This document shows, one piece after another, positions 1 through 64,000 of a DNA stretch of 64,000 nt. The DNA is taken from the NCBI GenBank assembly GCA_934668765.1, contig CAKUOH010000005.1, positions 1-64,000 of the forward strand, in the 5' to 3' direction. The notes under the pieces were generated by a model. That model worked only from the letters and a program-made list of their open reading frames with translations. It was not told where the DNA came from and made no database searches. How positions within the stretch are numbered: position 1 is the first letter of the stretch; the number at the start of each line of letters is the position of its first letter. The DNA is from an uncultured Helicobacteraceae bacterium. Its GTDB lineage: Bacteria; Campylobacterota; Campylobacteria; Campylobacterales; Helicobacteraceae. The position numbers and the translations under genes were made by a program.

Positions 1-126
1 AGTGAGCTGTTTAGATTTACGCTCAAATACTCCATAGGCTTTATTTTGATTATAGGCGTTTGGACGGCGATAATCGCCTTTGCACTCACAGGCATTATCC
101 CTGAAACGATTCCGCTATCTAAATAA
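1..126 (+). CDS. lldP: L-lactate permease, C-terminal end (partial)
   Basis: The window opens inside a reading frame that runs from base 1 to a TAA at 124-126 and encodes the last 41 residues of a membrane protein. It starts SELFRFTLKYS and continues as one hydrophobic helix ending near a Pro-Glu turn. The LFRFTLK(H/Y)S motif followed by a single last helix is typical of the C-terminus of LctP-family lactate permeases, which import lactate with protons across the inner membrane. The rest lies upstream of the window, so the call depends on this short tail. It converges with the nnrS-like gene. Confidence 0.6.
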   Translation, partial: SELFRFTLKYSIGFILIIGVWTAIIAFALTGIIPETIPLSK

Positions 127-135
127 TGCTTATAT

Positions 136-163
136 TTCGAGGGAGTTTTAAAAATCCCTCGAA
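136..163. terminator. Bidirectional hairpin between convergent genes
   Basis: A perfect 9 bp inverted repeat (TTCGAGGGA at 136-144, TCCCTCGAA at 155-163) encloses a 10-base loop. It lies just after the stop of the lactate permease gene and just past the end of the opposing nnrS-like gene, so it probably terminates both. The loop is rich in T and A rather than a long T run following the stem. Confidence 0.6.
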
Positions 164-170
164 TCTGCTT

Positions 171-1277
171 TTAATCATCTGCTTTAAAATCATTGTTTTT
201 ATAAATGCCTAAAAATTTAGCGATAAAATACACAAAGGCAAACGCCACAAGAATCGCAGGGATTGTGATATAAAAAATCCCTGCAAAATTCATCAAAATC
301 CCCCGCGAAATCGCCGATAAAAGTAGCGCAACAAAACTAATGCGCGTCAAAAGCGAAAAAATAAATATTTGATTTGCCGTATGGCGCAGTGAAGCGACAT
401 TGAAAATAAATAGCACAAATCCCAATATCACAAAAATATTTAAAAAGTGCATAGCAGAGCTAATATAAGCATTTGCAAAATATGCTATGCCAAGTGCGAT
501 ATAACTTGCGCTAAATCCTAAAAATAGCGCGTAAAGTATAAGCGTGTAATGCGTAGTAAAAAAAATGCGATAGTGCCATTGTGATAAGCACGACATAAGG
601 CTAAATCCCACGCCAAGCGATAAAAATGCGTTTAGATTCGCGCTTTTGTCCCAAAGAGTTGCTATAATGAGCGCGAAAACTAAAAAGCAAGAGATATTTT
701 TCAAAGCAACATTTGGGATAAACATTAGCGAATCGCTATTTGGCAGTGATTTTATGGCTTCATTGCCTAGCACAAGGCTTACGCGAAAGCTAACTATTAG
801 CGTGGCAAGGGCACAAAGATGGATAAAAGCATAAGCAAATCGCGCTTCACGCATAAAAATTTGCACCGCACTTAATGCAAAAAGCCCCAAAAGAGCAAAT
901 ATTAAAATAAGATTCGCCGTGTTTTTTGCCTTTATAATCCACAAAAGCGCGACTAAAAATAGCACAAACCAAAACGCGCTCATTATCGCATAGCCAAGCG
1001 ATTCATCTATAAACGCACAGCTCAAAAACGCAACCCACAAAATCACAAATAAAGCGATACTAAAAGGCTTTCGATTGACTTCTATTTCACACCAAAGAGG
1101 AAGTGCAGTTAGCAAAAATCCAGCAAATGCCGCGCCCAAAAAACTCTGCAAAAATATAAATTTATGCAAAGCTACAAAATCGCCCAAATTAAATGCCAAA
1201 ACCACACTTGCAATAATGACAAAAACCGCGCTATTTAGGAAAAAAATCCGCAATGGGTATGTAAAAAAATTATTCAA
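171..1277 (-). CDS. nnrS: NnrS family membrane protein
   Basis: The 368-residue product is almost entirely hydrophobic, with about 12 predicted membrane segments. The segment around residues 42-60 (FLQSFLGAAFAGFLLTALP) matches the signature of NnrS, a haem- and copper-containing inner-membrane protein linked to nitric oxide metabolism and protection in denitrifiers. A later stretch (HFLNIFVILGF, then SLRHTANQ) resembles the second conserved NnrS region. Its start overlaps the end of the ABC ATPase gene by 8 bp, making it the last gene of a five-gene operon. An NssR-type box before the first gene agrees with a role in nitrosative stress. The exact biochemical role of NnrS is not settled. Confidence 0.75.
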   Translation of the reverse strand: MNNFFTYPLRIFFLNSAVFVIIASVVLAFNLGDFVALHKFIFLQSFLGAAFAGFLLTALPLWCEIEVNRKPFSIALFVILWVAFLSCAFIDESLGYAIMSAFWFVLFLVALLWIIKAKNTANLILIFALLGLFALSAVQIFMREARFAYAFIHLCALATLIVSFRVSLVLGNEAIKSLPNSDSLMFIPNVALKNISCFLVFALIIATLWDKSANLNAFLSLGVGFSLMSCLSQWHYRIFFTTHYTLILYALFLGFSASYIALGIAYFANAYISSAMHFLNIFVILGFVLFIFNVASLRHTANQIFIFSLLTRISFVALLLSAISRGILMNFAGIFYITIPAILVAFAFVYFIAKFLGIYKNNDFKADD

Positions 1278-1956
1278 AGTAAATCCTATTGTTGAAATGT
1301 GTTTTTAATGTCTCATTGATAAAATTTTCATTACGCAAATTCTGTGCTACGCCCAAATGCACGACTTTTTCAACCTCCATAAATCGTGGCTTTAAAAAAT
1401 AAATTTCATCGCTGATAAGGCAAGATTCAAGCGCATCGTGCGTTACAAGCAAGGCAGAATGATTGTGATTTTGCACTCTATCAAGCAATTTTTCTATCAA
1501 AATCCTTTTTACCTGCGAATCAAGCCCCGAAAACGGCTCATCTAGCAACAACAAAGGCGCATTATATGCCAAAGCACGGACAAATGCCACTCGCGCTCTC
1601 ATTCCGCCACTTAATTCGCTTGGATATTTTAGCGCGTCTTTTTTGCTTAAAAAGAGTAGCGCAAATTGCTCCAAAATCCACGCATAATCTGGCGAATCCA
1701 TCACAACTGCGACATTTTCAAGCGCGTTTAGATTTTCAAATAATGAATGCTCTTGGAAAACAAACGCATTTTTTGCTGAATCTATAATGCCACTCTCACT
1801 CTCCAAAATCCCAGCCACACAACGAAGTAGCGTAGATTTGCCACAGCCACTTGCGCCAAAAAGTGTGAAAATTTTGCCCTTTGGCAAATGCAAATTAAAA
1901 TCCTTAATAATGTCGCTTTGTGCGATTTGGTAGCGCAAATTTTGAATTGTCAGCAT
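1270..1956 (-). CDS. ABC transporter ATP-binding protein (nitrate/sulfonate/taurine type)
   Basis: This is a 228-residue ABC ATPase with Walker A GASGCGKS (about 34-41), signature LSGGM (115-119), Walker B LLLLDE (135-140) and the switch His in VTHDA (about 173). It resembles SsuB/TauB proteins and should energise the neighbouring permease. The frame stays open to an upstream ATG at 1974, but the ATG at 1956 has a GGAG ribosome site about 8 bases before it and follows the permease stop by two bases, so I choose 1956. It sits between the permease gene and nnrS, with an 8 bp overlap with the latter. The substrate cannot be told from sequence. Confidence 0.85.
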   Translation of the reverse strand: MLTIQNLRYQIAQSDIIKDFNLHLPKGKIFTLFGASGCGKSTLLRCVAGILESESGIIDSAKNAFVFQEHSLFENLNALENVAVVMDSPDYAWILEQFALLFLSKKDALKYPSELSGGMRARVAFVRALAYNAPLLLLDEPFSGLDSQVKRILIEKLLDRVQNHNHSALLVTHDALESCLISDEIYFLKPRFMEVEKVVHLGVAQNLRNENFINETLKTHFNNRIYFE

Positions 1957-1958
1957 AA

Positions 1959-2756
1959 TTATTTCTCCAACCACGGAAGCAAAGTGATTTTTAGCGATTT
2001 TATGACAAGTGATTCAAAGAGCAAAATTAGCGCGACTAATATCAAAACAAATGCTAAAATTTGCGTGGTGTCAAGGAAATTTCGTGCATCGTTGATTTTT
2101 GCGCCTACGCCATTACTTGCGCCTAAAAGCTCTGCCATTATGATGATTTTTATCCCCATTGCAAAGACTACGCTTAAATTGCTTAGCAAAAATGGCATAG
2201 TTGAAGGCAAATAAAAAACTTTAAAGCGTTTAAATAAACCAAAATTATACGCTTTGCAGACTTCGCTAAGGCGCGAATCTAACTTTATCACGCTTACAAA
2301 ACTCGCCCCAAAACTTAAAGGCAAAATTGTGATAAAACAAGTAAAAACAACGCTTAAATTTCCCACGCCAAACCAAAATAATGCCAAAACTACCCACACA
2401 ATGGGCGCGATTCCTTGCAAAATATCTACGATTGGTTTGATAAAAAGCGCGAAACTTTTGAAATTCGCCGCCACTGCGCCCAAAATAACACCACACAAAA
2501 ATCCCGCAATGATTGAGATTAACGCTCTTTGCAGACTCAAAAGCAATTCACCATTTTCGCTAAATATCAAATGATATGCGCGAATCAAAGATTCAAACGC
2601 ACTTGGCAAAATGATAGGATTTGTGAAATGCGCTACAAACTCCCACAAACCCATAAAAAAGCAAATAATCCCAAGCGTGTTAAACGCGCCAAAAAAATGC
2701 TCACTTAGATTTGGCAAAATGCCTCTTTTTAATTTTACTCCGTCTTCTAAAATCAT
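1959..2756 (-). CDS. ABC transporter permease (BPD type, SsuC/TauC-like)
   Basis: The 265-residue inner-membrane protein has about six hydrophobic segments and a cytoplasmic EAA-type loop near residues 172-195 (EVCKAYNFGLFKRF), which docks on the ATPase. The first ~25 residues are polar and cytoplasmic. It belongs to the binding-protein-dependent permease family that pairs with NMT1/SsuA-type binding proteins for nitrate, sulfonates, taurine or pyrimidine precursors. It lies 65 bp after the binding-protein gene, and the ATPase gene starts two bases after its stop. Substrate is unknown; operon context with a TonB receptor and NnrS is not that of a classical taurine system. Confidence 0.82.
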   Translation of the reverse strand: MILEDGVKLKRGILPNLSEHFFGAFNTLGIICFFMGLWEFVAHFTNPIILPSAFESLIRAYHLIFSENGELLLSLQRALISIIAGFLCGVILGAVAANFKSFALFIKPIVDILQGIAPIVWVVLALFWFGVGNLSVVFTCFITILPLSFGASFVSVIKLDSRLSEVCKAYNFGLFKRFKVFYLPSTMPFLLSNLSVVFAMGIKIIIMAELLGASNGVGAKINDARNFLDTTQILAFVLILVALILLFESLVIKSLKITLLPWLEK

Positions 2757-2821
2757 AGATTCGCCCCATTAAAATGTGATAGATTCGCGCAATGTGTGCG
2801 AATCTAAAATGCGTTCAAAAA

Positions 2822-3805
2822 TCACAAAAAGAAACTTTTATCAGGCATTTTTCCGCCCAAAAACTGCGGATTTAGCTCAAAAATGATTTCATAAAATTTC
2901 ATCAAATCATCTGCCACTTCGCTTGCCTTTAGCGCAACCATATTGGCATAAGGAATGGATAGTTTTATCGCTGCTTCTGGTGCTGGGAGATATTTTGCAC
3001 CTAATTTTGCCGCGCTGTCTTTGTTTAAATCTATCCATTTCACAGCATTTTGCAAATCGCTATGCAAAGTCTCAAAAAATGCCTTATTTGCGTTATAAAA
3101 CGCACCATTTACAATCAGCCCTGCTTGTGGAATCTTTAGCCCAAATGCTTGAAACCACTGCTCTTGCATAGAAATCTGCCTATAAACGCTAATGCCGTTT
3201 TTCTTTGCCATCAGCGTCAGCGCAGAAGCAAGTGGCTCTTGGGATAAAACAGCGTCAAATTCATCTTTGGCGATAAAAAGTTGCGCTGCTTGTGGTGGAT
3301 TTGCCACATAAGTTATGTGAATCTTACTCATATCAACGCCCATTTTCTTGCAAAGTGCCGTTAGCACAATGTCTGGAATGTCATTTTTAAAAGGCACGAT
3401 GATTTTTTTACCCTCCAAATCTTTTAAATTTTTTATGCCCTCATCGCGTGTAAAAATATAGTTTAGTCCGCTTGTTAGCACATTTAGCAATTTCACATCA
3501 AAGCCTTGATTTGCTAAATTTATGCCGACATTTGAAGGTGCGGCACTTAATACCCAATCACCACTTGCAAATCCCACGCGAAGCGCATCTACGCTATTCC
3601 AAATTTTTAGTTTTAAATCTTTTTGCTTTCGCGATTCGCCCCTGTGTGTAACTACCGCAAGGCTTAATGCAATTAGCGCAGGTGCGCCCCAAATCGTTAG
3701 CGATTCAGCTCCAAATGCAAGATTTGGCATTGCCAAACTCGCCATTGTTGCCAATCCTAATTTTCCACTTTTGTTCAAAAATTCTCGTCTATTTATTGTT
3801 GTCAT
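2822..3805 (-). CDS. Tat-exported periplasmic substrate-binding protein (NMT1/SsuA-like)
   Basis: The 327-residue product begins MTTINRREFLNKSGKLG, a twin-arginine signal (NRREFL) followed by a hydrophobic stretch and a cleavage site after FGA near residue 32. The mature part has the two-lobed binding-protein pattern, for instance NLKDLEGKKIIVP near 125 and VLSQEPLASAL near 185, as in NMT1/SsuA proteins. It should capture a ligand in the periplasm for the downstream permease and ATPase. Export by Tat means it folds before export, which is unusual for plain organic-anion binders and may point to a bound cofactor or metal. It starts 22 bp after the stop of the receptor gene. Confidence 0.78.
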   Translation of the reverse strand: MTTINRREFLNKSGKLGLATMASLAMPNLAFGAESLTIWGAPALIALSLAVVTHRGESRKQKDLKLKIWNSVDALRVGFASGDWVLSAAPSNVGINLANQGFDVKLLNVLTSGLNYIFTRDEGIKNLKDLEGKKIIVPFKNDIPDIVLTALCKKMGVDMSKIHITYVANPPQAAQLFIAKDEFDAVLSQEPLASALTLMAKKNGISVYRQISMQEQWFQAFGLKIPQAGLIVNGAFYNANKAFFETLHSDLQNAVKWIDLNKDSAAKLGAKYLPAPEAAIKLSIPYANMVALKASEVADDLMKFYEIIFELNPQFLGGKMPDKSFFL

Positions 3806-3827
3806 TTTTTATCCTTTCATTTAAAAT

Positions 3828-5759
3828 TTAAAAATTGCCGTGAATACTCACATAAAATGTCCGCCCCGGCGCATTTATAATGTTAGTAGGGCTTAGCGAT
3901 TCCACATGCGATGCACTTATAAATTCGCTATATCCCTTATCCAACACATTATCTACGCCAAGCCGAATCCCTAGCTTATCCATTATGCTAAATCCAGCAT
4001 ATAAATCAAGCACGACAAATCCGCTTTTTGGTGCATCAATGCCTAAAATAGTATCATATCTATTTTGCTTTGCCACGCCACGAAATCCTGCGCCAATATT
4101 GTATTTTCCAAAAGGCGCGTAATCTTCATAGTCAAAATTTAACTGCGCTTCAAAAGGACGAATCTGATATAACGCCCTTTTGTCGCTTAGATTTTGCCCA
4201 TAAGCATACCAAAGATTTAGCTTTACGCCAAAAAGCCCCAAAAAATTATACGCAAAATTCGCATTTGCACTTAACAAAAACGCATCGACATTGCGCGAAA
4301 TTATGTGCTGCTTGTCGTTTGCCTGTGTGGCATTTGTGAATCTATCATAGATTATAAAGCGATTCGCATAATCTGCCAAAACGCTAAAGCCAAATTTAAA
4401 GGCATTTTCATCAAAGCGCGATTCCATATAATTGATATATGAATCACTTGCGATTTCCGCGCTTAATTTTGCTCGATTGCGCCGTTCTGGTTTTAGAAAT
4501 GGATTGCTAACCCACGCTTGTGCGTGAGCATTTTGTCCGGGCGGATTTACCGCCACGAATCGCTCATCATTGCTTGGGATTCGCTCTAATGTAGAAATAT
4601 TTAGCGTGTAAAGTTGCGAATCGCTTGGCATTATGTCATAGTTGAAACTCGCACTCACTGCGTGGGATTGAATCAACCCCCCCCCCACGCGCTTACCATA
4701 ATGTGCAAACCACATATTATTTGCGGTGATTTGCCCATTGCCGCCATTTTGCTGTGTGCCGACTACGACATTTTTATCCTTTAAATCCGCAATATTATAA
4801 TCATAGTGAATCCCAAGTGCGATTTTATTAAGCGAATCAGGCGTCAAAGTCAGCGTATCAAACGCGCTAATTTGATTGACAAAGGCATTTGGGATTCGGT
4901 AGCCATTGTGATTAAACGCGCCATAATTTTGAGAGGCGAATCGTTTGGCAGTGTGGCTATCTAGCGTGTAGATTAGCCCAAATGAATTATGCAAAAATTT
5001 AGATTCGCCTTTGGTGTTTGAATCAACGCTAGATTCGCCACCTTTATAATCATAAATCGCGCTAAAATCAAATATATGCCTATCGACTTCCATTTTCATT
5101 CGTGCTGTGCCGTTATTTTCCCGCAAGTCAAAGTTATTTGCCCTGCGCGAAACATTGCGATAAAATGCGCCCAAATTCATAGTATTGCTCAAATCATCTT
5201 TGCCCAAACGATAATCGATTTTCCCCACGAATCGCGTGGTATTCACGGGGTCCATTTGATAATGTGGCTGTTTATCATCAGTGATATTATCATAGATAAA
5301 TGTCGCTTTTAGCTCATTAAACGCATTTGGCACTGCGCCCAAAACTACACTTGCACCCTTGCGCTTGTATCCAAAATCCACTTTGTCCCCATAGCCGTCT
5401 GTGTATGGATTCGCATAAGAATAATGCGCTACCAAATTGCCATAGACTTGTGAATCGCGGAATTTTGCCAAAAGGCTTGTGTAATTTGAGCGCCCAAAAA
5501 ATCCACTTGCAAAATGAAATGGATTCATTGCGCTATCTAGCGTGTTTGTAACGCTATGATAAAAATTACGCTCTGAGTTATCAAACTGATTTTCTAGCTT
5601 TGATGAAAGCGCGTTTTGTGGTGTTATAAGTGGCGGAGGCGAGAACTGCACCAAAGGTTTCGTTTGCGTTGGACTCGCCAAATCATCTGCCATTAAATTG
5701 CCATAAATGACACAAAATACGCTTAAAAGCGGAATTGAAAATATAATTTTCTGTTTCAT
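3828..5759 (-). CDS. TonB-dependent outer-membrane receptor, phase variable, atypical N-terminus
   Basis: The 643-residue product has a signal peptide (MKQKIIFSIPLLSVFCVIYG) and then beta-barrel repeats. Its C-terminus, with GIRLGVDNVLDKGYSEF, PGRTFYVSI and a final Phe, is typical of TonB-dependent receptors and recalls copper receptors of the NosA/OprC kind. A normal plug domain (the usual ~120 residues with an IEVIRGP-like motif) is not recognisable. A run of ten Gs (4677-4686 on the plus strand is C) encodes Gly-Gly-Gly near residue 359, so slippage would switch the gene off. It is the first gene of the receptor/ABC/NnrS operon. A good ribosome site (AAAGGA) precedes the ATG. Substrate unknown. 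Confidence 0.75.
   Translation of the reverse strand: MKQKIIFSIPLLSVFCVIYGNLMADDLASPTQTKPLVQFSPPPLITPQNALSSKLENQFDNSERNFYHSVTNTLDSAMNPFHFASGFFGRSNYTSLLAKFRDSQVYGNLVAHYSYANPYTDGYGDKVDFGYKRKGASVVLGAVPNAFNELKATFIYDNITDDKQPHYQMDPVNTTRFVGKIDYRLGKDDLSNTMNLGAFYRNVSRRANNFDLRENNGTARMKMEVDRHIFDFSAIYDYKGGESSVDSNTKGESKFLHNSFGLIYTLDSHTAKRFASQNYGAFNHNGYRIPNAFVNQISAFDTLTLTPDSLNKIALGIHYDYNIADLKDKNVVVGTQQNGGNGQITANNMWFAHYGKRVGGGLIQSHAVSASFNYDIMPSDSQLYTLNISTLERIPSNDERFVAVNPPGQNAHAQAWVSNPFLKPERRNRAKLSAEIASDSYINYMESRFDENAFKFGFSVLADYANRFIIYDRFTNATQANDKQHIISRNVDAFLLSANANFAYNFLGLFGVKLNLWYAYGQNLSDKRALYQIRPFEAQLNFDYEDYAPFGKYNIGAGFRGVAKQNRYDTILGIDAPKSGFVVLDLYAGFSIMDKLGIRLGVDNVLDKGYSEFISASHVESLSPTNIINAPGRTFYVSIHGNF
4677..4686. 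repeat. C10/G10 homopolymer, contingency tract in receptor gene
   Basis: Ten consecutive C on the plus strand lie inside the TonB receptor gene, where they read as G10 and encode three glycines near residue 359. Tracts of this length slip during replication in Helicobacter and Campylobacter and give on/off switching. The present length keeps the frame open. Confidence 0.8.
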
Positions 5760-5802
5760 ATTTAAAATCCTTTATAATAATCTTTCTTAAAATAAAAGCG
5801 AA

Positions 5803-5808
5803 ATTCTA
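5803..5808 (-). promoter_or_regulatory. Candidate -10 box of the receptor/ABC/nnrS operon
   Basis: On the minus strand TAGAAT lies about 45 bases before the receptor ATG, predicting a start site near 5796. The inverted repeat at 5831-5846 is then centred about 42 bases upstream of the start, the usual place for a class II Crp/Fnr-family activator. Confidence 0.5.
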
Positions 5809-5830
5809 CCCATATTTTTTTACAAAAAAC

Positions 5831-5846
5831 ATTAACTTATGTTAAT
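5831..5846. promoter_or_regulatory. NssR-type operator (TTAAC-N4-GTTAA)
   Basis: ATTAAC-TTAT-GTTAAT is a perfect 6+6 inverted repeat with a 4-base spacer. It contains TTAAC-N4-GTTAA, the recognition sequence described for NssR, the Crp/Fnr-family nitrosative-stress regulator of Campylobacter jejuni. It lies 72 bases before the receptor ATG and just upstream of the candidate -10 box. The operon ends with nnrS, which fits NO-responsive control. Whether this organism has an NssR orthologue cannot be seen here. Confidence 0.6.
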
Positions 5847-5952
5847 TTTTTAAAAATTTTTTGCGAAAATTTTGTAAAATGCTTTGTGGCACGAAAAATA
5901 TGGCTTTGTATAATTTTTCCACCAAATTTCGCTTTTTAAAATAAAAATTCGC

Positions 5953-5958
5953 TATAAT
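5953..5958 (+). promoter_or_regulatory. Promoter -10 box of aroQ
   Basis: A perfect TATAAT preceded by CGC lies 30 bases before the aroQ ATG. No clear -35 is seen, which is usual for sigma-80 promoters of Helicobacter. It probably drives aroQ and the genes behind it. Confidence 0.55.
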
Positions 5959-5987
5959 CGCAAATTATTTTTGCAAAAAGGACATTT

Positions 5988-6464
5988 ATGAAAATCGTAG
6001 TCATTCAAGGACCAAATCTAAATATGCTAGGACACCGCGACCCACGACTTTATGGCGATATGAAATTAGAGCAGATTCATAGCAATATGGAGGCACTTGC
6101 AAAGCAAAATAACTTTGAAATCGAGTTTTTTCAAAGCAATTTTGAGGGCGAGATTGTCGATAAGATTCAAGAGTGTATCGGCACGGCAGACGGCATTCTC
6201 ATCAATCCTGCGGCGTATTCGCACACTTCCATTGCAATCGCTGATGCAATCGCGCTAGTGGGGATTCCTGTGGTTGAGGTGCATTTAAGTAACATTTTGG
6301 CGCGAGAGGATTTTCGCAAAAAATCCATCACAGGTGCGATGTGTGCGGGAGTAATCGCTGGATTTGGACCATTTGGCTACCATATCGGGCTACTTTCCGT
6401 TATGCAAATCATTACAGAAATCACGCAAATTAAAAAGCAAAACGAGCAAAACGCAAACAAATAG
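5988..6464 (+). CDS. aroQ: 3-dehydroquinate dehydratase, type II
   Basis: The 158-residue enzyme removes water from 3-dehydroquinate in the shikimate pathway to aromatic amino acids, in the cytoplasm. It has the N-terminal type II pattern [17 protein letters not shown], with the catalytic Tyr at residue 22 and the Arg of the flexible lid just before it, the [11 protein letters not shown] segment, and VEVHLSNI carrying the active-site His. Length is normal for the family, which forms dodecamers. The ATG follows AAGGAC. In H. pylori the same gene also precedes the Xaa-Pro peptidase, folK and flhF, so the order is conserved. Confidence 0.95.
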
Positions 6465-6528
6465 AGCACGAATCTTGCGAAGTTTTGGGGCGAATTTTAA
6501 AAAATTTATGCGAATCTAGGGCAAATTT

Positions 6529-7560
6529 ATGGCAGAAAAAAAATTGGATTGCTTTTTTACCACAAATGAAAGTGCGATGCTCTATGAGTGCGGATTTTCT
6601 TGTGATAATGCGATTTATTTTTGCGCTGGGAGCGAAGCATTTTTTATTACAGATTCGCGATATACGCTAGAAGCGCGAGAAAGGGCGACTAAAAACACAC
6701 AAATAATTCAATCAAAAGATTTAATCAAAGATTTCATAAAACTTGCAAAAAATGCCAAAAATATCATCTATGACAATACCCAAATTAGCGTGGAATTTTT
6801 TGAAAAAATCAAAAGTTTATCGCTAAATCCAAAGCCTAATTTTCATCAAATCAAACGCGCCATAAAAAGCGATAACGAAGTCGCACTCATCGCCAAATCA
6901 CAAAAATTAAATAAAAAAGCCTTTAAAAGATTCGCGCATTTTATCGCAAAAAATGGCAAAAATTTAAGTGAAAAAAAATTGCATTTTATCGCCAAGCAAT
7001 GCTTAGAAAATGACGGAGCGCAGGATTTGAGTTTCAATCCCATTGTCGCGCTTAATGAAAATGCCGCCAAACCACACGCCCTGCCTTGCAAAATACCCCT
7101 TAAAAAAGGCGATTTGCTGCTTTTTGATGCGGGAGTGAAATATAAAAATTACTGCTCTGATATGACGCGCACGGCGTTTTTTGGGCGCGAATCGCTGGAT
7201 TTTAATTTTGACAAAGCGCAAAAATTTCCGCCAAAAATGCAAAAGATTTATGATGTAGTTTTGGGGGCGCAGGAATGCGCCATTAATGGTGCTAGAAGCG
7301 GAATGAAGGCAAAAGAGATTGATTTTTTAGCGCGGGATTTTATCGATAAAAAGGGCTTTGGCAAGTTTTTCGCACACTCTTTGGGACACGGAGTTGGGCT
7401 TGACATACACGAACTGCCCCGCATTTCACGCAAAAGCGAGACAATTATAAAGGACGGAATGGTGTTTTCAATAGAACCCGGCATTTATTTGCCAAATGAG
7501 TTTGGTGTGCGCATCGAGGATTTGGTGGTAATGAAAAATGGGAGGGCAGAAGTGCTATGA
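6529..7560 (+). CDS. pepQ: Xaa-Pro aminopeptidase/dipeptidase (M24 family)
   Basis: The 343-residue protein is a metallopeptidase of the pita-bread fold that cleaves bonds involving proline. Metal ligands are visible in order: Asp of FDAGVKY (about 203), Asp of CSDMTRT (about 214), His of HSLGHGVGLDIHE (about 283), Glu of EPGIYLP (about 315) and Glu of GVRIED (about 329). The first ~110 residues form the non-catalytic creatinase-like N-domain. The gene starts 64 bp after aroQ and its stop overlaps the folK start by four bases (ATGA), so the two are translationally coupled. The homologue in H. pylori lies in the same order. Confidence 0.88.
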   Translation: MAEKKLDCFFTTNESAMLYECGFSCDNAIYFCAGSEAFFITDSRYTLEARERATKNTQIIQSKDLIKDFIKLAKNAKNIIYDNTQISVEFFEKIKSLSLNPKPNFHQIKRAIKSDNEVALIAKSQKLNKKAFKRFAHFIAKNGKNLSEKKLHFIAKQCLENDGAQDLSFNPIVALNENAAKPHALPCKIPLKKGDLLLFDAGVKYKNYCSDMTRTAFFGRESLDFNFDKAQKFPPKMQKIYDVVLGAQECAINGARSGMKAKEIDFLARDFIDKKGFGKFFAHSLGHGVGLDIHELPRISRKSETIIKDGMVFSIEPGIYLPNEFGVRIEDLVVMKNGRAEVL

Positions 7561-8102
7561 GTGCGAATTTTGTAAGCGAATCTAATGCCATTAAGCACGA
7601 ATCTATCGAATCAAAGCTAATTTGCAATAATTTTTTTCCCGCCAAATCGCCACAGATTCGCAAGATTCATAGTGGCGCATTTTTGCCAAACACCACCATT
7701 ATCGCACTTGGTGCAAATCTAAAAAGTCCCATATCCACCTTTATCACGCTATTTCACAAGCTAAAACGCAACGCTAAAATCGATATTATCTCTACTTCGC
7801 CCATTTACAAAAATCCACCCTTTGGCTACGCAAATCAGCCGTTTTTTTACAACGCCACGATGATTTTAGCTACAAGTATGTGCCTACTTGAATTTTACGC
7901 TTTTATTTTTTATATGGAGCGCATTTTTGGGCGTAAGCGGATTCGCGATTTTAAAAATGCCCCGCGCACACTTGATATTGACATAATTTTCTTTAATGAT
8001 ATTTTTATGCGAAGCACAAAGCTAAATATTCCACACACGCAGTGGCATGGCAGAGCGAGTGTTTTAATCCCGCTTATTTATCAAGTTCATTACAAAGGGT
8101 AG
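7557..8102 (+). CDS. folK: 2-amino-4-hydroxy-6-hydroxymethyldihydropteridine pyrophosphokinase
   Basis: The 181-residue product is HPPK, which transfers pyrophosphate from ATP to the pterin in folate synthesis. Diagnostic parts are ALGANL (about 51-56), the pterin-binding SPIYKNPPFGYANQPFFYNA (about 81-100), the RTLDIDIIFF metal/ATP motif (about 140) and the end segment IPHTQWHGRASVLIPL. About 45 residues before ALGANL are not part of the usual domain and contain Glu-Ser-rich words built from GAATCT. No later ATG is available before the domain, and the ATG overlaps the pepQ stop, so the long start is likely. It is followed by flhF after three bases. Confidence 0.85.
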   Translation: MSANFVSESNAIKHESIESKLICNNFFPAKSPQIRKIHSGAFLPNTTIIALGANLKSPISTFITLFHKLKRNAKIDIISTSPIYKNPPFGYANQPFFYNATMILATSMCLLEFYAFIFYMERIFGRKRIRDFKNAPRTLDIDIIFFNDIFMRSTKLNIPHTQWHGRASVLIPLIYQVHYKG

Positions 8103-8105
8103 AAA

Positions 8106-9611
8106 ATGGCAGCAGAAGATATAGAGCTATTCACTTACACCGCGCCCACTTTCGCGGAAGCTATGGAAATCGCCAAGCAAAAGCACGGCGATGACGCGCT
8201 TATGGTTAGCAATAGGGAGATTAAAAAGAAATCCTTGCTAGAAAATGGCTTGTATGAAGTTGTAATCGTGGATAGAAAGCCAAAAGATAGCGTAATGCAG
8301 GGCGATTCACAAAGGCAAGATATAAAGCAAAGCGCAAAAGACGATGATAAACCTGATAATGACATAGCCAAAAGGCTTGATAAAATTGCGCAAAAAGAGT
8401 TAGCAAAAAGGCGCGAGGAACGCAGAGTGCGAGAAAATGAAATAAAGGCAGAGATTGAAAATGCGGCAAAAGAGATTCATAAAATCATAGAAACCTCCAC
8501 AAAAGGTAGTGAAAATCGCTTTGAACTAGCCGAATCATCCGAATCTAAACCAAAAAATACTAAATTGCAAAGAGATTCAAAGGATTTAAGAGATTCTAGC
8601 GATGTAGCGCGGGATTTTACGCGCTTTAATCCCATCGCACAGACACGCGAAATGCTTGCCAAACTCAATGCCGATGAGCTAAAAGAGCTAAAAACCATAA
8701 AAACTTCACTTGATAAATTAGATGACAAAATGAAATTGCTCCAAAATATGTTTTGGAGTGATATGGGCGTCCGTGTGCAAAATAGCAATAATATCCCACA
8801 CGAATTTGCCGAGATTTATCGAATCTGCAAAAATAGCGGTATGAAAAATGAGCATTTAGAAGAGCTAATGCAACTTTCCCAAAAACATATGCCTATCAAT
8901 ATGCGCGAAAATTCTACGATGACAAAGCGATTTTTCCGCGAAGTGTTGCGTAAAATGATACCTTGTCGCGCCGAAAATATCGATATGAAGCGCAAACGAA
9001 TCGTAATGCTTGTAGGTCCCACAGGTGTGGGTAAAACCACTACCATTGCCAAACTTGCCACGCATTACAAGCTAAATCACAAATATCAAGTGGGGCTAAT
9101 TACGCTAGATGATTATAGAATCAATGCTTATGAGCAGCTTGCATTTTATGCTAGAAAGCTAAAAATTACCATAAATCGCACCGAAAATACGGCGGAGTTT
9201 GAACGCGCATTAGAGGATATGAAGCATTGCGATTATATTTTGATTGATACGATTGGTTCATCGCAGAATGATAAAAAGCGATTAGATTTCTTGCGGAAAT
9301 TCGCCCACGCGGATTATGATATTGATGTAAATTTGGTGCTTTCGGCAAATACGAAGTTTGAGGATTTGCTTGATATTTATGGCGCGTTTGGGATTTTAAA
9401 TATTGACACACTGATTTTTTCAAAGTTAGATGAGAGCAAGGGATTTGGCAATGTGTTTTCGCTAATCTATGATACCAAAAAGCCTGTGAGCTATCTTACT
9501 ATCGGGCAGGAAGTGCCTGAGGATATTTTGGTGGCAAAAAATGACTATATCGCAGATTATATCATTAACGGCTTTTCAAAGCCCAAACGAAGCGCGATTA
9601 TAAGAAAATAG
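8106..9611 (+). CDS. flhF: Flagellar biosynthesis GTPase FlhF
   Basis: The 501-residue protein is an SRP-type GTPase that places and numbers polar flagella and is needed for early flagellar gene expression. The N-terminal ~60 residues (TYTAPTFAEAMEIAKQKHG) are typical FlhF. A long charged, probably unstructured linker follows (about 60-190) with Asp-Ser-rich words. The NG domain has the P-loop GPTGVGKTT (about 305-313), the LITLDDYRINAYEQL region and TKxD-like SKLDESKGFG (about 440). It is slightly longer than most homologues because of the linker. It sits directly before flhG, as in all flagellated Campylobacterota. Confidence 0.93.
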   Translation: MAAEDIELFTYTAPTFAEAMEIAKQKHGDDALMVSNREIKKKSLLENGLYEVVIVDRKPKDSVMQGDSQRQDIKQSAKDDDKPDNDIAKRLDKIAQKELAKRREERRVRENEIKAEIENAAKEIHKIIETSTKGSENRFELAESSESKPKNTKLQRDSKDLRDSSDVARDFTRFNPIAQTREMLAKLNADELKELKTIKTSLDKLDDKMKLLQNMFWSDMGVRVQNSNNIPHEFAEIYRICKNSGMKNEHLEELMQLSQKHMPINMRENSTMTKRFFREVLRKMIPCRAENIDMKRKRIVMLVGPTGVGKTTTIAKLATHYKLNHKYQVGLITLDDYRINAYEQLAFYARKLKITINRTENTAEFERALEDMKHCDYILIDTIGSSQNDKKRLDFLRKFAHADYDIDVNLVLSANTKFEDLLDIYGAFGILNIDTLIFSKLDESKGFGNVFSLIYDTKKPVSYLTIGQEVPEDILVAKNDYIADYIINGFSKPKRSAIIRK

Positions 9612-9624
9612 CACGGATAAGATT

Positions 9625-10512
9625 ATGGAAAATCAAGCAGCTGGATTAGATAGACTTTTAGAGCAAATGGAGCGCGATTCGCGTGAATCTAGCATAGATT
9701 CAAAGCCCACGCGAATCATAGCCATCACTTCAGGCAAAGGTGGCGTGGGGAAAAGCACTATTAGTGCGAATCTTGCCTACACGCTTTGGGATATGGGCTA
9801 TAAAGTGGGCGTTTTTGATGCAGATATTGGGTTAGCGAATTTAGATGTGATTTTTGGTGTATCAATGAAGCAAAGTTTGCTAGATGTTTTGCAGGGCAAT
9901 GCGAAGTTAGATGATATTATTGTGCCTGTTGAAAGCGGACTTATTTTAATCCCGGGTTATACAGGGGAGGAAATTTTTGATTACAATGAAAGCATTGCGG
10001 ATAAGCTAAAAAGCGATAGTTTGGATAATTTGGACTTTTTGCTAATTGATACGGGTGCTGGAATCGCCAAAAATGTGCAAAGATTTTTAGAGATTAGCTC
10101 ATATTTGATTGTGGTAACACAGCCTGACCCAAGCGCGATGACGGACGCTTACGCCACTATAAAAGTCGCCTCAAAGCACAAAAATAATATCTTTTTAATC
10201 ATAAATCAAAGCAAATCGCTAGGCGAAGCGGACAATGTTTTTAGTAAAATCCAAAGCGTAGCAAGCGCAAATATTCCCAATCTCACACTTCAAATGCTAG
10301 GCAAGATTCCTACAAGCGACCTTATTACTCAATCAAGTCGCACTCGCAAACTTTTTGCCAAGATTTTTCCGCAGTCTCCGCCCACAGCAAGTATCCAAAC
10401 CATTGCGCGAAATTTAATCGAATCTTTTGGCGATTCTATGGAACAAAATATGCTTTTAAATAACGAAAACCGATTCAATCGATTCGTTAGGAATCTGCTG
10501 TATCGCTTTTAG
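9625..10512 (+). CDS. flhG: MinD-like ATPase FlhG (YlxH), flagellar number regulator
   Basis: The 295-residue ParA/MinD-type ATPase works opposite to FlhF to limit flagellar number. It has the deviant Walker A SGKGGVGKS (36-44), Walker A' VGVFDADIGLANLDV and LLIDTGAGI as Walker B region. The N-terminus GLDRLLEQMERDS resembles the short helix that FlhG uses to stimulate FlhF. Residues 19-28 (SRESSIDSKP) come from the dispersed AGATTCGCGTGAATCT-like word. No strong C-terminal amphipathic helix is obvious except the last ~20 residues (NRFVRNLLYRF), which could serve as membrane anchor. Confidence 0.92.
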   Translation: MENQAAGLDRLLEQMERDSRESSIDSKPTRIIAITSGKGGVGKSTISANLAYTLWDMGYKVGVFDADIGLANLDVIFGVSMKQSLLDVLQGNAKLDDIIVPVESGLILIPGYTGEEIFDYNESIADKLKSDSLDNLDFLLIDTGAGIAKNVQRFLEISSYLIVVTQPDPSAMTDAYATIKVASKHKNNIFLIINQSKSLGEADNVFSKIQSVASANIPNLTLQMLGKIPTSDLITQSSRTRKLFAKIFPQSPPTASIQTIARNLIESFGDSMEQNMLLNNENRFNRFVRNLLYRF

Positions 10513-10579
10513 ACGCGAATTTTGGGAGGCAGATTCAAAAGGCGATTTAAGCGGGGAAACATAAAAGGTTTAAAAGCGC

Positions 10580-10900
10580 GTGAAGCAGGATAATTATATA
10601 AGTTTTAGCGTTGTTGTGGGATTTTTTGTGGGGCTTATTATCTCATCAATAAAGTTTGATTCGCCTGAATTGATAGTTTTATGGACTATCATTTCAACTA
10701 GCATTATTTATCTAATCGCGCTTGTGGTGGCAAGTTTTTATATGAAATATATTGATTATGATGAGAAAAAGATGAATATCAAAAAGCTAGATTCGCGCCT
10801 TGATTACTATCTAAACGAATTTGACAAACGCGAAAAAGAGGCATTAAATATTCGCAAATATTTAAAGCACAATTTAAGCGCGATGAATGACGAGGACTAA
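10580..10900 (+). CDS. Small membrane protein between flhG and fliA
   Basis: A 106-residue product starting at GTG (10580). Two hydrophobic segments (about 7-25 and 33-55) are followed by a charged helical tail (DYDEKKMNIKKLDSRLDYYL) likely to form a coiled coil in the cytoplasm. An uncharacterised protein occupies the same place in H. pylori, between ylxH and fliA, so conservation of position suggests a flagellar or sigma-related role, but no function is known to me. The fliA ATG follows its stop after one base, so the two are translated together. Confidence 0.7.
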   Translation: MKQDNYISFSVVVGFFVGLIISSIKFDSPELIVLWTIISTSIIYLIALVVASFYMKYIDYDEKKMNIKKLDSRLDYYLNEFDKREKEALNIRKYLKHNLSAMNDED

Positions 10901-10901
10901 T

Positions 10902-11603
10902 ATGCAAAATAATGTTGAAAAATACACCGCCGAGCTAAAACACTCACAAGATTCGCTAATGCTTCAATATATGCCAGCACTGCGTGCGATGGCGTTTCGA
11001 TTGAGGGAGCGATTGCCTAGCTCTATTGACATAAATGACTTAATTTCAATCGGCACGGAGGAAATGATAAAACTTGCGCGCCGTTATGATAGCTCTATAA
11101 ATGACAGCTTTTGGGGCTATGCAAAAATGCGCGTTTATGGCTCAATGCTTGATTATTTGCGCGAATTAGACATAGTTTCGCGCTCAAGTCGCAAACTAAT
11201 CAAATCCATTGATAAAGAAGTCTCAAAATATTTCAACGAACACGAGGAAGAGCCCACCGATGAGTATTTGGCGGAAGTTTTGGGCGAAGATGTGAAAAAA
11301 ATCAAAGAAGCGCGAATCGCATCAGATATTTACACTGTAATCCCAATCGATGAGCAATATAACGCCATAATCGCCGATAATGTCATAGAAAATGTCCAAA
11401 AAGATGAGCTAGTTAGCCTAATCAAAGATATTCTCTCTTCTCTTACCAAAAGGGAGCAGACAATCATACAGCTTTATTATTTTGAGGAATTGTCATTAGG
11501 CGAGATTAGCGAGATTTTAAATATTACAAGCTCACGAATCTCACAGATTCACAAAGAAGTCATAAAAAAGATTCGCAATCGTTTAGGGGACATAAATGGC
11601 TGA
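10902..11603 (+). CDS. fliA: RNA polymerase sigma factor for flagellar genes (sigma-28)
   Basis: The 233-residue sigma-28 factor directs late flagellar genes. Region 2 is visible at LISIGTEEMIKLARRYD and FWGYAKMRVYGSMLDYLR (about 45-85), region 3 at IDKEVSKYFNEHEEEPTDEYL and region 4 with the helix-turn-helix LTKREQTIIQLYYFEE...GEISEILNITSSRISQIH (about 180-225). An upstream ATG at 10887 is open in frame, but the ATG at 10902 has a GAGG site at the right distance and follows the previous stop directly, so 10902 is chosen. Its end overlaps fliM by 8 bp. Confidence 0.93.
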   Translation: MQNNVEKYTAELKHSQDSLMLQYMPALRAMAFRLRERLPSSIDINDLISIGTEEMIKLARRYDSSINDSFWGYAKMRVYGSMLDYLRELDIVSRSSRKLIKSIDKEVSKYFNEHEEEPTDEYLAEVLGEDVKKIKEARIASDIYTVIPIDEQYNAIIADNVIENVQKDELVSLIKDILSSLTKREQTIIQLYYFEELSLGEISEILNITSSRISQIHKEVIKKIRNRLGDING

Positions 11604-12669
11604 TATTTTAAGCCAAGAGGAAATTGACGCCCTACTTGAAGTCGCTGAAGATGATAGTATTGAAAATAAGGATTTAGATAGCAGCGACATTCTTAATAAA
11701 AAGCAAGTAACGCTTTATGACTTTAAACGCCCAAATCGCGTTAGCAAAGAGCAGCTTCGGGCATTTCGTGGGATTCACGATAAGATGGCAAGGAATCTTA
11801 GTTCGCAGATTTCGGCTATTATGCGCTCTATCGTGGAGATTCAGCTGCATTCAGTTGATCAAATGACTTATGGCGAGTTTTTGATGAGCTTGCCAAGCCC
11901 TACTAGCTTTAATATCTTTTCAATGCGCCCATTAGATGGTAGTGGCGTTTTGGAGATAAACCCTAGCATTGCATTTCCTATGATTGATAGGCTATTAGGT
12001 GGCAATGGCGAACCTTATGAAGTCAATAGAGAATTTAGCGACATTGAGTTAAGTCTCATTGATACGATTTTGCGCTATGTGATGAGTAATTTAAAAGAAG
12101 CGTGGAGTTCGGTAACAGAGATTTATCCTGCTGTCGATGCCAAAGAGAGTTCGCCTAGCGTTATTCAAATCGTGGCACAAAATGAAATTGTCATTATGGT
12201 TGTTATGGAAATCACTATCGGGCATAGCAGTGGAATGATGAATATCTGCTATCCTGTAATCTCTCTTGAATCGGTGCTATCGCGCCTTGCTAGTCGCGAC
12301 CTAATGTTAAGCGAGACAAACTCCAAAAAATCGCGCAATAAAGAATTGCAAGTGCTAATAGGTGGCGCGTTAGTCAATGTATCGGCAATGCTTGGAAGCG
12401 CAAAGTTGAGCTTGGAGGAAATTTTGGATCTTCGCGTGGGCGATACGATTCGCCTAGATCGCACGGCAGATGATACGATTATCGTAAATATCGATGAGAG
12501 GGACAAATACATCGCTGAAATTGGATTGCAAAGATATAGAAAAACTATTAAAATAAAAGATATAATAGAAACCGAAAAAGACAAAGTCAAAGAAGTGCTA
12601 GAAATGCTAGAAAACAACCGCAAACACCGCGTAGAAAATATTAAAGAAGACGAGGAGGAAGCACAATGA
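11596..12669 (+). CDS. fliM: Flagellar motor switch protein FliM
   Basis: The 357-residue C-ring protein begins MADILSQEEIDALLE, the short motif that binds phosphorylated CheY. The CheC/FliM middle domain follows (about 45-240) with GSGVLEINP and PMIDRLLGGNGEP. The C-terminal SpoA domain (about 255-330) contains LQVLIGGALVNVSAML and RVGDTIRLDR. The tail is highly charged. It overlaps fliA by 8 bp and fliY by 4 bp (ATGA), indicating one translationally coupled operon. It sets rotation direction at the base of the flagellum. Confidence 0.95.
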   Translation: MADILSQEEIDALLEVAEDDSIENKDLDSSDILNKKQVTLYDFKRPNRVSKEQLRAFRGIHDKMARNLSSQISAIMRSIVEIQLHSVDQMTYGEFLMSLPSPTSFNIFSMRPLDGSGVLEINPSIAFPMIDRLLGGNGEPYEVNREFSDIELSLIDTILRYVMSNLKEAWSSVTEIYPAVDAKESSPSVIQIVAQNEIVIMVVMEITIGHSSGMMNICYPVISLESVLSRLASRDLMLSETNSKKSRNKELQVLIGGALVNVSAMLGSAKLSLEEILDLRVGDTIRLDRTADDTIIVNIDERDKYIAEIGLQRYRKTIKIKDIIETEKDKVKEVLEMLENNRKHRVENIKEDEEEAQ

Positions 12670-13529
12670 AAGATTTAATCAATCTTATCAAAAGCGAAAG
12701 TGTTTCCACCATCGAGGGACTTACAGGGCGAAAGGCGATTGTAGCAAATGATAATATCGTAGATATTGCCCAAATCAACTTTCAGCCACCATTTATTAAA
12801 GTTTTGCTAGAAAATAGTGCGGGTTCGCAAGTCATTTTTATCGCGCCAAGCAACCTAACCATAGGGCTTTCAGACTTAATGCTAGGTGGCAATATGGTAG
12901 ATTCTGGCATAGCGGAGGGGGCGCAAATTTCAAATGATGATTTAGACGCGCTAAAAGAAATCGTCTCAAATATTTTCTCCGCCGTCTCTACCGCGCTAAA
13001 AGCGCAAAAGACGCTTCCAAAAATGGAGTTTAAAATAATAGACGCGCAGATTCTAAACGAAAATGTGGAATTTCACGGATTTGATAGAGGGTGCAAATTT
13101 AAGTTTGATTTAGAAAATCTGCATTCGGAGTTTATCATTCTTTTAAGTCGAAAAATCGAAAATGAATTTTCACCGCAAGATTTTGCGAAATCGGCGAGTG
13201 CAAGTGCAGGAGGTGCAAGTGTGGAAAATGTAAGCGTGAATCATCATCTAAATGGCACAGAAGTGCGCAATATAGAAATGTTGCTTGATGTCAAAATGCA
13301 AGTGAGAGTGCGAATCGGACAAAAGAAAATGCTACTAAAAGATGTCATTTCAATGGACATAGGCTCAGTCGTTGAGCTAAATCAACTTGCAAACGACCCG
13401 CTTGATATTTTAGTCGATGATAAAGTCATAGCCAAAGGCGAAGTAGTGATAATCGATGGCAACTTTGGCGTCCAAATCACCGAAATCGGCACAAAAAGGG
13501 AGCGATTAGAGCAATTAAGGGGCAATTAA
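12666..13529 (+). CDS. fliY: Flagellar motor switch protein FliY
   Basis: The 287-residue protein is the FliY component of the C-ring, as found in Campylobacterota alongside FliN. The N-terminal two thirds are FliM/CheC-like (for example IGLSDLMLGGNMVDSG near 60). A Ser/Ala/Gly-rich linker (about 172-190) leads to a SpoA domain (about 200-285) with LLDVKMQVRVRIGQKKMLLKDV and DILVDDKVIAKGEVV, the typical FliN fold. It is the last gene of this plus-strand run; the opposing corA gene ends 30 bp away and no clear terminator lies between them. Confidence 0.92.
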   Translation: MKDLINLIKSESVSTIEGLTGRKAIVANDNIVDIAQINFQPPFIKVLLENSAGSQVIFIAPSNLTIGLSDLMLGGNMVDSGIAEGAQISNDDLDALKEIVSNIFSAVSTALKAQKTLPKMEFKIIDAQILNENVEFHGFDRGCKFKFDLENLHSEFIILLSRKIENEFSPQDFAKSASASAGGASVENVSVNHHLNGTEVRNIEMLLDVKMQVRVRIGQKKMLLKDVISMDIGSVVELNQLANDPLDILVDDKVIAKGEVVIIDGNFGVQITEIGTKRERLEQLRGN

Positions 13530-13559
13530 GGCTTATCGTTAAGTATATGATTTGCGCTT

Positions 13560-14525
13560 TTATAACCACCCTTTTTTCTTAAAATACACGATGGGTAAAA
13601 TCGTAGAGATTATCATCACAAGCACCACGATAGGATAGCTATAAGTCAGCTTTAGCTCTGGCATATGCTCAAAATTCATACCATAAATCGTCCCAATTAG
13701 CGTGGGAGGCATCATCGCCACAGTTACCACAGTAAAAAGTTTAATGATTTTATTTTGCTCGATATTGATTTGCGAAGCAAAAAGTGCGTGGATATTATCA
13801 AGTGCATTCATATTTACCACACAAAAGTCAATTAGCGAATTTAAGTCTTTGATTATGGTAGTGATATTGCGCTTTACATCGCTATCTGGCTTATTACTTG
13901 ATAATAGCGCACTTAAGGCGCGCCGTTTGTCAAATAGCGAATCGCGTAGCCGTGTGCTTATATCTTGCAGATTTGAGAGAGAGCCTAGCACTTCGTTATA
14001 ATCAAATTGATTTTCAAAAACGCCCTTGCGGAGGCTTCTAATATCGCGCGTGAAATTCTCAATCATATCGGCGTCCTTTTCGATTCGCACTTCAAAGATT
14101 TTAGCAATCAAATCATATCCATCTTCAAAATTGCGTGGAGAAGCCAAAACGCGCCGTTCAATATCATCAAAAACTTGAAATTCACTATAACGAATCGTAA
14201 AAAGCATATTTTTGCAAAGCAAAAAAGTTACGGTTTCATCGCGCGAATTGCCCTCTAAATCGTTGCTCTGCCCTAGCTTTACCAAAAAACGCGTATTTAT
14301 GGTAATAGAATCCTTATCCTCCCAATACCTAGCACTTGATTCAATCTCTTCGCGCTCTTCTTTGGTAGGAATCTCAATGTCATAGATATTTGAAATCGCA
14401 CCAATCTCATCAATGCTAGGATTTAGCAAATCTAGCCACAAAATATTTTTGCCCTCAATATCATCCATAGAATTATATGTATATTTGGAGACAAGCGAAT
14501 TGTGCTTTGCAAAAATATCTATCAT
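13560..14525 (-). CDS. corA: Magnesium/cobalt transporter CorA
   Basis: The 321-residue protein is a CorA channel: a long soluble N-domain with coiled helices, then two C-terminal membrane helices. The signature GMN lies in [13 protein letters not shown] at the end of the first helix (about 280-282). The last residues KKKGWL form the basic tail seen in the family. It transports Mg2+ (also Co2+, Ni2+) into the cytoplasm as a pentamer. The same corA-pgk neighbourhood is known from H. pylori. The gene lies 53 bp downstream of pgk, probably in the same transcript. Confidence 0.93.
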
Positions 14526-14578
14526 TTTTTTGCGCCCCTTTTTGAAATATTTGCCACTAGATTTAGCCTAAATCGCCC

Positions 14579-15784
14579 TTATTTTCTATCCAAAACTTCA
14601 AACGCTGGGAGAATCTTACCCTCCAAAAGTTCAAGCGAAGCCCCGCCACCTGTGGAAATAAAGCTCATATTATCAATTTCGCCTGCTTTATCCACAGCAT
14701 CCGCCGTATCGCCACCGCCAATGAGACTAAATGCGTAAGTATCGGCGATATAATGCGCTAGGTTAAAAGTCCCGCGCGAAAATTGCGAAATCTCATAAAT
14801 CCCAATCGGTCCATTCCAAATAATCGTCTCACTATCGCGAATCACCTCGCCAAATAGCTTGATACTAGCAGGTCCCGAATCTACTGCCATAAAATCCTCT
14901 GGTATATCTTGTGCTGGGGTGATTTTGATATTTTTATGCGTTTTTATATCATCGGTGCTAACAACATCGACAGGCAAATAGATTTTCACGCCTTTTTCCT
15001 TTGCGTGGCGGAGGATTCGCCTTGCTTCTTCTAGTAAATTGTCTTCTGTGAAACTTTTTTGCATATCATAGCCTACGGCTTTTAGGAAAGTATTGCTCAT
15101 CGCCCCGCCGATGATGATTCTATCTACGACTTCTAAAATATTATCTAGCAAAGTGAGTTTTGAGCTGACTTTTGAACCGCCTACGATTAAAAGCACAGGT
15201 TGGAGCGGATTTGTGAGAGCTTTGGCAAAGGAATCAATCTCTTTTTTTAGCAAAAGCCCTGCGACTTTTTCTTTTGCAAATTCGGCTATTCCAAAAGTTG
15301 AGCTATGTTTGCGGTGGCTTGTGCCAAATGCGTCATTTACGAAAATATCGCAAATTGATGCAAGTTGTTTGCTTAAAAATTCTTCATTTTTTTCCTCGCC
15401 TTCATAATAGCGGATATTTTCTAGTAAAATCACGGATTTCATTTCAAGTGTGGCGATTATGCTTGGCACACTATCGATTCGCTCGGTAAATACGACAGAT
15501 TTATCAAGCAATCGCTCTAATCGTTTTATAATATGCTTCAAAGAATACTTTGAATCCTTGCCCTTTGGACGCCCCAAATGACTTACCAAAATGATATGTT
15601 TCGCGCCATTATCAATGCAATAATTTATCGTAGGAATCGCTTCTCTTATCCGCTTGTCATCAGAGATATTAAAGTCCGAATCCATCGGCACATTAAAATC
15701 CACACGGATTAAGATTCGCTTGTCTTTCACATCTACATCGCGCACGGATTTCACGCTCTGCATAAAATCGATATTCTTTGGCAT
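14579..15784 (-). CDS. pgk: Phosphoglycerate kinase
   Basis: The 401-residue enzyme interconverts 1,3-bisphosphoglycerate and 3-phosphoglycerate with ATP formation. Family motifs are present in order: RVDFNVPMD (about 27), VSHLGRPKG (about 64-72), FVNDAFGTSHR (about 148), GGSKVSSKL (about 203), the nucleotide-binding ETIIWNGPIGIYE (about 322) and GGGDTADAV then STGGGASLELLEG near the end. Length is normal. A -10 box (TATAAT) lies about 30 bases before the ATG, and the site AGGGGGA precedes it. Confidence 0.96.
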   Translation of the reverse strand: MPKNIDFMQSVKSVRDVDVKDKRILIRVDFNVPMDSDFNISDDKRIREAIPTINYCIDNGAKHIILVSHLGRPKGKDSKYSLKHIIKRLERLLDKSVVFTERIDSVPSIIATLEMKSVILLENIRYYEGEEKNEEFLSKQLASICDIFVNDAFGTSHRKHSSTFGIAEFAKEKVAGLLLKKEIDSFAKALTNPLQPVLLIVGGSKVSSKLTLLDNILEVVDRIIIGGAMSNTFLKAVGYDMQKSFTEDNLLEEARRILRHAKEKGVKIYLPVDVVSTDDIKTHKNIKITPAQDIPEDFMAVDSGPASIKLFGEVIRDSETIIWNGPIGIYEISQFSRGTFNLAHYIADTYAFSLIGGGDTADAVDKAGEIDNMSFISTGGGASLELLEGKILPAFEVLDRK

Positions 15785-15813
15785 ACTATCCCCCTAAAAT
15801 TTAAAATGCCAAA

Positions 15814-15819
15814 ATTATA
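15814..15819 (-). promoter_or_regulatory. Promoter -10 box of pgk
   Basis: On the minus strand a perfect TATAAT (in TAGTATAATTTTGG) lies 30 bases before the pgk ATG and is followed by the ribosome site GGGGGA. It probably drives pgk and corA. Confidence 0.55.
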
Positions 15820-15852
15820 CTAAAATTATCAAAGATTTGCGATTTGATTCAT

Positions 15853-15896
15853 ATAAGATTCACGCAAAAATTGCGTTAGATTCGCGTGAATCTTAT
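15853..15896. repeat. 13 bp inverted repeat built from the GATTCGCG/GAATCT word
   Basis: ATAAGATTCACGC (15853-15865) and GCGTGAATCTTAT (15884-15896) are perfect complements with an 18-base loop. It lies between the end of the porin-like gene and the pgk promoter and may end transcription, though no T run follows on either strand. The sequence is part of the dispersed GATTC/GAATC-rich motif; the stretch to 15935 holds three more copies. Confidence 0.5.
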
Positions 15897-15938
15897 TAGA
15901 TTCGTGCCTAGATTCGCGCTTGATTCGCAAGATTAGCC

Positions 15939-17240
15939 CTACAAACTCACTTTAAACATAAAATCAAAGCGCGTGTTATTTGGGACGCCATTTTTCGCGC
16001 CGTGTGTATTTAGCAAAGAAATAATTACGCTAGTCCATTCGCTAAATCGCCAATCCATATAGAAATTTACTTCGCCTTGCGCGTTGTTTGCGCTACCTTT
16101 GCGCTTCAAATCACCTTTGAAAAAATTATATCCATAAGCCAAATAAATATCCAAAAAATCCACCTTAAAGCCTAGTTTGCCATAGACTAAATGCAATGCC
16201 TTTGCGTTTTCTAGCGCAGTGCCACTAAAATAAAAAAATGGATTAAAGCTATTGCCCGTGTAATTTAGTGAGCCGATTCCTCCGCTATGCTCTGTCCCGC
16301 GATAGCCCATTGTGGCGTAGAATTGTCCCCATTGCGATTCGTATTTACCGCCCATATCTGCGTGTGCTAAATAGCTCCAATGCCCATTATTTTGTGCGCG
16401 AACAATCCCATTTTTATGCTCAAATCCGCCCACAAATCCCGCATTTAGCAAAAAATATGTCGTGTTAATGTCAATTTTCCCTGCCACAAAGCTATAAATC
16501 TCAGGCGAAGTTAGCCCATACGCCTTTAATTTTAGCCACTCAAATAGCTCAAAAGTTAGCCCCAAATAATACGCTCCGCCAAAGCGCGAATTGCCAATTT
16601 TAGGCGGAGTGCCATTTACAGCCTTATCCCAGCGCGTAAATTTCTCAAATCCGCTTAATTCCCTATCCAAAACACGCCCCACTTGATTTAGATAAATCAC
16701 ATCAACCAAAAGCCACCCAGCACTTTTATTGCTAATCCACACGCCATCAAAATGCTTGTCAATCATATCGGTTTTATCCTCGATTCGCCCCGCTTTTATG
16801 CTAGTATCGCCATCAAAATACTCCAAATAGCTTCGTGCAATCATTGCGATATTATTATCCCAAAAATCCTGCGCCACGCTACCTTTGCCACCGCTAAATT
16901 GCGTCTTTTTGCTTTGCTCCCATAAAGGCAATGCCCCGCGAAATCCTAAATGAAGCCGAAAATACCCATAAAACGCACTTTTATAATAAAGTCCAAATGA
17001 AGTCGCCAAATACGAGTTATTTTTAGGCGGAGTGCGCGAATTGTGATTAAAATCAAAGAGCAAATTTATATCCCCGCTTTTTTTGCCACCTTTTAGGGCT
17101 TGGATAAATTCGCTTGTATTTGCGCTTGAATCCGCACCATTTTGTGCATTATTTTGCGTAAAATCTTGTGCCGAATCTTGCGCAAACACCGATATTATAG
17201 GCGCGACAAAGAGCAATGCAATTATTACAATCCTAGACAT
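15939..17240 (-). CDS. Outer-membrane porin-like protein (Hof/Opr type)
   Basis: The 433-residue product has a signal peptide (MSRIVIIALLFVAPIISVFA) and a mature part of alternating polar and aromatic residues ending in Val-Ser-Leu, as in outer-membrane barrels. Segments such as GLYYKSAFYGYFRLHLGFRG and IKAGRIEDKTDMIDKHFDGV resemble the Helicobacter Hof/Opr outer-membrane family. The frame is open to an ATG at 17267, but AAGGA lies seven bases before the ATG at 17240 and the signal peptide starts there, so 17240 is preferred. It follows panC by about 40 bp on the same strand. The substrate is unknown. Confidence 0.7.
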   Translation of the reverse strand: MSRIVIIALLFVAPIISVFAQDSAQDFTQNNAQNGADSSANTSEFIQALKGGKKSGDINLLFDFNHNSRTPPKNNSYLATSFGLYYKSAFYGYFRLHLGFRGALPLWEQSKKTQFSGGKGSVAQDFWDNNIAMIARSYLEYFDGDTSIKAGRIEDKTDMIDKHFDGVWISNKSAGWLLVDVIYLNQVGRVLDRELSGFEKFTRWDKAVNGTPPKIGNSRFGGAYYLGLTFELFEWLKLKAYGLTSPEIYSFVAGKIDINTTYFLLNAGFVGGFEHKNGIVRAQNNGHWSYLAHADMGGKYESQWGQFYATMGYRGTEHSGGIGSLNYTGNSFNPFFYFSGTALENAKALHLVYGKLGFKVDFLDIYLAYGYNFFKGDLKRKGSANNAQGEVNFYMDWRFSEWTSVIISLLNTHGAKNGVPNNTRFDFMFKVSL

Positions 17241-17282
17241 TTCCATTTCCTTTTTTCTAAAAGTCATTTTTTGTAAGCAATT

Positions 17283-18143
17283 TTAAAACCATATATTATC
17301 CAGCAAACGGACTTCGCTTAACTTGCCATTACTATCATTTGAAGTTTGAATCCGCACGGCAAGTAGCAAAAGAGTGGCATTTGGACGCACTTTTTTCTGC
17401 GCCTTTAAGTTAAAATCCACGATTTTGCAATAATCAATTTTCAAGCCTTCAATGTGCGATAACGCGATATTTTCTAGCACTTTTGAATCGCACTCGCCCT
17501 TTTCATAAGCCACTCGCACGGCGTTAATTGCGCGTGGAATCTTTAGCGCGTTTTGATAGGAATCTTTTTTTAAATACGCATTGCGTGAGCTAAGCGCAAG
17601 TCCTTGCGAATCGCGCACAATGGGGCAAGGCACGATATTTATCGGTAAAAACAAATCGCTAACCATTTTTTTGATAATCAAAAGCTGCTGTGCATCCTTT
17701 TGCCCAAAATACGCGCAATTAGGACGAATGAGATGAAAAAATTTAAGCACCACGCGAAGCACACCATTAAAATGCCCTGCACGAAGCCCACCCTCAAAGC
17801 AATTTGCTAGATTTTTAGGCGGGATTATGTTAGTCTCATTGCCGCTATCATACATTTCAGCGATATTAGGCAAAAACACCGCATCTACGCCATTTTTTTC
17901 GCATAGCTCCAAATCCTGCGATTCACTTCGCGGATATTTATCAAAGTCCTCATTTACCCCAAACTGCGCGGGATTGACAAAAATGGAAACTATCGTTTTC
18001 TCATTATCGTGCTTACTTGCTTTTATAAGCGAGAGATGCCCATCGTGCAACGCACCCATTGTCGGGGCGAATCCAAGCCGTTTATGCCCTACTGCATTTT
18101 TGCGCCACAAGCGCAAATCATTTTTTGTGCGTAAAATTTCCAT
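17283..18143 (-). CDS. panC: Pantothenate synthetase
   Basis: The 286-residue enzyme joins pantoate and beta-alanine with ATP to make pantothenate, the precursor of coenzyme A. Motifs: APTMGALHDGHLSLI (about 27-41, with the HIGH-like HDGH), FVNPAQFGVNEDFDKYPR (about 55-72), RPNCAYFGQKDAQQL (about 140-155) and SSRNAYL (about 180), the KMSKS-equivalent region. The start codon directly abuts the pyrF stop, so the two are cotranslated; the pyrF-panC order is the same as in H. pylori. Confidence 0.95.
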   Translation of the reverse strand: MEILRTKNDLRLWRKNAVGHKRLGFAPTMGALHDGHLSLIKASKHDNEKTIVSIFVNPAQFGVNEDFDKYPRSESQDLELCEKNGVDAVFLPNIAEMYDSGNETNIIPPKNLANCFEGGLRAGHFNGVLRVVLKFFHLIRPNCAYFGQKDAQQLLIIKKMVSDLFLPINIVPCPIVRDSQGLALSSRNAYLKKDSYQNALKIPRAINAVRVAYEKGECDSKVLENIALSHIEGLKIDYCKIVDFNLKAQKKVRPNATLLLLAVRIQTSNDSNGKLSEVRLLDNIWF

Positions 18144-18884
18144 TTAGCTTTCCTTTAATTTTTGTAAGATGTGTTTTGTAAGCAGTGTGGGGCTTTTGTG
18201 TGTGTAAATAGGACGCCCGATGACTAAAAAATCGCTTTTTTGTGAGAGTGCAAATGTAAGCGTGGCGGAACGATTTTGGTCATCTTTTTTGGATTCCAAA
18301 TCTAGTGCAAAGTCCGCACCAAAATCATCTCTCACAGGACGAATCGCAGGTGTGAGCGTCAAAAGATTGAATTTTTCTTTTACAAATTTACTTTCAAATG
18401 GTGAGCACACAATGCCACAAATCCCGCATTCCGCCACGATTCGCGCGAGATTTGCCACGCTTTTTTCAATGTCGCAGTTATAAATCTCACTAAATCCATC
18501 ATTATCAAAGCTAGTCAGCGCAGTTACAGCAAAAACAAGGGGCACATTTGGCGTATTTAGCGCAAAATCTGCTATGCTTTGCATTGCGATTCGCCCAGAT
18601 GAGGCGTGAATCGTAACTATATCTACACCCAAAGTAGCTATTTCACGGAGTGAATCCATCATCGTATTTGGAATATCATAGAGTTTCAAATCCAAAAATA
18701 TTTTAAATTTTAGCTTTTGTAAATCCCGCACAAACTCCGCGCCATCGCGGATAAAACTACGGAGACCGATTTTTAGATAGAGATTTTGTAAATCGCTTTG
18801 CGGGAGAGTTTGCGCTAGATTTTCACAAAGGGCTAAATTTCGCGCTTTTGTCGGCATATCAAGGGCGATGATTAGCTTTGGCAT
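18144..18884 (-). CDS. pyrF: Orotidine 5'-phosphate decarboxylase
   Basis: The 246-residue TIM-barrel enzyme makes UMP in the last step of pyrimidine synthesis. The catalytic motif DLKLYDIPNTM (about 65-75, pattern DxKxxDxxxT) is clear, along with LIIALDMPT at the N-terminus, VTIHAS near 94 and FLVIGRPIYTHKSP near the C-terminus, where the Arg binds phosphate. The ribosome site AAAGGAC lies before the ATG, and a TATAAT (18901-18906, minus strand) is close upstream. It is followed without a gap by panC. Confidence 0.95.
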   Translation of the reverse strand: MPKLIIALDMPTKARNLALCENLAQTLPQSDLQNLYLKIGLRSFIRDGAEFVRDLQKLKFKIFLDLKLYDIPNTMMDSLREIATLGVDIVTIHASSGRIAMQSIADFALNTPNVPLVFAVTALTSFDNDGFSEIYNCDIEKSVANLARIVAECGICGIVCSPFESKFVKEKFNLLTLTPAIRPVRDDFGADFALDLESKKDDQNRSATLTFALSQKSDFLVIGRPIYTHKSPTLLTKHILQKLKES

Positions 18885-18900
18885 TTTGTCCTTTCATATC

Positions 18901-18906
18901 ATTATA
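18901..18906 (-). promoter_or_regulatory. Possible -10 box of pyrF-panC
   Basis: TATAAT on the minus strand lies 16 bases before the pyrF ATG and would give a very short leader of about ten bases that still contains the ribosome site. No matching -35 was seen. Confidence 0.35.
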
Positions 18907-18910
18907 AGGT

Positions 18911-18963
18911 TTGCGAGTGCAAGGTGTGGCGTCCGTGCTTCGCACTGACTACACCTGCAAATC
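18911..18963. repeat. Palindromic sequence between fldA and pyrF
   Basis: An imperfect palindrome: TTTGC and AGGTGT on the left pair with ACACCT and GCAAA on the right, and an inner GTGC-TTC-GCAC hairpin (18935-18945) sits at the centre. It lies between fldA and pyrF, both read on the minus strand. It lacks a T run, so it may be another dispersed palindrome rather than a terminator. Confidence 0.5.
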
Positions 18964-18992
18964 TAATTTATATTTTTTGATTTTTGGCGCAA

Positions 18993-19487
18993 TTATTTAA
19001 ACTGCCCCTTAATCTCTTCTGCCCATTTTTCTATGCGTGTGGGCGTTAAATCGCTTTGGTTGTCATCGTCAATGGCAAGTCCCAAAAATTCCCCGCCACT
19101 CACACCTTTTGATTCGCTAAAATCATAGCCTTCGTTTTTAGTTTTGCCGATTATTGTGGCTTTTTTAGCGAGATTTGCAAGTAAGCCTATGCAGTCGCAA
19201 AATGTATCGCTATATCCATCTTGGTCGCCTAGTCCCAAAATCGCCACGACTTTCCCGCTAAAATCATCTTCGCTTAGATTTCCCGCGAAATCTTCCCAAT
19301 CGCTCTGCAAGTCGCCATCACCATAAGTTGAGCTTGCCAAAATAAGATTGCTGTATTTTGATAAATCATCTTTTTTTGCGTTTGAGACATCGATTAAATC
19401 GCAGTTACCTAGCTTTTCTGCCACAGCTTCCGCAATTTCTTGCGTTCTGCCTGTGGTGCTTCCGTAAAAAATTCCAATTTTTTCCAT
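18993..19487 (-). CDS. fldA: Flavodoxin
   Basis: The 164-residue electron carrier binds FMN through the phosphate loop YGSTTGRTQEIA (about 9-20); SSTYGDGDLQSDWED (about 53-67) and GLGDQDGYSDTFCD (about 88-101) form the isoalloxazine loops. In Helicobacter, flavodoxin is the electron acceptor of pyruvate:ferredoxin oxidoreductase and is essential in H. pylori. It has the normal length of long-chain flavodoxins. It diverges from nhaA; the 184 bp between them hold a perfect 9 bp inverted repeat. Confidence 0.95.
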   Translation of the reverse strand: MEKIGIFYGSTTGRTQEIAEAVAEKLGNCDLIDVSNAKKDDLSKYSNLILASSTYGDGDLQSDWEDFAGNLSEDDFSGKVVAILGLGDQDGYSDTFCDCIGLLANLAKKATIIGKTKNEGYDFSESKGVSGGEFLGLAIDDDNQSDLTPTRIEKWAEEIKGQFK

Positions 19488-19525
19488 TTTTTATCCTTTT
19501 GAATTTTTAATATTGTAAATTGTTT

Positions 19526-19556
19526 ATCACAAGTCGCATTTTTTGAAACTTGTGAT
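19526..19556. promoter_or_regulatory. 9 bp inverted repeat in the fldA-nhaA divergent region
   Basis: ATCACAAGT (19526-19534) and ACTTGTGAT (19548-19556) are perfect complements 13 bases apart. They lie just upstream of a possible fldA -10 box (TACAAT on the minus strand, 19512-19517), with the centre about 36 bases before the predicted start. This fits an operator overlapping the -35 region, but no known Helicobacter regulator consensus was recognised. Confidence 0.4.
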
Positions 19557-19671
19557 GTGAAATACTATGAAAATTTCCTAAAAATTAGTTTAAAATCGCA
19601 CAATTTTTTTGCTAAAATTCATTTTTATCTATAAAAATCCAAAGCATTTTAGCAATATTTAAGGGCATTTT

Positions 19672-21300
19672 ATGAAATCGCAAAGCAAAAAACACAAAAC
19701 TATAATAAACACAAACCCCGTCCAAACGACACTTTATGTCAAAGAAAAATTACAGCGCGGCTTGTCAAACTTCATTAACCACGAATCTTTTGGTGGGATT
19801 TTGCTATTTTTCTGCGTGGTTTTGGCAATGATAATCTCAAATAGTCAATACAAGGACTTCTATTTTACCCTTTTAAACGAAGAATTTGGCGCATTTATCG
19901 GCGGACAAAAGGTGCAAATTAGCATCGGGCATTTTGTCAATGACATTTTAATGTCGCTATTTTTTGTGATGGTAGGGCTAGAAATGAAACGCGAAGTGCT
20001 GTATGGCGAGTTAGCGGGCTTTAAGCGCGTTAGCTTTTCTGTGCTTTCTGCGATAGGCGGTATGATAATCCCCATAACATTTTATCTTTATTTTAACCAC
20101 GACACGCCTTCAGCTCACGGATTTGGCGTTGCGATGAGCACGGATACGGCATTTGCGTTGGGTGCGATTTTGCTTTTAGGGAAGCGAATCCCAAATGTTG
20201 TAAAGATTTTTTTGGTTACTTTGGCGGTATTTGATGATTTGGGTGCGATTTTAGTTATCGCATTTCTTTACACGGAGAATTTAAGCATAGATTGGCTTAC
20301 AATCGCAGTGTTGCTTGTGTGTGTGCTGATTTATTTGAATTACAAAGATACGAAATATTTAATTAGCTATATTTTTGTAGGGATTTTGCTTTGGATTGCG
20401 ATTTATAATAGCGGGATTCACGCTACAATCGCGGGTGTGATTTTGGCATTTGCAATTCCGGGGCGTTCAAATATCCGCAAAAAATACTTTGTTAGCATTC
20501 TAAATATGCTTGAAGAGTGGAATAAAATGCTGCTTAAAGAAGGCTCTTCGCCACTGCCAAAGGACGATGAGAAAAATCGTGGATTTTTGTATGACTTTTT
20601 TGCTGGAATCATTAACTTTTTTAGGCAGGATACAAACAAAAAAATCGATATTGCCGAGACGAGTAAGCAAGTGCATTTGCTTGATTCTATCGCAAAATAT
20701 TCATCCTATGCGCAAAATCCGCTTGTAAAAATGGAGCTAATTTTGCAGCCCATTTGTGCGTATTTCATCGTGCCTGTGTTTGCCTTTCTAAATGCAGGGG
20801 TTAGCATCGATGATAGCGTGAATCTAGACATAGATGGAATTTTATGGGGGACGATTTTGGGGCTAGTGGTGGGCAAACCGCTTGGAATCGTGGCGTTTTC
20901 ATTTTTGGGCGAAAAGCTAAATATCTCCGTTCGTCCCACAGGACTTACTTACAAGCACATTATGGCAGTGGGTGTGCTATCTGGGATAGGATTCACAATG
21001 TCGATTTTTGTGGCGGGACTTGCCTTTGACAATGAATCGCAAATGGTTTTGGCAAAACTCTCAATCCTAATCGCCTCATCAGTCGCCATCGTGCTAGGCA
21101 TAATCACGCTACACCTTGCTACAAAGGACAATATATATGTCGCACCAAGCAATATAGGCGAATCTAGCGAATTTGCCGCAAACGGCGAATCAAGCATCGA
21201 TTCGCGTGAAACTACCAAATCTAGTGGCGATTCAAGTGAAGCTATTAGCAAATCCACTACGCAATCCACCGAATCCGCAGATTTATTAAGCAAAACTTAA
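19672..21300 (+). CDS. nhaA: Na+/H+ antiporter NhaA
   Basis: The 542-residue inner-membrane antiporter exports Na+ in exchange for protons. The two transport aspartates lie in VFDDLGAILVIAF (about 181-193); STDTAFALGAI, the GIHATIAGVIL segment and the end helix GIGFTMSIFVAGLAF are also typical. A cytoplasmic loop of about 60 residues (roughly 270-330) with GSSPLPKDDEKNRGF is longer than in enteric NhaA, as in other Helicobacter. The last ~45 residues are a Ser/Thr/Glu-rich tail (for example ESSIDSRETTKSSGDSSE) written in GAATC/GATTC words, not part of the transporter fold. Confidence 0.95.
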   Translation: MKSQSKKHKTIINTNPVQTTLYVKEKLQRGLSNFINHESFGGILLFFCVVLAMIISNSQYKDFYFTLLNEEFGAFIGGQKVQISIGHFVNDILMSLFFVMVGLEMKREVLYGELAGFKRVSFSVLSAIGGMIIPITFYLYFNHDTPSAHGFGVAMSTDTAFALGAILLLGKRIPNVVKIFLVTLAVFDDLGAILVIAFLYTENLSIDWLTIAVLLVCVLIYLNYKDTKYLISYIFVGILLWIAIYNSGIHATIAGVILAFAIPGRSNIRKKYFVSILNMLEEWNKMLLKEGSSPLPKDDEKNRGFLYDFFAGIINFFRQDTNKKIDIAETSKQVHLLDSIAKYSSYAQNPLVKMELILQPICAYFIVPVFAFLNAGVSIDDSVNLDIDGILWGTILGLVVGKPLGIVAFSFLGEKLNISVRPTGLTYKHIMAVGVLSGIGFTMSIFVAGLAFDNESQMVLAKLSILIASSVAIVLGIITLHLATKDNIYVAPSNIGESSEFAANGESSIDSRETTKSSGDSSEAISKSTTQSTESADLLSKT

Positions 21301-21319
21301 AGTTAAAATTAGCATAATT

Positions 21320-21343
21320 TCCGCTTAAATTTTAAAAAGCGGA
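21320..21343 (+). promoter_or_regulatory. Hairpin that covers the ribosome site of the next gene
   Basis: TCCGCTT (21320-21326) pairs with AAGCGGA (21337-21343); the second arm contains most of the GGAGG ribosome site used by the outer-membrane gene starting at 21353. Such a fold in the leader would lower translation and could respond to temperature or a binding factor. It could instead be a weak end of the nhaA transcript. Confidence 0.4.
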
Positions 21344-21352
21344 GGTTAGATA

Positions 21353-22882
21353 ATGAAAAAGTTTATAGGCATTATCGCACTATTTTTTGCGCTCACAAGC
21401 GCATTTTCGGAGAATATAGCGGAAAATGTAGTCGAAAATACAAATGAAAACGCAGATGAGAGTTTAAGCAAAAATACAACCAATAACGCAAACAAAAATC
21501 TAATCACAAAACCAGACAGCCCAAAAAATGATGAAAATAAAGAAAAATTCTTTGATTACAGCGGTCATTTGGCGACTTTTAACAAATTTGGTTTTAATAA
21601 TAAAAAGGTAGATAATAGCAAGGACATTTATCCCACAGAGAGCTTTACTACGATTTTTGGTAAGGTAGATACAATTTATGACTTTAAGCCATATATCCAT
21701 AGCGATGCGATTAAGGTTTTTAAAATCGGGCTTGGAATGGGCGCAAACGGACTGGCTTATGATAGCACAAAAAAGGACGGCGGAGTAAGCGACACTAATT
21801 CAGTCTATCCTAATGGTAGCGGACTAAATAGAAACTATGTCGGCGCGTGGCAAGGCAATGGCAAAGTAGGTGGCAGTGGTGGCGGTGAGCGCAACTATAT
21901 GCTACACAATGCTTTTATAGATTTTCAAAGCACATATTTCAATCTAAAAGGCGGTAGATATGAATCCGATAAAGATTACCATTCAGGTTACACGCAAGGA
22001 TTTAGTGTGGATTTGCATTTTAATCCTACTCCAAATGATGAGATAAAATTTTGGTGGTTTAGCTCGTGGGGTAGGGCGTTGGCTGATTCGCAGTGGTTTT
22101 TGGACTTTTATGCGGTAAAATTAGGCGCAGATGAAAAAAATATAGGGATTCACTCTGGCGGTATGGATTATAAGCACGATTCGATTGTAGAAAATGATGG
22201 GATAAAAAGCGGTGCAAGTGTGCTATTTCGCCCTTGGACGCAATTTTATGCAGGGCTATTTAATGCAAGTGGTGGCAAACTAGAATATCATCAATATTTT
22301 GGCAATGGCTATGGCATAAGATTGACAGCGCAAGGTTATGCGTTAAATCTAGTAGGCAATAAAGAAATCAATGATTTGAGTTTAAAAGGCGAAAAAGTAG
22401 ATAAATTAAGCGGGAATCTAAATGCGATTTTAAAGGTGTTTATGTTTGATTATAATGTGCGTTTGGGCGTTTATAAAAACTTTGGCTCATCTGGTTATCA
22501 TATAGGGACTTATGGTAACCCAATAGGCATCGACCAATGGACAGGTAGTGTGTATGATAAAGCTAGTGGTGGCGATGCAAGTAGCTCTGAAAATAATGCA
22601 CACGCACTAAGTAATATCACTGCACGAAATGCACTAACTGCGTATCTATCAAGCGGTGGCGCACATAGCTTTGAAATAGGGACATTTAAATGGGAAATAT
22701 TAGCGCGTTACACAACTGCACCAAGCAGTAATGAAGCAAGTGTGGCATTGCTATTGCGACAAATCTTTAATTTGGGCTTTACGCTTGGGTTAAAGGTGGA
22801 GTGGCTAAATGATAAAAACAAGATTCAAAAACGCACAGATGATAGAAGCCACGCATTTGTTATGCTGGATTATAATTTTTAG
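21353..22882 (+). CDS. Outer-membrane beta-barrel protein (Hof/Opr type)
   Basis: The 509-residue product has a signal peptide (MKKFIGIIALFFALTSAFS), an Asn/Glu-rich linker of about 45 residues (VENTNENADESLSK and similar) and a long barrel region ending VMLDYNF, with the terminal Phe typical of outer-membrane barrels. Segments such as AFIDFQSTYFNLKGGRYES and GFSVDLHFNPTPNDEIKFWW resemble Helicobacter outer-membrane porins related to OprD. It has a strong ribosome site that may be masked by a hairpin. It follows nhaA by 52 bp. Function is probably a pore or adhesin; the ligand is unknown. Confidence 0.7.
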   Translation: MKKFIGIIALFFALTSAFSENIAENVVENTNENADESLSKNTTNNANKNLITKPDSPKNDENKEKFFDYSGHLATFNKFGFNNKKVDNSKDIYPTESFTTIFGKVDTIYDFKPYIHSDAIKVFKIGLGMGANGLAYDSTKKDGGVSDTNSVYPNGSGLNRNYVGAWQGNGKVGGSGGGERNYMLHNAFIDFQSTYFNLKGGRYESDKDYHSGYTQGFSVDLHFNPTPNDEIKFWWFSSWGRALADSQWFLDFYAVKLGADEKNIGIHSGGMDYKHDSIVENDGIKSGASVLFRPWTQFYAGLFNASGGKLEYHQYFGNGYGIRLTAQGYALNLVGNKEINDLSLKGEKVDKLSGNLNAILKVFMFDYNVRLGVYKNFGSSGYHIGTYGNPIGIDQWTGSVYDKASGGDASSSENNAHALSNITARNALTAYLSSGGAHSFEIGTFKWEILARYTTAPSSNEASVALLLRQIFNLGFTLGLKVEWLNDKNKIQKRTDDRSHAFVMLDYNF

Positions 22883-23223
22883 GGATTTTTAGGATTTTAA
22901 GCAAAAGCAATTTATGATTTGATTGAATCATCATTGCAAGAATTGCATTTGCGATTCGTGGCAAACAACCCTTTTGTTATTGTGAGATTTGGCACAAATC
23001 GAAGCAATCCATAAAATACCCACCCCCTTAATCCCCCTCTGCAAGGGAGGGGAATCTTTGGATTGCCACGAATCTACGCTTTGCGCGTAGATTCTCGCAA
23101 TGACGGCGCATAGATTCGTCATTGCAATGCAGTTTGAGCGAAGCGAAAACAATGAAGCAATCCACAGATTCACAAATCCCAAAAATGCAAAATATTTTTT
23201 CCAAATTTTAATGCGATTTTGGT
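22883..23223. repeat. Gene-free stretch with a cluster of palindromic repeats
   Basis: This stretch before the flhA promoter is made largely of dispersed repeats. It holds a REP-like unit GGATTGCCACGA...TCTCGCAATGAC (23060-23104) with inner arms GAATCTACGC/GCGTAGATTC, partial units at 22935-22967 and 23118-23163, and a C-rich element CACCCCCTTAATCCCCCT with its G-rich complement GCAAGGGAGGGG (23022-23053). No open frame here looks real. Confidence 0.65.
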
Positions 23224-23229
23224 TATAAT
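23224..23229 (+). promoter_or_regulatory. Promoter -10 box upstream of flhA
   Basis: A perfect TATAAT in GGTTATAATCCGC lies 53 bases before a small ATG frame and about 210 bases before the flhA start. It is the only good -10 between the repeat cluster and flhA. Confidence 0.5.
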
Positions 23230-23276
23230 CCGCGCCAAAGTCTTAAAAATCCAAAAATCTCATATAAAGGGACGCT

Positions 23277-23420
23277 ATGAAATTCATTTTTGCAAACGCA
23301 CTGACAAAGGCGCATAGCGCAATCAGTTCGCCTAAAAACAAGCAGTTAAAAATCTGCAATGCTTCGCTAATGATAGTGGCGACTCTTATACTAAAAGCGC
23401 AAGATTTTAATGAAAAATAA
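23277..23420 (+). CDS. Small hypothetical protein (47 residues) upstream of flhA
   Basis: An ATG at 23277 with ribosome site AAAGGGA opens a 47-codon frame (MKFIFANALTKAHSAIS...) that ends at 23420, 16 bases before flhA. It follows the flhA promoter directly, so it would be translated first. The product is basic at the start and has a weakly hydrophobic stretch near 29-39. I do not recognise it. It may be a real leader peptide, the remnant of a larger gene, or chance. Confidence 0.35.
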   Translation: MKFIFANALTKAHSAISSPKNKQLKICNASLMIVATLILKAQDFNEK

Positions 23421-23436
23421 ATTTTAAGGGATATTT

Positions 23437-25638
23437 TTGCCACGAAGTCAGCCACAAGTAGCCGTCAAATCGGTGCTAAATAATATTTTTCGCTCCAAAG
23501 ATTTGGTAGTCGTTGTTTTTATAATGGCGATTCTTGCCATTATCATCGTGCCACTGCCTAGCGTTGCACTAGATTTTTTTCTAACGATTTCTATCGCGCT
23601 ATCCGTGCTTATCATCTTAATCGGGCTTTATATCGCCAAGCCTACGGATTTTTCGGCATTTCCTACGCTACTTTTGATGGTAACGCTCTTTCGCCTTGCG
23701 CTAAATGTCGCCACCACGCGTATGATTCTAAGCAATGGGCATTTGGGTAGCGAAAATGTGAGCGAAATTATCAGTGCGTTTGGGAATTTCGTTGTCGGCG
23801 GGAATTATGTCATCGGCATAATCGTATTTAGCATTTTGGTGATTGTGAATTATTTGGTAATCACAAATGGCTCGACACGCGTGGCAGAAGTCCAAGCTCG
23901 ATTTACATTAGAAGCTATGCCGGGCAAACAAATGGCGATTGACGCGGATTTAAACTCAGGGTTAATCGAAAAGGACGAAGCGCAAAAACGGCGTGAAATG
24001 CTAGTGCAAGAAGCGGATTTTTACGGCTCAATGGACGGTGCTAGTAAGTTTGTCAAAGGCGATGCGATTGCGGGAATCATCATAACCTTTGTAAATATCA
24101 TCGGCGGATTTTTAATCGGCGTTTTTGCGCGTGGTATGGGAATTAGCGAAAGTGCAGCGACATTTACGATTTTAACAATCGGCGATGGTTTGGTTAGTCA
24201 AATCCCTGCACTCATCGTATCCACCGCCACAGGTATCGTAATCACTCGCGCCACCAAAAGCGATGAGCAAAATTTCGCCACAAGCGTAGTAAATCAACTT
24301 TTAGGCAATAGCAAGATACTAGCAATCGTGGGGGCGATTTTAATCTTTTTCGCGCTTGTGCCCGGGTTGCCAACACTATCGCTTGGGTTTGTGGGATTTG
24401 TATTTTTGCTAATGAGCTATCTTTTGAGCTATGGCAGTGAGCGAATCTTTAACCTTTTGCCTACGAATCTTACGCCAAAGCGCGATAGTGCAAAGCCTAC
24501 CATTCGCCAAATCCCCGAATCCGCGCCAAAAATCTTAACACAACAAGAGAAAAAAGAGCAAGAGGAAAAAATCATCAAGCAGCACGAAGCGACTTTGGAT
24601 AATCGCCTACAAATCGATGTCCTGCGCCTAAATCTTGGATTTACACTGACAAAATTAGCCGAAACGCCAGATTCATCGCTAATGGAAAATATCCGCGGGA
24701 TTCGCATAAATATCGCTGAGCAGTATGGATTCATCGTGCCAAAGATTCGCATTTTGCCAAATCTCTACCCTGATTTTCCACCAAATGGCTATGAGTTTTT
24801 CCTAAAAGGCGTAAAAATCGGCGGTGGCAAAGTAGAGATTGATAAATTTCTAACACTAAATCCCACAGGTGAGGCGATAGATGATATTGAAGGGATTCCT
24901 ACCAAAGACCCGACTTTTAATGGCGATGCAATGTGGATTGATTCAAATATGAAAGATGAAGCCCTAATGCGTGGGTATTTTGTAGTCGATGCTCCTGCTG
25001 TCATTACCACGCACATAAGCGAGATGATAAAGCAATACGCCGAAGAGATTATCACGCGCCAAGATGTCAAGGATAGAATCGACAAGCTAAAAGATTCATT
25101 CCCCAGCCTAGCTGAAGACGCGCTAAAATTGCCACTAGGGACGATTCATCAAGTGCTAAAAGATTTGCTCCACGATGGGATTCCTATCAAGGATATGATT
25201 ACGATTTTGGAGACAATCATCGAAGTTGCGCCCAAAACGCAGAATAATCACGCTATTATTATGGATTATGTTCGTGCGGCGTTAGCGCGTGTGATAACAG
25301 ATACATTTAAAAGCGATGATGGGGGCATTAAGTTTTTTACACTCCCAGCCGAATCTGAGAGCTATTTACTGCAAAAAATGCAGGATAATCAATATGGGCG
25401 TAATTTTATTTTAACCATTAGCGAGACGCAAATGCTTATTGAATCACTAAATAACGCCGTCCTAAAAGCGCGTGAAATGCAAATAATCCCTATTTTGCTA
25501 GTGGAAACCAGCATTCGCTCCGCGCTATCCAAACTTGCAGAGAAAAATAATGTCCCGCTTAAAGTGCTAGGAAATGCTGAGATTAGCGCGAATGCGAAGT
25601 TTGAGTTTTTAGGCGACATTGAGCTAAAATTTAATTAA
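23437..25638 (+). CDS. flhA: Flagellar export gate protein FlhA
   Basis: The 733-residue inner-membrane component of the flagellar type III export gate. The first ~330 residues hold eight membrane helices, with the FHIPEP-family region PTLLLMVTLFRLALNVATTR (about 70-90) and EAMPGKQMAIDADLNSGLI (about 160-180). The cytoplasmic domain (about 360-733) docks chaperone-substrate complexes; MKDEALMRGYFVVDAPAVI is typical. The start is TTG at 23437 with AAGGGA eight bases before. It is followed by a DHH phosphoesterase gene, the same order as in H. pylori. Confidence 0.96.
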   Translation: MPRSQPQVAVKSVLNNIFRSKDLVVVVFIMAILAIIIVPLPSVALDFFLTISIALSVLIILIGLYIAKPTDFSAFPTLLLMVTLFRLALNVATTRMILSNGHLGSENVSEIISAFGNFVVGGNYVIGIIVFSILVIVNYLVITNGSTRVAEVQARFTLEAMPGKQMAIDADLNSGLIEKDEAQKRREMLVQEADFYGSMDGASKFVKGDAIAGIIITFVNIIGGFLIGVFARGMGISESAATFTILTIGDGLVSQIPALIVSTATGIVITRATKSDEQNFATSVVNQLLGNSKILAIVGAILIFFALVPGLPTLSLGFVGFVFLLMSYLLSYGSERIFNLLPTNLTPKRDSAKPTIRQIPESAPKILTQQEKKEQEEKIIKQHEATLDNRLQIDVLRLNLGFTLTKLAETPDSSLMENIRGIRINIAEQYGFIVPKIRILPNLYPDFPPNGYEFFLKGVKIGGGKVEIDKFLTLNPTGEAIDDIEGIPTKDPTFNGDAMWIDSNMKDEALMRGYFVVDAPAVITTHISEMIKQYAEEIITRQDVKDRIDKLKDSFPSLAEDALKLPLGTIHQVLKDLLHDGIPIKDMITILETIIEVAPKTQNNHAIIMDYVRAALARVITDTFKSDDGGIKFFTLPAESESYLLQKMQDNQYGRNFILTISETQMLIESLNNAVLKAREMQIIPILLVETSIRSALSKLAEKNNVPLKVLGNAEISANAKFEFLGDIELKFN

Positions 25639-25685
25639 ATTTTTGGCGAATCTTATGAATCTATTTTAAAGAAAGGAAAAGACAA

Positions 25686-26831
25686 ATGACAGCAGTTCAT
25701 CATCTATCGCATATTGATTTAGACGGCTATGGTGCGCAGTTTGTGGGAAAAGAATTTTTTAAAAGTATAGTGTTTTATAATGCAAATTATGGGAGAGAAG
25801 TGGAAGTGCGTTTGCGCGATATGTTAAGCAAGATTAAAAGTGCAGAAAATACAAGTTTTTTGATTTTAATCACAGATTTGAATCTAACGCTAAATGAAGC
25901 AAAATTCTTGCAAAGCGAAGTCGCACTTTTAAACGCGCAAGGCAAAAAAACGCAAATTTTATTGCTAGACCACCACATTACAGGCAAGGAATGCGCACAA
26001 AATTATGAGTGGTATCATTTGGATTCAAGCATTTGTGCATCAAAAATTACGCTTGAGTTTTTGTCCCAAAATATTGCGAATCTCTGTGCCGAATCTGCCA
26101 AATCCTGCGAGATTTTACGCGATTCAAAGAAGCGCGAAGGTATGCAGAAATTTATTGATATGATTGATTGCGCGGATACTTGGAAAGAAAATGAGCCATC
26201 ATTTGAGTTTGGTAAAGTCGCACTTGGAATGATTGCGCAAAGTAGGGAATTTAGTCGCTATATGTTTGATGATTTTGATAGGGATTTGAAGTTTAAAATG
26301 TTGGAAGTGGCGAAAAATTATTTGCTAGATTCAGATAATAATCCTCGCGAAAACGCTAATGTCGAGCTTGATAACAATATCTTTTTGGATAAAAAGAAAG
26401 CACTTGGTGGGAATCTAAAAACGCAAACTATGGAGCAGATTTTATCGCAAAAACAAGCGGAAATTTTGCGCTCACAAAAAGAAAAATATACCATTTTTTT
26501 GAATGATGCAAATGGCGATAAAAAGCGTGGAATTTTGACTTATGGCATTGGTAATATTTCGATTTTGGCAAATCTTTTTTTGACGCAAAATAGCGAGTTT
26601 GACTTCTTTTTAGATTTGGGCAGTGGCGGGACTGTGAGCTTTCGGGCGAATGGGAATTGCGATGTAAGCGCAGTGGCAAAAAAATATTTCAACGGAGGCG
26701 GACACAAAAATGCCGCTGGTGGCAAAATCGAGGAATTTAAAGGGACATTTTTATATGATGAAGCAAGGGCGCAATTAGAAGCATACATTGGCAATGGCGT
26801 GGAGGACGATGATGATTGGCAACGATTATAA
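25686..26831 (+). CDS. DHH-family phosphoesterase
   Basis: The 381-residue protein has motif I HIDLDGYGAQ (about 9-18), ITDLN (about 62), the DHH motif itself in LLLDHHITG (about 96-104) and, at the C-terminus, DHHA1-type GGGHKNAAGG (about 338-347). Members split phosphodiesters or short oligonucleotides (RecJ, NrnA, PDE types) with Mn2+. Which substrate it uses cannot be said. A similar gene follows flhA in H. pylori. The last 20 bases overlap the small gene that follows. Confidence 0.85.
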   Translation: MTAVHHLSHIDLDGYGAQFVGKEFFKSIVFYNANYGREVEVRLRDMLSKIKSAENTSFLILITDLNLTLNEAKFLQSEVALLNAQGKKTQILLLDHHITGKECAQNYEWYHLDSSICASKITLEFLSQNIANLCAESAKSCEILRDSKKREGMQKFIDMIDCADTWKENEPSFEFGKVALGMIAQSREFSRYMFDDFDRDLKFKMLEVAKNYLLDSDNNPRENANVELDNNIFLDKKKALGGNLKTQTMEQILSQKQAEILRSQKEKYTIFLNDANGDKKRGILTYGIGNISILANLFLTQNSEFDFFLDLGSGGTVSFRANGNCDVSAVAKKYFNGGGHKNAAGGKIEEFKGTFLYDEARAQLEAYIGNGVEDDDDWQRL

Positions 26832-27039
26832 TGAATTGCTTGATGAGATTGTGATTTTGTTAAGTGCGGCTTTGAGTCTTGCTGGTGTGCGTGATGACAA
26901 GATTGAATCCGCGCTAAATATTTATGAAGCAGAGTTTGATAAATGCGATGATGACGCGCCTTATGACTATAAAAGCGTGTGTGAGATTATTTTAAAAATG
27001 AAACAAAATCACGCAGAACTTTTTGGCGGAGATTGTTAA
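26812..27039 (+). CDS. Small conserved acidic protein (75 residues)
   Basis: This frame overlaps the end of the DHH gene by 20 bp and is open from 26788, but the ATG at 26812 is best placed after the GGAGG at 26801-26805. The product (MIGNDYNELLDEIVILLSA...) is helical and acidic, with a Cys-Asp-Asp-Asp segment near residue 42. The purN start codon GTG follows its stop at once, so the three genes are translationally coupled. I do not recognise a family. Tight coupling on both sides makes it likely real. Confidence 0.65.
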   Translation: MIGNDYNELLDEIVILLSAALSLAGVRDDKIESALNIYEAEFDKCDDDAPYDYKSVCEIILKMKQNHAELFGGDC

Positions 27040-27744
27040 GTGAAAACCATCAATTTGGCAATCCTATTTAGTGGCAATGGGAGCAATTTGGAGAATATTT
27101 ATAAAAAAATGCAAAATGCCTACATTGTGGTTTTACCAAACAAATCATCGCAAAACGAAATCATAATGCTAAATTTTCCTCTTGCCATTTCTAGCAATAA
27201 ATCCGCCTTTGGCATAACGCGTTGCGCGAATCTTGGGCTAAAATGCGAAGTTATCGATTACAAAAAAAACAAAAGCGATTTTTTTGAAAAAATCATCGCA
27301 ACCCTTGAATCTTACGACATTGACTTGGTGATTTTGGCAGGATTTATGAAAATTTTGCCACCGACATTTAACAAAAAATTTTGTGCCATAAATATTCATC
27401 CATCGATTTTACCGCTATTTAAGGGAGCTCACGCGATTGCCGAATCATATCAAAGTGATATGAAAATCGCAGGTGTGAGCGTGCATTTTGTAAGCGATGA
27501 GCTGGATTCAGGCGCAATCATCGCGCAAGATATTATCCATAAGATTGAAGGCGAGAGTTTTGAATCTTTTGAATCGCGAATCCACGCGCTAGAGTATGAA
27601 CTCTATCCCAAAGCTATCGAAAAAGCCGTGCAGATTTTGGCGCAAAATCCGCAGGTTTTTGGCGATTCAAAGTGCAAAGATTCGCAAGATTCGCGTGGTG
27701 ATTTTAAAGATTCAAAAACCCCAAAAACTTCGCAAGATTCATAA
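27040..27744 (+). CDS. purN: Phosphoribosylglycinamide formyltransferase
   Basis: The 234-residue enzyme formylates GAR with 10-formyl-THF in purine synthesis. Motifs: FSGNGSNLENI (about 10-20), LAGFMKILPP (about 98-107), the catalytic NIHPSILPLFKGAHA (about 115-129; Asn and His) and SVHFVSDELDSGAIIAQ (about 147-163, with the catalytic Asp). It starts at GTG (27040) directly after the preceding stop. The last ~35 residues (GDSKCKDSQDSRGDFKDSK) lie beyond the normal end and consist of Asp-Ser words encoded by GATTC repeats. Confidence 0.9.
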   Translation: MKTINLAILFSGNGSNLENIYKKMQNAYIVVLPNKSSQNEIIMLNFPLAISSNKSAFGITRCANLGLKCEVIDYKKNKSDFFEKIIATLESYDIDLVILAGFMKILPPTFNKKFCAINIHPSILPLFKGAHAIAESYQSDMKIAGVSVHFVSDELDSGAIIAQDIIHKIEGESFESFESRIHALEYELYPKAIEKAVQILAQNPQVFGDSKCKDSQDSRGDFKDSKTPKTSQDS

Positions 27745-27759
27745 GGCATAACTAACAAA

Positions 27760-29097
27760 ATGCAAGATTTTATCATTTTTGGCATTGCGGCGATTTTGAT
27801 TTTTCTAGCCCCACTAGTTAGTAAAATCACGCGCTTATCGCTTGTAGTGATTGAAATCCTACTAGGCGCACTCGTGCTAAACTCCGCACACATAGGCGAA
27901 TCAGAAGCATTAAAAGAAGTCGCACATATCGGCTTTTTATTCCTAATGTTTTTGGCGGGAATCGAAGTCAATGCCAAAAGCTTTTTTCGGCTTGGGCGTG
28001 GCTTTTTAAAGAAAATGGCGGTGTATTTTTTGGTGCTTTATTTAAGTGCGTTTTTAATCGTCCTAGCCTTTGATTTACCCATAATCTACGCTATCGCATT
28101 CCCCGTAATGTCGCTTGGAATGATTATGATTCTAATCCAAGATTACAGCAAAAAGCAAATTTGGGTGGATTTAGCACTCAAAATCGGCGTGGTAGGCGAA
28201 ATCATAAGCATTTCAATGCTAGTTTTGCTAAATGGCTACTATTCCTTTGGCGTGGGCTATGAACTAGGATTTGCAATGGGGATTTTGGTGGTTTTTAGCG
28301 CGTTTATGATGATTGTTTTTAAGGTTAGCGATATTATTTTTTGGTGGTTTCCGCACCTGCGAAATCTCTTAATCCCCGAAGTTTGCGAGATGAAAGAGGA
28401 TATTCGTTACTCAATGATGTTATTTTTCTTTATGATTATGATTGTTTCACTGCTTGACATAGAAGTGGCACTTGGAGCATTTATATCAGGCGTGATAATA
28501 TCAAATTTTTTCAAAGCACACAAAGCCCTGCACGGCAAACTAAACGACATAGGATTTGGCTTTTTAATCCCGCTATTTTTCATCTATATCGGTTCGACTT
28601 TGGACTTTGGCGCGATTTTTGCAGACAAAAGCATAATCCTGCATTCGCTAGATATTTGTGTGGCGATGATTGCGGTGCGATTCATAGCGGCATTTGTGGC
28701 GTTTGGCTATGATTTAAGGGGTGGGCGCAATATCACGCTTTTTGTGCTAGGAAGTGCGATGCCACTGACATTTCTTGTGGCGACTGCGACTTTGGGGCTA
28801 AATATCGGCGCGATTGAAAAGAACGATTATTATTCATTTGTCCTTGCTGCGATGATAGAGGCGGTGCTTTTTATGACGATTATAAAGCTACTAAATGCAA
28901 AAAAAGGGCGCGAATCTAGCTTTGAATCTGTTTTAGATTTGCACTCCATTTCATCAAGCGATTTATCACCAAAGCAATCCATAGATTCGCATTTAGATTT
29001 GCACAAATCAGAGATTAAATCACACGAATTTGCGCCAAAATCAAATCCCAAATCTACTAGCAAATCATTTGAATCTCTACAAAAGGAAAAACTATGA
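27760..29097 (+). CDS. Cation:proton antiporter (CPA2/KefB type)
   Basis: The 445-residue inner-membrane protein has about 12 membrane helices over its first 390 residues with features of the CPA2 family, such as EILLGALVLNSAHIG, FLMFLAGIEVNAKSF (about 62-76) and GAFISGVIISNFF. It lacks the KTN/TrkA nucleotide-binding domain of KefB and KefC. Instead the last ~60 residues form a Ser/Lys-rich tail (SSSDLSPKQSIDSHLDLHKS) with words of the dispersed repeats. Probably exchanges K+ or Na+ for protons. It overlaps the next gene by four bases. Confidence 0.82.
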   Translation: MQDFIIFGIAAILIFLAPLVSKITRLSLVVIEILLGALVLNSAHIGESEALKEVAHIGFLFLMFLAGIEVNAKSFFRLGRGFLKKMAVYFLVLYLSAFLIVLAFDLPIIYAIAFPVMSLGMIMILIQDYSKKQIWVDLALKIGVVGEIISISMLVLLNGYYSFGVGYELGFAMGILVVFSAFMMIVFKVSDIIFWWFPHLRNLLIPEVCEMKEDIRYSMMLFFFMIMIVSLLDIEVALGAFISGVIISNFFKAHKALHGKLNDIGFGFLIPLFFIYIGSTLDFGAIFADKSIILHSLDICVAMIAVRFIAAFVAFGYDLRGGRNITLFVLGSAMPLTFLVATATLGLNIGAIEKNDYYSFVLAAMIEAVLFMTIIKLLNAKKGRESSFESVLDLHSISSSDLSPKQSIDSHLDLHKSEIKSHEFAPKSNPKSTSKSFESLQKEKL

Positions 29098-29996
29098 GTT
29101 TTTTGCAAAAAAGCGCGGTGTTGCAAAAAAATGTGATTTTGATAGTTAGTGCAAGTGCATTTTGCCTTACGATTTTAAAGCTCATTTTCGCGCTAATTAG
29201 TGGCTCTGTGGTGGTTTTGGCAAGTGCGATTGATTCGCTACTTGATATGTTTGTTTCGCTTTTTAATCACTTCACTTACAAAAAGGCGCAATCTCCAAGC
29301 ACAGCGTCCTTTAACTATGGCTTTGGCAAATTAGAAGGAATGGCAGGTATTGTCGAATCTGCCCTAATATGTGGCTCTGGTGTATATATCATCTATCAGT
29401 CAATCCAAAAATTTATCGCAAATGAGGCTATAAAAAGCATTGAAAGCGGGATTTTTATAATGCTAATTTCGATTTGCGCGACTTTTGGAATTGTCAGTTT
29501 TTTGAAAATTGTCGCTAAAAATAATTACAGCATTATCATAAAATCAGAAATTTTGCACTACAAAACAGACCTTTTTAGCAATATCGCCGTGATTTTATCG
29601 CTAATTTTGGTGTATATGACAGGGATTGGCGCCATTGATTGCCTTGTGGGTGCGATTTTAGGGATTTATATTTGCGCCCAAAGCTACAAAATCGCACGGG
29701 AGGGCTTTTTGATTTTGCTTGATAGGGCGATTGATAATGAAACTCACGATAAAATAGTGGCGATTTTGGAATTGCATAAGGGCAAGGCAATTTCTGGCTA
29801 CCACAATCTAAAATCGCGCCAAAGCGGGAAAAATATCTTTTTGGAATATCATTTGGTATTTAATAAAGAGATTTCGCTTTTTAACGCTCACGAGATTTCA
29901 GATGGAATCGAGGCGCAAATCAAGGGCATTGCGGCGGATTTTGAGTGGATTATTTTGGCACATTTAGACCCTTATGATGATAGTAATGATGAGTAA
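29094..29996 (+). CDS. Cation diffusion facilitator (CDF) metal efflux protein
   Basis: The 300-residue inner-membrane protein has about six helices. Metal-site residues of the CDF family are visible: the Asp pair in SAIDSLLDMFVSLFNH (about 42-57) in helix II and HYKTDLFSNIA (about 153-163) in helix V (HxxxD). The C-terminal ~90 residues form the cytoplasmic ferredoxin-like domain that dimerises (HNLKSRQSGKNIFLEYHLV). Probable substrates are Zn2+, Fe2+ or Mn2+. It overlaps the antiporter gene by four bases, so the two are coexpressed. Confidence 0.88.
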   Translation: MSFLQKSAVLQKNVILIVSASAFCLTILKLIFALISGSVVVLASAIDSLLDMFVSLFNHFTYKKAQSPSTASFNYGFGKLEGMAGIVESALICGSGVYIIYQSIQKFIANEAIKSIESGIFIMLISICATFGIVSFLKIVAKNNYSIIIKSEILHYKTDLFSNIAVILSLILVYMTGIGAIDCLVGAILGIYICAQSYKIAREGFLILLDRAIDNETHDKIVAILELHKGKAISGYHNLKSRQSGKNIFLEYHLVFNKEISLFNAHEISDGIEAQIKGIAADFEWIILAHLDPYDDSNDE

Positions 29997-30013
29997 AACA
30001 AGGCGATTTAGGG

Positions 30014-30019
30014 TAGAAT
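30014..30019 (+). promoter_or_regulatory. Candidate -10 box of the sixA-like gene
   Basis: TAGAAT lies 32 bases before the ATG at 30051, right after the stop of the CDF gene, and is followed by the AAAAAAGGAC ribosome site. Confidence 0.35.
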
Positions 30020-30050
30020 CGCGCTTATAAATTTTAAAAAAAGGACAAAA

Positions 30051-30620
30051 ATGAAATTACTAATAAAAGCAAAAATGACTAGGGCAGGACAGATTCCTGC
30101 GAATCTACAAAAAATCATTTTGATTCGCCACGCAGATAGTTGCGATAGGGTAAAATTTGCCGAATCTTGCGCCAAAAATGGCATAGCACACAATGATTTA
30201 GCGCGTCCATTAAGCAAAAAGGGCAAAGCGCAAAGCAAAAAAATTGCGGAATTTTTAAAGGCACGAAGCGAAATAATGCCTATTTCACTTGTGATAAGCT
30301 CCCCTGCAAAGCGCACAAAGCAGACTATAAAGCCATTTTTAAAGAGTTTTAAAGGCGCATATAAAGAGAGTAAATCAATCGCGCCAGATTGCACTATCAA
30401 GGGCTATTTAAGTGCAATAGAGAATGCAAAAAATAGCAAGATTATCGCACTTGTGGGACATCAGCTAGACTTGGGGGATTTCGTGGAATATGCCACAGGA
30501 TTAAAGCAAAATGTGGATTTCAAAAAAGGCGTGATTGTAGAAATGACACGCAAAAACGGCGCAAAGACAATCAAAAATGGCTTTATTCTAACGCTACTAA
30601 TAACGCCTGATTATTTATAA
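30051..30620 (+). CDS. SixA-like histidine phosphatase
   Basis: The 189-residue protein belongs to the histidine phosphatase branch. The catalytic motif is ILIRHADSC (about 25-33, RHA), followed by ARPLSKKGKAQSKKIAEFL (about 54-72), VISSPAKRTKQT (about 84-95) with a second Arg, and the second catalytic His in LVGHQLDLGDF (about 141-151). This is the SixA pattern; SixA removes phosphate from His in phosphorelay or PTS proteins. The first ~20 residues extend beyond the core. The actual substrate is unknown. Confidence 0.8.
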   Translation: MKLLIKAKMTRAGQIPANLQKIILIRHADSCDRVKFAESCAKNGIAHNDLARPLSKKGKAQSKKIAEFLKARSEIMPISLVISSPAKRTKQTIKPFLKSFKGAYKESKSIAPDCTIKGYLSAIENAKNSKIIALVGHQLDLGDFVEYATGLKQNVDFKKGVIVEMTRKNGAKTIKNGFILTLLITPDYL

Positions 30621-30878
30621 AATGCGCTTGATGGTGTGGCAAGTCAGGGCGCAAGTGTGGTAGATTCGCACTTATTTGTCATTGCAAGAATCTGGAAAAG
30701 CAGATTCGTGGCAATCCAAAAATACGGCTTACAAACCAAAAGTAAATCCCAAACTTTACACGAAATCTAATCTCACAAAATCTCCGCAAAAATCCACAAA
30801 TAAAAAGCATTTTGTAAATTTTATTGTGCTATTATGCCGATTTTATTTTCTCAATTTTTTAAATTTTAGGAGGACAAA
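30621..30878. other. Intergenic stretch with one REP-like repeat and the ppk2 promoter
   Basis: The stretch holds a REP-like unit at 30678-30717 (GTCATTGCAAGAATCT...CAGATTCGTGGCAATCC) and a possible -10 box TATTAT at 30830-30835 before ppk2. A 73-codon frame at 30676 reads through the repeat and is not considered real. Confidence 0.6.
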
Positions 30879-31760
30879 ATGTCAAAACAAATTGTGATTC
30901 GACCTGAGGATAGCAAGGATATAAGCGAGGTTTATAAAGAGCGCGGGAAGCTACAAGTTTTTAAGCGCAAATTTTACGAAGATGAAATGTATAAGCTAGA
31001 AATTGAGCTTATAAAATTTCAAACTTGGGTTATGAATAACAAAAAGCGTGTGCTTATCATAATGGAAGGGCGCGATGGCGCGGGAAAAGGTGGGACAATT
31101 AAGGCTCTTACAAATCGCCTAAATGCGCGTGGTTTGCGAATCGTGGCACTTCCTGCGCCCACAGAGCTTGAAAAACACGATTGGTATTTTTTGCGCTATC
31201 TTAAGCAACTCCCACGCGCTGGGGAAATCGTGCTTTTTGATAGAAGCTGGTATAATCGCGCAGGCGTTGAACGCGTAATGGGATTTTGCACACAAGATGA
31301 ATACCGCGAATTTATTATGCAGGTTTCAAACCTTGAAAATATGCTAATTTCAAGCGGGCTAATTGTGTTTAAATACTTTCTAAATGTCGCGCGTGATGAG
31401 CAAAAAAGACGAATCGAGAGACGCAAAACTGACCCGCTTCGTATGTGGAAACTAAGCCCCATTGATAATAAATCGCTCAATCTTTGGGATGATTATACGG
31501 AGGCATTTCAAAAAATGTTCTCACGCACTCACACTGCGGAGGCTCCGTGGATTTTGGTAAATTCTACGGATAAAAAACGCGCTAGAATCAATATCGCGCG
31601 GGATTTGCTCTCAAAAGTGGATTATGATGGCAAAGACCAAACAAAAGTCTGCCTACTAGCTGACCCAACGATAGTTACGCAGTATTCTCAAGCGTCATTT
31701 TTCTCGCGCAAAGAAAAGAAAGATAAGGATGATGACAAAAAGGACAAAAAGAAAAAGTAG
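30879..31760 (+). CDS. ppk2: Polyphosphate kinase 2 (PPK2)
   Basis: The 293-residue kinase transfers phosphate between polyphosphate and nucleoside phosphates. It has Walker A GRDGAGKGG (about 64-72), Walker B FDRSWYNRAGVERVMGF (about 118-135) and the lid RRKTDPLRMWKLSPID (about 186-201). Length and pattern fit the class I PPK2 enzymes, which use GDP or ADP. The end is a Lys/Asp tail (KKDKDDDKKDKKKK). The ATG follows TTAGGAGG. It stands alone between two repeat-bearing intergenic stretches. Confidence 0.93.
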   Translation: MSKQIVIRPEDSKDISEVYKERGKLQVFKRKFYEDEMYKLEIELIKFQTWVMNNKKRVLIIMEGRDGAGKGGTIKALTNRLNARGLRIVALPAPTELEKHDWYFLRYLKQLPRAGEIVLFDRSWYNRAGVERVMGFCTQDEYREFIMQVSNLENMLISSGLIVFKYFLNVARDEQKRRIERRKTDPLRMWKLSPIDNKSLNLWDDYTEAFQKMFSRTHTAEAPWILVNSTDKKRARINIARDLLSKVDYDGKDQTKVCLLADPTIVTQYSQASFFSRKEKKDKDDDKKDKKKK

Positions 31761-32067
31761 GGCTTTGTAGCGATTTGGGCGTAAATTATTTACACCCAAG
31801 TCACTTTGTCATTATAATCTTTTGCAAAAAAATCAAAGAAATCAAATTAAATCGTTATTGCGAGAATCTGCGCTTTTGTAAAAAAAGCAGATTCGTGGCA
31901 ATCTATATCCCATTTTGTCATTACGAGACTCGTAAAAGCAAGTCGTGGCAATAAAATTTTTCTTTTAAATGATAGCTAAATAATCCGCTAAAGAGTGCCT
32001 AAATTTATTCACAAAATAGCATTCTCTGATTTTGCCTTATGAATTCGCGTTTGCAAATCGCTTTTAC
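31761..32067. repeat. Gene-free stretch with hairpin and REP-like repeats
   Basis: Right after ppk2, TTGGGCGTAAA pairs with TTTACACCCAA (about 31777-31801), a likely transcription-end hairpin without a T run. Two REP-like units follow: 31852-31904 (ATTGCGAGAATCTGC...GCAGATTCGTGGCAATC) and a degenerate one at 31917-31951 (CATTACGAGACT...AGTCGTGGCAAT). ppk2 and mqo converge here. Confidence 0.6.
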
Positions 32068-33408
32068 TTATGTTAATTCCGTATTAAATTTTTCACTATC
32101 AAATCTCACACCCAAATATTGCGCCACTTCTTTTATGTCAATTTCTGCATTGCCAAGACAGCTTGTCGCGCCCGGTGATGGCGTCATATTAAAGGTTAGT
32201 CCTTTTTGCGTTAAGATTTTTTTCTCTCCAAGTTCAAGTTTTTTTGCACCCAAATCAATTACCTGCGGACGCACTTCGCCAAAGCCATTTGCATAAGTTA
32301 AATCGCTAAGTTTTAACGATGGGATAATCTTTCTAGCGTCCTTTATAAAAAGCCGTTTGCCAAGCAGTGGCAACTCAAAGGCGAGATTTCTTAACACATA
32401 GCTACGAATCTCGCTATCACTCAATAAATCAAGTCCGACTTTTAGCGCACCAAGTTTAAAATCAAGCGTTAGCAACTCACCGCTAATATTATTCCAAAAA
32501 TGCCTACCGCGCTCTAATTTTGGCATAGCAAGGGCGGTGGGTCCAAATCTAGTTACGCCCTCCACTGCAATATCTGGGTCGCCGTGAAGCGCGGCAAATG
32601 GGAGCTTTGGATTTTGCACACCATAGACTTTGCCACGCAAGAGTTTGCCCGGCACAAAGTAAAAGCTCCCAGCCACAGGCAAACAGCCCAAATCCTTGCC
32701 ATATCCGCATTTCTGCGCCAAGGGTAGTGAATATGAGCCAGCATTGACAAGCACGAATCGCGCACGAATCCTTTGCTTATCGCTTGAATGAACCATATAT
32801 GTGCCATCTTTTCCGCGATAAATGCCGATTGTGCGAAATTTATTTAGCACTTTATTGTTTGGATTTGCAATTAGTGCGGATTCCACAAAGCTATTACTAA
32901 TAGTCTCAAAATTCATCGCACACCACGACTCTTTATAGCCTGACGCTACGACATTTTCCGCCCTTTCCCCTCCGCTCATTGATTCAATAATCTTTGGTTC
33001 TAGCTCTTTAATTTGCTCTTTTTCAAAAAACTGCAATCCCTCAAAAATGCTCTCAAACTCAGCGTGTCGCTTTTTCATAAACTCGCATTCCTTGTCGCCT
33101 ACGCCGATTGCAAGTTTTTGCATACTAAAAATGCCTTTATTTTGGAGATTATGACGAAGCGCGTAATTTTTGAGTTTATCAGCGGAGATTTTGACTTTGG
33201 CGGCTTTTTGCGCGGTGTAGTTTGTCTCAATCGAGCCATCGTGAATCGTCTGTGAATTTGCCTTTTGGCTAGAGCTAACTTGGGCTAATTTCTTGTTTTT
33301 TTCTAACAGCACGACTTTTTTAATATCTGTGTAAGCACTTGCGACATAAAACGCCGCACAGCCCGAAATCCCACCGCCGATTATTGCTAAATCAAAAGTT
33401 TTTTCCAT
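32068..33408 (-). CDS. mqo: Malate:quinone oxidoreductase
   Basis: The 446-residue FAD enzyme oxidises malate to oxaloacetate and passes electrons to menaquinone at the inner membrane. It has the N-terminal dinucleotide-binding motif [16 protein letters not shown] (about 9-24), [14 protein letters not shown] (about 52-65), a central [18 protein letters not shown] segment and the C-terminal [16 protein letters not shown]. Sequence and length match the Helicobacter Mqo, which replaces malate dehydrogenase. Its start overlaps the end of the ZnuC-like ATPase gene by 17 bp, which puts it in that operon, an unusual partner. Confidence 0.88.
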
Positions 33409-34264
33409 CTCTCAAACCTTTTATAAAATTATTAGAGCTTTTTATATCTCGCCTTAGAATCTCGCAATTTACAAACAAAACGCATTTCGCATATTCTAAG
33501 ACAGAAATATCGTGGCTGATTAAAATTATAGTATGATTAGCATTTATTTGCTTTAATATTTGATAAATTTCTTTTTGTGTTGGCAAATCGATATTGGCAG
33601 TAGGCTCATCAAAAATCAGCAATTTTGGATTCCCGCATAACGCTCTAGCTATCATTACACGCTGTCTTTGCCCACCTGAAAGATTTGAGATTTTGCGATT
33701 TTTTAAATGCGCAATGTCTAATTTTTCCATAATTTTTTGCGCTTGAATCTTATCGGTTTTTGTGATTTTATAGCCAAAGATTTTTCGTTGCAAAAAGCCC
33801 ATCAGCACGACATCAAAAGCCGTTATAGGGAAGTCAGTATTTATACTAGAATCTTGCGAAGTGTAGCCGATAAGTGAATTTTTGTTAAATAAAGTTACAT
33901 TTGGATAAATCACTTCTCCGCTTGTGGGTTTCAAAAGTCCAAGCAAGATTTTAGCAAGTGTGGTTTTGCCTCCGCCATTTGGACCGATTAGTGCGATAAA
34001 ATCGCCATCTTTCACGCTAAAATTGATATTTTTTAACACGAAATCGCGCTCATATTTAAAATAGATATTTTTTAGGTTTAAAATAGTGGGCGATTCGTGT
34101 GGATTTTTAGATTCGCGTGAATCTTGCGCCGAATCATCATTGCTAAATAAACTTCGGCTCTGCCTTGTTTTGCGAGATTCTGCGCTTATCATAGAATCGT
34201 GGCAATCCATCTTAATCGCACTGCTTGTATTTGCAAGATTTGCGCTATTTTGTGTAGATTCCAC
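33392..34264 (-). CDS. znuC: Metal ABC transporter ATP-binding protein (ZnuC-like)
   Basis: The core (about residues 60-290) is an ABC ATPase with Walker [10 protein letters not shown] (about 93-101), signature LSGGQ (about 195), Walker B LLIFDEP and the switch His in ILISHD, most like ZnuC/MntB. The first ~60 residues precede the normal start and are made of repeat words: [14 protein letters not shown] (about 18-31) is the translation of a REP-like unit, and [13 protein letters not shown] follows. The only starts before the core are GTG at 34264 and ATG at about 34210; I take GTG, six bases after the binding-protein stop, but the ribosome site is weak. The cognate permease gene is not adjacent. 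Confidence 0.78.
34168..34209. repeat. REP-like repeat inside the ZnuC-like gene
   Basis: On the plus strand, TTGCGAGATTCTGCGC then ATAGAATCGTGGCAATCC form the same ends as the intergenic REP-like units. Read on the minus strand in the gene's frame it encodes [12 protein letters not shown] near the N-terminus of the ATPase. Confidence 0.65.
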
Positions 34265-34270
34265 GCTTTT

Positions 34271-35362
34271 TTAATGTCCCATTGTTTTTGCTAATTGACT
34301 TAAAAACAAATTCATATTCTCAAGCCAATCAAAAGCTAATGGGTCGGCAGTTTTAAGACTAATCTTTGCTTCTTTGGCAAGGATTTGCGCGTTTTTGCTA
34401 GAAAATTGCGGTTGCGTGAAAATTACCTTAATATTGTGCTTTTTGATTAGCTCTAAAATTTCCTTTGTGTGTGCGATTTTAGCTTCCTTGCCGTCCTTTT
34501 CAATGGCAAATTCTTTAAGTCCTAGTTCATTTGCAATGTAAGAAAACGCAGGGTGATATACCAAAAACGCCCCGCCTTTGTTGCCAAAGACGCTTTTAAA
34601 ATGCGCAAACATTTTGTTAATCTCTTTTTCAAATCGCGCCAAATTTCGCTTATAAATCGCGCAGTTTGGGGCATCAATCTCACATAGATTATCGCTAATC
34701 ACTTTTGCGTGGGCTTTTGAGAGTTTAAATGAAAGCCAAATATGCGGATAGTGGCGATGGATATGTGATTCGCGTTCGTCTTTTAGCGATAAATCGGGGA
34801 TACTTGCCACTCGCTTCGTCAATAGACTATCAGTCTTATTTCCTTGCTCGTGGCGTCCATACCCCGATTTCTCATCTAAAATACTTCCGCGAATTTCGTG
34901 TGGATTGTCGCTAGATTCGCGTGAATCTGAGTTTGATTTGCTTTTAGCTTCGCTTGATTCGTGGCTAGATTCATTAGATTTGCCACTCAAATCGTCAAAA
35001 TCTTTATGAAAATGCGAATCTGCCAAATCCCCATATTCTGCCAAATACGCTTCTAATTCGCCTTTTTGCAAGGGCGCAATGATTTTTAGATTTGGATTTA
35101 CGCCCTCAAATCGCTTTTGCCACGCATTTTCAAATGGCATACCGATAGTGAAATAAATCTGCGATTTGCTTAACTTTTCTAGCTCTTTTATCAATGGCTC
35201 GTAAGTTTCTGGACTCTTGCCTTTTTGCACCATAATATTGACTTCCGCCAAATTTCCTGCAATTTTTTGCACGAAAAATGCCTGTGGAATTATGCTAACG
35301 CTAACACTTACTTTTGCAAACGACACGCTCACCGCTAATAACGCCATTATCAAAATTCTCAT
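34271..35362 (-). CDS. znuA: Periplasmic metal-binding protein of an ABC transporter (ZnuA-like)
   Basis: The 363-residue product has a signal peptide (MRILIMALLAVSVSFA) and the cluster A-I fold that binds Zn2+ or Mn2+. Likely metal ligands are His in RHYPHIWLS (about 208-216) and VYHPAFSYIANELGL (about 272). The variable loop between residues about 118 and 206, normally a His-rich loop, holds a Ser/Glu stretch (SHESSEAKSKSNSDSRESS) and then about 27 residues encoded by an 80 bp palindrome (34791-34870). The ATPase gene follows after six bases. It should deliver metal to a permease that is not encoded nearby. Confidence 0.8.
   Translation of the reverse strand: MRILIMALLAVSVSFAKVSVSVSIIPQAFFVQKIAGNLAEVNIMVQKGKSPETYEPLIKELEKLSKSQIYFTIGMPFENAWQKRFEGVNPNLKIIAPLQKGELEAYLAEYGDLADSHFHKDFDDLSGKSNESSHESSEAKSKSNSDSRESSDNPHEIRGSILDEKSGYGRHEQGNKTDSLLTKRVASIPDLSLKDERESHIHRHYPHIWLSFKLSKAHAKVISDNLCEIDAPNCAIYKRNLARFEKEINKMFAHFKSVFGNKGGAFLVYHPAFSYIANELGLKEFAIEKDGKEAKIAHTKEILELIKKHNIKVIFTQPQFSSKNAQILAKEAKISLKTADPLAFDWLENMNLFLSQLAKTMGH
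34791..34870. repeat. 80 bp palindrome inside the znuA-like gene
   Basis: AAATCGGGG begins and CCCCGATTT ends an 80 bp palindrome lying in the coding frame. GCCAC/GTGGC forms a second pairing block, and the centre is a small hairpin (AGACT and AGTCT on both strands). The central part (minus strand: ACGAGC, GGAAATA, GACT, ATTGACGAAG) resembles the centre of the ~125 bp elements in der, while the outer arms differ. Confidence 0.65.
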
Positions 35363-35445
35363 TTCTTAAATCTCCCTACAATATTTTATCGCCAAAATTC
35401 TAGCATTTTTCGCACCAAAAATCACACCAAAATTACAAACAAATC

Positions 35446-36525
35446 TTAAAGCAAAATCTCATTTTTGATTGTCAGTCCGAATCCATCAAGCGCGATATAT
35501 TGATGATTTTTGCGCGTGGATAATAGTGTGAAGTCGCCAATTTTTAAGCTTTTTAAAATCTGTGCGCCAATGCCTACAACCTTGCTTGATTCGCTTGCAT
35601 TGTTTTTATTTATTTGATTTTTTTGTCCCATCTCGTTATTTGCATTATTTAGGCACACCAAAAAACCGCCGTTTTCACGCAAAAACGCTACCGCTTTATT
35701 AAGCGTCTCAAATTCGCTACCTTCAAGTAATTTCAAAGTATTATTAAATGAATGAAAGCGCACATAAGGCGCAGAAGTAGCGTTAGATTCGTCATTTTTT
35801 GTGTTAAATTCATATACAATATGCGCCGAATCCAAATGGTCTATAAAGTCGATTCGCTCACACTCTGCGCCAAAAAACTGCACTTTTTTCGCGCTTACTT
35901 TTTCCACCAAAACTTCATATTGAAATTTATAATAAACTAAATCTGAGACATACAAAATCTTTAAGTCGTGCTTTTTGGCGAATTCTAACACGAAATTATC
36001 ATTATTGCCTGCCATCGTGCCGTCCTTTTTCATTAGCTCGCAAATCACAGCAATGGGTTTTAATCCCGCAATCTTACAAATATCCACACTCGCTTCCGTA
36101 TGCCCTGTGCGGACTAAAACGCCACCTTTTTTGGCAATGAGTGGGAAAATATGCCCGGGCTTTGCAAAATCCTCTGGGCGCGAGTTATCATCGCAAATTA
36201 GTTTGATTGTCATATCGCGCTCAAACGCACTAACGCCCGTTTTAGCGCGTTTTGCATCAACTGACACGGTAAAAGCCGTCTCGTGATTGGAGCTATTCTT
36301 ATCCACCATTAGCGGAAAATCTAGCTTTTTTGCAATTTCATTGGTCAAACTCACACACAAAACGCCTCGCGCCTCAGTTACCAAAAAATTCACTTTTTGA
36401 GGTGCTGAAAACTCTCCCGCATAGACTATATCTCCCTCATTTTCTCTGCCCTCATCATCCATTATAATTATCATTTCACCATTTTTTATCGCAGTAATAG
36501 CGTCCTCTACGCGCTTTAATTGCAT
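35446..36525 (-). CDS. ribB: 3,4-dihydroxy-2-butanone 4-phosphate synthase with a degenerate GTP cyclohydrolase II-like domain
   Basis: The 359-residue product makes the four-carbon precursor of riboflavin from ribulose 5-phosphate. The RibB domain (1-~205) has MDDEGRENEGDI (about 22-33) with the acidic active site, and GHTEASVDICKIAGL (about 140-154). The second domain (~210-359) aligns in place with RibA but lacks the zinc-binding cysteines and the usual active-site pattern, so it is unlikely to have cyclohydrolase activity; H. pylori has a similar arrangement. The frame is open from 36549, but AAGGA stands before the ATG at 36525. Confidence 0.88.
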   Translation of the reverse strand: MQLKRVEDAITAIKNGEMIIIMDDEGRENEGDIVYAGEFSAPQKVNFLVTEARGVLCVSLTNEIAKKLDFPLMVDKNSSNHETAFTVSVDAKRAKTGVSAFERDMTIKLICDDNSRPEDFAKPGHIFPLIAKKGGVLVRTGHTEASVDICKIAGLKPIAVICELMKKDGTMAGNNDNFVLEFAKKHDLKILYVSDLVYYKFQYEVLVEKVSAKKVQFFGAECERIDFIDHLDSAHIVYEFNTKNDESNATSAPYVRFHSFNNTLKLLEGSEFETLNKAVAFLRENGGFLVCLNNANNEMGQKNQINKNNASESSKVVGIGAQILKSLKIGDFTLLSTRKNHQYIALDGFGLTIKNEILL

Positions 36526-36599
36526 TTTGATTCCTTGCTTAAATTTCATTAAATATTTTTAAAAAAGTTGCGATTATAGCAAATTCTACTTAAAAACGC

Positions 36600-36629
36600 T
36601 TGACAAAAAAGCGCAAATTTAAATATAAT
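36600..36629 (+). promoter_or_regulatory. Strong promoter of the tRNA operon
   Basis: TTGACA (36600-36605) and TATAAT (36624-36629) match the -35 and -10 consensus perfectly with an 18-base spacer. The predicted start is near 36636, some 29 bases before tRNA-Gln. Confidence 0.8.
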
Positions 36630-36664
36630 TCGCGTTTTATTTGTAAGCTTAATTTGCGCTTTGG

Positions 36665-36739
36665 TGGGGTATAGCCAAGCGGTAAGGCAGCTGGTTTTGG
36701 TCCAGCCATTCAGAGGTTCGAATCCTTTTACCCCAGCCA
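36665..36739 (+). tRNA. tRNA-Gln (anticodon TTG)
   Basis: A complete cloverleaf can be drawn: acceptor TGGGGTA pairs with TACCCCA, the D arm contains AGCCAAGCGGTAAGGC, the anticodon loop in CTGGTTTTGGTCCAG carries TTG, and the T arm has GGTTCGAATCC. The discriminator base is G and CCA is encoded (36737-36739). It reads Gln codons CAA and probably CAG. In Helicobacter it is charged first with Glu and then amidated by GatCAB (known for the genus). Confidence 0.95.
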
Positions 36740-36799
36740 CTTTTGGATAAATCAAATCAAATTTTTATCTTTAAACAAATCCACGGTTTGATTTATTGT

Positions 36800-36876
<77 letters not shown>

Positions 36877-37036
36877 TTTATAAATTCTAATCCACGCAAA
36901 TTTAATCGAATCCAAACGGCATTTTTAAGATTCTTATAAAATCTATTTTGCTATGATTTTGCGATTTTTATTCGCGCTTGATTTTTAAAGATTCAAAGCC
37001 GATTTAAAGCATAAAATACAAGCACTTGGGGAAAAT

Positions 37037-37303
37037 TTGGAAGCAAAATTTATCACATTAGCCATCGAAACCTACAAAATCACGCTTTTAGTCTCACTCC
37101 CATTACTTTTGACAGGGCTAATCGTAGGATTGCTAATTAGCATTTTTCAAGCCACCACGCAAATAAATGACGCAACTCTTACCTTTATCCCAAAGATTTT
37201 GGCGATTATTGCGGTGCTTATTTTGACAATGCCTTGGATGCTAAATATGATTATTGATTATACAAGAATTTTGTTTAATATGATTCCAAATTTTCCCTTT
37301 TAA
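37037..37303 (+). CDS. fliQ: Flagellar export gate protein FliQ
   Basis: The 88-residue inner-membrane protein has two hydrophobic helices (about 15-38 and 52-75) separated by a polar loop with FQATTQINDATLTFIPK, the hallmark of FliQ/SctS. It assembles with FliP and FliR into the flagellar export gate. The start is TTG at 37037, preceded by TTGGGGAA. murB follows 34 bp later, the order also found in H. pylori. Confidence 0.93.
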   Translation: MEAKFITLAIETYKITLLVSLPLLLTGLIVGLLISIFQATTQINDATLTFIPKILAIIAVLILTMPWMLNMIIDYTRILFNMIPNFPF

Positions 37304-37337
37304 ATGCGCGATTTTTGATGAATCAAAGGCAATAAAA

Positions 37338-38141
37338 ATGCAAGAAAAAATAATAGATTTTGCCAAATATTCTAGCATTAAAATCGGTCCTAAAATCCCT
37401 GTGAAAATCGCGCAAAATATTGATGAGATTTTATCTTTGCAAGATTCGCATACTATCATCGGTGGCGCAAATAATATGCTGTTAAGTCCCCAAAATCACG
37501 CGCTTTTTATGCTAGGCAAAGAGTTTGATTATATCCGTGATTTGGGGGATTGTATCGAAGTTGGGGCTGATTGCAATGCAAGACAGGCATTTTTGTATTT
37601 TAGAGCGCAAAATTTGGGTGGATTAGAATTTTTAGGCACGATTCCGGGCAAAATGGGCGGGATTGTCAAAATGAATGCAGGAATGAAGCACCACGAAGTC
37701 GCAAATGCGATTTGTGGAGTGTGTGAAAATGGCGTGTGGCGTGAGAATGTTGCATTTTCTTATCGCAAAAGTGAGATTAGCGGGATAATTAGCGCGGTGC
37801 GATTTAAAAAAATATCGGACTTTGATTCGCAAATAGAATCGCAGTGTAAAATAATGCGAAGCAATCAGCCAAAAGGTGCAAGTGCGGGGAGCTTTTTTAG
37901 AAATCCAGCCGAAATTCCGCGTGGGTTTGAAAAGCCAAAAAGTGCAGGAGAGTTGCTTGATATGGCAGGATTCAAAGGACGACAAATTGGTGGCGTAAAA
38001 TTTAGTGAGATTCACGCGAATTTTTTGATAAACTGCGGTGGTGGGAGTTTTGCGGACGCAATAACACTTACAAATCTCGCTAAAGACGCTGTGAAAGAAA
38101 AATTCGGCATTGAATTACAAAGCGAAGTGGTGGTAATATAA
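37338..38141 (+). CDS. murB: UDP-N-acetylenolpyruvoylglucosamine reductase
   Basis: The 267-residue FAD enzyme makes UDP-MurNAc for peptidoglycan. It is the short form typical of Helicobacter. Visible parts are GGANNMLLSP (about 35-44, FAD site), GTIPGKMGGIVKMNAGM (about 98-114), the catalytic Ser in GASAGSFFRNP (about 180-190), and FKGRQIGGVKFSEIHANFLIN (about 213-233) near the C-terminal Glu-rich end. ATG at 37338 follows AAGGCAA. Confidence 0.94.
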   Translation: MQEKIIDFAKYSSIKIGPKIPVKIAQNIDEILSLQDSHTIIGGANNMLLSPQNHALFMLGKEFDYIRDLGDCIEVGADCNARQAFLYFRAQNLGGLEFLGTIPGKMGGIVKMNAGMKHHEVANAICGVCENGVWRENVAFSYRKSEISGIISAVRFKKISDFDSQIESQCKIMRSNQPKGASAGSFFRNPAEIPRGFEKPKSAGELLDMAGFKGRQIGGVKFSEIHANFLINCGGGSFADAITLTNLAKDAVKEKFGIELQSEVVVI

Positions 38142-38178
38142 ATATGATTCGTGGCAATTTTTTAGTAGGCAAAATCCC

Positions 38179-38748
38179 CTAAAAATGCCGCCTATATCCT
38201 AACAATAATTTAAACATTCCGCCTAGCGTGGCATTTTTGACTTGATTTGGCAGGGCATAAGTTAGATTGCTAATTCCACCACCTATTTCAAAAAATAGCG
38301 TGTGTCCGCCAAGAGAGATAAATTCGTGTCCTAGCCCACCTTGTATTTCGTAATAAAATGGCGCACTGCCCAAGCCATTTGCCGAAACCAGCCCAAATCC
38401 ACCGCTCACATAAAAATAGGGGCGAAAAAACGAAAAGCCTATGTATGATGTTACCGAGCTGCCCATAAGAAGCCCAGCCATAATCTTTTCGTGAAATATT
38501 AGCGCAAATGAATCATATCGATTGTGCTGTAATTTTAGCCCTTTCATCTCCATTGAGATGATATTGTGAAGTTGCCAAGATGGCGAGCTATATAGTGCGA
38601 ATCCAAACTCCAAACCCGCACCCATAGTCGTGCCTAAATCTGCATACGCACCAAGAGAGAGATTGCTTTCGTGGCTAAAATCATCTGCTTTTAGATTTGC
38701 ACTTATCGCGCTTAAAAGTAGCACAAAAATCAAACATTTTTTAATCAT
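38179..38748 (-). CDS. Small outer-membrane beta-barrel protein (hypothetical)
   Basis: The 189-residue product has a clear signal peptide (MIKKCLIFVLLLSAISANLKA) and a mature part rich in Gly and aromatic residues with alternating polarity (GAYADLGTTMGAGLEFGFAL, GFSFFRPYFYVSGGFGL), ending in Arg-Arg-His-Phe. This looks like an eight-stranded barrel of the outer membrane. I cannot assign a named family. It converges with murB and is preceded by a repeat-rich stretch. Confidence 0.65.
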   Translation of the reverse strand: MIKKCLIFVLLLSAISANLKADDFSHESNLSLGAYADLGTTMGAGLEFGFALYSSPSWQLHNIISMEMKGLKLQHNRYDSFALIFHEKIMAGLLMGSSVTSYIGFSFFRPYFYVSGGFGLVSANGLGSAPFYYEIQGGLGHEFISLGGHTLFFEIGGGISNLTYALPNQVKNATLGGMFKLLLGYRRHF

Positions 38749-39252
38749 AAAATCTCCTTGTTTATAGAGTATAGTAATTCGGCAATTTTAGCGAAAAGTT
38801 GTTAGATTTTTACAAAAAGCGCGGGTTTGCGTGAATCTAAAAGTATTTTTTTGGATTGCTTCACTTCGTTTGCAATGACAGGGCAAGGCGAATCGTCATT
38901 GCGAGATTTGCGCTTTTGGGGTGCAAGTCGTGGCAATCTACAAATCTATACTCCCCGTCATTGCGAGGCGCGTGAGTGAAACGAACGCAACGAAGCAATC
39001 CAAATCACGCAAATCTAAAAGATAAATAAAATCAATATCCCACAAAAGCGAATCGCTAAATTATTGCATTTAGATTTACCCAAAGTAAGCGATTTGCATA
39101 AGATACACAAAGCCTACTTAATAGATTGCTTTGCGCGAATCTACGATTCGCCTCGCAATGACGATTCGTTAAGATTTACCCACCCCCTTAATCCCCTCCG
39201 CAAGGGAGGGGGAAAGTGTGATGTTACCATCTGCAAGGGAGGGGGAATCAAA
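38749..39252. repeat. Gene-free stretch filled with REP-like and C/G-rich repeats
   Basis: At least four REP-like units lie here: 38853-38882 (GGATTGCTTC...TGCAATGACA), 38900-38938 (GTCATTGCGAGATTTGCGC...GTCGTGGCAATC), 38958-39002 (GTCATTGCGAGGCGCGTGAG...CGAAGCAATCC) and 39122-39163. A C-rich element (CACCCCCTTAATCCCCTCCG, from 39180) and two G-rich partners (GCAAGGGAGGGGG) follow up to 39245. I see no gene; a 70-codon frame at 39064 is repeat-derived. Confidence 0.65.
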
Positions 39253-41577
39253 TCAAAAATCATACTTCAACGATAGCCAATAGTTTCGGCTAGGCAGGAT
39301 TCGCTTATATTGATTTGTGTAGCTTTTGTTGTCATTAAATATAATCGGGTCCCAAAAGTTCGTATCTAGCAAATTATTGATTGCAAATGTCGCACTCAAG
39401 CCAAAATCAAATTTATAGCTTAATGACAAATCTAATATTTGATAATCTTTGTAAAACTTGCCAATAGCTCCACGCACTAGGTTATTTCCAGCAGTAGTGT
39501 TATTTGGCGCAGGGATAGGCGTGGGCGTTTGAAATTTTCCACTCCATCGCAAAAACGCCTCAAAGCCACCGATTTTATAGCTAGGTTTGATGACAAAGCT
39601 ATGGCGTGGGATTAGATTTAGCGGTTCGCCTTTGTAGTAGTCCGCATACGAAGTAGTCCCTCTTCTTTGCGAAGAGCTTAAAATCTCCGTATAAGTGAAA
39701 GCATAGCTCATATCAAGCCCGATTCCATAATAAATAGGTTTTAGTTTAAAGGCAAGTTCCGCGCCTGTGATGAGCGATTTATCTACATTTAGCACCCTTG
39801 AGCAAGTAGAATTGTCCGTGCAAGTGCCATCTGTATATGGTTGTGTAGAGATTTTGTCGCGAAAATCTGTATAATATCCTGTAAGCGTTAGATTTGTGGA
39901 TTCAAAATCAAAAATCGCGCTTAATTCGTAATTCCAGCTTTGCTCGGGCTTTAAATTTTTGCTTCCTAGTGTGCCTGAGTTAGTCGCAGTCATATTCCAC
40001 CCATCATAAAGATAGCTTAATTGTGGCACTAGCACACCGCTTGAGATTCCAGCTTTAAATGTGAGCCATTTGGTGGGAAATACATTGACATAAAAGCGTG
40101 GATTTGGCACGGCTATGGATTTAAATTTATCACTATAATTTAGTCGCAATCCCAAAGTCGTGGATACATAGTCATTGATTATATATTCGCCCTCGCCAAA
40201 GATTGCCACTTGGTGCATATCCATTTTTATGCCATTAGATTTGCGCCATAGATTTTCATAGAGATAGTATAGCCCACCATTAAAGATGATAGCCCCAGCA
40301 AAGTCCAAATCAAAGGCTTTGTTATAAGTGCTTTGAAAAACCACATCTTGATTGATACTTGCATTTCCCCACGCCACAGAATCGCCCTTATTTGCGCCAA
40401 TGCGGACATTATTATGCGAAGCCCACAAAGTCGCAGAGTATTGAATGTAAGAATTTAGTTTGCCCCAATCATAGTCTGCATCGTGATTTAGCACAGAATT
40501 TATTTTGTAAAAATCGCGGATTGCTGTGATTTGACGCCCAGAAGTGTTTAGTGAGCCTACACGGGCAAAATACGCTTCTGCGTCAAAGTAAAGGCTATTG
40601 TGTTCATCAGGCGTATAGTTAAAGCGAAATCCTGCATTCCAATTTGTAAATCCCGTAGAAGAGTGCGTGGCGTAGGGATTTGCGTAAGGATTTGAGTTTT
40701 GTGCGCCATTACCACCACCTCCGCCTGTCGTGGCGGCTACTAATCCCGCAGGTTTATAAAATCTATTATTTTCGCCATATTTATAGCCACCGCGCAAATT
40801 TAATGAAAGCGTTTTTTCTACTAATGGAGTGGTTATATATGCGTTTATGCCATAAGTATTGCCAAATATATCGTGGTGTTCGGCAAGTTTTGTATCCACT
40901 TGCACACCTGCTGTTACTTTGTCTGTGTGTTTTTTAGTGATGATATTTATCACGCCACCCATCGCATCAGAACCATAAATCGTGCTTGCAGGTCCGCGAA
41001 TGACTTCGATTCGCTCAATCATTGAAGGCGGTGGCATATTTGAGTTTAACGCCTCGCCAAAGCCATTTGTGCTAAATCCTTGCGCGACATTTTGCCGTTT
41101 GCCATCGATAAGGATTAGCGTGTAGGCAGAGCCTAGCCCACGCATAGAGATAGAATTGCCACCTGTTTTTTGCATCTCTATCGACACACCGGGGACATCT
41201 TGCACAGCATCTCCCAAATCGCGAATGGGACGGCTCATAATCTCTTCTTTTGGGATTATGCTAATGGTGGCTGGAGCTTCCTTAATGTCTTGCTCATAGC
41301 CACTTGCAGAAATTACACTCTCCCCGATATAAACTTCATCGGCTTCGGCGATTTGGGCTTCTATGCTTTTGGATTCGACTGAATCTACGCTAGATTCGCG
41401 TGAATCTTGTGAATCTTGGCGTAAATCTAAACTCGAATCCGTGCTTTGTGTGCTTGAATCTTGAGAATCTAACTCATCGGCATTGAGATTTTGTCCTAAA
41501 ATCCCCCCCCCCATTAGCGTTGCAACTAATAGGACTTTGGCGAAAAATTTGCATTGTTTGAACGGTGTAGTTTTCAT
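39253..41577 (-). CDS. TonB-dependent outer-membrane receptor (CfrA/CirA type), phase variable
   Basis: The 774-residue receptor has a signal peptide, an Asp/Ser-rich stretch (about 35-75, with QDSRESSVDSVESKS), a TonB box-like ESVISASG (about 88), a full plug (about 95-220) with PGVSIEMQKTGGNSISMRG, LILIDGKRQN and IERIEVIRGPASTIYGSDAM, and a 22-strand barrel ending SLKYDF. It resembles siderophore receptors such as CfrA. A G10 tract at codons 22-25, in the signal peptide, makes it phase variable. The frame is open from 41589, but GGAG precedes the ATG at 41577. The ligand, probably a ferric siderophore, is inferred. Confidence 0.88.
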   Translation of the reverse strand: MKTTPFKQCKFFAKVLLVATLMGGGILGQNLNADELDSQDSSTQSTDSSLDLRQDSQDSRESSVDSVESKSIEAQIAEADEVYIGESVISASGYEQDIKEAPATISIIPKEEIMSRPIRDLGDAVQDVPGVSIEMQKTGGNSISMRGLGSAYTLILIDGKRQNVAQGFSTNGFGEALNSNMPPPSMIERIEVIRGPASTIYGSDAMGGVINIITKKHTDKVTAGVQVDTKLAEHHDIFGNTYGINAYITTPLVEKTLSLNLRGGYKYGENNRFYKPAGLVAATTGGGGGNGAQNSNPYANPYATHSSTGFTNWNAGFRFNYTPDEHNSLYFDAEAYFARVGSLNTSGRQITAIRDFYKINSVLNHDADYDWGKLNSYIQYSATLWASHNNVRIGANKGDSVAWGNASINQDVVFQSTYNKAFDLDFAGAIIFNGGLYYLYENLWRKSNGIKMDMHQVAIFGEGEYIINDYVSTTLGLRLNYSDKFKSIAVPNPRFYVNVFPTKWLTFKAGISSGVLVPQLSYLYDGWNMTATNSGTLGSKNLKPEQSWNYELSAIFDFESTNLTLTGYYTDFRDKISTQPYTDGTCTDNSTCSRVLNVDKSLITGAELAFKLKPIYYGIGLDMSYAFTYTEILSSSQRRGTTSYADYYKGEPLNLIPRHSFVIKPSYKIGGFEAFLRWSGKFQTPTPIPAPNNTTAGNNLVRGAIGKFYKDYQILDLSLSYKFDFGLSATFAINNLLDTNFWDPIIFNDNKSYTNQYKRILPSRNYWLSLKYDF
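41503..41512. repeat. C10/G10 homopolymer, contingency tract in receptor signal peptide
   Basis: Ten consecutive C on the plus strand read as G10 in the receptor gene and code for Met-Gly-Gly-Gly at residues 22-25, inside the signal peptide. A change by one base would end translation soon after and remove the whole receptor. Confidence 0.82.
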
Positions 41578-41844
41578 AATGTGCTCCATTTTATAAATTT
41601 GAAATGTGAATTTTCTTTAAGATTCACGCGTGATTTGCGGATATTTTGTTAATTCTGCTAGGAATCTGCTACCATATTTTACGAATCATTCTTATAGTAA
41701 ATCTTAAAAAAGCGAATGGTAGTATTTTGAAATTTAAATTTAACTTAAATATAAGAATTGTTTTTAAAATGTGTAACCTTGCAATCTTTAAAACAAATTT
41801 TGCTACAATCTGCACTTAATTTTTACGATAAAAAGGACGGATTT
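41578..41844. other. Divergent regulatory region between receptor and DAHP synthase genes
   Basis: This AT-rich stretch separates two divergent genes. CTACCAT (41669-41675) and ATGGTAG (41716-41722) are complements 40 bases apart, and the region between them is AT-rich. No clear Fur box was recognised. A possible -10 for the downstream gene is CTACAAT at about 41805-41811. Confidence 0.35.
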
Positions 41845-43206
41845 ATGCGACATATTGCAGAGGATTGGACGCCAAAGAGCTGGAGAAATTTTCCTATCAA
41901 ACAACAGCCTACTTATAAGGATAAGGCACTTTTAAAGCGCGTGGAGAGCGAGTTAAAAGGCTATCCGCCATTAGTTTTTGCAGGAGAGGCAAGGAATCTT
42001 AAAAAACGCCTTGCCGATGCCGCTAACGGCAGGGCATTTTTGCTTCAGGGTGGCGACTGCGCCGAATCTTTCAATCAATTTAACGCCATAAATATCCGTG
42101 ATATGTTTAAGGTGATAATGCAGATGAGCGCGATTTTGACATTTGCAGGCGGAATGCCTGTGGTGAAAGTCGGGCGACTTGCAGGGCAGTTTGCAAAGCC
42201 TAGAAGCAATGATAGCGAAGTGGTAAATGGCGTGGAAATCCCTATTTATCGGGGCGATATTATAAATAGCACGGATTTTAGCCTAGAGGCACGGACGCCA
42301 AATCCCAAGCGAATGCTACAAGCCTACAATCAATCCGCTGCCACGCTAAACCTACTCCGCGCCTTTGCGCAAGGGGGATTCGCGGATTTAAATGAAGTGC
42401 ATAAGTGGAATATGAAATTTGTCAAAAATAACGCATTTGGCAAGAAATACGAGGTTTTGGCAGAGCGAATCACAGAGGCACTGAACTTTATGGAATCTTG
42501 TGGCATAAACACGCAAAACACGCAGCAGCTCAAAGAAACGGAGTTTTACACAAGCCACGAGGCGTTGCTACTAAATTACGAAGAGCAGCTCTGTCGCAAG
42601 GATTCGCTAACGGAGCAGTGGTATGACTGCTCGGCGCATATGCTTTGGATAGGGGAGCGCACACGGGGGCTTAATGAAGCGCATATAGAGTTTTTGCGTG
42701 GCGTGGAAAATCCGCTTGGTGTGAAAATCGGTAGCACCGCGACAAAGGACGAAATTATGGGCATTTGCGATGCACTAAATCCGCAGAATGAAGCAGGGCG
42801 ACTAAATCTCATCGTGCGAATGGGCGCAGATAAGATAAAGGCAAAACTGCCCACGCTTTTAAAGGATATTTTGCCTGAAGGGCGCAAGATTTTGTGGAGT
42901 ATCGACCCGATGCACGGCAATACGATAAAAGCAGGTAATGGCTACAAAACCCGCGCATTTGATAAAATTTTGGAGGAAGTGAAAAGCTTTTTTGAGATTC
43001 ACAAGGCGCATAATAGCTATGCTGGAGGCATTCACCTTGAGATGACAGGGCAAGATGTAACGGAATGTATCGGTGGCGGGGCGCAAATCACAGAGAGTGC
43101 GTTAGCGTCAAATTATAGCACACAATGCGACCCGCGACTAAATGCTACACAGGCGATTGAGTTGGCGTTTTTGCTAGCTGATGTGCTAAAAAAGCGCGTG
43201 AAATAA
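41845..43206 (+). CDS. aroG: 3-deoxy-7-phosphoheptulonate (DAHP) synthase, class II
   Basis: The 453-residue enzyme starts the shikimate pathway by condensing phosphoenolpyruvate and erythrose 4-phosphate. It is the class II (plant-like) type: [17 protein letters not shown] (about 7-23), [28 protein letters not shown] (about 71-81, metal Cys), [14 protein letters not shown] (about 106-119), WIGERTRGL and [11 protein letters not shown] (about 352-362). The frame is open from 41758, but the conserved protein begins at the ATG at 41845, which has AAGGAC in front. H. pylori has the same class. Confidence 0.95.
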
Positions 43207-43499
43207 ATCTGCTTTTTTGCAATTTGTGTCTTTGCATGCAATTCACACGAAGTTTGCACTATTGCTTCGTCAATCCGTAAGGCGAATCAGGGCGTAAAAA
43301 GTCGTCATTGCGAGATTTTGCGATTCGCAAAATCGTGGCAATCCAAACAAAATTCGTCATCTTAAAGCAGAAGCGCGAAATCCAAAAAATGTCATTGCAA
43401 GGGCGATTCGTAGATTAACGCAAAGCAATATATGAATCTATACAAGCAATCTTAATGACAAATCCGCTCAAATCTAAACAATTCCCATTATTTCTTTGA
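43207..43499. repeat. Intergenic stretch with REP-like repeats and one end of the ~125 bp element
   Basis: A REP-like unit with perfect inner arms lies at 43304-43344 (GTCATTGCGAGATTTTGC...GCAAAATCGTGGCAATCC). Degenerate copies occur at 43262-43278 and 43392-43450. At 43220-43243 CAATTTGTGTCTTTGCATGC resembles one end of the larger palindromic element found in der. No gene is seen. Confidence 0.6.
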
Positions 43500-45164
43500 T
43501 TATTCCTTTGGCAGCGTTATTTCCAGCTTAAAGCCATCTTCGGTATTCATCGCCATTATTTCTCCTGCGAGTAAGTCTTCTACGATGATTTTACACGCGC
43601 TTAATCCAAGCCCGACTTTGCCAATATGTGTAGTGTAAAAGGCATCAAAGCATCGCTCCAAATTCGCTTCATTCATTCCACCGCCATTATCTTCGATACT
43701 TAAAAGAATGCTATTTTCGTTTAGCTCGGCGATTTCCACCACAATCCTACCATAAAAATTGCTTCCTTTGGCGTAGTTGATATTCTCCAAACTATTTCTA
43801 ATAAGCGCGATTAGCACGATTTTTAGCGCGTTTTTATCGCAGTAGATTTCATTTGCGCCATCTTTTTGGATTATGCTAATGGTTGTGTTATTTAAAATAT
43901 ATTTTGTAAAAATCACGCTACGCATAGTTTCAACAAGCGCGACAATATTTACAATCGTCTTTATATCAGTTTGCGAGTAAAAATCAATGATTTCATTTAC
44001 TGCATTTAGCGCGTTATCTTGCAGTTGCGATATTTTGCTTAAATCGCTTTGCAATTCATTATGCTCTGCGATTATGCTTTCAATCGCGCTTTGTGTGGCG
44101 TTTGACAGCGCATTTATTTTATCTAGCACCAAATACATCGCGTGAATCTTTTGCAAAGTATTATTTTGCACTATTTTTAAGATTCGCGCTCTATCGCGCT
44201 TTTGCTCATTTATCTTTCGCAGTGAAGTATCTCGGATATTGAGATTTATGAGATTTATGCCATTATGAGCGATGACATTTGCGCAAATTTCCACAGGAAA
44301 AGTGCTATTTTCATTCATCATAAGACTTTCAAATAGGATTTTTTCATTATTTAAACTATTTAAAATCGTCTCCACGCGCGTCCGCTCACTTGGGTGAAAT
44401 AAATCCAAAATATAGTCATTTTGCCCTGCCAAACTCACAAAATCAAGCATAGATTCAAAGCTAGGACTTGTGATAAAATACGCGCCAAAATCGCTTGGAT
44501 TCGTCATATTTGTCGAATCCCTAAATCTTTGCGAATCTTGTGAATCAATCTCCGCCAAATCACTCGAATCTCCCGCATTTATCGCGCCAAATCCTTTGTC
44601 ATTTATCTCATAAAGCACAAGCGCGTCATTGAGATTGTTAAACGCTAGAAGTGCCTTTTCATTGTCGCTTACTTCTTTGATATTGTCCTTATTGAGATAA
44701 TTTATAATGTCATCTATCACAAATTCGATTTGCAAATATGCGATGATATTTTTGTGCTTGTCATAAATGGGGCTTTGATTTAACGCAAAATGATGAATAG
44801 AATCGTCCATTTTCACGCGCAAAACCTTTGAATTGCTTAAATCAAATTTATCCAAAATCACACCCAAATCCGAGCTCATCGCGCTTTTGTTGCTAATTAG
44901 CACATTTTCATTTGCGTCCATAAATTTGATTTTAAAAGGCACAAGTGCGATGATTTTCTCAAAATTATCCTTTACCACGCGAAAACCAGAGACATTGATA
45001 AAAGTGTGCCGTTTAGCAAAATTGCAAACAAAAATCGCACAAACACTAAAAACAAACAGCAAGATTCCACTTAAAAAATCCACCGCAATCAGCAAATACA
45101 CACTAAAAATCACATTTAGCGCAAAAAAAAGTGCGATTTGCTTATAAAAACTAAAAAAATTCAT
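43500..45164 (-). CDS. Sensor histidine kinase (orphan)
   Basis: The 554-residue protein has two membrane helices at the N-terminus (about 5-55) with almost no periplasmic loop, a PAS-like region (about 65-150 and again about 235-320, with HPSERTRVETILNSL), and a C-terminal ATPase domain: NSLENINYAKG (N box, about 448), DNGGGMNEANLERCFDAFYTT (G1, about 485-505) and GLGLSACKIIVEDL (G2). The dimerisation helix has QNNTLQKIHAMYLVLDKI (about 330-347), where the His may be phosphorylated, but it is not the usual HELRTP motif. No response regulator lies next to it. Signal and target are unknown. Confidence 0.78.
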   Translation of the reverse strand: MNFFSFYKQIALFFALNVIFSVYLLIAVDFLSGILLFVFSVCAIFVCNFAKRHTFINVSGFRVVKDNFEKIIALVPFKIKFMDANENVLISNKSAMSSDLGVILDKFDLSNSKVLRVKMDDSIHHFALNQSPIYDKHKNIIAYLQIEFVIDDIINYLNKDNIKEVSDNEKALLAFNNLNDALVLYEINDKGFGAINAGDSSDLAEIDSQDSQRFRDSTNMTNPSDFGAYFITSPSFESMLDFVSLAGQNDYILDLFHPSERTRVETILNSLNNEKILFESLMMNENSTFPVEICANVIAHNGINLINLNIRDTSLRKINEQKRDRARILKIVQNNTLQKIHAMYLVLDKINALSNATQSAIESIIAEHNELQSDLSKISQLQDNALNAVNEIIDFYSQTDIKTIVNIVALVETMRSVIFTKYILNNTTISIIQKDGANEIYCDKNALKIVLIALIRNSLENINYAKGSNFYGRIVVEIAELNENSILLSIEDNGGGMNEANLERCFDAFYTTHIGKVGLGLSACKIIVEDLLAGEIMAMNTEDGFKLEITLPKE

Positions 45165-45309
45165 TTTTTGCCCTTAAAAATCTAAAAAAATCACGCGGAT
45201 TTTAGCTTAATTTTGCTTTAAGTTTGGAGATTCGCATATAAAAATGCGCAAAATCGCCTAAAAATATCAAAAAAATATGCAATTCTTGCGAATCCTTTAC
45301 GATTTGTGT

Positions 45310-45315
45310 TATAAT
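45310..45315 (+). promoter_or_regulatory. Promoter -10 box of the pit gene
   Basis: TATAAT in TTGTGTTATAATGCG lies 50 bases before the ATG at 45365 in the region between two divergent genes. The TG two bases before makes it an extended -10-like element. Confidence 0.5.
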
Positions 45316-45364
45316 GCGAATGGCATTACTACTTACATTAGATTAAATTTTTAGGGAAAACAAT

Positions 45365-46936
45365 ATGGACTTTGATAACTTTAAGCGAATCGAAAAGGCT
45401 ACACATTTTGGTATGAAAGATTTACGCAAAATCGGCATTGTGCTAATATTTATGTTTATCGGCTCACTTATTGCGGTGATTTGTAGCGATGTAACAAATA
45501 ATATTTTGCTAATTGTAAGCGTTGTTGTTGGTATATATATGGCGATGAATATCGGAGCTAATGATGTCGCAAACAATGTCGGACCTGCTGTTGGCTCAAA
45601 AACGATGACTATGTTTATGGCTATTGTCATAGCTGTGATTTTTGAAGCAGGTGGAGCGATTATCGCAGGTGGCGATGTCGTAGATACGATTCGTGGCGGA
45701 ATCGTAAGTCAAGATGCTTTTAGCGATGTGAATGTGTTTATCGCTGTAATGTTAGCCGCGCTTATTTCAAGCGCATTGTGGCTGAATCTCGCTACTTTTG
45801 TCGGTGCGCCTGTCTCTACCACGCACTCTGTCGTAGGTGGGCTAATCGGCTCATCAATCGCAGCTGGTGGCTTTGGCGTGGTGAATTGGGGCGTTTTGCT
45901 TGGCATCGCTTCAAGCTGGGTGATTTCCCCTGCAATCGGGGGCGCAATCGCCGCAGCATTTTTAATCATCATCAAACGCACCATAACTTATAAGCAGGAC
46001 AAACCACAAGCTGCCAAAAAAGTCGTGCCGATTTTAATCTTTGTAATGTCGTGGAGCTTTATTTTATATCTCTTGCAAAAGGGCTTATCAAAAATCATTC
46101 ATCTTAATCTTATCACGCAAATCATAATCGCGCTAGTTTTATCTGTCATTATTTTTATAATAACAAAGCCGATGATTGCTAAAAAAGCGGATTTGCTAAA
46201 TAATACCAAGGATTCAATCGGCGAACTCTTCACATTCCCGCTTATCTTTGCTGCTGCGCTTTTAAGTTTCGCTCACGGCGCAAACGATGTGGCAAACGCC
46301 ATAGGACCTTTGGCTGCGATAAATGAAGCCATTAGTCAAGCTGTCGATGTCGCAATGGGGAGCAAATCTCCCGTGCCGATTTGGATTATGATTTTAGGCG
46401 GACTTGGAATCTCAATCGGTTTGGCACTTTATGGACCAAAGCTCATTCGCACCGTTGGCAATGAAATAACCGAGTTAGATAAGATTCGCGCTTTTTGTAT
46501 CGCGCTATCTGCTTCAATCACGGTGCTTGTGGCATCAGCATTAGGATTGCCTGTCAGCTCTACACATATCGCAATCGGCGCGATTTTTGGTATAGGATTT
46601 TTGCGTGAATATCTAAAAAGCAACTACAAAAAAATGGAGCAAGAGATTATCCAAGCACACAAGGGCAGGGACGCGCAAGTGGTGCAGAAATTCCTAGATG
46701 ATTTTAAAAAATCAACCATTGAGCGCAAACAGCAGATTTTAAAAGAGCTAAAGTCAAAAAATCTGCCTTTTAACAAAAAGGATAGAAGGGTGCTAAAAAA
46801 GAGCGTTCAGGATGAGCTAGTAAAACGCAGTGCGATAAAGAAAATAGTCGCAGCGTGGTTAATAACAGTCCCTGCGAGTGCGATTGTAAGCGCGATTTCA
46901 TATTTTATCATCGTGCAGTTTGCGGATAAGTTTTAG
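45365..46936 (+). CDS. pit: Inorganic phosphate transporter (Pit family)
   Basis: The 523-residue inner-membrane symporter takes up phosphate, probably as a metal-phosphate complex with protons or Na+. The two inverted PiT repeats show GANDVANNVGPAVGS (about 60-74) and GANDVANAIGPLAAI (about 306-320), and both are followed by SSTH-type motifs (VSTTHSVVGG about 155; VSSTHIAIGA about 398). A cytoplasmic Lys-rich loop of about 70 residues (~415-490) precedes the last helix. It is slightly longer than average but like the Helicobacter homologue. Confidence 0.93.
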   Translation: MDFDNFKRIEKATHFGMKDLRKIGIVLIFMFIGSLIAVICSDVTNNILLIVSVVVGIYMAMNIGANDVANNVGPAVGSKTMTMFMAIVIAVIFEAGGAIIAGGDVVDTIRGGIVSQDAFSDVNVFIAVMLAALISSALWLNLATFVGAPVSTTHSVVGGLIGSSIAAGGFGVVNWGVLLGIASSWVISPAIGGAIAAAFLIIIKRTITYKQDKPQAAKKVVPILIFVMSWSFILYLLQKGLSKIIHLNLITQIIIALVLSVIIFIITKPMIAKKADLLNNTKDSIGELFTFPLIFAAALLSFAHGANDVANAIGPLAAINEAISQAVDVAMGSKSPVPIWIMILGGLGISIGLALYGPKLIRTVGNEITELDKIRAFCIALSASITVLVASALGLPVSSTHIAIGAIFGIGFLREYLKSNYKKMEQEIIQAHKGRDAQVVQKFLDDFKKSTIERKQQILKELKSKNLPFNKKDRRVLKKSVQDELVKRSAIKKIVAAWLITVPASAIVSAISYFIIVQFADKF

Positions 46937-47280
46937 ATTTGCAATTAGATTTGCGTGAATCTATTGAGTTACTTTGCCATTGCGCTGTCATTGCGAGACG
47001 GCGAATCATAAATTTATGGCAATCCGCCCAACCTTGTCATTGCGCTAATCGCAAAGCGATTCGTGGCAATCTAAAAAATACCCACTTGTCATTGCGAACA
47101 TTTGCAAGAATGTGAGGTAATCTAAAAAAATAAAAATATAGATTGCCACAAGAATCCTAACGAATTCTCTCGCAATGACAGCATTAGAATCGATTCGTCT
47201 GCAATGACGAAATAAGGATTCATAGTCGATTTGCAACGCGAATCACAATTCGCAGAAATTTGTAAATACAATTAAAGCAA
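46937..47280. repeat. Gene-free stretch with a cluster of REP-like repeats
   Basis: At least four units occur: 46988-47027 (GTCATTGCGAGACGGCG...TGGCAATCC), 47036-47071 (GTCATTGCGCTAATCGC...GCGATTCGTGGCAATC), 47087-47121 (degenerate) and 47140-47180 (GATTGCCACAAGAATCC...CTCTCGCAATGACA, opposite orientation). No gene is seen here. Confidence 0.65.
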
Positions 47281-47404
47281 CAATCAAAGTAATAGCGGTG
47301 TGGCTTTGTGCCGTTTTTACGCGAAACAAGCGAAATAGGACTTGTGCGTCCATCAAGTTTTGTGTAAAAATGGACGCGTAAAAAGCATACCCTAAAACAA
47401 ATTG
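47281..47404 (+). repeat. ~125 bp palindromic element, intergenic copy
   Basis: This copy begins CAATCAAAGTA and ends ACAAATTG. Outer arms GGTGTGGCTTT and AAAGCATACCC pair with few mismatches, TTTTTACGCG pairs perfectly with CGCGTAAAAA, and the centre is the hairpin GGAC-TTGTGC-GTCC (47338-47351). Two copies with the same ends lie inside der. It sits just after the stop of the UPF0323 lipoprotein gene, so here it could also act as its terminator. Confidence 0.8.
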
Positions 47405-47411
47405 TATTGCT

Positions 47412-48014
47412 TTATCCGCCTACTGCGTTATTGCGCCTATCATTATTCCCCCCCCCGCCAAAAAATCCACTTCTCCCGCTTGTAGCCCTTGCTCCCGCAC
47501 CCGCGCCACTTCGTGCGTTATTAAAGCTATTTTTACTGCGCTCATAAGCCTGTGGCGATTTATAGCTTGTGCGTTGCTGTGCTTGGTAGTTTTGATTGCT
47601 AAAAAGTTTATTGCCTATCCAGCTACCGATAATCGCCCCCGCAGCACTTGCTAGTATCGCCCCACCTAGCGATAATCCCGTGCCACTAGGATTTGTCAGC
47701 TCCGAAGTTCCCGCGTCAATCGCTTTCTCTTCATCTTTTAGCAATTTATCGATTTCCTCATTTGAAAGCATTCGCTCAGTGCCGTCCTTTGCTTTTAAAA
47801 GCACGCGCGTAGTTTCGCTTGGATATTCCTCTAAAATCTTGTAGCTTCCATCCATCTGCTCTTCTATGATGACAAATGCACCTTTTTTAATGGATTCATT
47901 TTGTGCGCTTTGTGCGTTTTGATTCGCATTATCGCAGCCATTTAATGCCAAAAGCACACTAATCCCAAGTCCGCCCATAAGCCCAAATTCGCCGATTTTT
48001 CGTATTTTTTTCAT
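47412..48014 (-). CDS. UPF0323 family lipoprotein, probably phase variable at its end
   Basis: The 200-residue product has a lipoprotein signal with the lipobox LALNGC (Cys about 27), then an Asn/Gln linker and a conserved region ([38 protein letters not shown]) that I recognise as UPF0323, present in H. pylori and Campylobacter. A Gly-zipper-like hydrophobic segment ([17 protein letters not shown], about 128-144) and a Ser/Arg/Gly-rich tail follow. A G9 tract encodes Gly near residue 187, so slippage would change or cut only the last dozen residues. Function unknown. Confidence 0.82.
47448..47456. repeat. C9/G9 homopolymer near the 3' end of the lipoprotein gene
   Basis: Nine consecutive C on the plus strand read as G9 in the UPF0323 gene. 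In the current frame the product ends [11 protein letters not shown]. One base fewer would give GIMIGAITQ and a stop; one more would stop after two codons. The tract would thus swap C-termini rather than silence the gene. Confidence 0.75.
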
Positions 48015-48030
48015 TTGATTCGCTCCTAAA

Positions 48031-48363
48031 TTATGCCAAATTTTCCCACTTCAATTTCGCGCCACCAAGTATATGAAAATGCAAATGTGGCACTTCTTGT
48101 CCGCCGTCCGCACCGATATTTGTGATGATTCGATAGCCGTTTTTATCCAAGCCCACTTTTTTTGCCACTTCTTTGATAAAGTCGCTAATCTCGCCCAAAG
48201 TCGCCAAATCCGCGCTTTCAAAATCTTTCGTGCAAATCTTTGGAATCGCAAGGATATGAATGGGGGCTTTGGGATTTATATCATAAAACGCTAGGAATTT
48301 ATCGCTCTCAAGCACCTTTTTGCAGGGAATCTCTCCGCTTACAATTTTCTCAAAAATAGTCAT
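48031..48363 (-). CDS. HIT family nucleotide-binding protein
   Basis: The 110-residue protein has the histidine triad motif HLHFHILGG (about 94-102, HxHxH) plus the family segments [15 protein letters not shown] (about 3-17), [17 protein letters not shown] and [14 protein letters not shown]. Such HINT-type proteins hydrolyse nucleoside phosphoramidates such as AMP-lysine. It starts at ATG 48363 and is followed after 16 bases by the lipoprotein gene. Confidence 0.92.
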
Positions 48364-48546
48364 TTTTATCGCCTTTGTTTTGGATTTTTGATTCGCGGAT
48401 TCTTACACAAACTTTGTTAAAATCATATTAAGAAGTGATTGCGAATTGCTTTGCAAATTTTACTTTTTGTAACTTTTTGTAAAAGAAATCGTGGGCGATT
48501 CGCCGAATCTAACTACATTTTTATAGCAAAATTTCAATTTCTTTGC

Positions 48547-48552
48547 TATCAT
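48547..48552 (+). promoter_or_regulatory. Candidate -10 box of the hydrogenase operon
   Basis: TATCAT in GCTATCATAG lies 48 bases before the hydA ATG. The ATG is preceded by a strong AAAGGAG ribosome site. No other -10-like sequence closer to the gene was seen. Confidence 0.4.
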
Positions 48553-48599
48553 AGTTTCGCACACTTTAAAAATAATCAAAAACATAAAGGAGATGTTCA

Positions 48600-49760
48600 A
48601 TGCAGGAAAGAGAAGAGTTTGAGCGGATTTCTAGGCGATTAGATAATCTTGAAAAAATGCCTGATTTGGTGGAGCAAGAGGGGGATATAAAGTCCGTTTT
48701 GGCGCGGAATGGAATCTCACGGCGCGATTTTATGAAATGGGCAGCGGCGATGACTGCGTCTATGGCACTTCCAGCGTCATTTGTCCCACTAACTGCTAGG
48801 GCAGCGGAGTTAGCGGGGCGAATCCCTGTTGTGTGGCTACATATGGCAGAATGCACAGGTTGTAGTGAGAGCTTGTTGCGAAGCGATGCGCCTAGCATTG
48901 ATTCGCTAATCTTTGATTACATAAGCCTTGAGTACCACGAGACCGTTATGGCAGCATCAGGTTGGCAAGCAGAGCAGAATGCAGAAAATGCAATGAAAAC
49001 CTATAATGGCAATTATATTTTAATGGTTGAAGGTGGGATTCCTAGCGGTGGAAGCGAGTTTTATTTAACGATTGGCGCACACGGACACACAGGCGCACAC
49101 AGCGCGAGAGAAGCAGCAAAGGGCGCAAAGGCGATTTTTGCAATCGGCACTTGTTCTAGCTTTGGTGGTGTTCAAGCGGCAAATCCAAATCCCACAAATG
49201 CCGTCCCATTAAGCAAAATCACTAATAAACCTGTAATCAATGTGCCCGGCTGTCCGCCAAGTGAGCGCAATATCGTAGGAAGCGTGTTGCATTACATTTT
49301 GTTTAACGCACTGCCCGCGCTTGATGCTTACAATCGCCCCACTTGGGCTTATGGATTGCGAATCCACGATTTATGCGAGAGACGCGGACATTTTGACGCT
49401 GGCGAATTTGTGCAAAGCTTTGGCGATGAGGGTGCGATGAAAGGCTACTGCCTTTATAAAGTCGGCTGCAAAGGACCATATACTTTCAATAACTGCTCAA
49501 GGCTTGGATTTAATCAACATACAAGTTGGCCTGTGAAAGCAGGACACGGCTGTATCGGCTGCAGTGAGCCAAATTTCTGGGATACGATGAGTCCATTTGA
49601 AGAACCACTAGCAAACAAACTTTATGCGACTTCATTTAATGGAATCGGCGCAGATAAAACGGCTGACACCGTTGGCGCGGTGCTTTTGAGTGCGACAGCG
49701 ATTGGTATTGCGGCACACGCGGCATTATCGATGGCAATGAAAGACAAAGATAGAGATTAA
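48600..49760 (+). CDS. hydA: [NiFe] uptake hydrogenase, small subunit
   Basis: The 386-residue subunit carries the three Fe-S clusters that pass electrons from H2 to the cytochrome b. A Tat signal (SRRDFMKWAAAMTASMALP, about 38-57) takes the folded complex to the periplasmic side. Cluster cysteines are visible in AECTGCSES (about 83-91, proximal), GTCSSF, VPGCPPSERN (about 218), and medial/distal CERRGHFDAGEF, CKGPYTFNNCS and GCIGCSEPNFWD. The C-terminal helix (ALSMAMKDKD) anchors it. First gene of hydABCDE as in H. pylori, where H2 use supports colonisation. Confidence 0.97.
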   Translation: MQEREEFERISRRLDNLEKMPDLVEQEGDIKSVLARNGISRRDFMKWAAAMTASMALPASFVPLTARAAELAGRIPVVWLHMAECTGCSESLLRSDAPSIDSLIFDYISLEYHETVMAASGWQAEQNAENAMKTYNGNYILMVEGGIPSGGSEFYLTIGAHGHTGAHSAREAAKGAKAIFAIGTCSSFGGVQAANPNPTNAVPLSKITNKPVINVPGCPPSERNIVGSVLHYILFNALPALDAYNRPTWAYGLRIHDLCERRGHFDAGEFVQSFGDEGAMKGYCLYKVGCKGPYTFNNCSRLGFNQHTSWPVKAGHGCIGCSEPNFWDTMSPFEEPLANKLYATSFNGIGADKTADTVGAVLLSATAIGIAAHAALSMAMKDKDRD

Positions 49761-49770
49761 GGGGGAGAAA

Positions 49771-51498
49771 ATGACAAAACGAATCGTAGTAGACCCTATC
49801 ACAAGGATTGAAGGGCATTTGAGAGTTGAAGTTGTGGTAGATGAAAATAATGTGATAAAGGACGCATTTTCTAGCTCTACGCTTTGGCGTGGATTAGAAA
49901 AAATCGTTCGCAATCGCGACCCGCGCGATGCAGGATTTTTGATGCAACGAATCTGTGGCGTTTGCACTTACTCACATTACAAAGCGGGAATTACAGCAGT
50001 AGAAAATGCGCTAGGCATTACGCCACCGCCAAATGCGGAATTAGTGCGCTCACTTATGAATATCTCGCTTATCTTGCACGACCACACTGTGCATTTTTAC
50101 ACGCTTCACGGACTTGATTGGTGCGATATAACTTCTGCACTTAAAGCAGACCCTGCAAAAGCGTCTAAAATCGCGTTTAATTACTCTGATTTCCCGCTTA
50201 ATACGGGCGAAAATGAACTCAAAGCCGTCCAAGCAAAAGTTGCAGATTTTGTAAAAAAAGGTGCGTTAGGACCATTTGCAAATGCTTATTGGGGACATAA
50301 AACCTATCGATTTAGCCCTGAGCAAAATCTAATCGTGCTTTCGCATTATTTGAAATTGCTTGAAGTGCAAAGGGTTGCTGCGCAAATGATGGCGATTTTT
50401 GGCTCTAAACAGCCCCACCCGCAAAGTTTAACCGTGGGCGGAATCACTTCGGTAATGGATATGCTAGACCCTAGTCGTTTGGGCGATTGGCTGACTAAAT
50501 ATCAATATGTCGCAGATTTTGTCAATCGTGCTTACTACCCTGATGTGCTTATGGCAGCGGAAGTTTATAAAAATGAGCCAAGCGTCCTAAAAGGCTCTGG
50601 TGTCAAAAACTTTATGTGTTTCCAAGAAGTGCCACTTGGCAATGGCGAATATTTGTATAGTAGCGGATACATTAAAGATTACGACATTTCTAAAATTTAT
50701 GAGATTGATGAAAAGCTAATTAGCGAAGAAGCTACGCACTCGTGGTATAAAAATGACAAGCCATTGCACCCATATCAAGGCGAAACAGAGCCAAATTACA
50801 CGGGATTTAAAGACGGCAAAAGCATAGGACCAAATTTAAAAGAAGTCGATAGCAAATTGCTTGACACAGAGGGCAAATACAGCTGGATAAAATCGCCTCG
50901 CTATGATGGAATGCCTATGGAAGTGGGACCTTTGGCAGCTATTGCCGTGGGACTAGCAAGTAAAAATCCGCGAATCACAACCATTGCCACAAAATTCCTA
51001 AAAGACACAGGACTTCCTGCAACCGCGCTATTTAGCACTTTGGGACGCACGGCTGCTAGACTTTTGGAGTGCAAATTAAGTGCGGATTACGGCATTGAAG
51101 CCTTTAACGCACTTATTGAAAATATCAAGTCTGGAGATAAGCGAACCTGTGCGCCATACTCAATCGACAAAAACAAAACTTACGAGGGACGCTATATCGG
51201 CAATGTGCCACGAGGAATGTTAAGCCATTGGGTTAGAATCGAAAATGGCGTAGTGGCGAATTATCAAGCAGTCGTGCCATCTACTTGGAATGCAGGACCG
51301 CGCGATGCAAAAGAGCAAAAGGGACCTTATGAAGCGAGTTTGATTGGCATAAAGATTGCGAATCTTACCCAGCCTCTTGAAATCATAAGGACGATTCATT
51401 CATTTGACCCTTGCATTGCGTGTGCGGTGCATTTGATGGATGTAAAAGGCAATGATTTAGGCGAGTATAAGGTGAATCCCGCGACATTACGAGCATAA
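49771..51498 (+). CDS. hydB: [NiFe] uptake hydrogenase, large subunit
   Basis: The 575-residue catalytic subunit holds the NiFe centre. The N-terminal cysteine pair is in [11 protein letters not shown] (about 61-71, CxxC) and the C-terminal pair in [11 protein letters not shown] (about 549-559, DPCxxCxxH). Residues after the His (~15, [12 protein letters not shown]...) are the C-terminal peptide that the HydD protease removes after Ni insertion. [11 protein letters not shown] near the N-terminus is also typical. It starts ten bases after hydA with GGGGGAG as ribosome site. Confidence 0.97.
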
Positions 51499-51509
51499 GG
51501 GGGCGTAAA

Positions 51510-52292
51510 ATGAAATCAACGATTTTAAAGTCGGCAAAAAAGACTGCGAATCTAGCGGCAAATCTCAAAGATAGTTTGGATACAAGTGCAGTGCCAAAAA
51601 GCACGGCACGGAAAGCAAAAGTTTTTGAGCGCACTTTGACTTTTAGTCCTGTGGTGCGATTGTTTCATTGGGTGCGGGCATTTAGTATATTTTTCTTAAT
51701 TTTTAGCGGATTTTATATTGCATATCCATTCCTTGCGCCCGAGCCAAATACCGAGCCTACGAATTTCCTTTACGCACTATTTCGCAGTTGGCATATTATG
51801 GTGGGATTTTTGCTAATTTCTGTGTCATTTTTTAGAATTTATTTTTACTTTTTTGTTAGCAAAAATTCAAATGAGCGAATGAGCGCGCAGGATTTGGTAA
51901 ATCCAAAAATTTGGATTGCACAGATTAAAAATTACTTGTTTTTAGGACCGCACCCGCACATTCACGGCGTTTATAATCCGCTTCAATATTTTGCGTATTT
52001 ATTTTTGGGGATTCTTGTGCTAATCATATCGCTTACAGGCGTGGTGCTTTATTATAATGTCTATCACGATGGGCTTGGCGCGATTTTGGGTGCGTGTTTT
52101 AAGTGGTTTGAAGTGCTTTGTGGTGGATTAGCAAATGTGCGACAGATTCACCATATCACTACTTGGGCGATTTGTATTTTTATCCCCATACATATTTATA
52201 TGGCAGTTTGGAATGCCGTGAAACAGCCTGATGGTGGGGTGGATTCGATTGTGGGTGGTTATCGCTATCAACAAAAAAGCGATGAATCTTAA
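51510..52292 (+). CDS. hydC: Hydrogenase cytochrome b subunit
   Basis: The 260-residue inner-membrane subunit has four hydrophobic helices. Haem-ligand histidines are likely in [10 protein letters not shown] (about 49-58), RSWHIMVGF (about 90) and [19 protein letters not shown] (about 211-229). It passes electrons from hydrogenase to menaquinone and anchors the complex. The N-terminal ~40 residues are basic and cytoplasmic. It starts 11 bases after hydB. Confidence 0.94.
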
Positions 52293-52323
52293 AGATTCAC
52301 GGCAAATCTAGTGGCAAATCTTT

Positions 52324-52863
52324 ATGAAAGTGCTAATCCTTGGTATCGGCAATATTTTATTTGGCGATGAGGGGATTGGCGTCCATTTATCAAACTATCT
52401 CAAAGTAAATTACGCTTTTAAATCAAGCGCACATAGTTTGCAAATCATTGACGGCGGGACTTTGGCACAAGGGCTAATCCCGCTAATTACTGAAAATGAC
52501 TTTGTGATTTTGATAGATTGCATAAACGCGGATAATGCTAAAATCGGCGATGTGTTTGCCTTTGATTTTAACGCTGTCCCGCTGAATGTGAATTGGCAGG
52601 GCACTGCGCACGAAGTAGAAATGCTACAAACGCTAAAAATGATTGAAATGCTAGGCGATTTGCCGACAATAAAGATTGTAGCGACAATTCCGCATATTTT
52701 AGATTCGGATACGACTTTTGAATTATCCCAAACGATAAAAAAGTCTGCTATGACAATGCGCGATGAGGTTTTTGCACATTTGAAAAACTTGGGCTTTGAG
52801 ATAGAAAAAATCGCCGATAGAGATTTGCAAGACATCGCAAATCTCTCATATAAGGGCTTTTAA
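52324..52863 (+). CDS. hydD: Hydrogenase maturation protease
   Basis: The 179-residue endopeptidase removes the C-terminal peptide of HydB once nickel is in place. It has GIGNILFGDEGIGVHL (about 7-22) with the Ni-sensing acidic residue (Glu in DEG, about 16), IDCINAD (about 65) and a His in GTAHEVEML (about 94-102), in line with HyaD/HybD proteins. It lies in the usual place after the cytochrome gene. Confidence 0.94.
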   Translation: MKVLILGIGNILFGDEGIGVHLSNYLKVNYAFKSSAHSLQIIDGGTLAQGLIPLITENDFVILIDCINADNAKIGDVFAFDFNAVPLNVNWQGTAHEVEMLQTLKMIEMLGDLPTIKIVATIPHILDSDTTFELSQTIKKSAMTMRDEVFAHLKNLGFEIEKIADRDLQDIANLSYKGF

Positions 52864-52868
52864 CGCAA

Positions 52869-54572
52869 ATGACTTTAAAATTCACATTTTTTTGCAAAAA
52901 TGCAAATATAGATTATTTTTTGGGACTTTTGCAAAAAATAGCACAAAATTTTGGCGTTGAATCTTGCGTAGATTTTGGCACAGAATCGCTAGATTTTTAC
53001 GCAAGTGGCGAAAATTTAGGCGATTTTGCCACTGCACTGACAAATGAAATCCCTTTGTCGCTTTATTTTCGCTTTAAAAATGTGGAAGTTTGCGAAAAAC
53101 CCACGCATTTAAAACCCTTACAGAACGCCCAATCTAGCGAAAATATTTTAAGCGTGAGTGAAATAAATGCGCGTAAATTTTTGCAAGATACCGCGCTTAA
53201 AGATAGATTGCAAGATTTGTGCGATCGCCTTAAAAATAGGCGCGAAATTGCGCTAAATACAAGCAAAGGCAAAATCGTGCTTTTTACACAAAAAAGCGAT
53301 TCGCAAAAGCACGATGATTTGCGCGATTTGCAAGGCGATTCGCAAAAGCACGATTCACAAGACAATGATTTTGATTTTATTTTGGCAAATGATATTTCTA
53401 CGCTAAATCTCTACACTCGCGCATCACAGGATGAAATCAATGCTTTGGCGACTTTTGAAAAACCGCTTATTAGATTATCAATTAAGGAAGTTTTTGTCAA
53501 AGAAGTGGGCGCAAAAAACGCGCTTTTTATTTTGCCCTTTGATATAGATTTTCGTTTTATTTTTTCACTTTTGGAAGTGCCGTTTTTATTTGCAAAACGC
53601 ACGGATTCTACGGATAATTTTTTTGAAATTGTTGTGGGACAAAGGGGTTATTTTTTGGAGAAAAAATTTTTAGATTCACGCGAATCAAAAATTTCAAATT
53701 TATCGCAATTTTTGGATTTAAACTTTGCGTCTTTGTGCGAAGCGCGAAGCGATGCAAAGCAATCCGCAGGATTTGTGAGCAAAGCGAAACAATCATCTAT
53801 AAAAGTGGATTGCCACGATTCCACGCAAAGCGTGGAATCTCGCAATGACAAAAATCTTTTTATCGCCTACATTAGCACGGCAAATCCCACGCTTTTGGCA
53901 AATTTAGGCGATAAAATACCACACATTAAAATCAATTTTGACAAAAATCCCAAAAATATTTTGGCAAAAATCTCAACGCTAGAAAATGGAGATAAACTCA
54001 TCGCAAATTTTAAGCGCGAGTTTGGGGAGCGATATGAAGCGATTCAAGCATTAAATTCCGCGCCACAAATAAGCGAAAATATTACCGATATTTTTGAATG
54101 TGCCGCGATGATTTTGGGCGCGTCCAAAAGCGAATCCACAAACGAATCTCAAAGCAAATGCCAAAGCAAATCCACAAATAAATCTCAAAATAAACGCTTC
54201 ATTTTTCAACTAGCACAATCCTGTCTGCGTGATATTAGTCCAAAAGTGGATTTTAAAAATATCAAAATTGACGATTCGCTCCACTATGATGCGAATCTAA
54301 CGATTCGCTCCATTATTAGCTTTACACTTGCAGGGACGGAGCGCGAAATTATCGCTTATGGATTGCTAGAATCTTTGGTGGATTATTTGGTGCTTATTTT
54401 TAGGGACGCGCAGAATAAAAATTACATTAAAAGCATAGGAATTATTGGCGATTTATTCGCAAATAAGATATTTTTTGATAAAATCACTAAGAAAATTCCC
54501 GCAAATTTTGATTTGATATTGCCTAAATATTTGGATTTTAAAAATTGCGAAAATATCGATAGTGAGGGGTAA
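52869..54572 (+). CDS. hydE: Hydrogenase operon protein HydE
   Basis: The 567-residue product lies five bases after hydD. In H. pylori the gene at this place, hydE, is needed for hydrogenase activity; the present protein is assigned mainly by position. Its C-terminal part (about 460-567) has ISFTLAGTEREIIAYGLLES and resembles HypF/carbamoyl-transfer-associated Kae1-like sequence only faintly. It carries low-complexity inserts: SDSQKHDDLRDLQGDSQKHD (about 142-161), a REP-like repeat translated as KVDCHDSTQSVESRNDK (about 312-328) and SESTNESQSKCQSKSTNKSQ (about 420-440). These lie between conserved parts and probably loop out. Confidence 0.75.
   Translation: MTLKFTFFCKNANIDYFLGLLQKIAQNFGVESCVDFGTESLDFYASGENLGDFATALTNEIPLSLYFRFKNVEVCEKPTHLKPLQNAQSSENILSVSEINARKFLQDTALKDRLQDLCDRLKNRREIALNTSKGKIVLFTQKSDSQKHDDLRDLQGDSQKHDSQDNDFDFILANDISTLNLYTRASQDEINALATFEKPLIRLSIKEVFVKEVGAKNALFILPFDIDFRFIFSLLEVPFLFAKRTDSTDNFFEIVVGQRGYFLEKKFLDSRESKISNLSQFLDLNFASLCEARSDAKQSAGFVSKAKQSSIKVDCHDSTQSVESRNDKNLFIAYISTANPTLLANLGDKIPHIKINFDKNPKNILAKISTLENGDKLIANFKREFGERYEAIQALNSAPQISENITDIFECAAMILGASKSESTNESQSKCQSKSTNKSQNKRFIFQLAQSCLRDISPKVDFKNIKIDDSLHYDANLTIRSIISFTLAGTEREIIAYGLLESLVDYLVLIFRDAQNKNYIKSIGIIGDLFANKIFFDKITKKIPANFDLILPKYLDFKNCENIDSEG
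53736..53849. repeat. REP-like repeat inside hydE
   Basis: A full unit GGATTGCCACGATTCCACGC...GCGTGGAATCTCGCAATGAC lies at 53807-53849 with perfect inner arms (GATTCCACGC and GCGTGGAATC around AAA). A degenerate unit (GTGCGAAGCGCGAAGCGATG, then CAAAGCAATCC) lies at 53752-53795. Both are in the open frame. Confidence 0.75.
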
Positions 54573-56226
54573 ATTGCAAGATATACGAACGAAATTTAGA
54601 CTATTTTTATTTATTCCGCTAATTTTTATTTTAAGTATCAATGTGCTTTACATTCTGCTTGGCGTGTGGGTTTGGAGAGTATTTAAGGACAGCGCATTTT
54701 ATAGTAGCGTGTTTATTTCCACATATATCGGCATTATCGCGTTACTAAATCTTATATTTTTCGCATTTATCGTGCTTATTTCAAGCAAATATATTAGAAA
54801 TGACTTGCTAAGTGGCATTAGCGATTTTTATGTGGATATGCGAAATTTTTACGAAAACAACAAATTTGGATTCCAAAGTTGGGCACAGCGAATCATAAAA
54901 TCCCCCAAAGAAATCGCCGAGCTATCAAAATATTTTCACAACAATATCGCAAATCAAATCTATTGGCTAAATAGCAAAATCACCACCGACCAGCTCACAG
55001 GACTGCGGACTAGCATAATCTTGCGCCAAGATTTAGAGCAGTATCCAAATCATGTAATTGCCGTGCTAAATTTAAGCAATTTTAAGGAAATAAATAGCTT
55101 TTATGGAGTGAAACTCGCTGATGATATTTTATACTCTGTGGCACAAGTGCTAAAAAGCTACTTTAAAAACGAAAATTACCTGCTGTATAGGATTCACGGC
55201 GATGACTTTGCGATTTTATGGACAAACTGCACGGATAGGGGCGTTTTTATCCAAAAACTAGAAGGATTTTTGGATTATTTGGGGAAAAAAGAGATTTTGA
55301 TTGACAACTACACTTATCTTAATATCTCCGCGACTATCGGCGTGGCGTTTTCCTATGAGAGCGCGAAGTATAGTATGGTAAATGCGACAATGGCACTCCA
55401 CCACGCCAAAGAATACAAAAATCCTATTGTCGTCTATAATCGCAATTTGCCCATTTTAAATGTCTTTAAAAACAACATTCAATACACCGAAATCGTCTAT
55501 CAGGCTTTAAAAAACAAAGATGTGATTCCATATTTTCAAAAAATCTATGGGATTCAGCCACACACGGCAAATGAAGAGCGAATCAAATTTGAAGCATTGA
55601 TGAGAATCAAAGACAGAGACGGGCATATCATTTTGCCCGGGCTATTTTTGGAGGTGGCAAAGCGTTCTAGCTCATATTCCAAACTCTCACGCCTTATGAT
55701 TGAATCCACTTTCGCGCAACTTGCCTGGCATAAGGACTGCGTATTTTCAGTAAATCTTGCGCTAGAAGATATGAACTCAGCGGATTTTTTGATGTGGTTT
55801 ATGGATAGAATAGCGCATTATAAAGTCGAGGGCAGAGTGGTTGCGGAAATCACCGAGCAAGAGAGCGTGGAGGATTTTGAGAGCGTAAATAATTTTATCG
55901 CAAAGATTAAAGATATAGGCGTCAAAATCGCGCTAGATGACTTTGGTAGCGGGTATTCTAACTTTTCGATTTTGATGAAATTGCAGATTGATTATCTAAA
56001 GATTGATGGCTCACTCATCAAAAATATCGATAAAGATAAAAACGCGCAGATTATCGTAAAAACGATTGTGCAGTTTGCGCAGGATTTGAATATTAAGACA
56101 ATCGCGGAATTTGTCTGTTCCAAAGAGATTTTTGAAGTGGTAAAAGATATGGGAATCGACTATGCGCAAGGGTATTTTGTAGGGAAACCTGATGCAGAAA
56201 TAGATATGAATCCGCCAAAGATTTAA
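54562..56226 (+). CDS. GGDEF/EAL domain protein (probable c-di-GMP phosphodiesterase)
   Basis: The 554-residue protein has two membrane helices (about 15-37 and 48-72), a coiled linker, a degenerate GGDEF domain where the active-site loop reads HGDDFAILW (about 212-220), and an EAL domain (about 300-550) with FEALMRI (about 351-357), EITEQES (about 428), LDDFGSGYSNFSILMKLQIDYLKIDGS trimmed as DDFG...LKIDGS (about 450-475) and QGYFVGKP. The EAL residues for metal binding look kept, so hydrolysis of c-di-GMP is likely and synthesis unlikely. It starts at GTG within the end of hydE (or TTG at 54574), so it is coupled to the hyd operon. Confidence 0.85.
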   Translation: MRGKLQDIRTKFRLFLFIPLIFILSINVLYILLGVWVWRVFKDSAFYSSVFISTYIGIIALLNLIFFAFIVLISSKYIRNDLLSGISDFYVDMRNFYENNKFGFQSWAQRIIKSPKEIAELSKYFHNNIANQIYWLNSKITTDQLTGLRTSIILRQDLEQYPNHVIAVLNLSNFKEINSFYGVKLADDILYSVAQVLKSYFKNENYLLYRIHGDDFAILWTNCTDRGVFIQKLEGFLDYLGKKEILIDNYTYLNISATIGVAFSYESAKYSMVNATMALHHAKEYKNPIVVYNRNLPILNVFKNNIQYTEIVYQALKNKDVIPYFQKIYGIQPHTANEERIKFEALMRIKDRDGHIILPGLFLEVAKRSSSYSKLSRLMIESTFAQLAWHKDCVFSVNLALEDMNSADFLMWFMDRIAHYKVEGRVVAEITEQESVEDFESVNNFIAKIKDIGVKIALDDFGSGYSNFSILMKLQIDYLKIDGSLIKNIDKDKNAQIIVKTIVQFAQDLNIKTIAEFVCSKEIFEVVKDMGIDYAQGYFVGKPDAEIDMNPPKI

Positions 56227-56305
56227 TAAAATTTTTTCATAGAATTTAAGATTCTTATGCTAAAATTCGCGGATTTTTAACGCAAAATTTTATGGAGCAA
56301 ATCAA

Positions 56306-56683
56306 ATGACAAGCATTTTGTTAGTTATACAGATTATTTTAGCCATCATTATAACCATTGCAGTCCTATTGCAGAAAAGCTCAAGTATCGGGCTTGGCGT
56401 GTATAGCGGGAGCAATGAGAGTCTTTTTGGCGCAAAAGGACCTGCTGGATTTATGGCAAAATTTACTATGCTAGTGGGGCTAATTTTTATCGCAAACACC
56501 ATTGCGCTGGGGTATTTTTATAACAAAGAGACAAGCAAATCTGTGATGGATAATAAGGCACTGCAAGTTGAGCAAAAAGAAGAAAAATTTGCAAATCCAC
56601 CAGCGAATCCGCTAGATAATTTTAGTGCGCCAAATGTGCCTTTTGATTCTAAATCGCCCTTTGGCGAATTGCCCAAAAAGTGA
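56306..56683 (+). CDS. secG: Protein translocase subunit SecG
   Basis: The 125-residue inner-membrane protein has two hydrophobic helices (about 2-24 and 50-70) joined by the loop [22 protein letters not shown], the SecG signature. The last ~50 residues are polar and Pro/Asn-rich. It helps SecYE export proteins. It starts the secG-frr-pyrE run that is also known from H. pylori. A possible -10 box GCTAAAAT lies at about 56259-56266. Confidence 0.93.
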
Positions 56684-56690
56684 GCCAACT

Positions 56691-57245
56691 ATGCAAGAAG
56701 TTTATAATCACACAAAAGAAAGTATGCAAAAAAGTATTGACGCCCTAAAACGCGACTTTGGGACGCTCCGCAGTGGCAAGGTTTCTGTTAGTATTTTGGA
56801 TAATATTCGCGTGGATTATTATGGCACTCCCACACCACTAAATCAAGTAGGCTCGGTGATTGCCCAAGATGCCACCACGATAATCGTAACGCCGTGGGAT
56901 AAAAATTTGCTAAAAGATACCGAACGCGCCATAGCAGAGGCAAATATCGGGGTAAATCCAAACAGCGATAGCGAGAGCGTGAAGCTATTTTTTCCACCGA
57001 TGACAAAAGAGCAGCGAGGGCAAATCGCCAAAGAGGCAAAATCTATGGGCGAAAAAACCAAAATCGCACTTCGTAATATCCGCCAAGATTCAAATAATGC
57101 CATTAAAAAGTTAGAAAAAGACAAGGGCATTACCGAAGATGAGAGCAGAGCAGGGCTAAATGAGGTGCAGAAAATCACTGATGAGTTTGTGAAAAAGGTC
57201 GATGAGATGGTGAAACATAAGGAAGAGGAAATTTTAAAAGTTTAG
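56691..57245 (+). CDS. frr: Ribosome recycling factor
   Basis: The 185-residue factor splits the ribosome after termination together with EF-G. Motifs: [23 protein letters not shown] (about 24-46; shown here as FGTLRSG and VDYYG), [27 protein letters not shown] (about 103-121) and [15 protein letters not shown] (about 134-148). The frame is open from 56625, but 185 residues is the normal size and the ATG at 56691 lies eight bases after the secG stop. Confidence 0.96.
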
Positions 57246-57250
57246 CGCGA

Positions 57251-57280
57251 CAATTTGTGTCTTGGGTATGCAATTTGCGT
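57251..57280 (-). repeat. Truncated end of the ~125 bp palindromic element
   Basis: CAATTTGTGTCTTGGGTATG followed by CAATTTGCG matches, in reverse, the last ~27 bases of the element copies at 59546-59670 and 47281-47404. The rest of the element is missing. Confidence 0.55.
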
Positions 57281-57322
57281 TATTTTCACACAATTCAGCG
57301 TGAATCGAAAAAATAAAAAATT

Positions 57323-57428
57323 CCACCTCCCTTGCGGAGGGGGCTGGGGGTGGGTTTCTATTTTTAAAATAGAAATTTTACATTACTTTGTCATTGCGAG
57401 ATTTTGCAAAGCAAAATCGTGGCAATCT
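57323..57428. repeat. C/G-rich element and REP-like repeat before pyrE
   Basis: CCACCTCCCTTGCGGAGGGG followed by CTGGGGGTGGG (57323-57354) matches the reverse of the C-rich element seen near 23022 and 39180. A REP-like unit with perfect inner arms ATTTTGC-AAA-GCAAAAT lies at 57390-57428, and pyrE begins 30 bases later. Confidence 0.65.
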
Positions 57429-57458
57429 ATAAGATACAATGCAATAAAAAGGAAAAGA

Positions 57459-58070
57459 ATGGACATTAAAAAATATTATTTAGAAGCAAATGCCTTGCTA
57501 GAAGGACATTTCTTGCTTTCAAGTGGGAATCACTCGGCATTCTATTTACAATCTGCCAAAGTGCTAGAAAATCCTAAAATAGCAGAGATTTTGCTAGGCG
57601 AACTTGCTAGACAGATTAAGTCAAGTGGTGTGCAGGTAGATTGCGTTTGCTCCCCTGCAATCGGCGGGATTCTTGCAGGATACGAACTTGCACGGGCTTT
57701 GGGAGTGAATTTTATCTTTACTGAGCGTATAAATGGAGTGATGGCGTTACGGCGCGGATTTAGCGTAAGTCGCGGAGCAAAAGTGCTAATTTGCGAGGAT
57801 ATAATCACAACAGGCGGAAGCGCGGTTGAATCAGCCCTTTGCGTGGAATCGCTTGGTGCAAAAGTCATAGCTTACGCATCTTTGGCAAATCGCGGATTTT
57901 GCAAAAGTGCGAATCTAAAAAGCGCAGATTCAAAGGTAGAATGTAAATTACCCCAAAATCTGCCATTTTTCACGCTAGAAAATTTTGATTTTGAAATGTT
58001 TGCGCCAGAATCTTGCCCCCTTTGCAAACAAGGTAGCACTGCCATAAAGCCCGGCAGTCGTGGCAATTAG
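57459..58070 (+). CDS. pyrE: Orotate phosphoribosyltransferase
   Basis: The 203-residue enzyme makes OMP from orotate and PRPP in pyrimidine synthesis. The PRPP loop is [17 protein letters not shown] (about 109-125); [15 protein letters not shown] (about 20-34) and [17 protein letters not shown] are also typical. A Cys-rich end, [17 protein letters not shown], is common in the longer OPRTases. The frame is open from 57255, but GGAAAAGA precedes the ATG at 57459, where homology begins; the extra stretch is repeat sequence. Confidence 0.94.
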
Positions 58071-58097
58071 CGCGAATCTAATGCGCATTTAGCAAAA

Positions 58098-58520
58098 ATG
58101 ACTAAAAATTTTTGGAGAGATTTTTTATCCCAAACGCTACTAATCCCGCGATTCAAGGCATTTATCACGGATATTTTTATGATTTATATGCCGATTTTAT
58201 ACATTACAACTTACGCGATTTTAGGTTCAAAAGAGGCTTTGTGGGCAAATCAAGGCGCGATTTTTGCCTGTGTGGTGGCATATAGCATTATTACTTCGGC
58301 GATTTTTGCGCACAATGGGCAAAGTTTGGGCTACAGATACGCCAGAATTGTGCTTAAAAAAGACAATGGCAAGGACATCGGCTTTGCCACGGCATTTGTG
58401 CGCTTTGTGATTTTTTGTGTGAGCTTTGGGCTAATTGTTGGCATTTTTGTGCCATTTGTGCGCAAGGACAGGCGATTTTTACACGATATGGTAAGCAAAA
58501 CGAAAGTAGAAAAGATATAA
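58098..58520 (+). CDS. RDD family membrane protein
   Basis: The 140-residue inner-membrane protein has three hydrophobic segments and the RDD pattern: RFKAFITDIFMIYMP (about 16-30; Arg and Asp), GQSLGYRYARIVLKKD (about 74-89) and VRKDRRFLHDMVSKTKV at the end. Function of the family is unknown; some members affect ion transport. It follows pyrE by 27 bp, the same order as in H. pylori. Confidence 0.88.
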   Translation: MTKNFWRDFLSQTLLIPRFKAFITDIFMIYMPILYITTYAILGSKEALWANQGAIFACVVAYSIITSAIFAHNGQSLGYRYARIVLKKDNGKDIGFATAFVRFVIFCVSFGLIVGIFVPFVRKDRRFLHDMVSKTKVEKI

Positions 58521-58556
58521 TATTGCGTAATTTGCGCTAAATCCTTACTTTGTGAA

Positions 58557-60146
58557 TCACTTCGCCACTCCGCCTTTTTCGCGTCCTTTGGTTAAAATCA
58601 CAATCGGCACTCCGCTAAAATCAAAATTTGCACGAAAATAATTCACCAAATACCGCTTGTAGCTAAAATGCAAGGCGCGTGGGCGATTCATCGAAAGCAT
58701 TATCGTAGGCGGGGCGCAATCCACCTGTGTGGCGTAATAAACTTTGATAATCTTGCCTTTGTCGCTTGGAATGGGGTGCTTTTGCGTGGCAATTTTAAGG
58801 TGGCTATTTAGCTCGGCAGTAGCGATTCGGCGGTTAAAATTCTCCCACACACGCAAAATCATTTCCTTAATCTCATCAATGTGTCGCATTTTTAGCGCAC
58901 TTATGGTAAGAATGGGCGCGTAAGCTAGGTAGGCAAATTTGCGCCGTATTTGCGTTTCAATCGCCTTAAAATCCGCACATTTAATATCCCATTTATTTAG
59001 CAAAATGATAATGCCTAAATTGTATTTTTGGCTTAAACCGCTGATTTTCTCATCTAGCTCGACAAAATCCTGCGATGAATCAAGCACCAAAAGCACGATA
59101 TTGCTTTGCTCTAAAATATTTTTTGTCCTAATGAGTGCAAATTTTTCAATGCCCTCGATTTTAGAAGCACGGCGGATTCCAGCAGTATCTACGAATCGCA
59201 AAATCTTACCTTTATAGGCGATTTCATCGCTCACAGGGTCGATAGTCGTGCCTTCTACTTCGCTAACCAAAGAGCGATTTTTGTTTAAAAGGGCGTTTAG
59301 AATGGAGGATTTGCCGACATTGACGCGCCCTATGATGCCGATATTTATGGTGGCAGATTCGTCTTGTGTGCAATTTGTTCTGGGGTATTCATTTGCATTG
59401 TTTTGATACGAAACTTCGCTCAATGGACGCCCAAGTCCTATTTTCGCTCGTTCCGTATCAAAACAATGCAAAGCAACACCGCCATTACTTCGATTGTTTG
59501 ATTGTGAATTTTGCGTTTCGTTAGATTCTGCGTTTGCAGAATCTACAATCGAAGTATTTGCGGTATGGCTTTGCGCCGTTTTCGCGTGAAACAAGTGAGA
59601 TAGAACTAATGGTTCATCGAACGCAGTTTTATGCGGAAACGGCGCAAATTGCATACCCAAAGACAAATTGTCCGCTAAAAAGTCTTTTAATTGTTTCAAC
59701 CCACGATTATGCAAACTCGAAATAAAAAACACATTTTTTGCGCCAAATGCGCCATATTCCCATCGCTCAACTTTTTGAATATCTGTTTTATTGACGATTA
59801 GCACTGCATTTTTTAGGGAGCGAAAAAAGCGCAAATCTTCATCGATTATGCCCTGTTCCGCGCTAATCACATATAAAATCAAATCGCCTTCGTTTATAAA
59901 ATCAAATATAATTTTTTTGACATTTTTAAAAATGCCATCTGCCTTTTTCATTAGTCCTGCGGTATCGCAGAGATTTGCATAAAAAATGCGCCCATTATTT
60001 TCTAGCTCCAAAGGGCGGATATTTATATCACGCGTAGTGCCTTCTTTGTCGCTTGTGATGGCGATTTTGTCTTTTAGTAGACGATTAAAAAGCGATGATT
60101 TGCCAACATTTGGTTTGCCTAAAATGATGATTTTTTGCTTTGTCAT
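58557..60146 (-). CDS. der: Ribosome-assembly GTPase Der (EngA) with a repeat-coded linker insert
   Basis: Der has two GTPase domains and helps assemble the 50S subunit. The first has GKPNVGKSS (about 9-17), TTRD and NKTD (about 119); the second has GRVNVGKSS (about 275-283), GTTIDPV, DTAG and NKWD (about 392), followed by the KH-like domain to residue 529. Der is usually about 440-465 residues. The extra length lies between the domains (about 159-260): two copies of a ~125 bp palindromic element in opposite directions, read in frame as segments such as FDEPLVLSHLFHAKTAQSHT and GGVALHCFDTERAKIGLGRP, plus an Asn/Ser stretch. The catalytic parts look intact. Confidence 0.94.
   Translation of the reverse strand: MTKQKIIILGKPNVGKSSLFNRLLKDKIAITSDKEGTTRDINIRPLELENNGRIFYANLCDTAGLMKKADGIFKNVKKIIFDFINEGDLILYVISAEQGIIDEDLRFFRSLKNAVLIVNKTDIQKVERWEYGAFGAKNVFFISSLHNRGLKQLKDFLADNLSLGMQFAPFPHKTAFDEPLVLSHLFHAKTAQSHTANTSIVDSANAESNETQNSQSNNRSNGGVALHCFDTERAKIGLGRPLSEVSYQNNANEYPRTNCTQDESATINIGIIGRVNVGKSSILNALLNKNRSLVSEVEGTTIDPVSDEIAYKGKILRFVDTAGIRRASKIEGIEKFALIRTKNILEQSNIVLLVLDSSQDFVELDEKISGLSQKYNLGIIILLNKWDIKCADFKAIETQIRRKFAYLAYAPILTISALKMRHIDEIKEMILRVWENFNRRIATAELNSHLKIATQKHPIPSDKGKIIKVYYATQVDCAPPTIMLSMNRPRALHFSYKRYLVNYFRANFDFSGVPIVILTKGREKGGVAK
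59371..59496 (-). repeat. ~125 bp palindromic element, first copy inside der
   Basis: Read on the minus strand this 126 bp copy starts CAATCGAAGTAATGGCGGTG and ends CCAGAACAAATTG. The arms (TTTGCATTGTTTTGATACG and CGTATCAAAACAATGCAAA) pair perfectly over 19 bases, and the centre is GGAC-TTGGGC-GTCC. It is read in der's own frame as residues about 217-258. Confidence 0.85.
59546..59670 (+). repeat. ~125 bp palindromic element, second copy inside der
   Basis: Read on the plus strand this 125 bp copy starts CAATCGAAGTATTTGCGGTA and ends AAAGACAAATTG. Arms TTTGCGCCGTTTTCGC and GCGGAAACGGCGCAAA pair with one G-T exception, and the centre is GAAC-TAATG-GTTC. It lies antisense to der and is read in the der frame as residues about 159-200. 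It is opposite in direction to the other der copy, 49 bp away. Confidence 0.85.
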
Positions 60147-60234
60147 AGTTGTGAATCTAACCCTTTTTTAAGTAAAATAAAACCTTAATTTATTTAGAAT
60201 CATAGCAGAAATTTTATTTTAGTAAGGATTCAAA

Positions 60235-60783
60235 ATGTGCTTTAAGATTTTAACGCTACTTTTTCCGCTCTTTGCGATAGTTTCGCTATTTTGCCACGAT
60301 TTTTCATATCAGCAAGATACCGTGTATATGCTTGATGACGCGGATTTTAAGGTAAAGGACGGCGATGTGATTATTGATTTAGATAGGCTAAATGCGAAAA
60401 TCAAAAACAACGAAGCCCTAACGACACAGCATTCAAATGTCATAATTGACGATGATTTGGACTTTTACTACTATTCGCGTTCTAAAAATTTAGCTCAAAA
60501 TGATGATTTGATTCGCGTCCGCAGTCGCACGGGCGGATATTTTACGCGTGTGAAAGCTAGAAAAGATGGCGATAGATTCGTGCTTTTAAGCCAAGGCGGC
60601 AATCTAAAAGCCCCACAGAATTGCTACATTGTGATTCGCGGCAAAAAGGGCAAAACTTTGGCTACAAAATCAAGCGCGGTGGTAATGGATTTGAGCGATG
60701 AAGTGGATTTTGAGGATTTGGAAGTCAATCCGCTTACAAACGCATATTTTGGGTGCTTTGGCAATCAAAGGTATATTTTTTAG
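60235..60783 (+). CDS. Hypothetical secreted protein
   Basis: The 182-residue product has a signal peptide-like start (MCFKILTLLFPLFAIVSLFC), then a polar domain with an acidic stretch IIDDDLDFYYYSRSKN (about 70-85) and a mostly beta pattern: LIRVRSRTGGYFTRVKARKD, RFVLLSQGG, CYIVIRGKKGKT, AVVMDLSDEVDFEDLEVN. A Cys within the signal region (about 20, in SLFCHDF) could be a lipobox, but the context is not strong. It diverges from der. I do not recognise the family. Confidence 0.6.
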   Translation: MCFKILTLLFPLFAIVSLFCHDFSYQQDTVYMLDDADFKVKDGDVIIDLDRLNAKIKNNEALTTQHSNVIIDDDLDFYYYSRSKNLAQNDDLIRVRSRTGGYFTRVKARKDGDRFVLLSQGGNLKAPQNCYIVIRGKKGKTLATKSSAVVMDLSDEVDFEDLEVNPLTNAYFGCFGNQRYIF

Positions 60784-60836
60784 ATTTAGCGATTCGATAT
60801 AAAATTCATAGCAGATTTGGGAGTGTAGATTAAAAA

Positions 60837-61481
60837 ATGAGTGAGATTTTAGAAAAAGCATTATTGCTAAAACAGCTTTATTTGCGCAAATTATGTGGCG
60901 AATCTTATTGCCAAAATATCGATTTTGCGCCCAAAAAGCCCCTTGTCAGCGACAAAAGCAAAATGACTTTGGAGCAAATCATTGAAAATTGCGCCCTTTG
61001 TGAGCTATCCAAAAGCGCAAATGGCAAATCTATTGGGCAGATTCGCGCCGATTCGCAAATCTGCTTTATCACGCTAAAACCTATTGCGCCGTATAGTGTG
61101 AGCTTTGGGATGATTGAAAATATTGCAAAGCGCGTCTTTGGGGTTGAATCTTATAGCCTTTTATCGCTTATCAAGTGTGATACGCACATTCAAAGCAGCG
61201 CAACTCACGCTAAAATCTGCCTTGAGTATTTGCAAACGCAATTAGAGAAGCTAAAAAATACAAAACTTTTTGTGCTTTTTGGCGAGGAAGTGGCGCGATT
61301 TGTGCTTTATAGCGATGAATCTTTGGAGCATTTGCGCGGACGAATCCTAAATAATACAAACAAAAGGGATTTTATAGTAACATTCCACATTAGCGATTTA
61401 CTCAAAAATCAAAGCCTTAAAAAACTTGCATTTGAGGACTTTAAAGTCGCAAAAGAGCATTTGGCAAAAAAGAAAAATTAG
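60837..61481 (+). CDS. Uracil-DNA glycosylase-like protein
   Basis: The 214-residue protein resembles family 4/5 uracil-DNA glycosylases in layout: ENCALCELSKSANGK (about 50-64) recalls the first Cys pair of the Fe-S cluster, SYSLLSLIKCDTH (about 109) the central Cys, and LFVLFGEEVARFVL (about 142-155) the later GxxA helix, followed by HLRGRILNN and VTFHISDLLKN near the usual HPS motif. The catalytic motif GEAPG is not seen (ICFITLKPIAPYS in its place), so enzyme activity is uncertain. It is followed after 10 bases by the next gene. Confidence 0.6.
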   Translation: MSEILEKALLLKQLYLRKLCGESYCQNIDFAPKKPLVSDKSKMTLEQIIENCALCELSKSANGKSIGQIRADSQICFITLKPIAPYSVSFGMIENIAKRVFGVESYSLLSLIKCDTHIQSSATHAKICLEYLQTQLEKLKNTKLFVLFGEEVARFVLYSDESLEHLRGRILNNTNKRDFIVTFHISDLLKNQSLKKLAFEDFKVAKEHLAKKKN

Positions 61482-61491
61482 GGGAAAAATG

Positions 61492-62724
61492 ATGAAAATT
61501 TTAAAGATTATGGCAATTTTGGGAGCAATTTTGTGCGCTTTAAATGCAGCGGTTGGCGGTGGCGCGAATGTTTTTTCAAATATTCCACCAGCAAAGATTG
61601 AGATTATCAACCTAAATCCTGAATCCTGCTCCAAATCCTGCCTAAAAGATTTAGCAAAGAAAAAAAAGATTTTTTCATTTATGGCGCGATTTGATAAAAA
61701 GATTGATGATGAGGATTTGCAAAATGTAATGGTTGCTTTTAGCAAAAAAATCGGCATTTATTACAAGGTGCGTTTTGATTTGTTAGAGGATAAACTTGAA
61801 GTCGCATTGCTTATGCCTAAAAAAACCATTGGCAAATACTCTACAACCACGATTGACACGATATTAGCATATCTTGCATTCCGCGATATTGATTTTAGAT
61901 TCAAGGTTTTTGATAGCATCGATGAAAACCCTGCAAATCTTGCCAAAGCACTTGATTTGCTTACCCGCGAGAAGTTTAACTTTGTCATTGCTGTTTTATC
62001 AAAGGAGGAAAGTTTAGATGTTTTGCAAAATCTAAATCTCCCCACTTATATTCCCACGCTTAAAAAGCCGACAAATTGGAGTGGCAAAGATAATATCATC
62101 TTTGGCGGAATCGACTATGATGCCCAAATTGCGCTACTTTTAAAGGAGGCAAACAAAAACACATTACTTGCATATAATGATGATTCGGCTCTTGGTGCAA
62201 TGATTGGCAAATCACTAGAGGCGCAAGTAGCACAAAATGGCAAGTTTAACTTTATACAAGAAATCGTTACAAACAAAGACGCGGCAAATTTTAGCGCGAA
62301 TCTATCCAAAAGACGCACAAGTATCGCAAATGGCAATGTTTTTTTAAACACGCGAATCATTATTTCCGGCTTACTTTTAAGCCAAATTGGGCTTTTAAGG
62401 CAAATGCCTAGCAAGATTTTCTCAACGCAGGTAAATTACAATCCTGCGATTTTATCGCTTTTGCGTGGCATAAATACGCGCAATTTAGTGATTGCAAATT
62501 CGATTGGCAGGGCAGATTCAAGGCTTATAGAATATGGCAGTTTGTTATCCGCTGATATGAAATATGATTGGGTGAATTACTCCACTGCGCTTGGCGTGGA
62601 TTTGTTTTTAAATAAAATGAAAGATGACATTAGGCGATATTTTAGCGAGGATTTAGAAGACGCGCATATTGCTTATAAAACGCAACTTTATGGTATAAAT
62701 AATGGCGCGTTTGTGCGATATTAG
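61492..62724 (+). CDS. Hypothetical periplasmic protein with binding-protein-like fold
   Basis: The product (about 410 residues from the ATG at 61492) has a signal peptide (MKILKIMAILGAILCALNA). The rest alternates helices and strands: NFVIAVLSKEESLDVLQNL, IIFGGIDYDAQIALLLKEA and NTLLAYNDDSALGAMIGKSL recall type I periplasmic-binding or LpoA-like folds. The frame is open from 61426; ATGs at 61489 and 61492 follow GGGG, and I choose 61492 for spacing. In H. pylori an uncharacterised gene also precedes nth. The ligand or partner is unknown. Confidence 0.65.
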   Translation: MKILKIMAILGAILCALNAAVGGGANVFSNIPPAKIEIINLNPESCSKSCLKDLAKKKKIFSFMARFDKKIDDEDLQNVMVAFSKKIGIYYKVRFDLLEDKLEVALLMPKKTIGKYSTTTIDTILAYLAFRDIDFRFKVFDSIDENPANLAKALDLLTREKFNFVIAVLSKEESLDVLQNLNLPTYIPTLKKPTNWSGKDNIIFGGIDYDAQIALLLKEANKNTLLAYNDDSALGAMIGKSLEAQVAQNGKFNFIQEIVTNKDAANFSANLSKRRTSIANGNVFLNTRIIISGLLLSQIGLLRQMPSKIFSTQVNYNPAILSLLRGINTRNLVIANSIGRADSRLIEYGSLLSADMKYDWVNYSTALGVDLFLNKMKDDIRRYFSEDLEDAHIAYKTQLYGINNGAFVRY

Positions 62725-62751
62725 CAAAAATTTGGATTTGCGTGATAGAGC

Positions 62752-63438
62752 GTGAAAAAAAGAGAGCGAGAAATTGAAAAGGCGTTTTTAGCGCAATATA
62801 AAGGCGCGAAAACGGAGCTAGTCTTTAAAAATCTCTATGAGCTAACCATTTGCGTGATTTTATCAGCGCAATGCACCGATAAGCGCGTAAATATCGTAAC
62901 TCCCGCACTTTTTGCAAAATATCCTAGCGTTGAATCTCTTGCAAATGCCGATATTTCGCAAGTCAAAGAGCTAATCAAATCCATCTCATTTTTTAACAAC
63001 AAAGCAAAAAATATCATCGCAATGGCACAAGGCGTAATGGAGCGATTTGGTGGCGAAATCCCGCTAAATGCAGAGGATTTAAAATCATTATCAGGCATAG
63101 GACAGAAAACCGCAAATGTCATTTTGCTAGAATTTAATGGTGCGAATCTTATGGCTGTCGATACGCATGTATTTCGCGTTTCGCACCGCTTGGGATTAAG
63201 TAAGGCAAAGAGCGCGGAAGCAACCGAGAGAGATTTAAATAAAATTTTCTTGCGCAATCGTGGCAATCTCCACCAAGCATTCGTGCTTTTTGGACGATAT
63301 ATTTGCAAAGCATTAAAGCCAGAGTGCGGACAATGCTTTGTAACTAATTTTTGCGAATTTAAAAAGCAAAAAGGCAAAAAAGACGCACTAGTCAAAAAGC
63401 GCGAATCCCAAAAAGACAAAAAAGCCTTAAAAAGTTGA
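62752..63438 (+). CDS. nth: Endonuclease III
   Basis: The 228-residue DNA glycosylase/AP lyase removes oxidised pyrimidines. The helix-hairpin-helix LSGIGQKTANVIL (about 113-125) holds the catalytic Lys, the Asp follows in VDTHVFRVSHRLGL (about 137-150), and the 4Fe-4S cluster cysteines are in CKALKPECGQCFVTNFC (about 184-200, C-x6-C-x2-C-x5-C). Start is GTG at 62752. The last ~20 residues are a Lys-rich tail. It precedes the cheX-like gene and fliN. Confidence 0.95.
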   Translation: MKKREREIEKAFLAQYKGAKTELVFKNLYELTICVILSAQCTDKRVNIVTPALFAKYPSVESLANADISQVKELIKSISFFNNKAKNIIAMAQGVMERFGGEIPLNAEDLKSLSGIGQKTANVILLEFNGANLMAVDTHVFRVSHRLGLSKAKSAEATERDLNKIFLRNRGNLHQAFVLFGRYICKALKPECGQCFVTNFCEFKKQKGKKDALVKKRESQKDKKALKS

Positions 63439-63448
63439 GTTTTAATGC

Positions 63449-63454
63449 TATAAT
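63449..63454 (+). promoter_or_regulatory. Promoter -10 box of the cheX-like gene and fliN
   Basis: TGCTATAATACG is an extended -10 box lying 52 bases before the ATG at 63506 and 11 bases after the nth stop. It probably drives the last two genes of the window. Confidence 0.55.
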
Positions 63455-63505
63455 ACGATTTTGATTTTTTGTGGATTTTGAAGTAAAATTTAGGGAGCAA
63501 GTTTA

Positions 63506-63898
63506 ATGAATATACTGCAAAATGCGTTAATTTGTGCTATCAAAGAATCGATGGGTTTTGATTTGATGCAGGATAGAGAACCACCAAAAAGCGCGTTTAG
63601 CTCTAAAATCACGCTTGAAGACAAGCATTTTATCATTTCGATGAATAAGCCACTGCTTGTGCGATTTGCAAAGGATTTTTTAGATTCGCCAAATCCTAGC
63701 AATGACACGCTAATTGACATTGCCAAAGAACTAGCAAATCTCATTTTAGGCAAGGCAAAGGTGCTATTTGAGGATAGTGGCAAGATTTTAAAACTAGGAA
63801 TCCCCGAATTTATCGGCTGGGAATATATCTCAAACTATGAGAACGCTTTTAGCTATAAATTTGATGATATGAAAATTTGCATTTATGAGATGAAATAA
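63506..63898 (+). CDS. CheX/CheC-like protein next to fliN
   Basis: The 130-residue protein has the CheX-like segment IDIAKELANLILGKAKVLFED (shown here as DIAKELANLILGKAK, about 72-86) followed by LKLGIPEFIG (about 94-103), the pattern of the CheC/CheX/FliY phosphatase family (E-x2-N). The N-terminal part (MNILQNALICAIKESMGFDL) also fits that fold. Members remove phosphate from CheY or act in the C-ring. Start ATG follows GGGAGC. Its stop overlaps the next ATG by one base, so the two genes are coupled. Confidence 0.65.
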   Translation: MNILQNALICAIKESMGFDLMQDREPPKSAFSSKITLEDKHFIISMNKPLLVRFAKDFLDSPNPSNDTLIDIAKELANLILGKAKVLFEDSGKILKLGIPEFIGWEYISNYENAFSYKFDDMKICIYEMK

Positions 63899-64000
63899 TG
63901 GCAGAAAATGACAATATTAGCAATATATTAGATGATAGATTAGTCCATAATGAAAAGGATATTGAGTTAGCAAACTATCTCCAAGAGATGATGGATAGCT
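63898..64000 (+). CDS. fliN: Flagellar motor switch protein FliN, N-terminal start (partial)
   Basis: The ATG at 63898 overlaps the previous stop (TAATG) and opens a frame of 34 residues that runs off the window (MAENDNISNILDDRLVHNEK...). The visible part is acidic and has no diagnostic motif. The call is by position: nth is followed by fliN in H. pylori, and the CheX-like gene just before is a likely partner. The SpoA domain would lie outside the window. Confidence 0.5.
   Translation, partial: MAENDNISNILDDRLVHNEKDIELANYLQEMMDS

Follow-up and report, generated by a model that had tools for sequence, protein, structure and literature searches.

The window, by which we mean the whole 64,000-nucleotide stretch of Helicobacteraceae DNA analyzed here, carries der (58557–60146, minus strand, 529 codons), the gene of a ribosome biogenesis protein with two GTPase domains. 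The linker between these domains holds two copies of a palindromic element. The copy der1 (126 bp, 59371–59496, minus strand; core 59406–59458) lies in the sense orientation, and the copy der2 (125 bp, 59546–59670, plus strand; core 59584–59634) lies antisense to der. A third copy (124 bp, 47281–47404, plus strand), in which part of the 3' core is missing, lies between genes and adjoins the 3' end of an opposite-strand ORF (47412–48014, minus strand), the stop codon of which lies within a few bases of the copy's right end. The preliminary description had reported three copies at these positions, of similar length and with common ends, and all of this holds: the aligned lengths are 126, 125, and 124 bases, and the common ends are CAATCRAAGTA... 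and ...ACAAATTG. With up to 3 mismatches, the right-end pattern occurs at exactly these three places in the window, whereas 100 shuffles contain 0.07 matches on average and never more than 1.

As had also been proposed, the arms of the three copies differ in sequence and remain complementary, with RNA fold energies of −56.8, −57.3, and −39.1 kcal/mol. The long hairpin is the best RNA fold of each copy; when DNA parameters are used, the third copy adopts another fold. Both der hairpins are recovered by an inverted-repeat search. The hairpin tip carries a common core, consisting of RAACRAGYGAAATARGAC, a short loop, and GTYCATYGANCGAAGTT, and the central hairpin varies in step, being GGAC/GTCC in der1 and the intergenic copy and GAAC/GTTC in der2, in agreement with the earlier reading.

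A loose core pattern searched over the window matches 34814–34848 on the minus strand and locates a fourth, more diverged copy (34770–34896, minus strand; core 34806–34854). This copy is in frame and in the sense orientation within a znuA-like ORF (34271–35362, minus strand) encoding a zinc-binding protein, residues 20–358 of which match ZnuA (PF01297) on 261 profile positions. Its arms are wholly different from those of the der copies, and its core and ends (GAAGTA..., ...AAAGACGAA) are alike. For convenience, the der and intergenic form is named A, and the znuA form is named B.

Three covariance models connect the two forms, all with E-values that are rough owing to short calibration. The first (R1) is built from six B copies only, because the 5' arm was misplaced when MAFFT aligned cores of both forms together. 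The second (R2) derives from 105 matches, 99 of 100 fetched loci being used for the alignment (L206 is omitted), and the third (R3) is a full-length model trained without der1 and der2. R1, which likewise contains no der copy, recovers both der copies in the window with 35.1 and 30.8 bits. The scores of der1 and der2, which are absent from both training sets, are 32.7 and 35.6 bits with R2 and 44.9 bits (E 5.3e-8) and 55.0 bits (E 2.2e-10) with R3. The fourth copy scores 74.4 bits with R1 and 113.3 bits with R3, both of which include it in training, and 67.3 bits with R2, which does not. The intergenic copy scores weakly (R3, 19.0 bits, E 0.069) and has both ends in common with der1 and der2. 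The link between A and B rests on core, ends, and model score, although the intergenic copy reaches only E 0.07.

Other repeats are also present in the window. A second, shorter dispersed repeat (GATTGCCACGATTC...GAATCTCGCAATGAC-like) is found at 52869–54572 (plus strand) and 33392–34264 (minus strand); it is read in frame as KVDCHDSTQSVESRND-like peptides, and a like peptide occurs in the der protein P0014. Two long inverted repeats at 38850–39177, one with CATTGCGAGG arms, are probably another dispersed repeat pair.

The frame of der stays open through both copies, which add about 84 residues, so that the linker between the GTPase domains is lengthened, as the preliminary description had stated. 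The nearest named homologs of this der are from Helicobacter species. In an alignment of 29 der proteins (A2), the GTPase domains align throughout and the linker varies, from short (P0024–P0026, proteins of 443–447 residues) to about 100 residues or more; the proteins with long linkers include those of the window (529 residues), P0017 (549), and P0011 (557). The inserts of the metagenomic proteins described next are read from their peptides, and at this level they differ in content. The der1 peptide is kept in P0001, P0002, P0003, P0007, and P0008 (the five of P0001–P0008 that were aligned), in which the der2 insert has a different interior and similar ends. In P0009, the der2 peptide is kept and der1 differs. 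The peptide of P0010 corresponds to a der2-like element read in sense; in P0011 and P0015, a znuA-type (B) peptide is found at the same place. The orthologs thus have no common linker, and the alternative that the insert is a single old protein segment is refuted; judged from these proteins, the linker is no old fixed segment. In an AlphaFold model of the window's der, which has low overall confidence (mean pLDDT 63.8, 29 sequences), residues 165–263, comprising both inserts, lack secondary structure, with pLDDT near 25. The linker carrying the inserts is accordingly predicted to be flexible and unstructured, and the inserts are probably neutral passengers.

The family is larger than first noted, being scattered in many Helicobacter relatives and in some other Campylobacterales. 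Among 121 Helicobacteraceae genomes, the B-core pattern occurs in 4, with 7 matches in one of them, and a reversed-pattern control occurs in none. R1 finds matches in 21 of the 121 genomes at E ≤ 0.1, and R2 finds matches in 23 at E ≤ 1e-3, the other 98 having no R2 match at that threshold. The R2 matches number at least 50 in genome G058, 33 in G055, and 24 in G054. G058 is Helicobacter canis: its IspDF protein is 100% identical over 99% to P0123, a protein named as from H. canis. The concern that no further copies might exist is answered by the covariance-model searches, which find many in related genomes in addition to the fourth in the window. In sampled Campylobacterales, with the best 15 candidates per genome scored, R2 finds the element in 15 of 398 genomes, 11 of which are outside the 121 Helicobacteraceae.

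Sequences from 6 of these 11 genomes were inspected. The near-identical copies L209–L211 retain every helix and loop in order (GTTGCGCA opposite AAAGCTC, for example), and L213 retains most of this arrangement (L209 and L213 are in the training set of R3). L207 matches only the inner part of R3, with 43.2 bits. In L212 (1465–1585, minus strand), which is from a Campylobacterales genome outside the 121 Helicobacteraceae and is also in the R3 training set, about 73 bases form an almost perfect hairpin, and the core loops are partly lost.

The A-type left-end pattern has no match in the 121 Helicobacteraceae genomes, and one A-like copy is found in G115 (L190, R3 E 0.011), beside other copies. 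The exact left-end pattern has no match in genome_contigs or viral_contigs, the core pattern has none in viral_contigs, and the element as query gives only two matches against plasmids, which is chance level. With Rfam 15, the window yields only two tRNAs at gathering scores, leaving the element unmatched, and the loci L070, L075, and L068 yield two matches at E ≤ 1, far below the gathering score and away from the element.

The fold is a long hairpin, the paired segments of which are split by small conserved internal loops: tandem G–A mismatches, AA/GAA and GCA/AA loops, and one bulged A. Genomes tend toward their own stem variants, some present as identical or near-identical copies, and the core loops are common across the order. 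The terminal sequence is not conserved between genomes; only the pairing of the ends is. Two copies in G055 (L148 and L155) have tandem expansions of a 10-base unit, GTTTGCAAGG, in the left arm, the number of units varying between copies.

To quantify the covariation, we use two alignments. Alignment A9 contains 46 of a set of 57 copies, 11 that are partial, chimeric, or A-like being omitted before counting. The set of 57 had itself been reduced by removing near-identical copies, every A-type copy of the window, and a list of named copies that included most of those in G055 and some disrupted ones; L147 and L152 of G055 were retained. For A9, RNAalifold gives 32 pairs, which exclude the outermost stem, and 30 of the 32 are changed on both sides. 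Of 1,471 cells, 94.9% pair, compared with 71.0% in shuffled alignments and 38–45% in controls slid by 1–3 columns; doubly changed cells number 332, compared with 97.0 in shuffles, and none of 500 shuffles reaches any of five observed measures. In the core alignment A8 (97 distinct copies), 95.2% of cells are paired, 14 of 15 pairs have double changes, and doubly changed cells number 256, compared with 75.3 in shuffles. Part of the excess is built in, as the structure is derived from the same alignment and A8 is fitted to the model, but an excess of this size, together with the slid controls, is unlikely to be due to chance. The preliminary description had taken covariation as a sign of selection on structure; with its three copies alone the argument is weak, and with 46 copies it is strong. 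All copies belong to one structured family.

The wobble pairs bear on which strand folds. G–U and U–G cells number 83 in A9, compared with 22 A–C and C–A cells (61 compared with 17 without column 25), and G–U cells number 31 in A8, compared with 14 A–C cells, a difference to be read with the caveat that RNAalifold counts G–U as a pair. Because G–U outnumbers A–C in both alignments, the comparison points to the forward strand as the strand that folds. Within the A8 core, the mean conservation is 0.88 for the 14 loop columns and 0.78 for the 30 paired columns, a comparison that is biased in that the copies were selected by this core.

Of 109 places, made up of 105 model matches and the 4 copies in the window, 53 are flanked on each side by at least 40 codons of an open frame. 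Outside the window, 50 of 105 places are intragenic, with 33 copies in the sense and 17 in the antisense orientation. Thirty of these 50 intragenic ORFs were scanned against NCBIfam, and 25 of them have a family match at E ≤ 1e-10, in some cases with a score under the curated cut-off. The hosts so identified are ObgE, PurF, AlaS, LigA, and GDP-fucose synthase in G047; IlvD in G082; IspDF, ThiE, MutS2, CysQ, a tRNA nucleotidyltransferase-like protein, and a P-type ATPase in G058; and carboxynorspermidine synthase in both G047 and G055. GuaA and a DNA methylase are further hosts according to sequence and Pfam, by which an assignment of the VLCAVSGGVDSS host as MnmA is rejected in favor of GuaA. 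In one H. canis ORF (L121, 551–1810, minus strand), two transporter subunits of the small-multidrug-resistance type are fused, and the long linker between them holds the element.

Related hosts differ in whether, where, and how they carry a copy. One linker can receive copies repeatedly: in carboxynorspermidine synthase, the linker from SSKARYWV to the next conserved block is occupied in both G065 and G055, by a sense copy in the former and by an antisense copy in the latter, and the copy of G047 occupies the linker that follows. In a thiE-like ORF, G058 carries a sense copy at a site where G054 has none; at a second site, an antisense copy is present in G054 and another linker sequence in G058. 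In IspDF of H. canis and close relatives, P0125 has a clean copy, P0123 has a copy with a small nested insert, P0122 and P0124 have extra modules, and P0131 has no copy. The nested insert, in P0123 and L114, is an in-frame insertion of 27 bases (9 residues) in the left arm of the element and is absent in P0125; some further copies, L125 and L127 among them, have pieces containing CTTCGCT in place of the left arm. Vertical descent may account for some copies, since a copy precedes the same part of GuaA in five genomes. In L200 (110–2101, minus strand), and also in L203, L194, and L204, a Tag (DNA-3-methyladenine glycosylase) domain lies upstream of the ATP-pyrophosphatase part of GuaA in the same open frame, adjoining the element; the domains are assigned by Pfam on L200.

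Reading-frame compatibility tracks the location of the copies. In G055, 14 of 20 copies are without any open frame and one of 20 is intragenic. The corresponding numbers are 2 and 24 of 45 copies in G058, and none and all of 8 copies in G047.

Copies outside genes have a preferred orientation. At 30 of 53 non-intragenic places, an opposite-strand ORF stops near the right end of the element, which therefore faces the gene in antisense; the mirror arrangement, with a gene 3' end on the left in sense, is found at 6 of 53, while 4 places have both and 21 have neither. These counts consider ORFs of at least 100 codons with a stop no more than 30 nt inside or 100 nt outside the element end, and take in 107 of the 109 places, identical ones once. 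The intergenic copy of the window, with its gene 3' end at the right, has the antisense-facing arrangement. Intergenic placement is thus non-random, and the status of neutral passenger does not by itself explain it; the facing may result from targeting or from selection. Downstream of the hairpin, runs of at least five U show no enrichment (6 of 30 compared with 14 of 74, in a test that groups places by locus name and misassigns a few of them), lending no support to a function as intrinsic terminator. No replication-strand bias is apparent from hit coordinates inspected by eye, with the contig start assumed to be near the origin.

We infer from the distribution that the element is mobile. At the outermost helix, no target duplication is seen: a flank repeat of at least 3 bp is present in 3 of 40 copies, compared with 1.6 expected, with the true ends of the element uncertain in that the flanks of H. 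canis copies are themselves repetitive. Among 34 genomes, Y1_Tnp is present in two, G119 (a carrier with 3 matches) and G069 (no match), and is absent from the seven top carriers (G058, G055, G054, G047, G115, G056, and G093), a distribution that does not fit a Y1 transposase of the REP/RAYT type as the mobilizer. RVT_1 is present in five of the 34 genomes, namely 4 of 16 carriers (G058, G054, G115, and G093) and 1 of 18 non-carriers (G072), and is absent from G055 (33 matches) and G047 (8 matches). A resident reverse transcriptase as the mobilizer does not fit this distribution, although RVT_1 is still weakly associated with carriage of the element.

The best-known examples of in-frame palindromic elements are those of Rickettsia and Wolbachia. 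The accessible parts of three articles describe the Rickettsia elements (RPEs) as palindromes of 105–146 bp that form long stem-loops, occur between genes and in frame in conserved genes, and number several per genome, and also describe WPE-like in-frame palindromes in Wolbachia genes (PMC2229807, PMC10969869, PMC4224334). The likeness to RPEs drawn in the preliminary description is borne out, as in-frame insertion in unrelated genes is described there as well, in the sections available (PMC2229807). Both are palindromic repeats of about 100–150 bp in several copies, tolerated in frame in conserved genes, the host proteins here being known from sequence. The present family differs in belonging to another bacterial group, in having one structural core across an order with stems rewritten by covariation, and in its antisense-facing bias near gene 3' ends; the likeness is one of description.

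According to the accessible text of PMC2229807, ERIC/IRU and Correia/NEMIS are repeats of 107–155 bp with stem-loop transcripts and in-frame fusions, and have terminal inverted repeats, target duplications, and TA at their ends. In the present family, by contrast, the terminal sequence varies between genomes and no duplication is seen. The same text states that the open 107 bp form of Correia is intragenic and the stop-containing 155 bp form almost only intergenic (PMC2229807), a split that, so far as described there, resembles that between the H. canis and G055 types. REP/RAYT and IS200/IS605 systems are similar in having dispersed hairpin DNA, but REPs are only 20–40 bp according to the part of PMC3733652 available, so that the present element is about three times longer, and the top carriers lack a Y1 transposase. 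The protein-coding palindromes inserted in genes of Methanocaldococcus jannaschii, cited in the accessible part of PMC2996958, are comparable by description only and are archaeal. In the portions available, in-frame palindromes are thus described or cited for Rickettsia, Wolbachia, enterobacteria, Neisseria, and M. jannaschii (PMC2229807, PMC10969869, PMC4224334, PMC2996958). In those portions, Helicobacter is not mentioned in PMC2229807 or PMC10969869, appears in PMC4224334 only in a reference, and is named in PMC2996958 for a different, tandem repeat. By titles and the beginnings of abstracts, in a body of literature that mostly excludes subscription journals, no report of such elements in Helicobacter or Campylobacter is found.

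The reading that best accounts for the data, to which we assign a probability of about 0.7, is that the copies represent a selfish palindromic element that is non-autonomous, about 120 bp long, and similar in kind to the RPEs, without a claim of kinship. The stems covary, the core loops are largely conserved, in-frame copies occur in both orientations together with intergenic ones, and presence differs between close relatives. The folded single strand would be the form recognized by whatever moves or replicates the element. Stems would then be free to drift as long as they pair, loops would have to be kept, and each lineage would expand its own stem variants. Copies without stop codons could survive in protein linkers, and stop-containing variants could survive between genes. 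Stem variants particular to each genome and loops common to the order are to be expected if the element spreads as a folded-strand unit read by its loops and is otherwise a passenger.

The size, terminal complementarity, and dispersal fit a MITE that arose by deletion within a conventional insertion sequence and depends on the transposase of that sequence for movement, as bacterial MITEs are characterized in the available sections of PMC2229807 and PMC10969869. Such an origin is unlikely given the lack of a seen target duplication, ends that are conserved between genomes in pairing and not in sequence, and the absence from the seven top carriers of a Y1 transposase, the only transposase type checked. 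A cellular RNA device is a rather improbable explanation. In that case, the intergenic copies would act in 3' UTRs on stability, processing, or termination, and the in-gene copies would be by-products. Conservation at the level of structure and the facing bias, which the intergenic copy of the window shares, speak for a device of this kind. However, the transcript of the adjoining gene would bear the complement of the strand that has the kept loops and the G–U pairs, U-runs are not enriched, 98 of the 121 family genomes lack a match, and open frames contain roughly half of the places examined, with the element in either orientation.

Correction of quasi-palindromes by template switching is established, and arm-to-arm copying of this type in replication would keep the arms complementary without selection. 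The almost perfect arms of der1 fit this, as does L212, with its nearly perfect length and partly lost loops. Yet template switching should erase internal mismatches, and the same asymmetric loops persist in most copies examined; G–U is also commoner than A–C. We consider it very improbable as the source of the covariation.

A broader form of the selfish-element reading is speculative, and we hold it to be doubtful: the family might be a counterpart of eukaryotic SINEs, in which the folded strand, as RNA or single-stranded DNA, is the heritable unit. It would be recognized by its internal loops, have free-running stems, extend across the order, and colonize gene interiors and 3' ends facing the preferred way, by a mobilizing activity not yet described.

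To our knowledge, the way in which in-frame palindromic elements move is an open question. The present family occurs in Helicobacter species, H. canis among them, with tens of copies, and is diverse enough for the fold to be read from covariation. Since H. canis can be cultured, it becomes possible to test how the element moves and what its inserts cost essential enzymes. The copies also call for caution in comparing proteins, as linkers in some Helicobacter proteins are derived from the element rather than ancestral.
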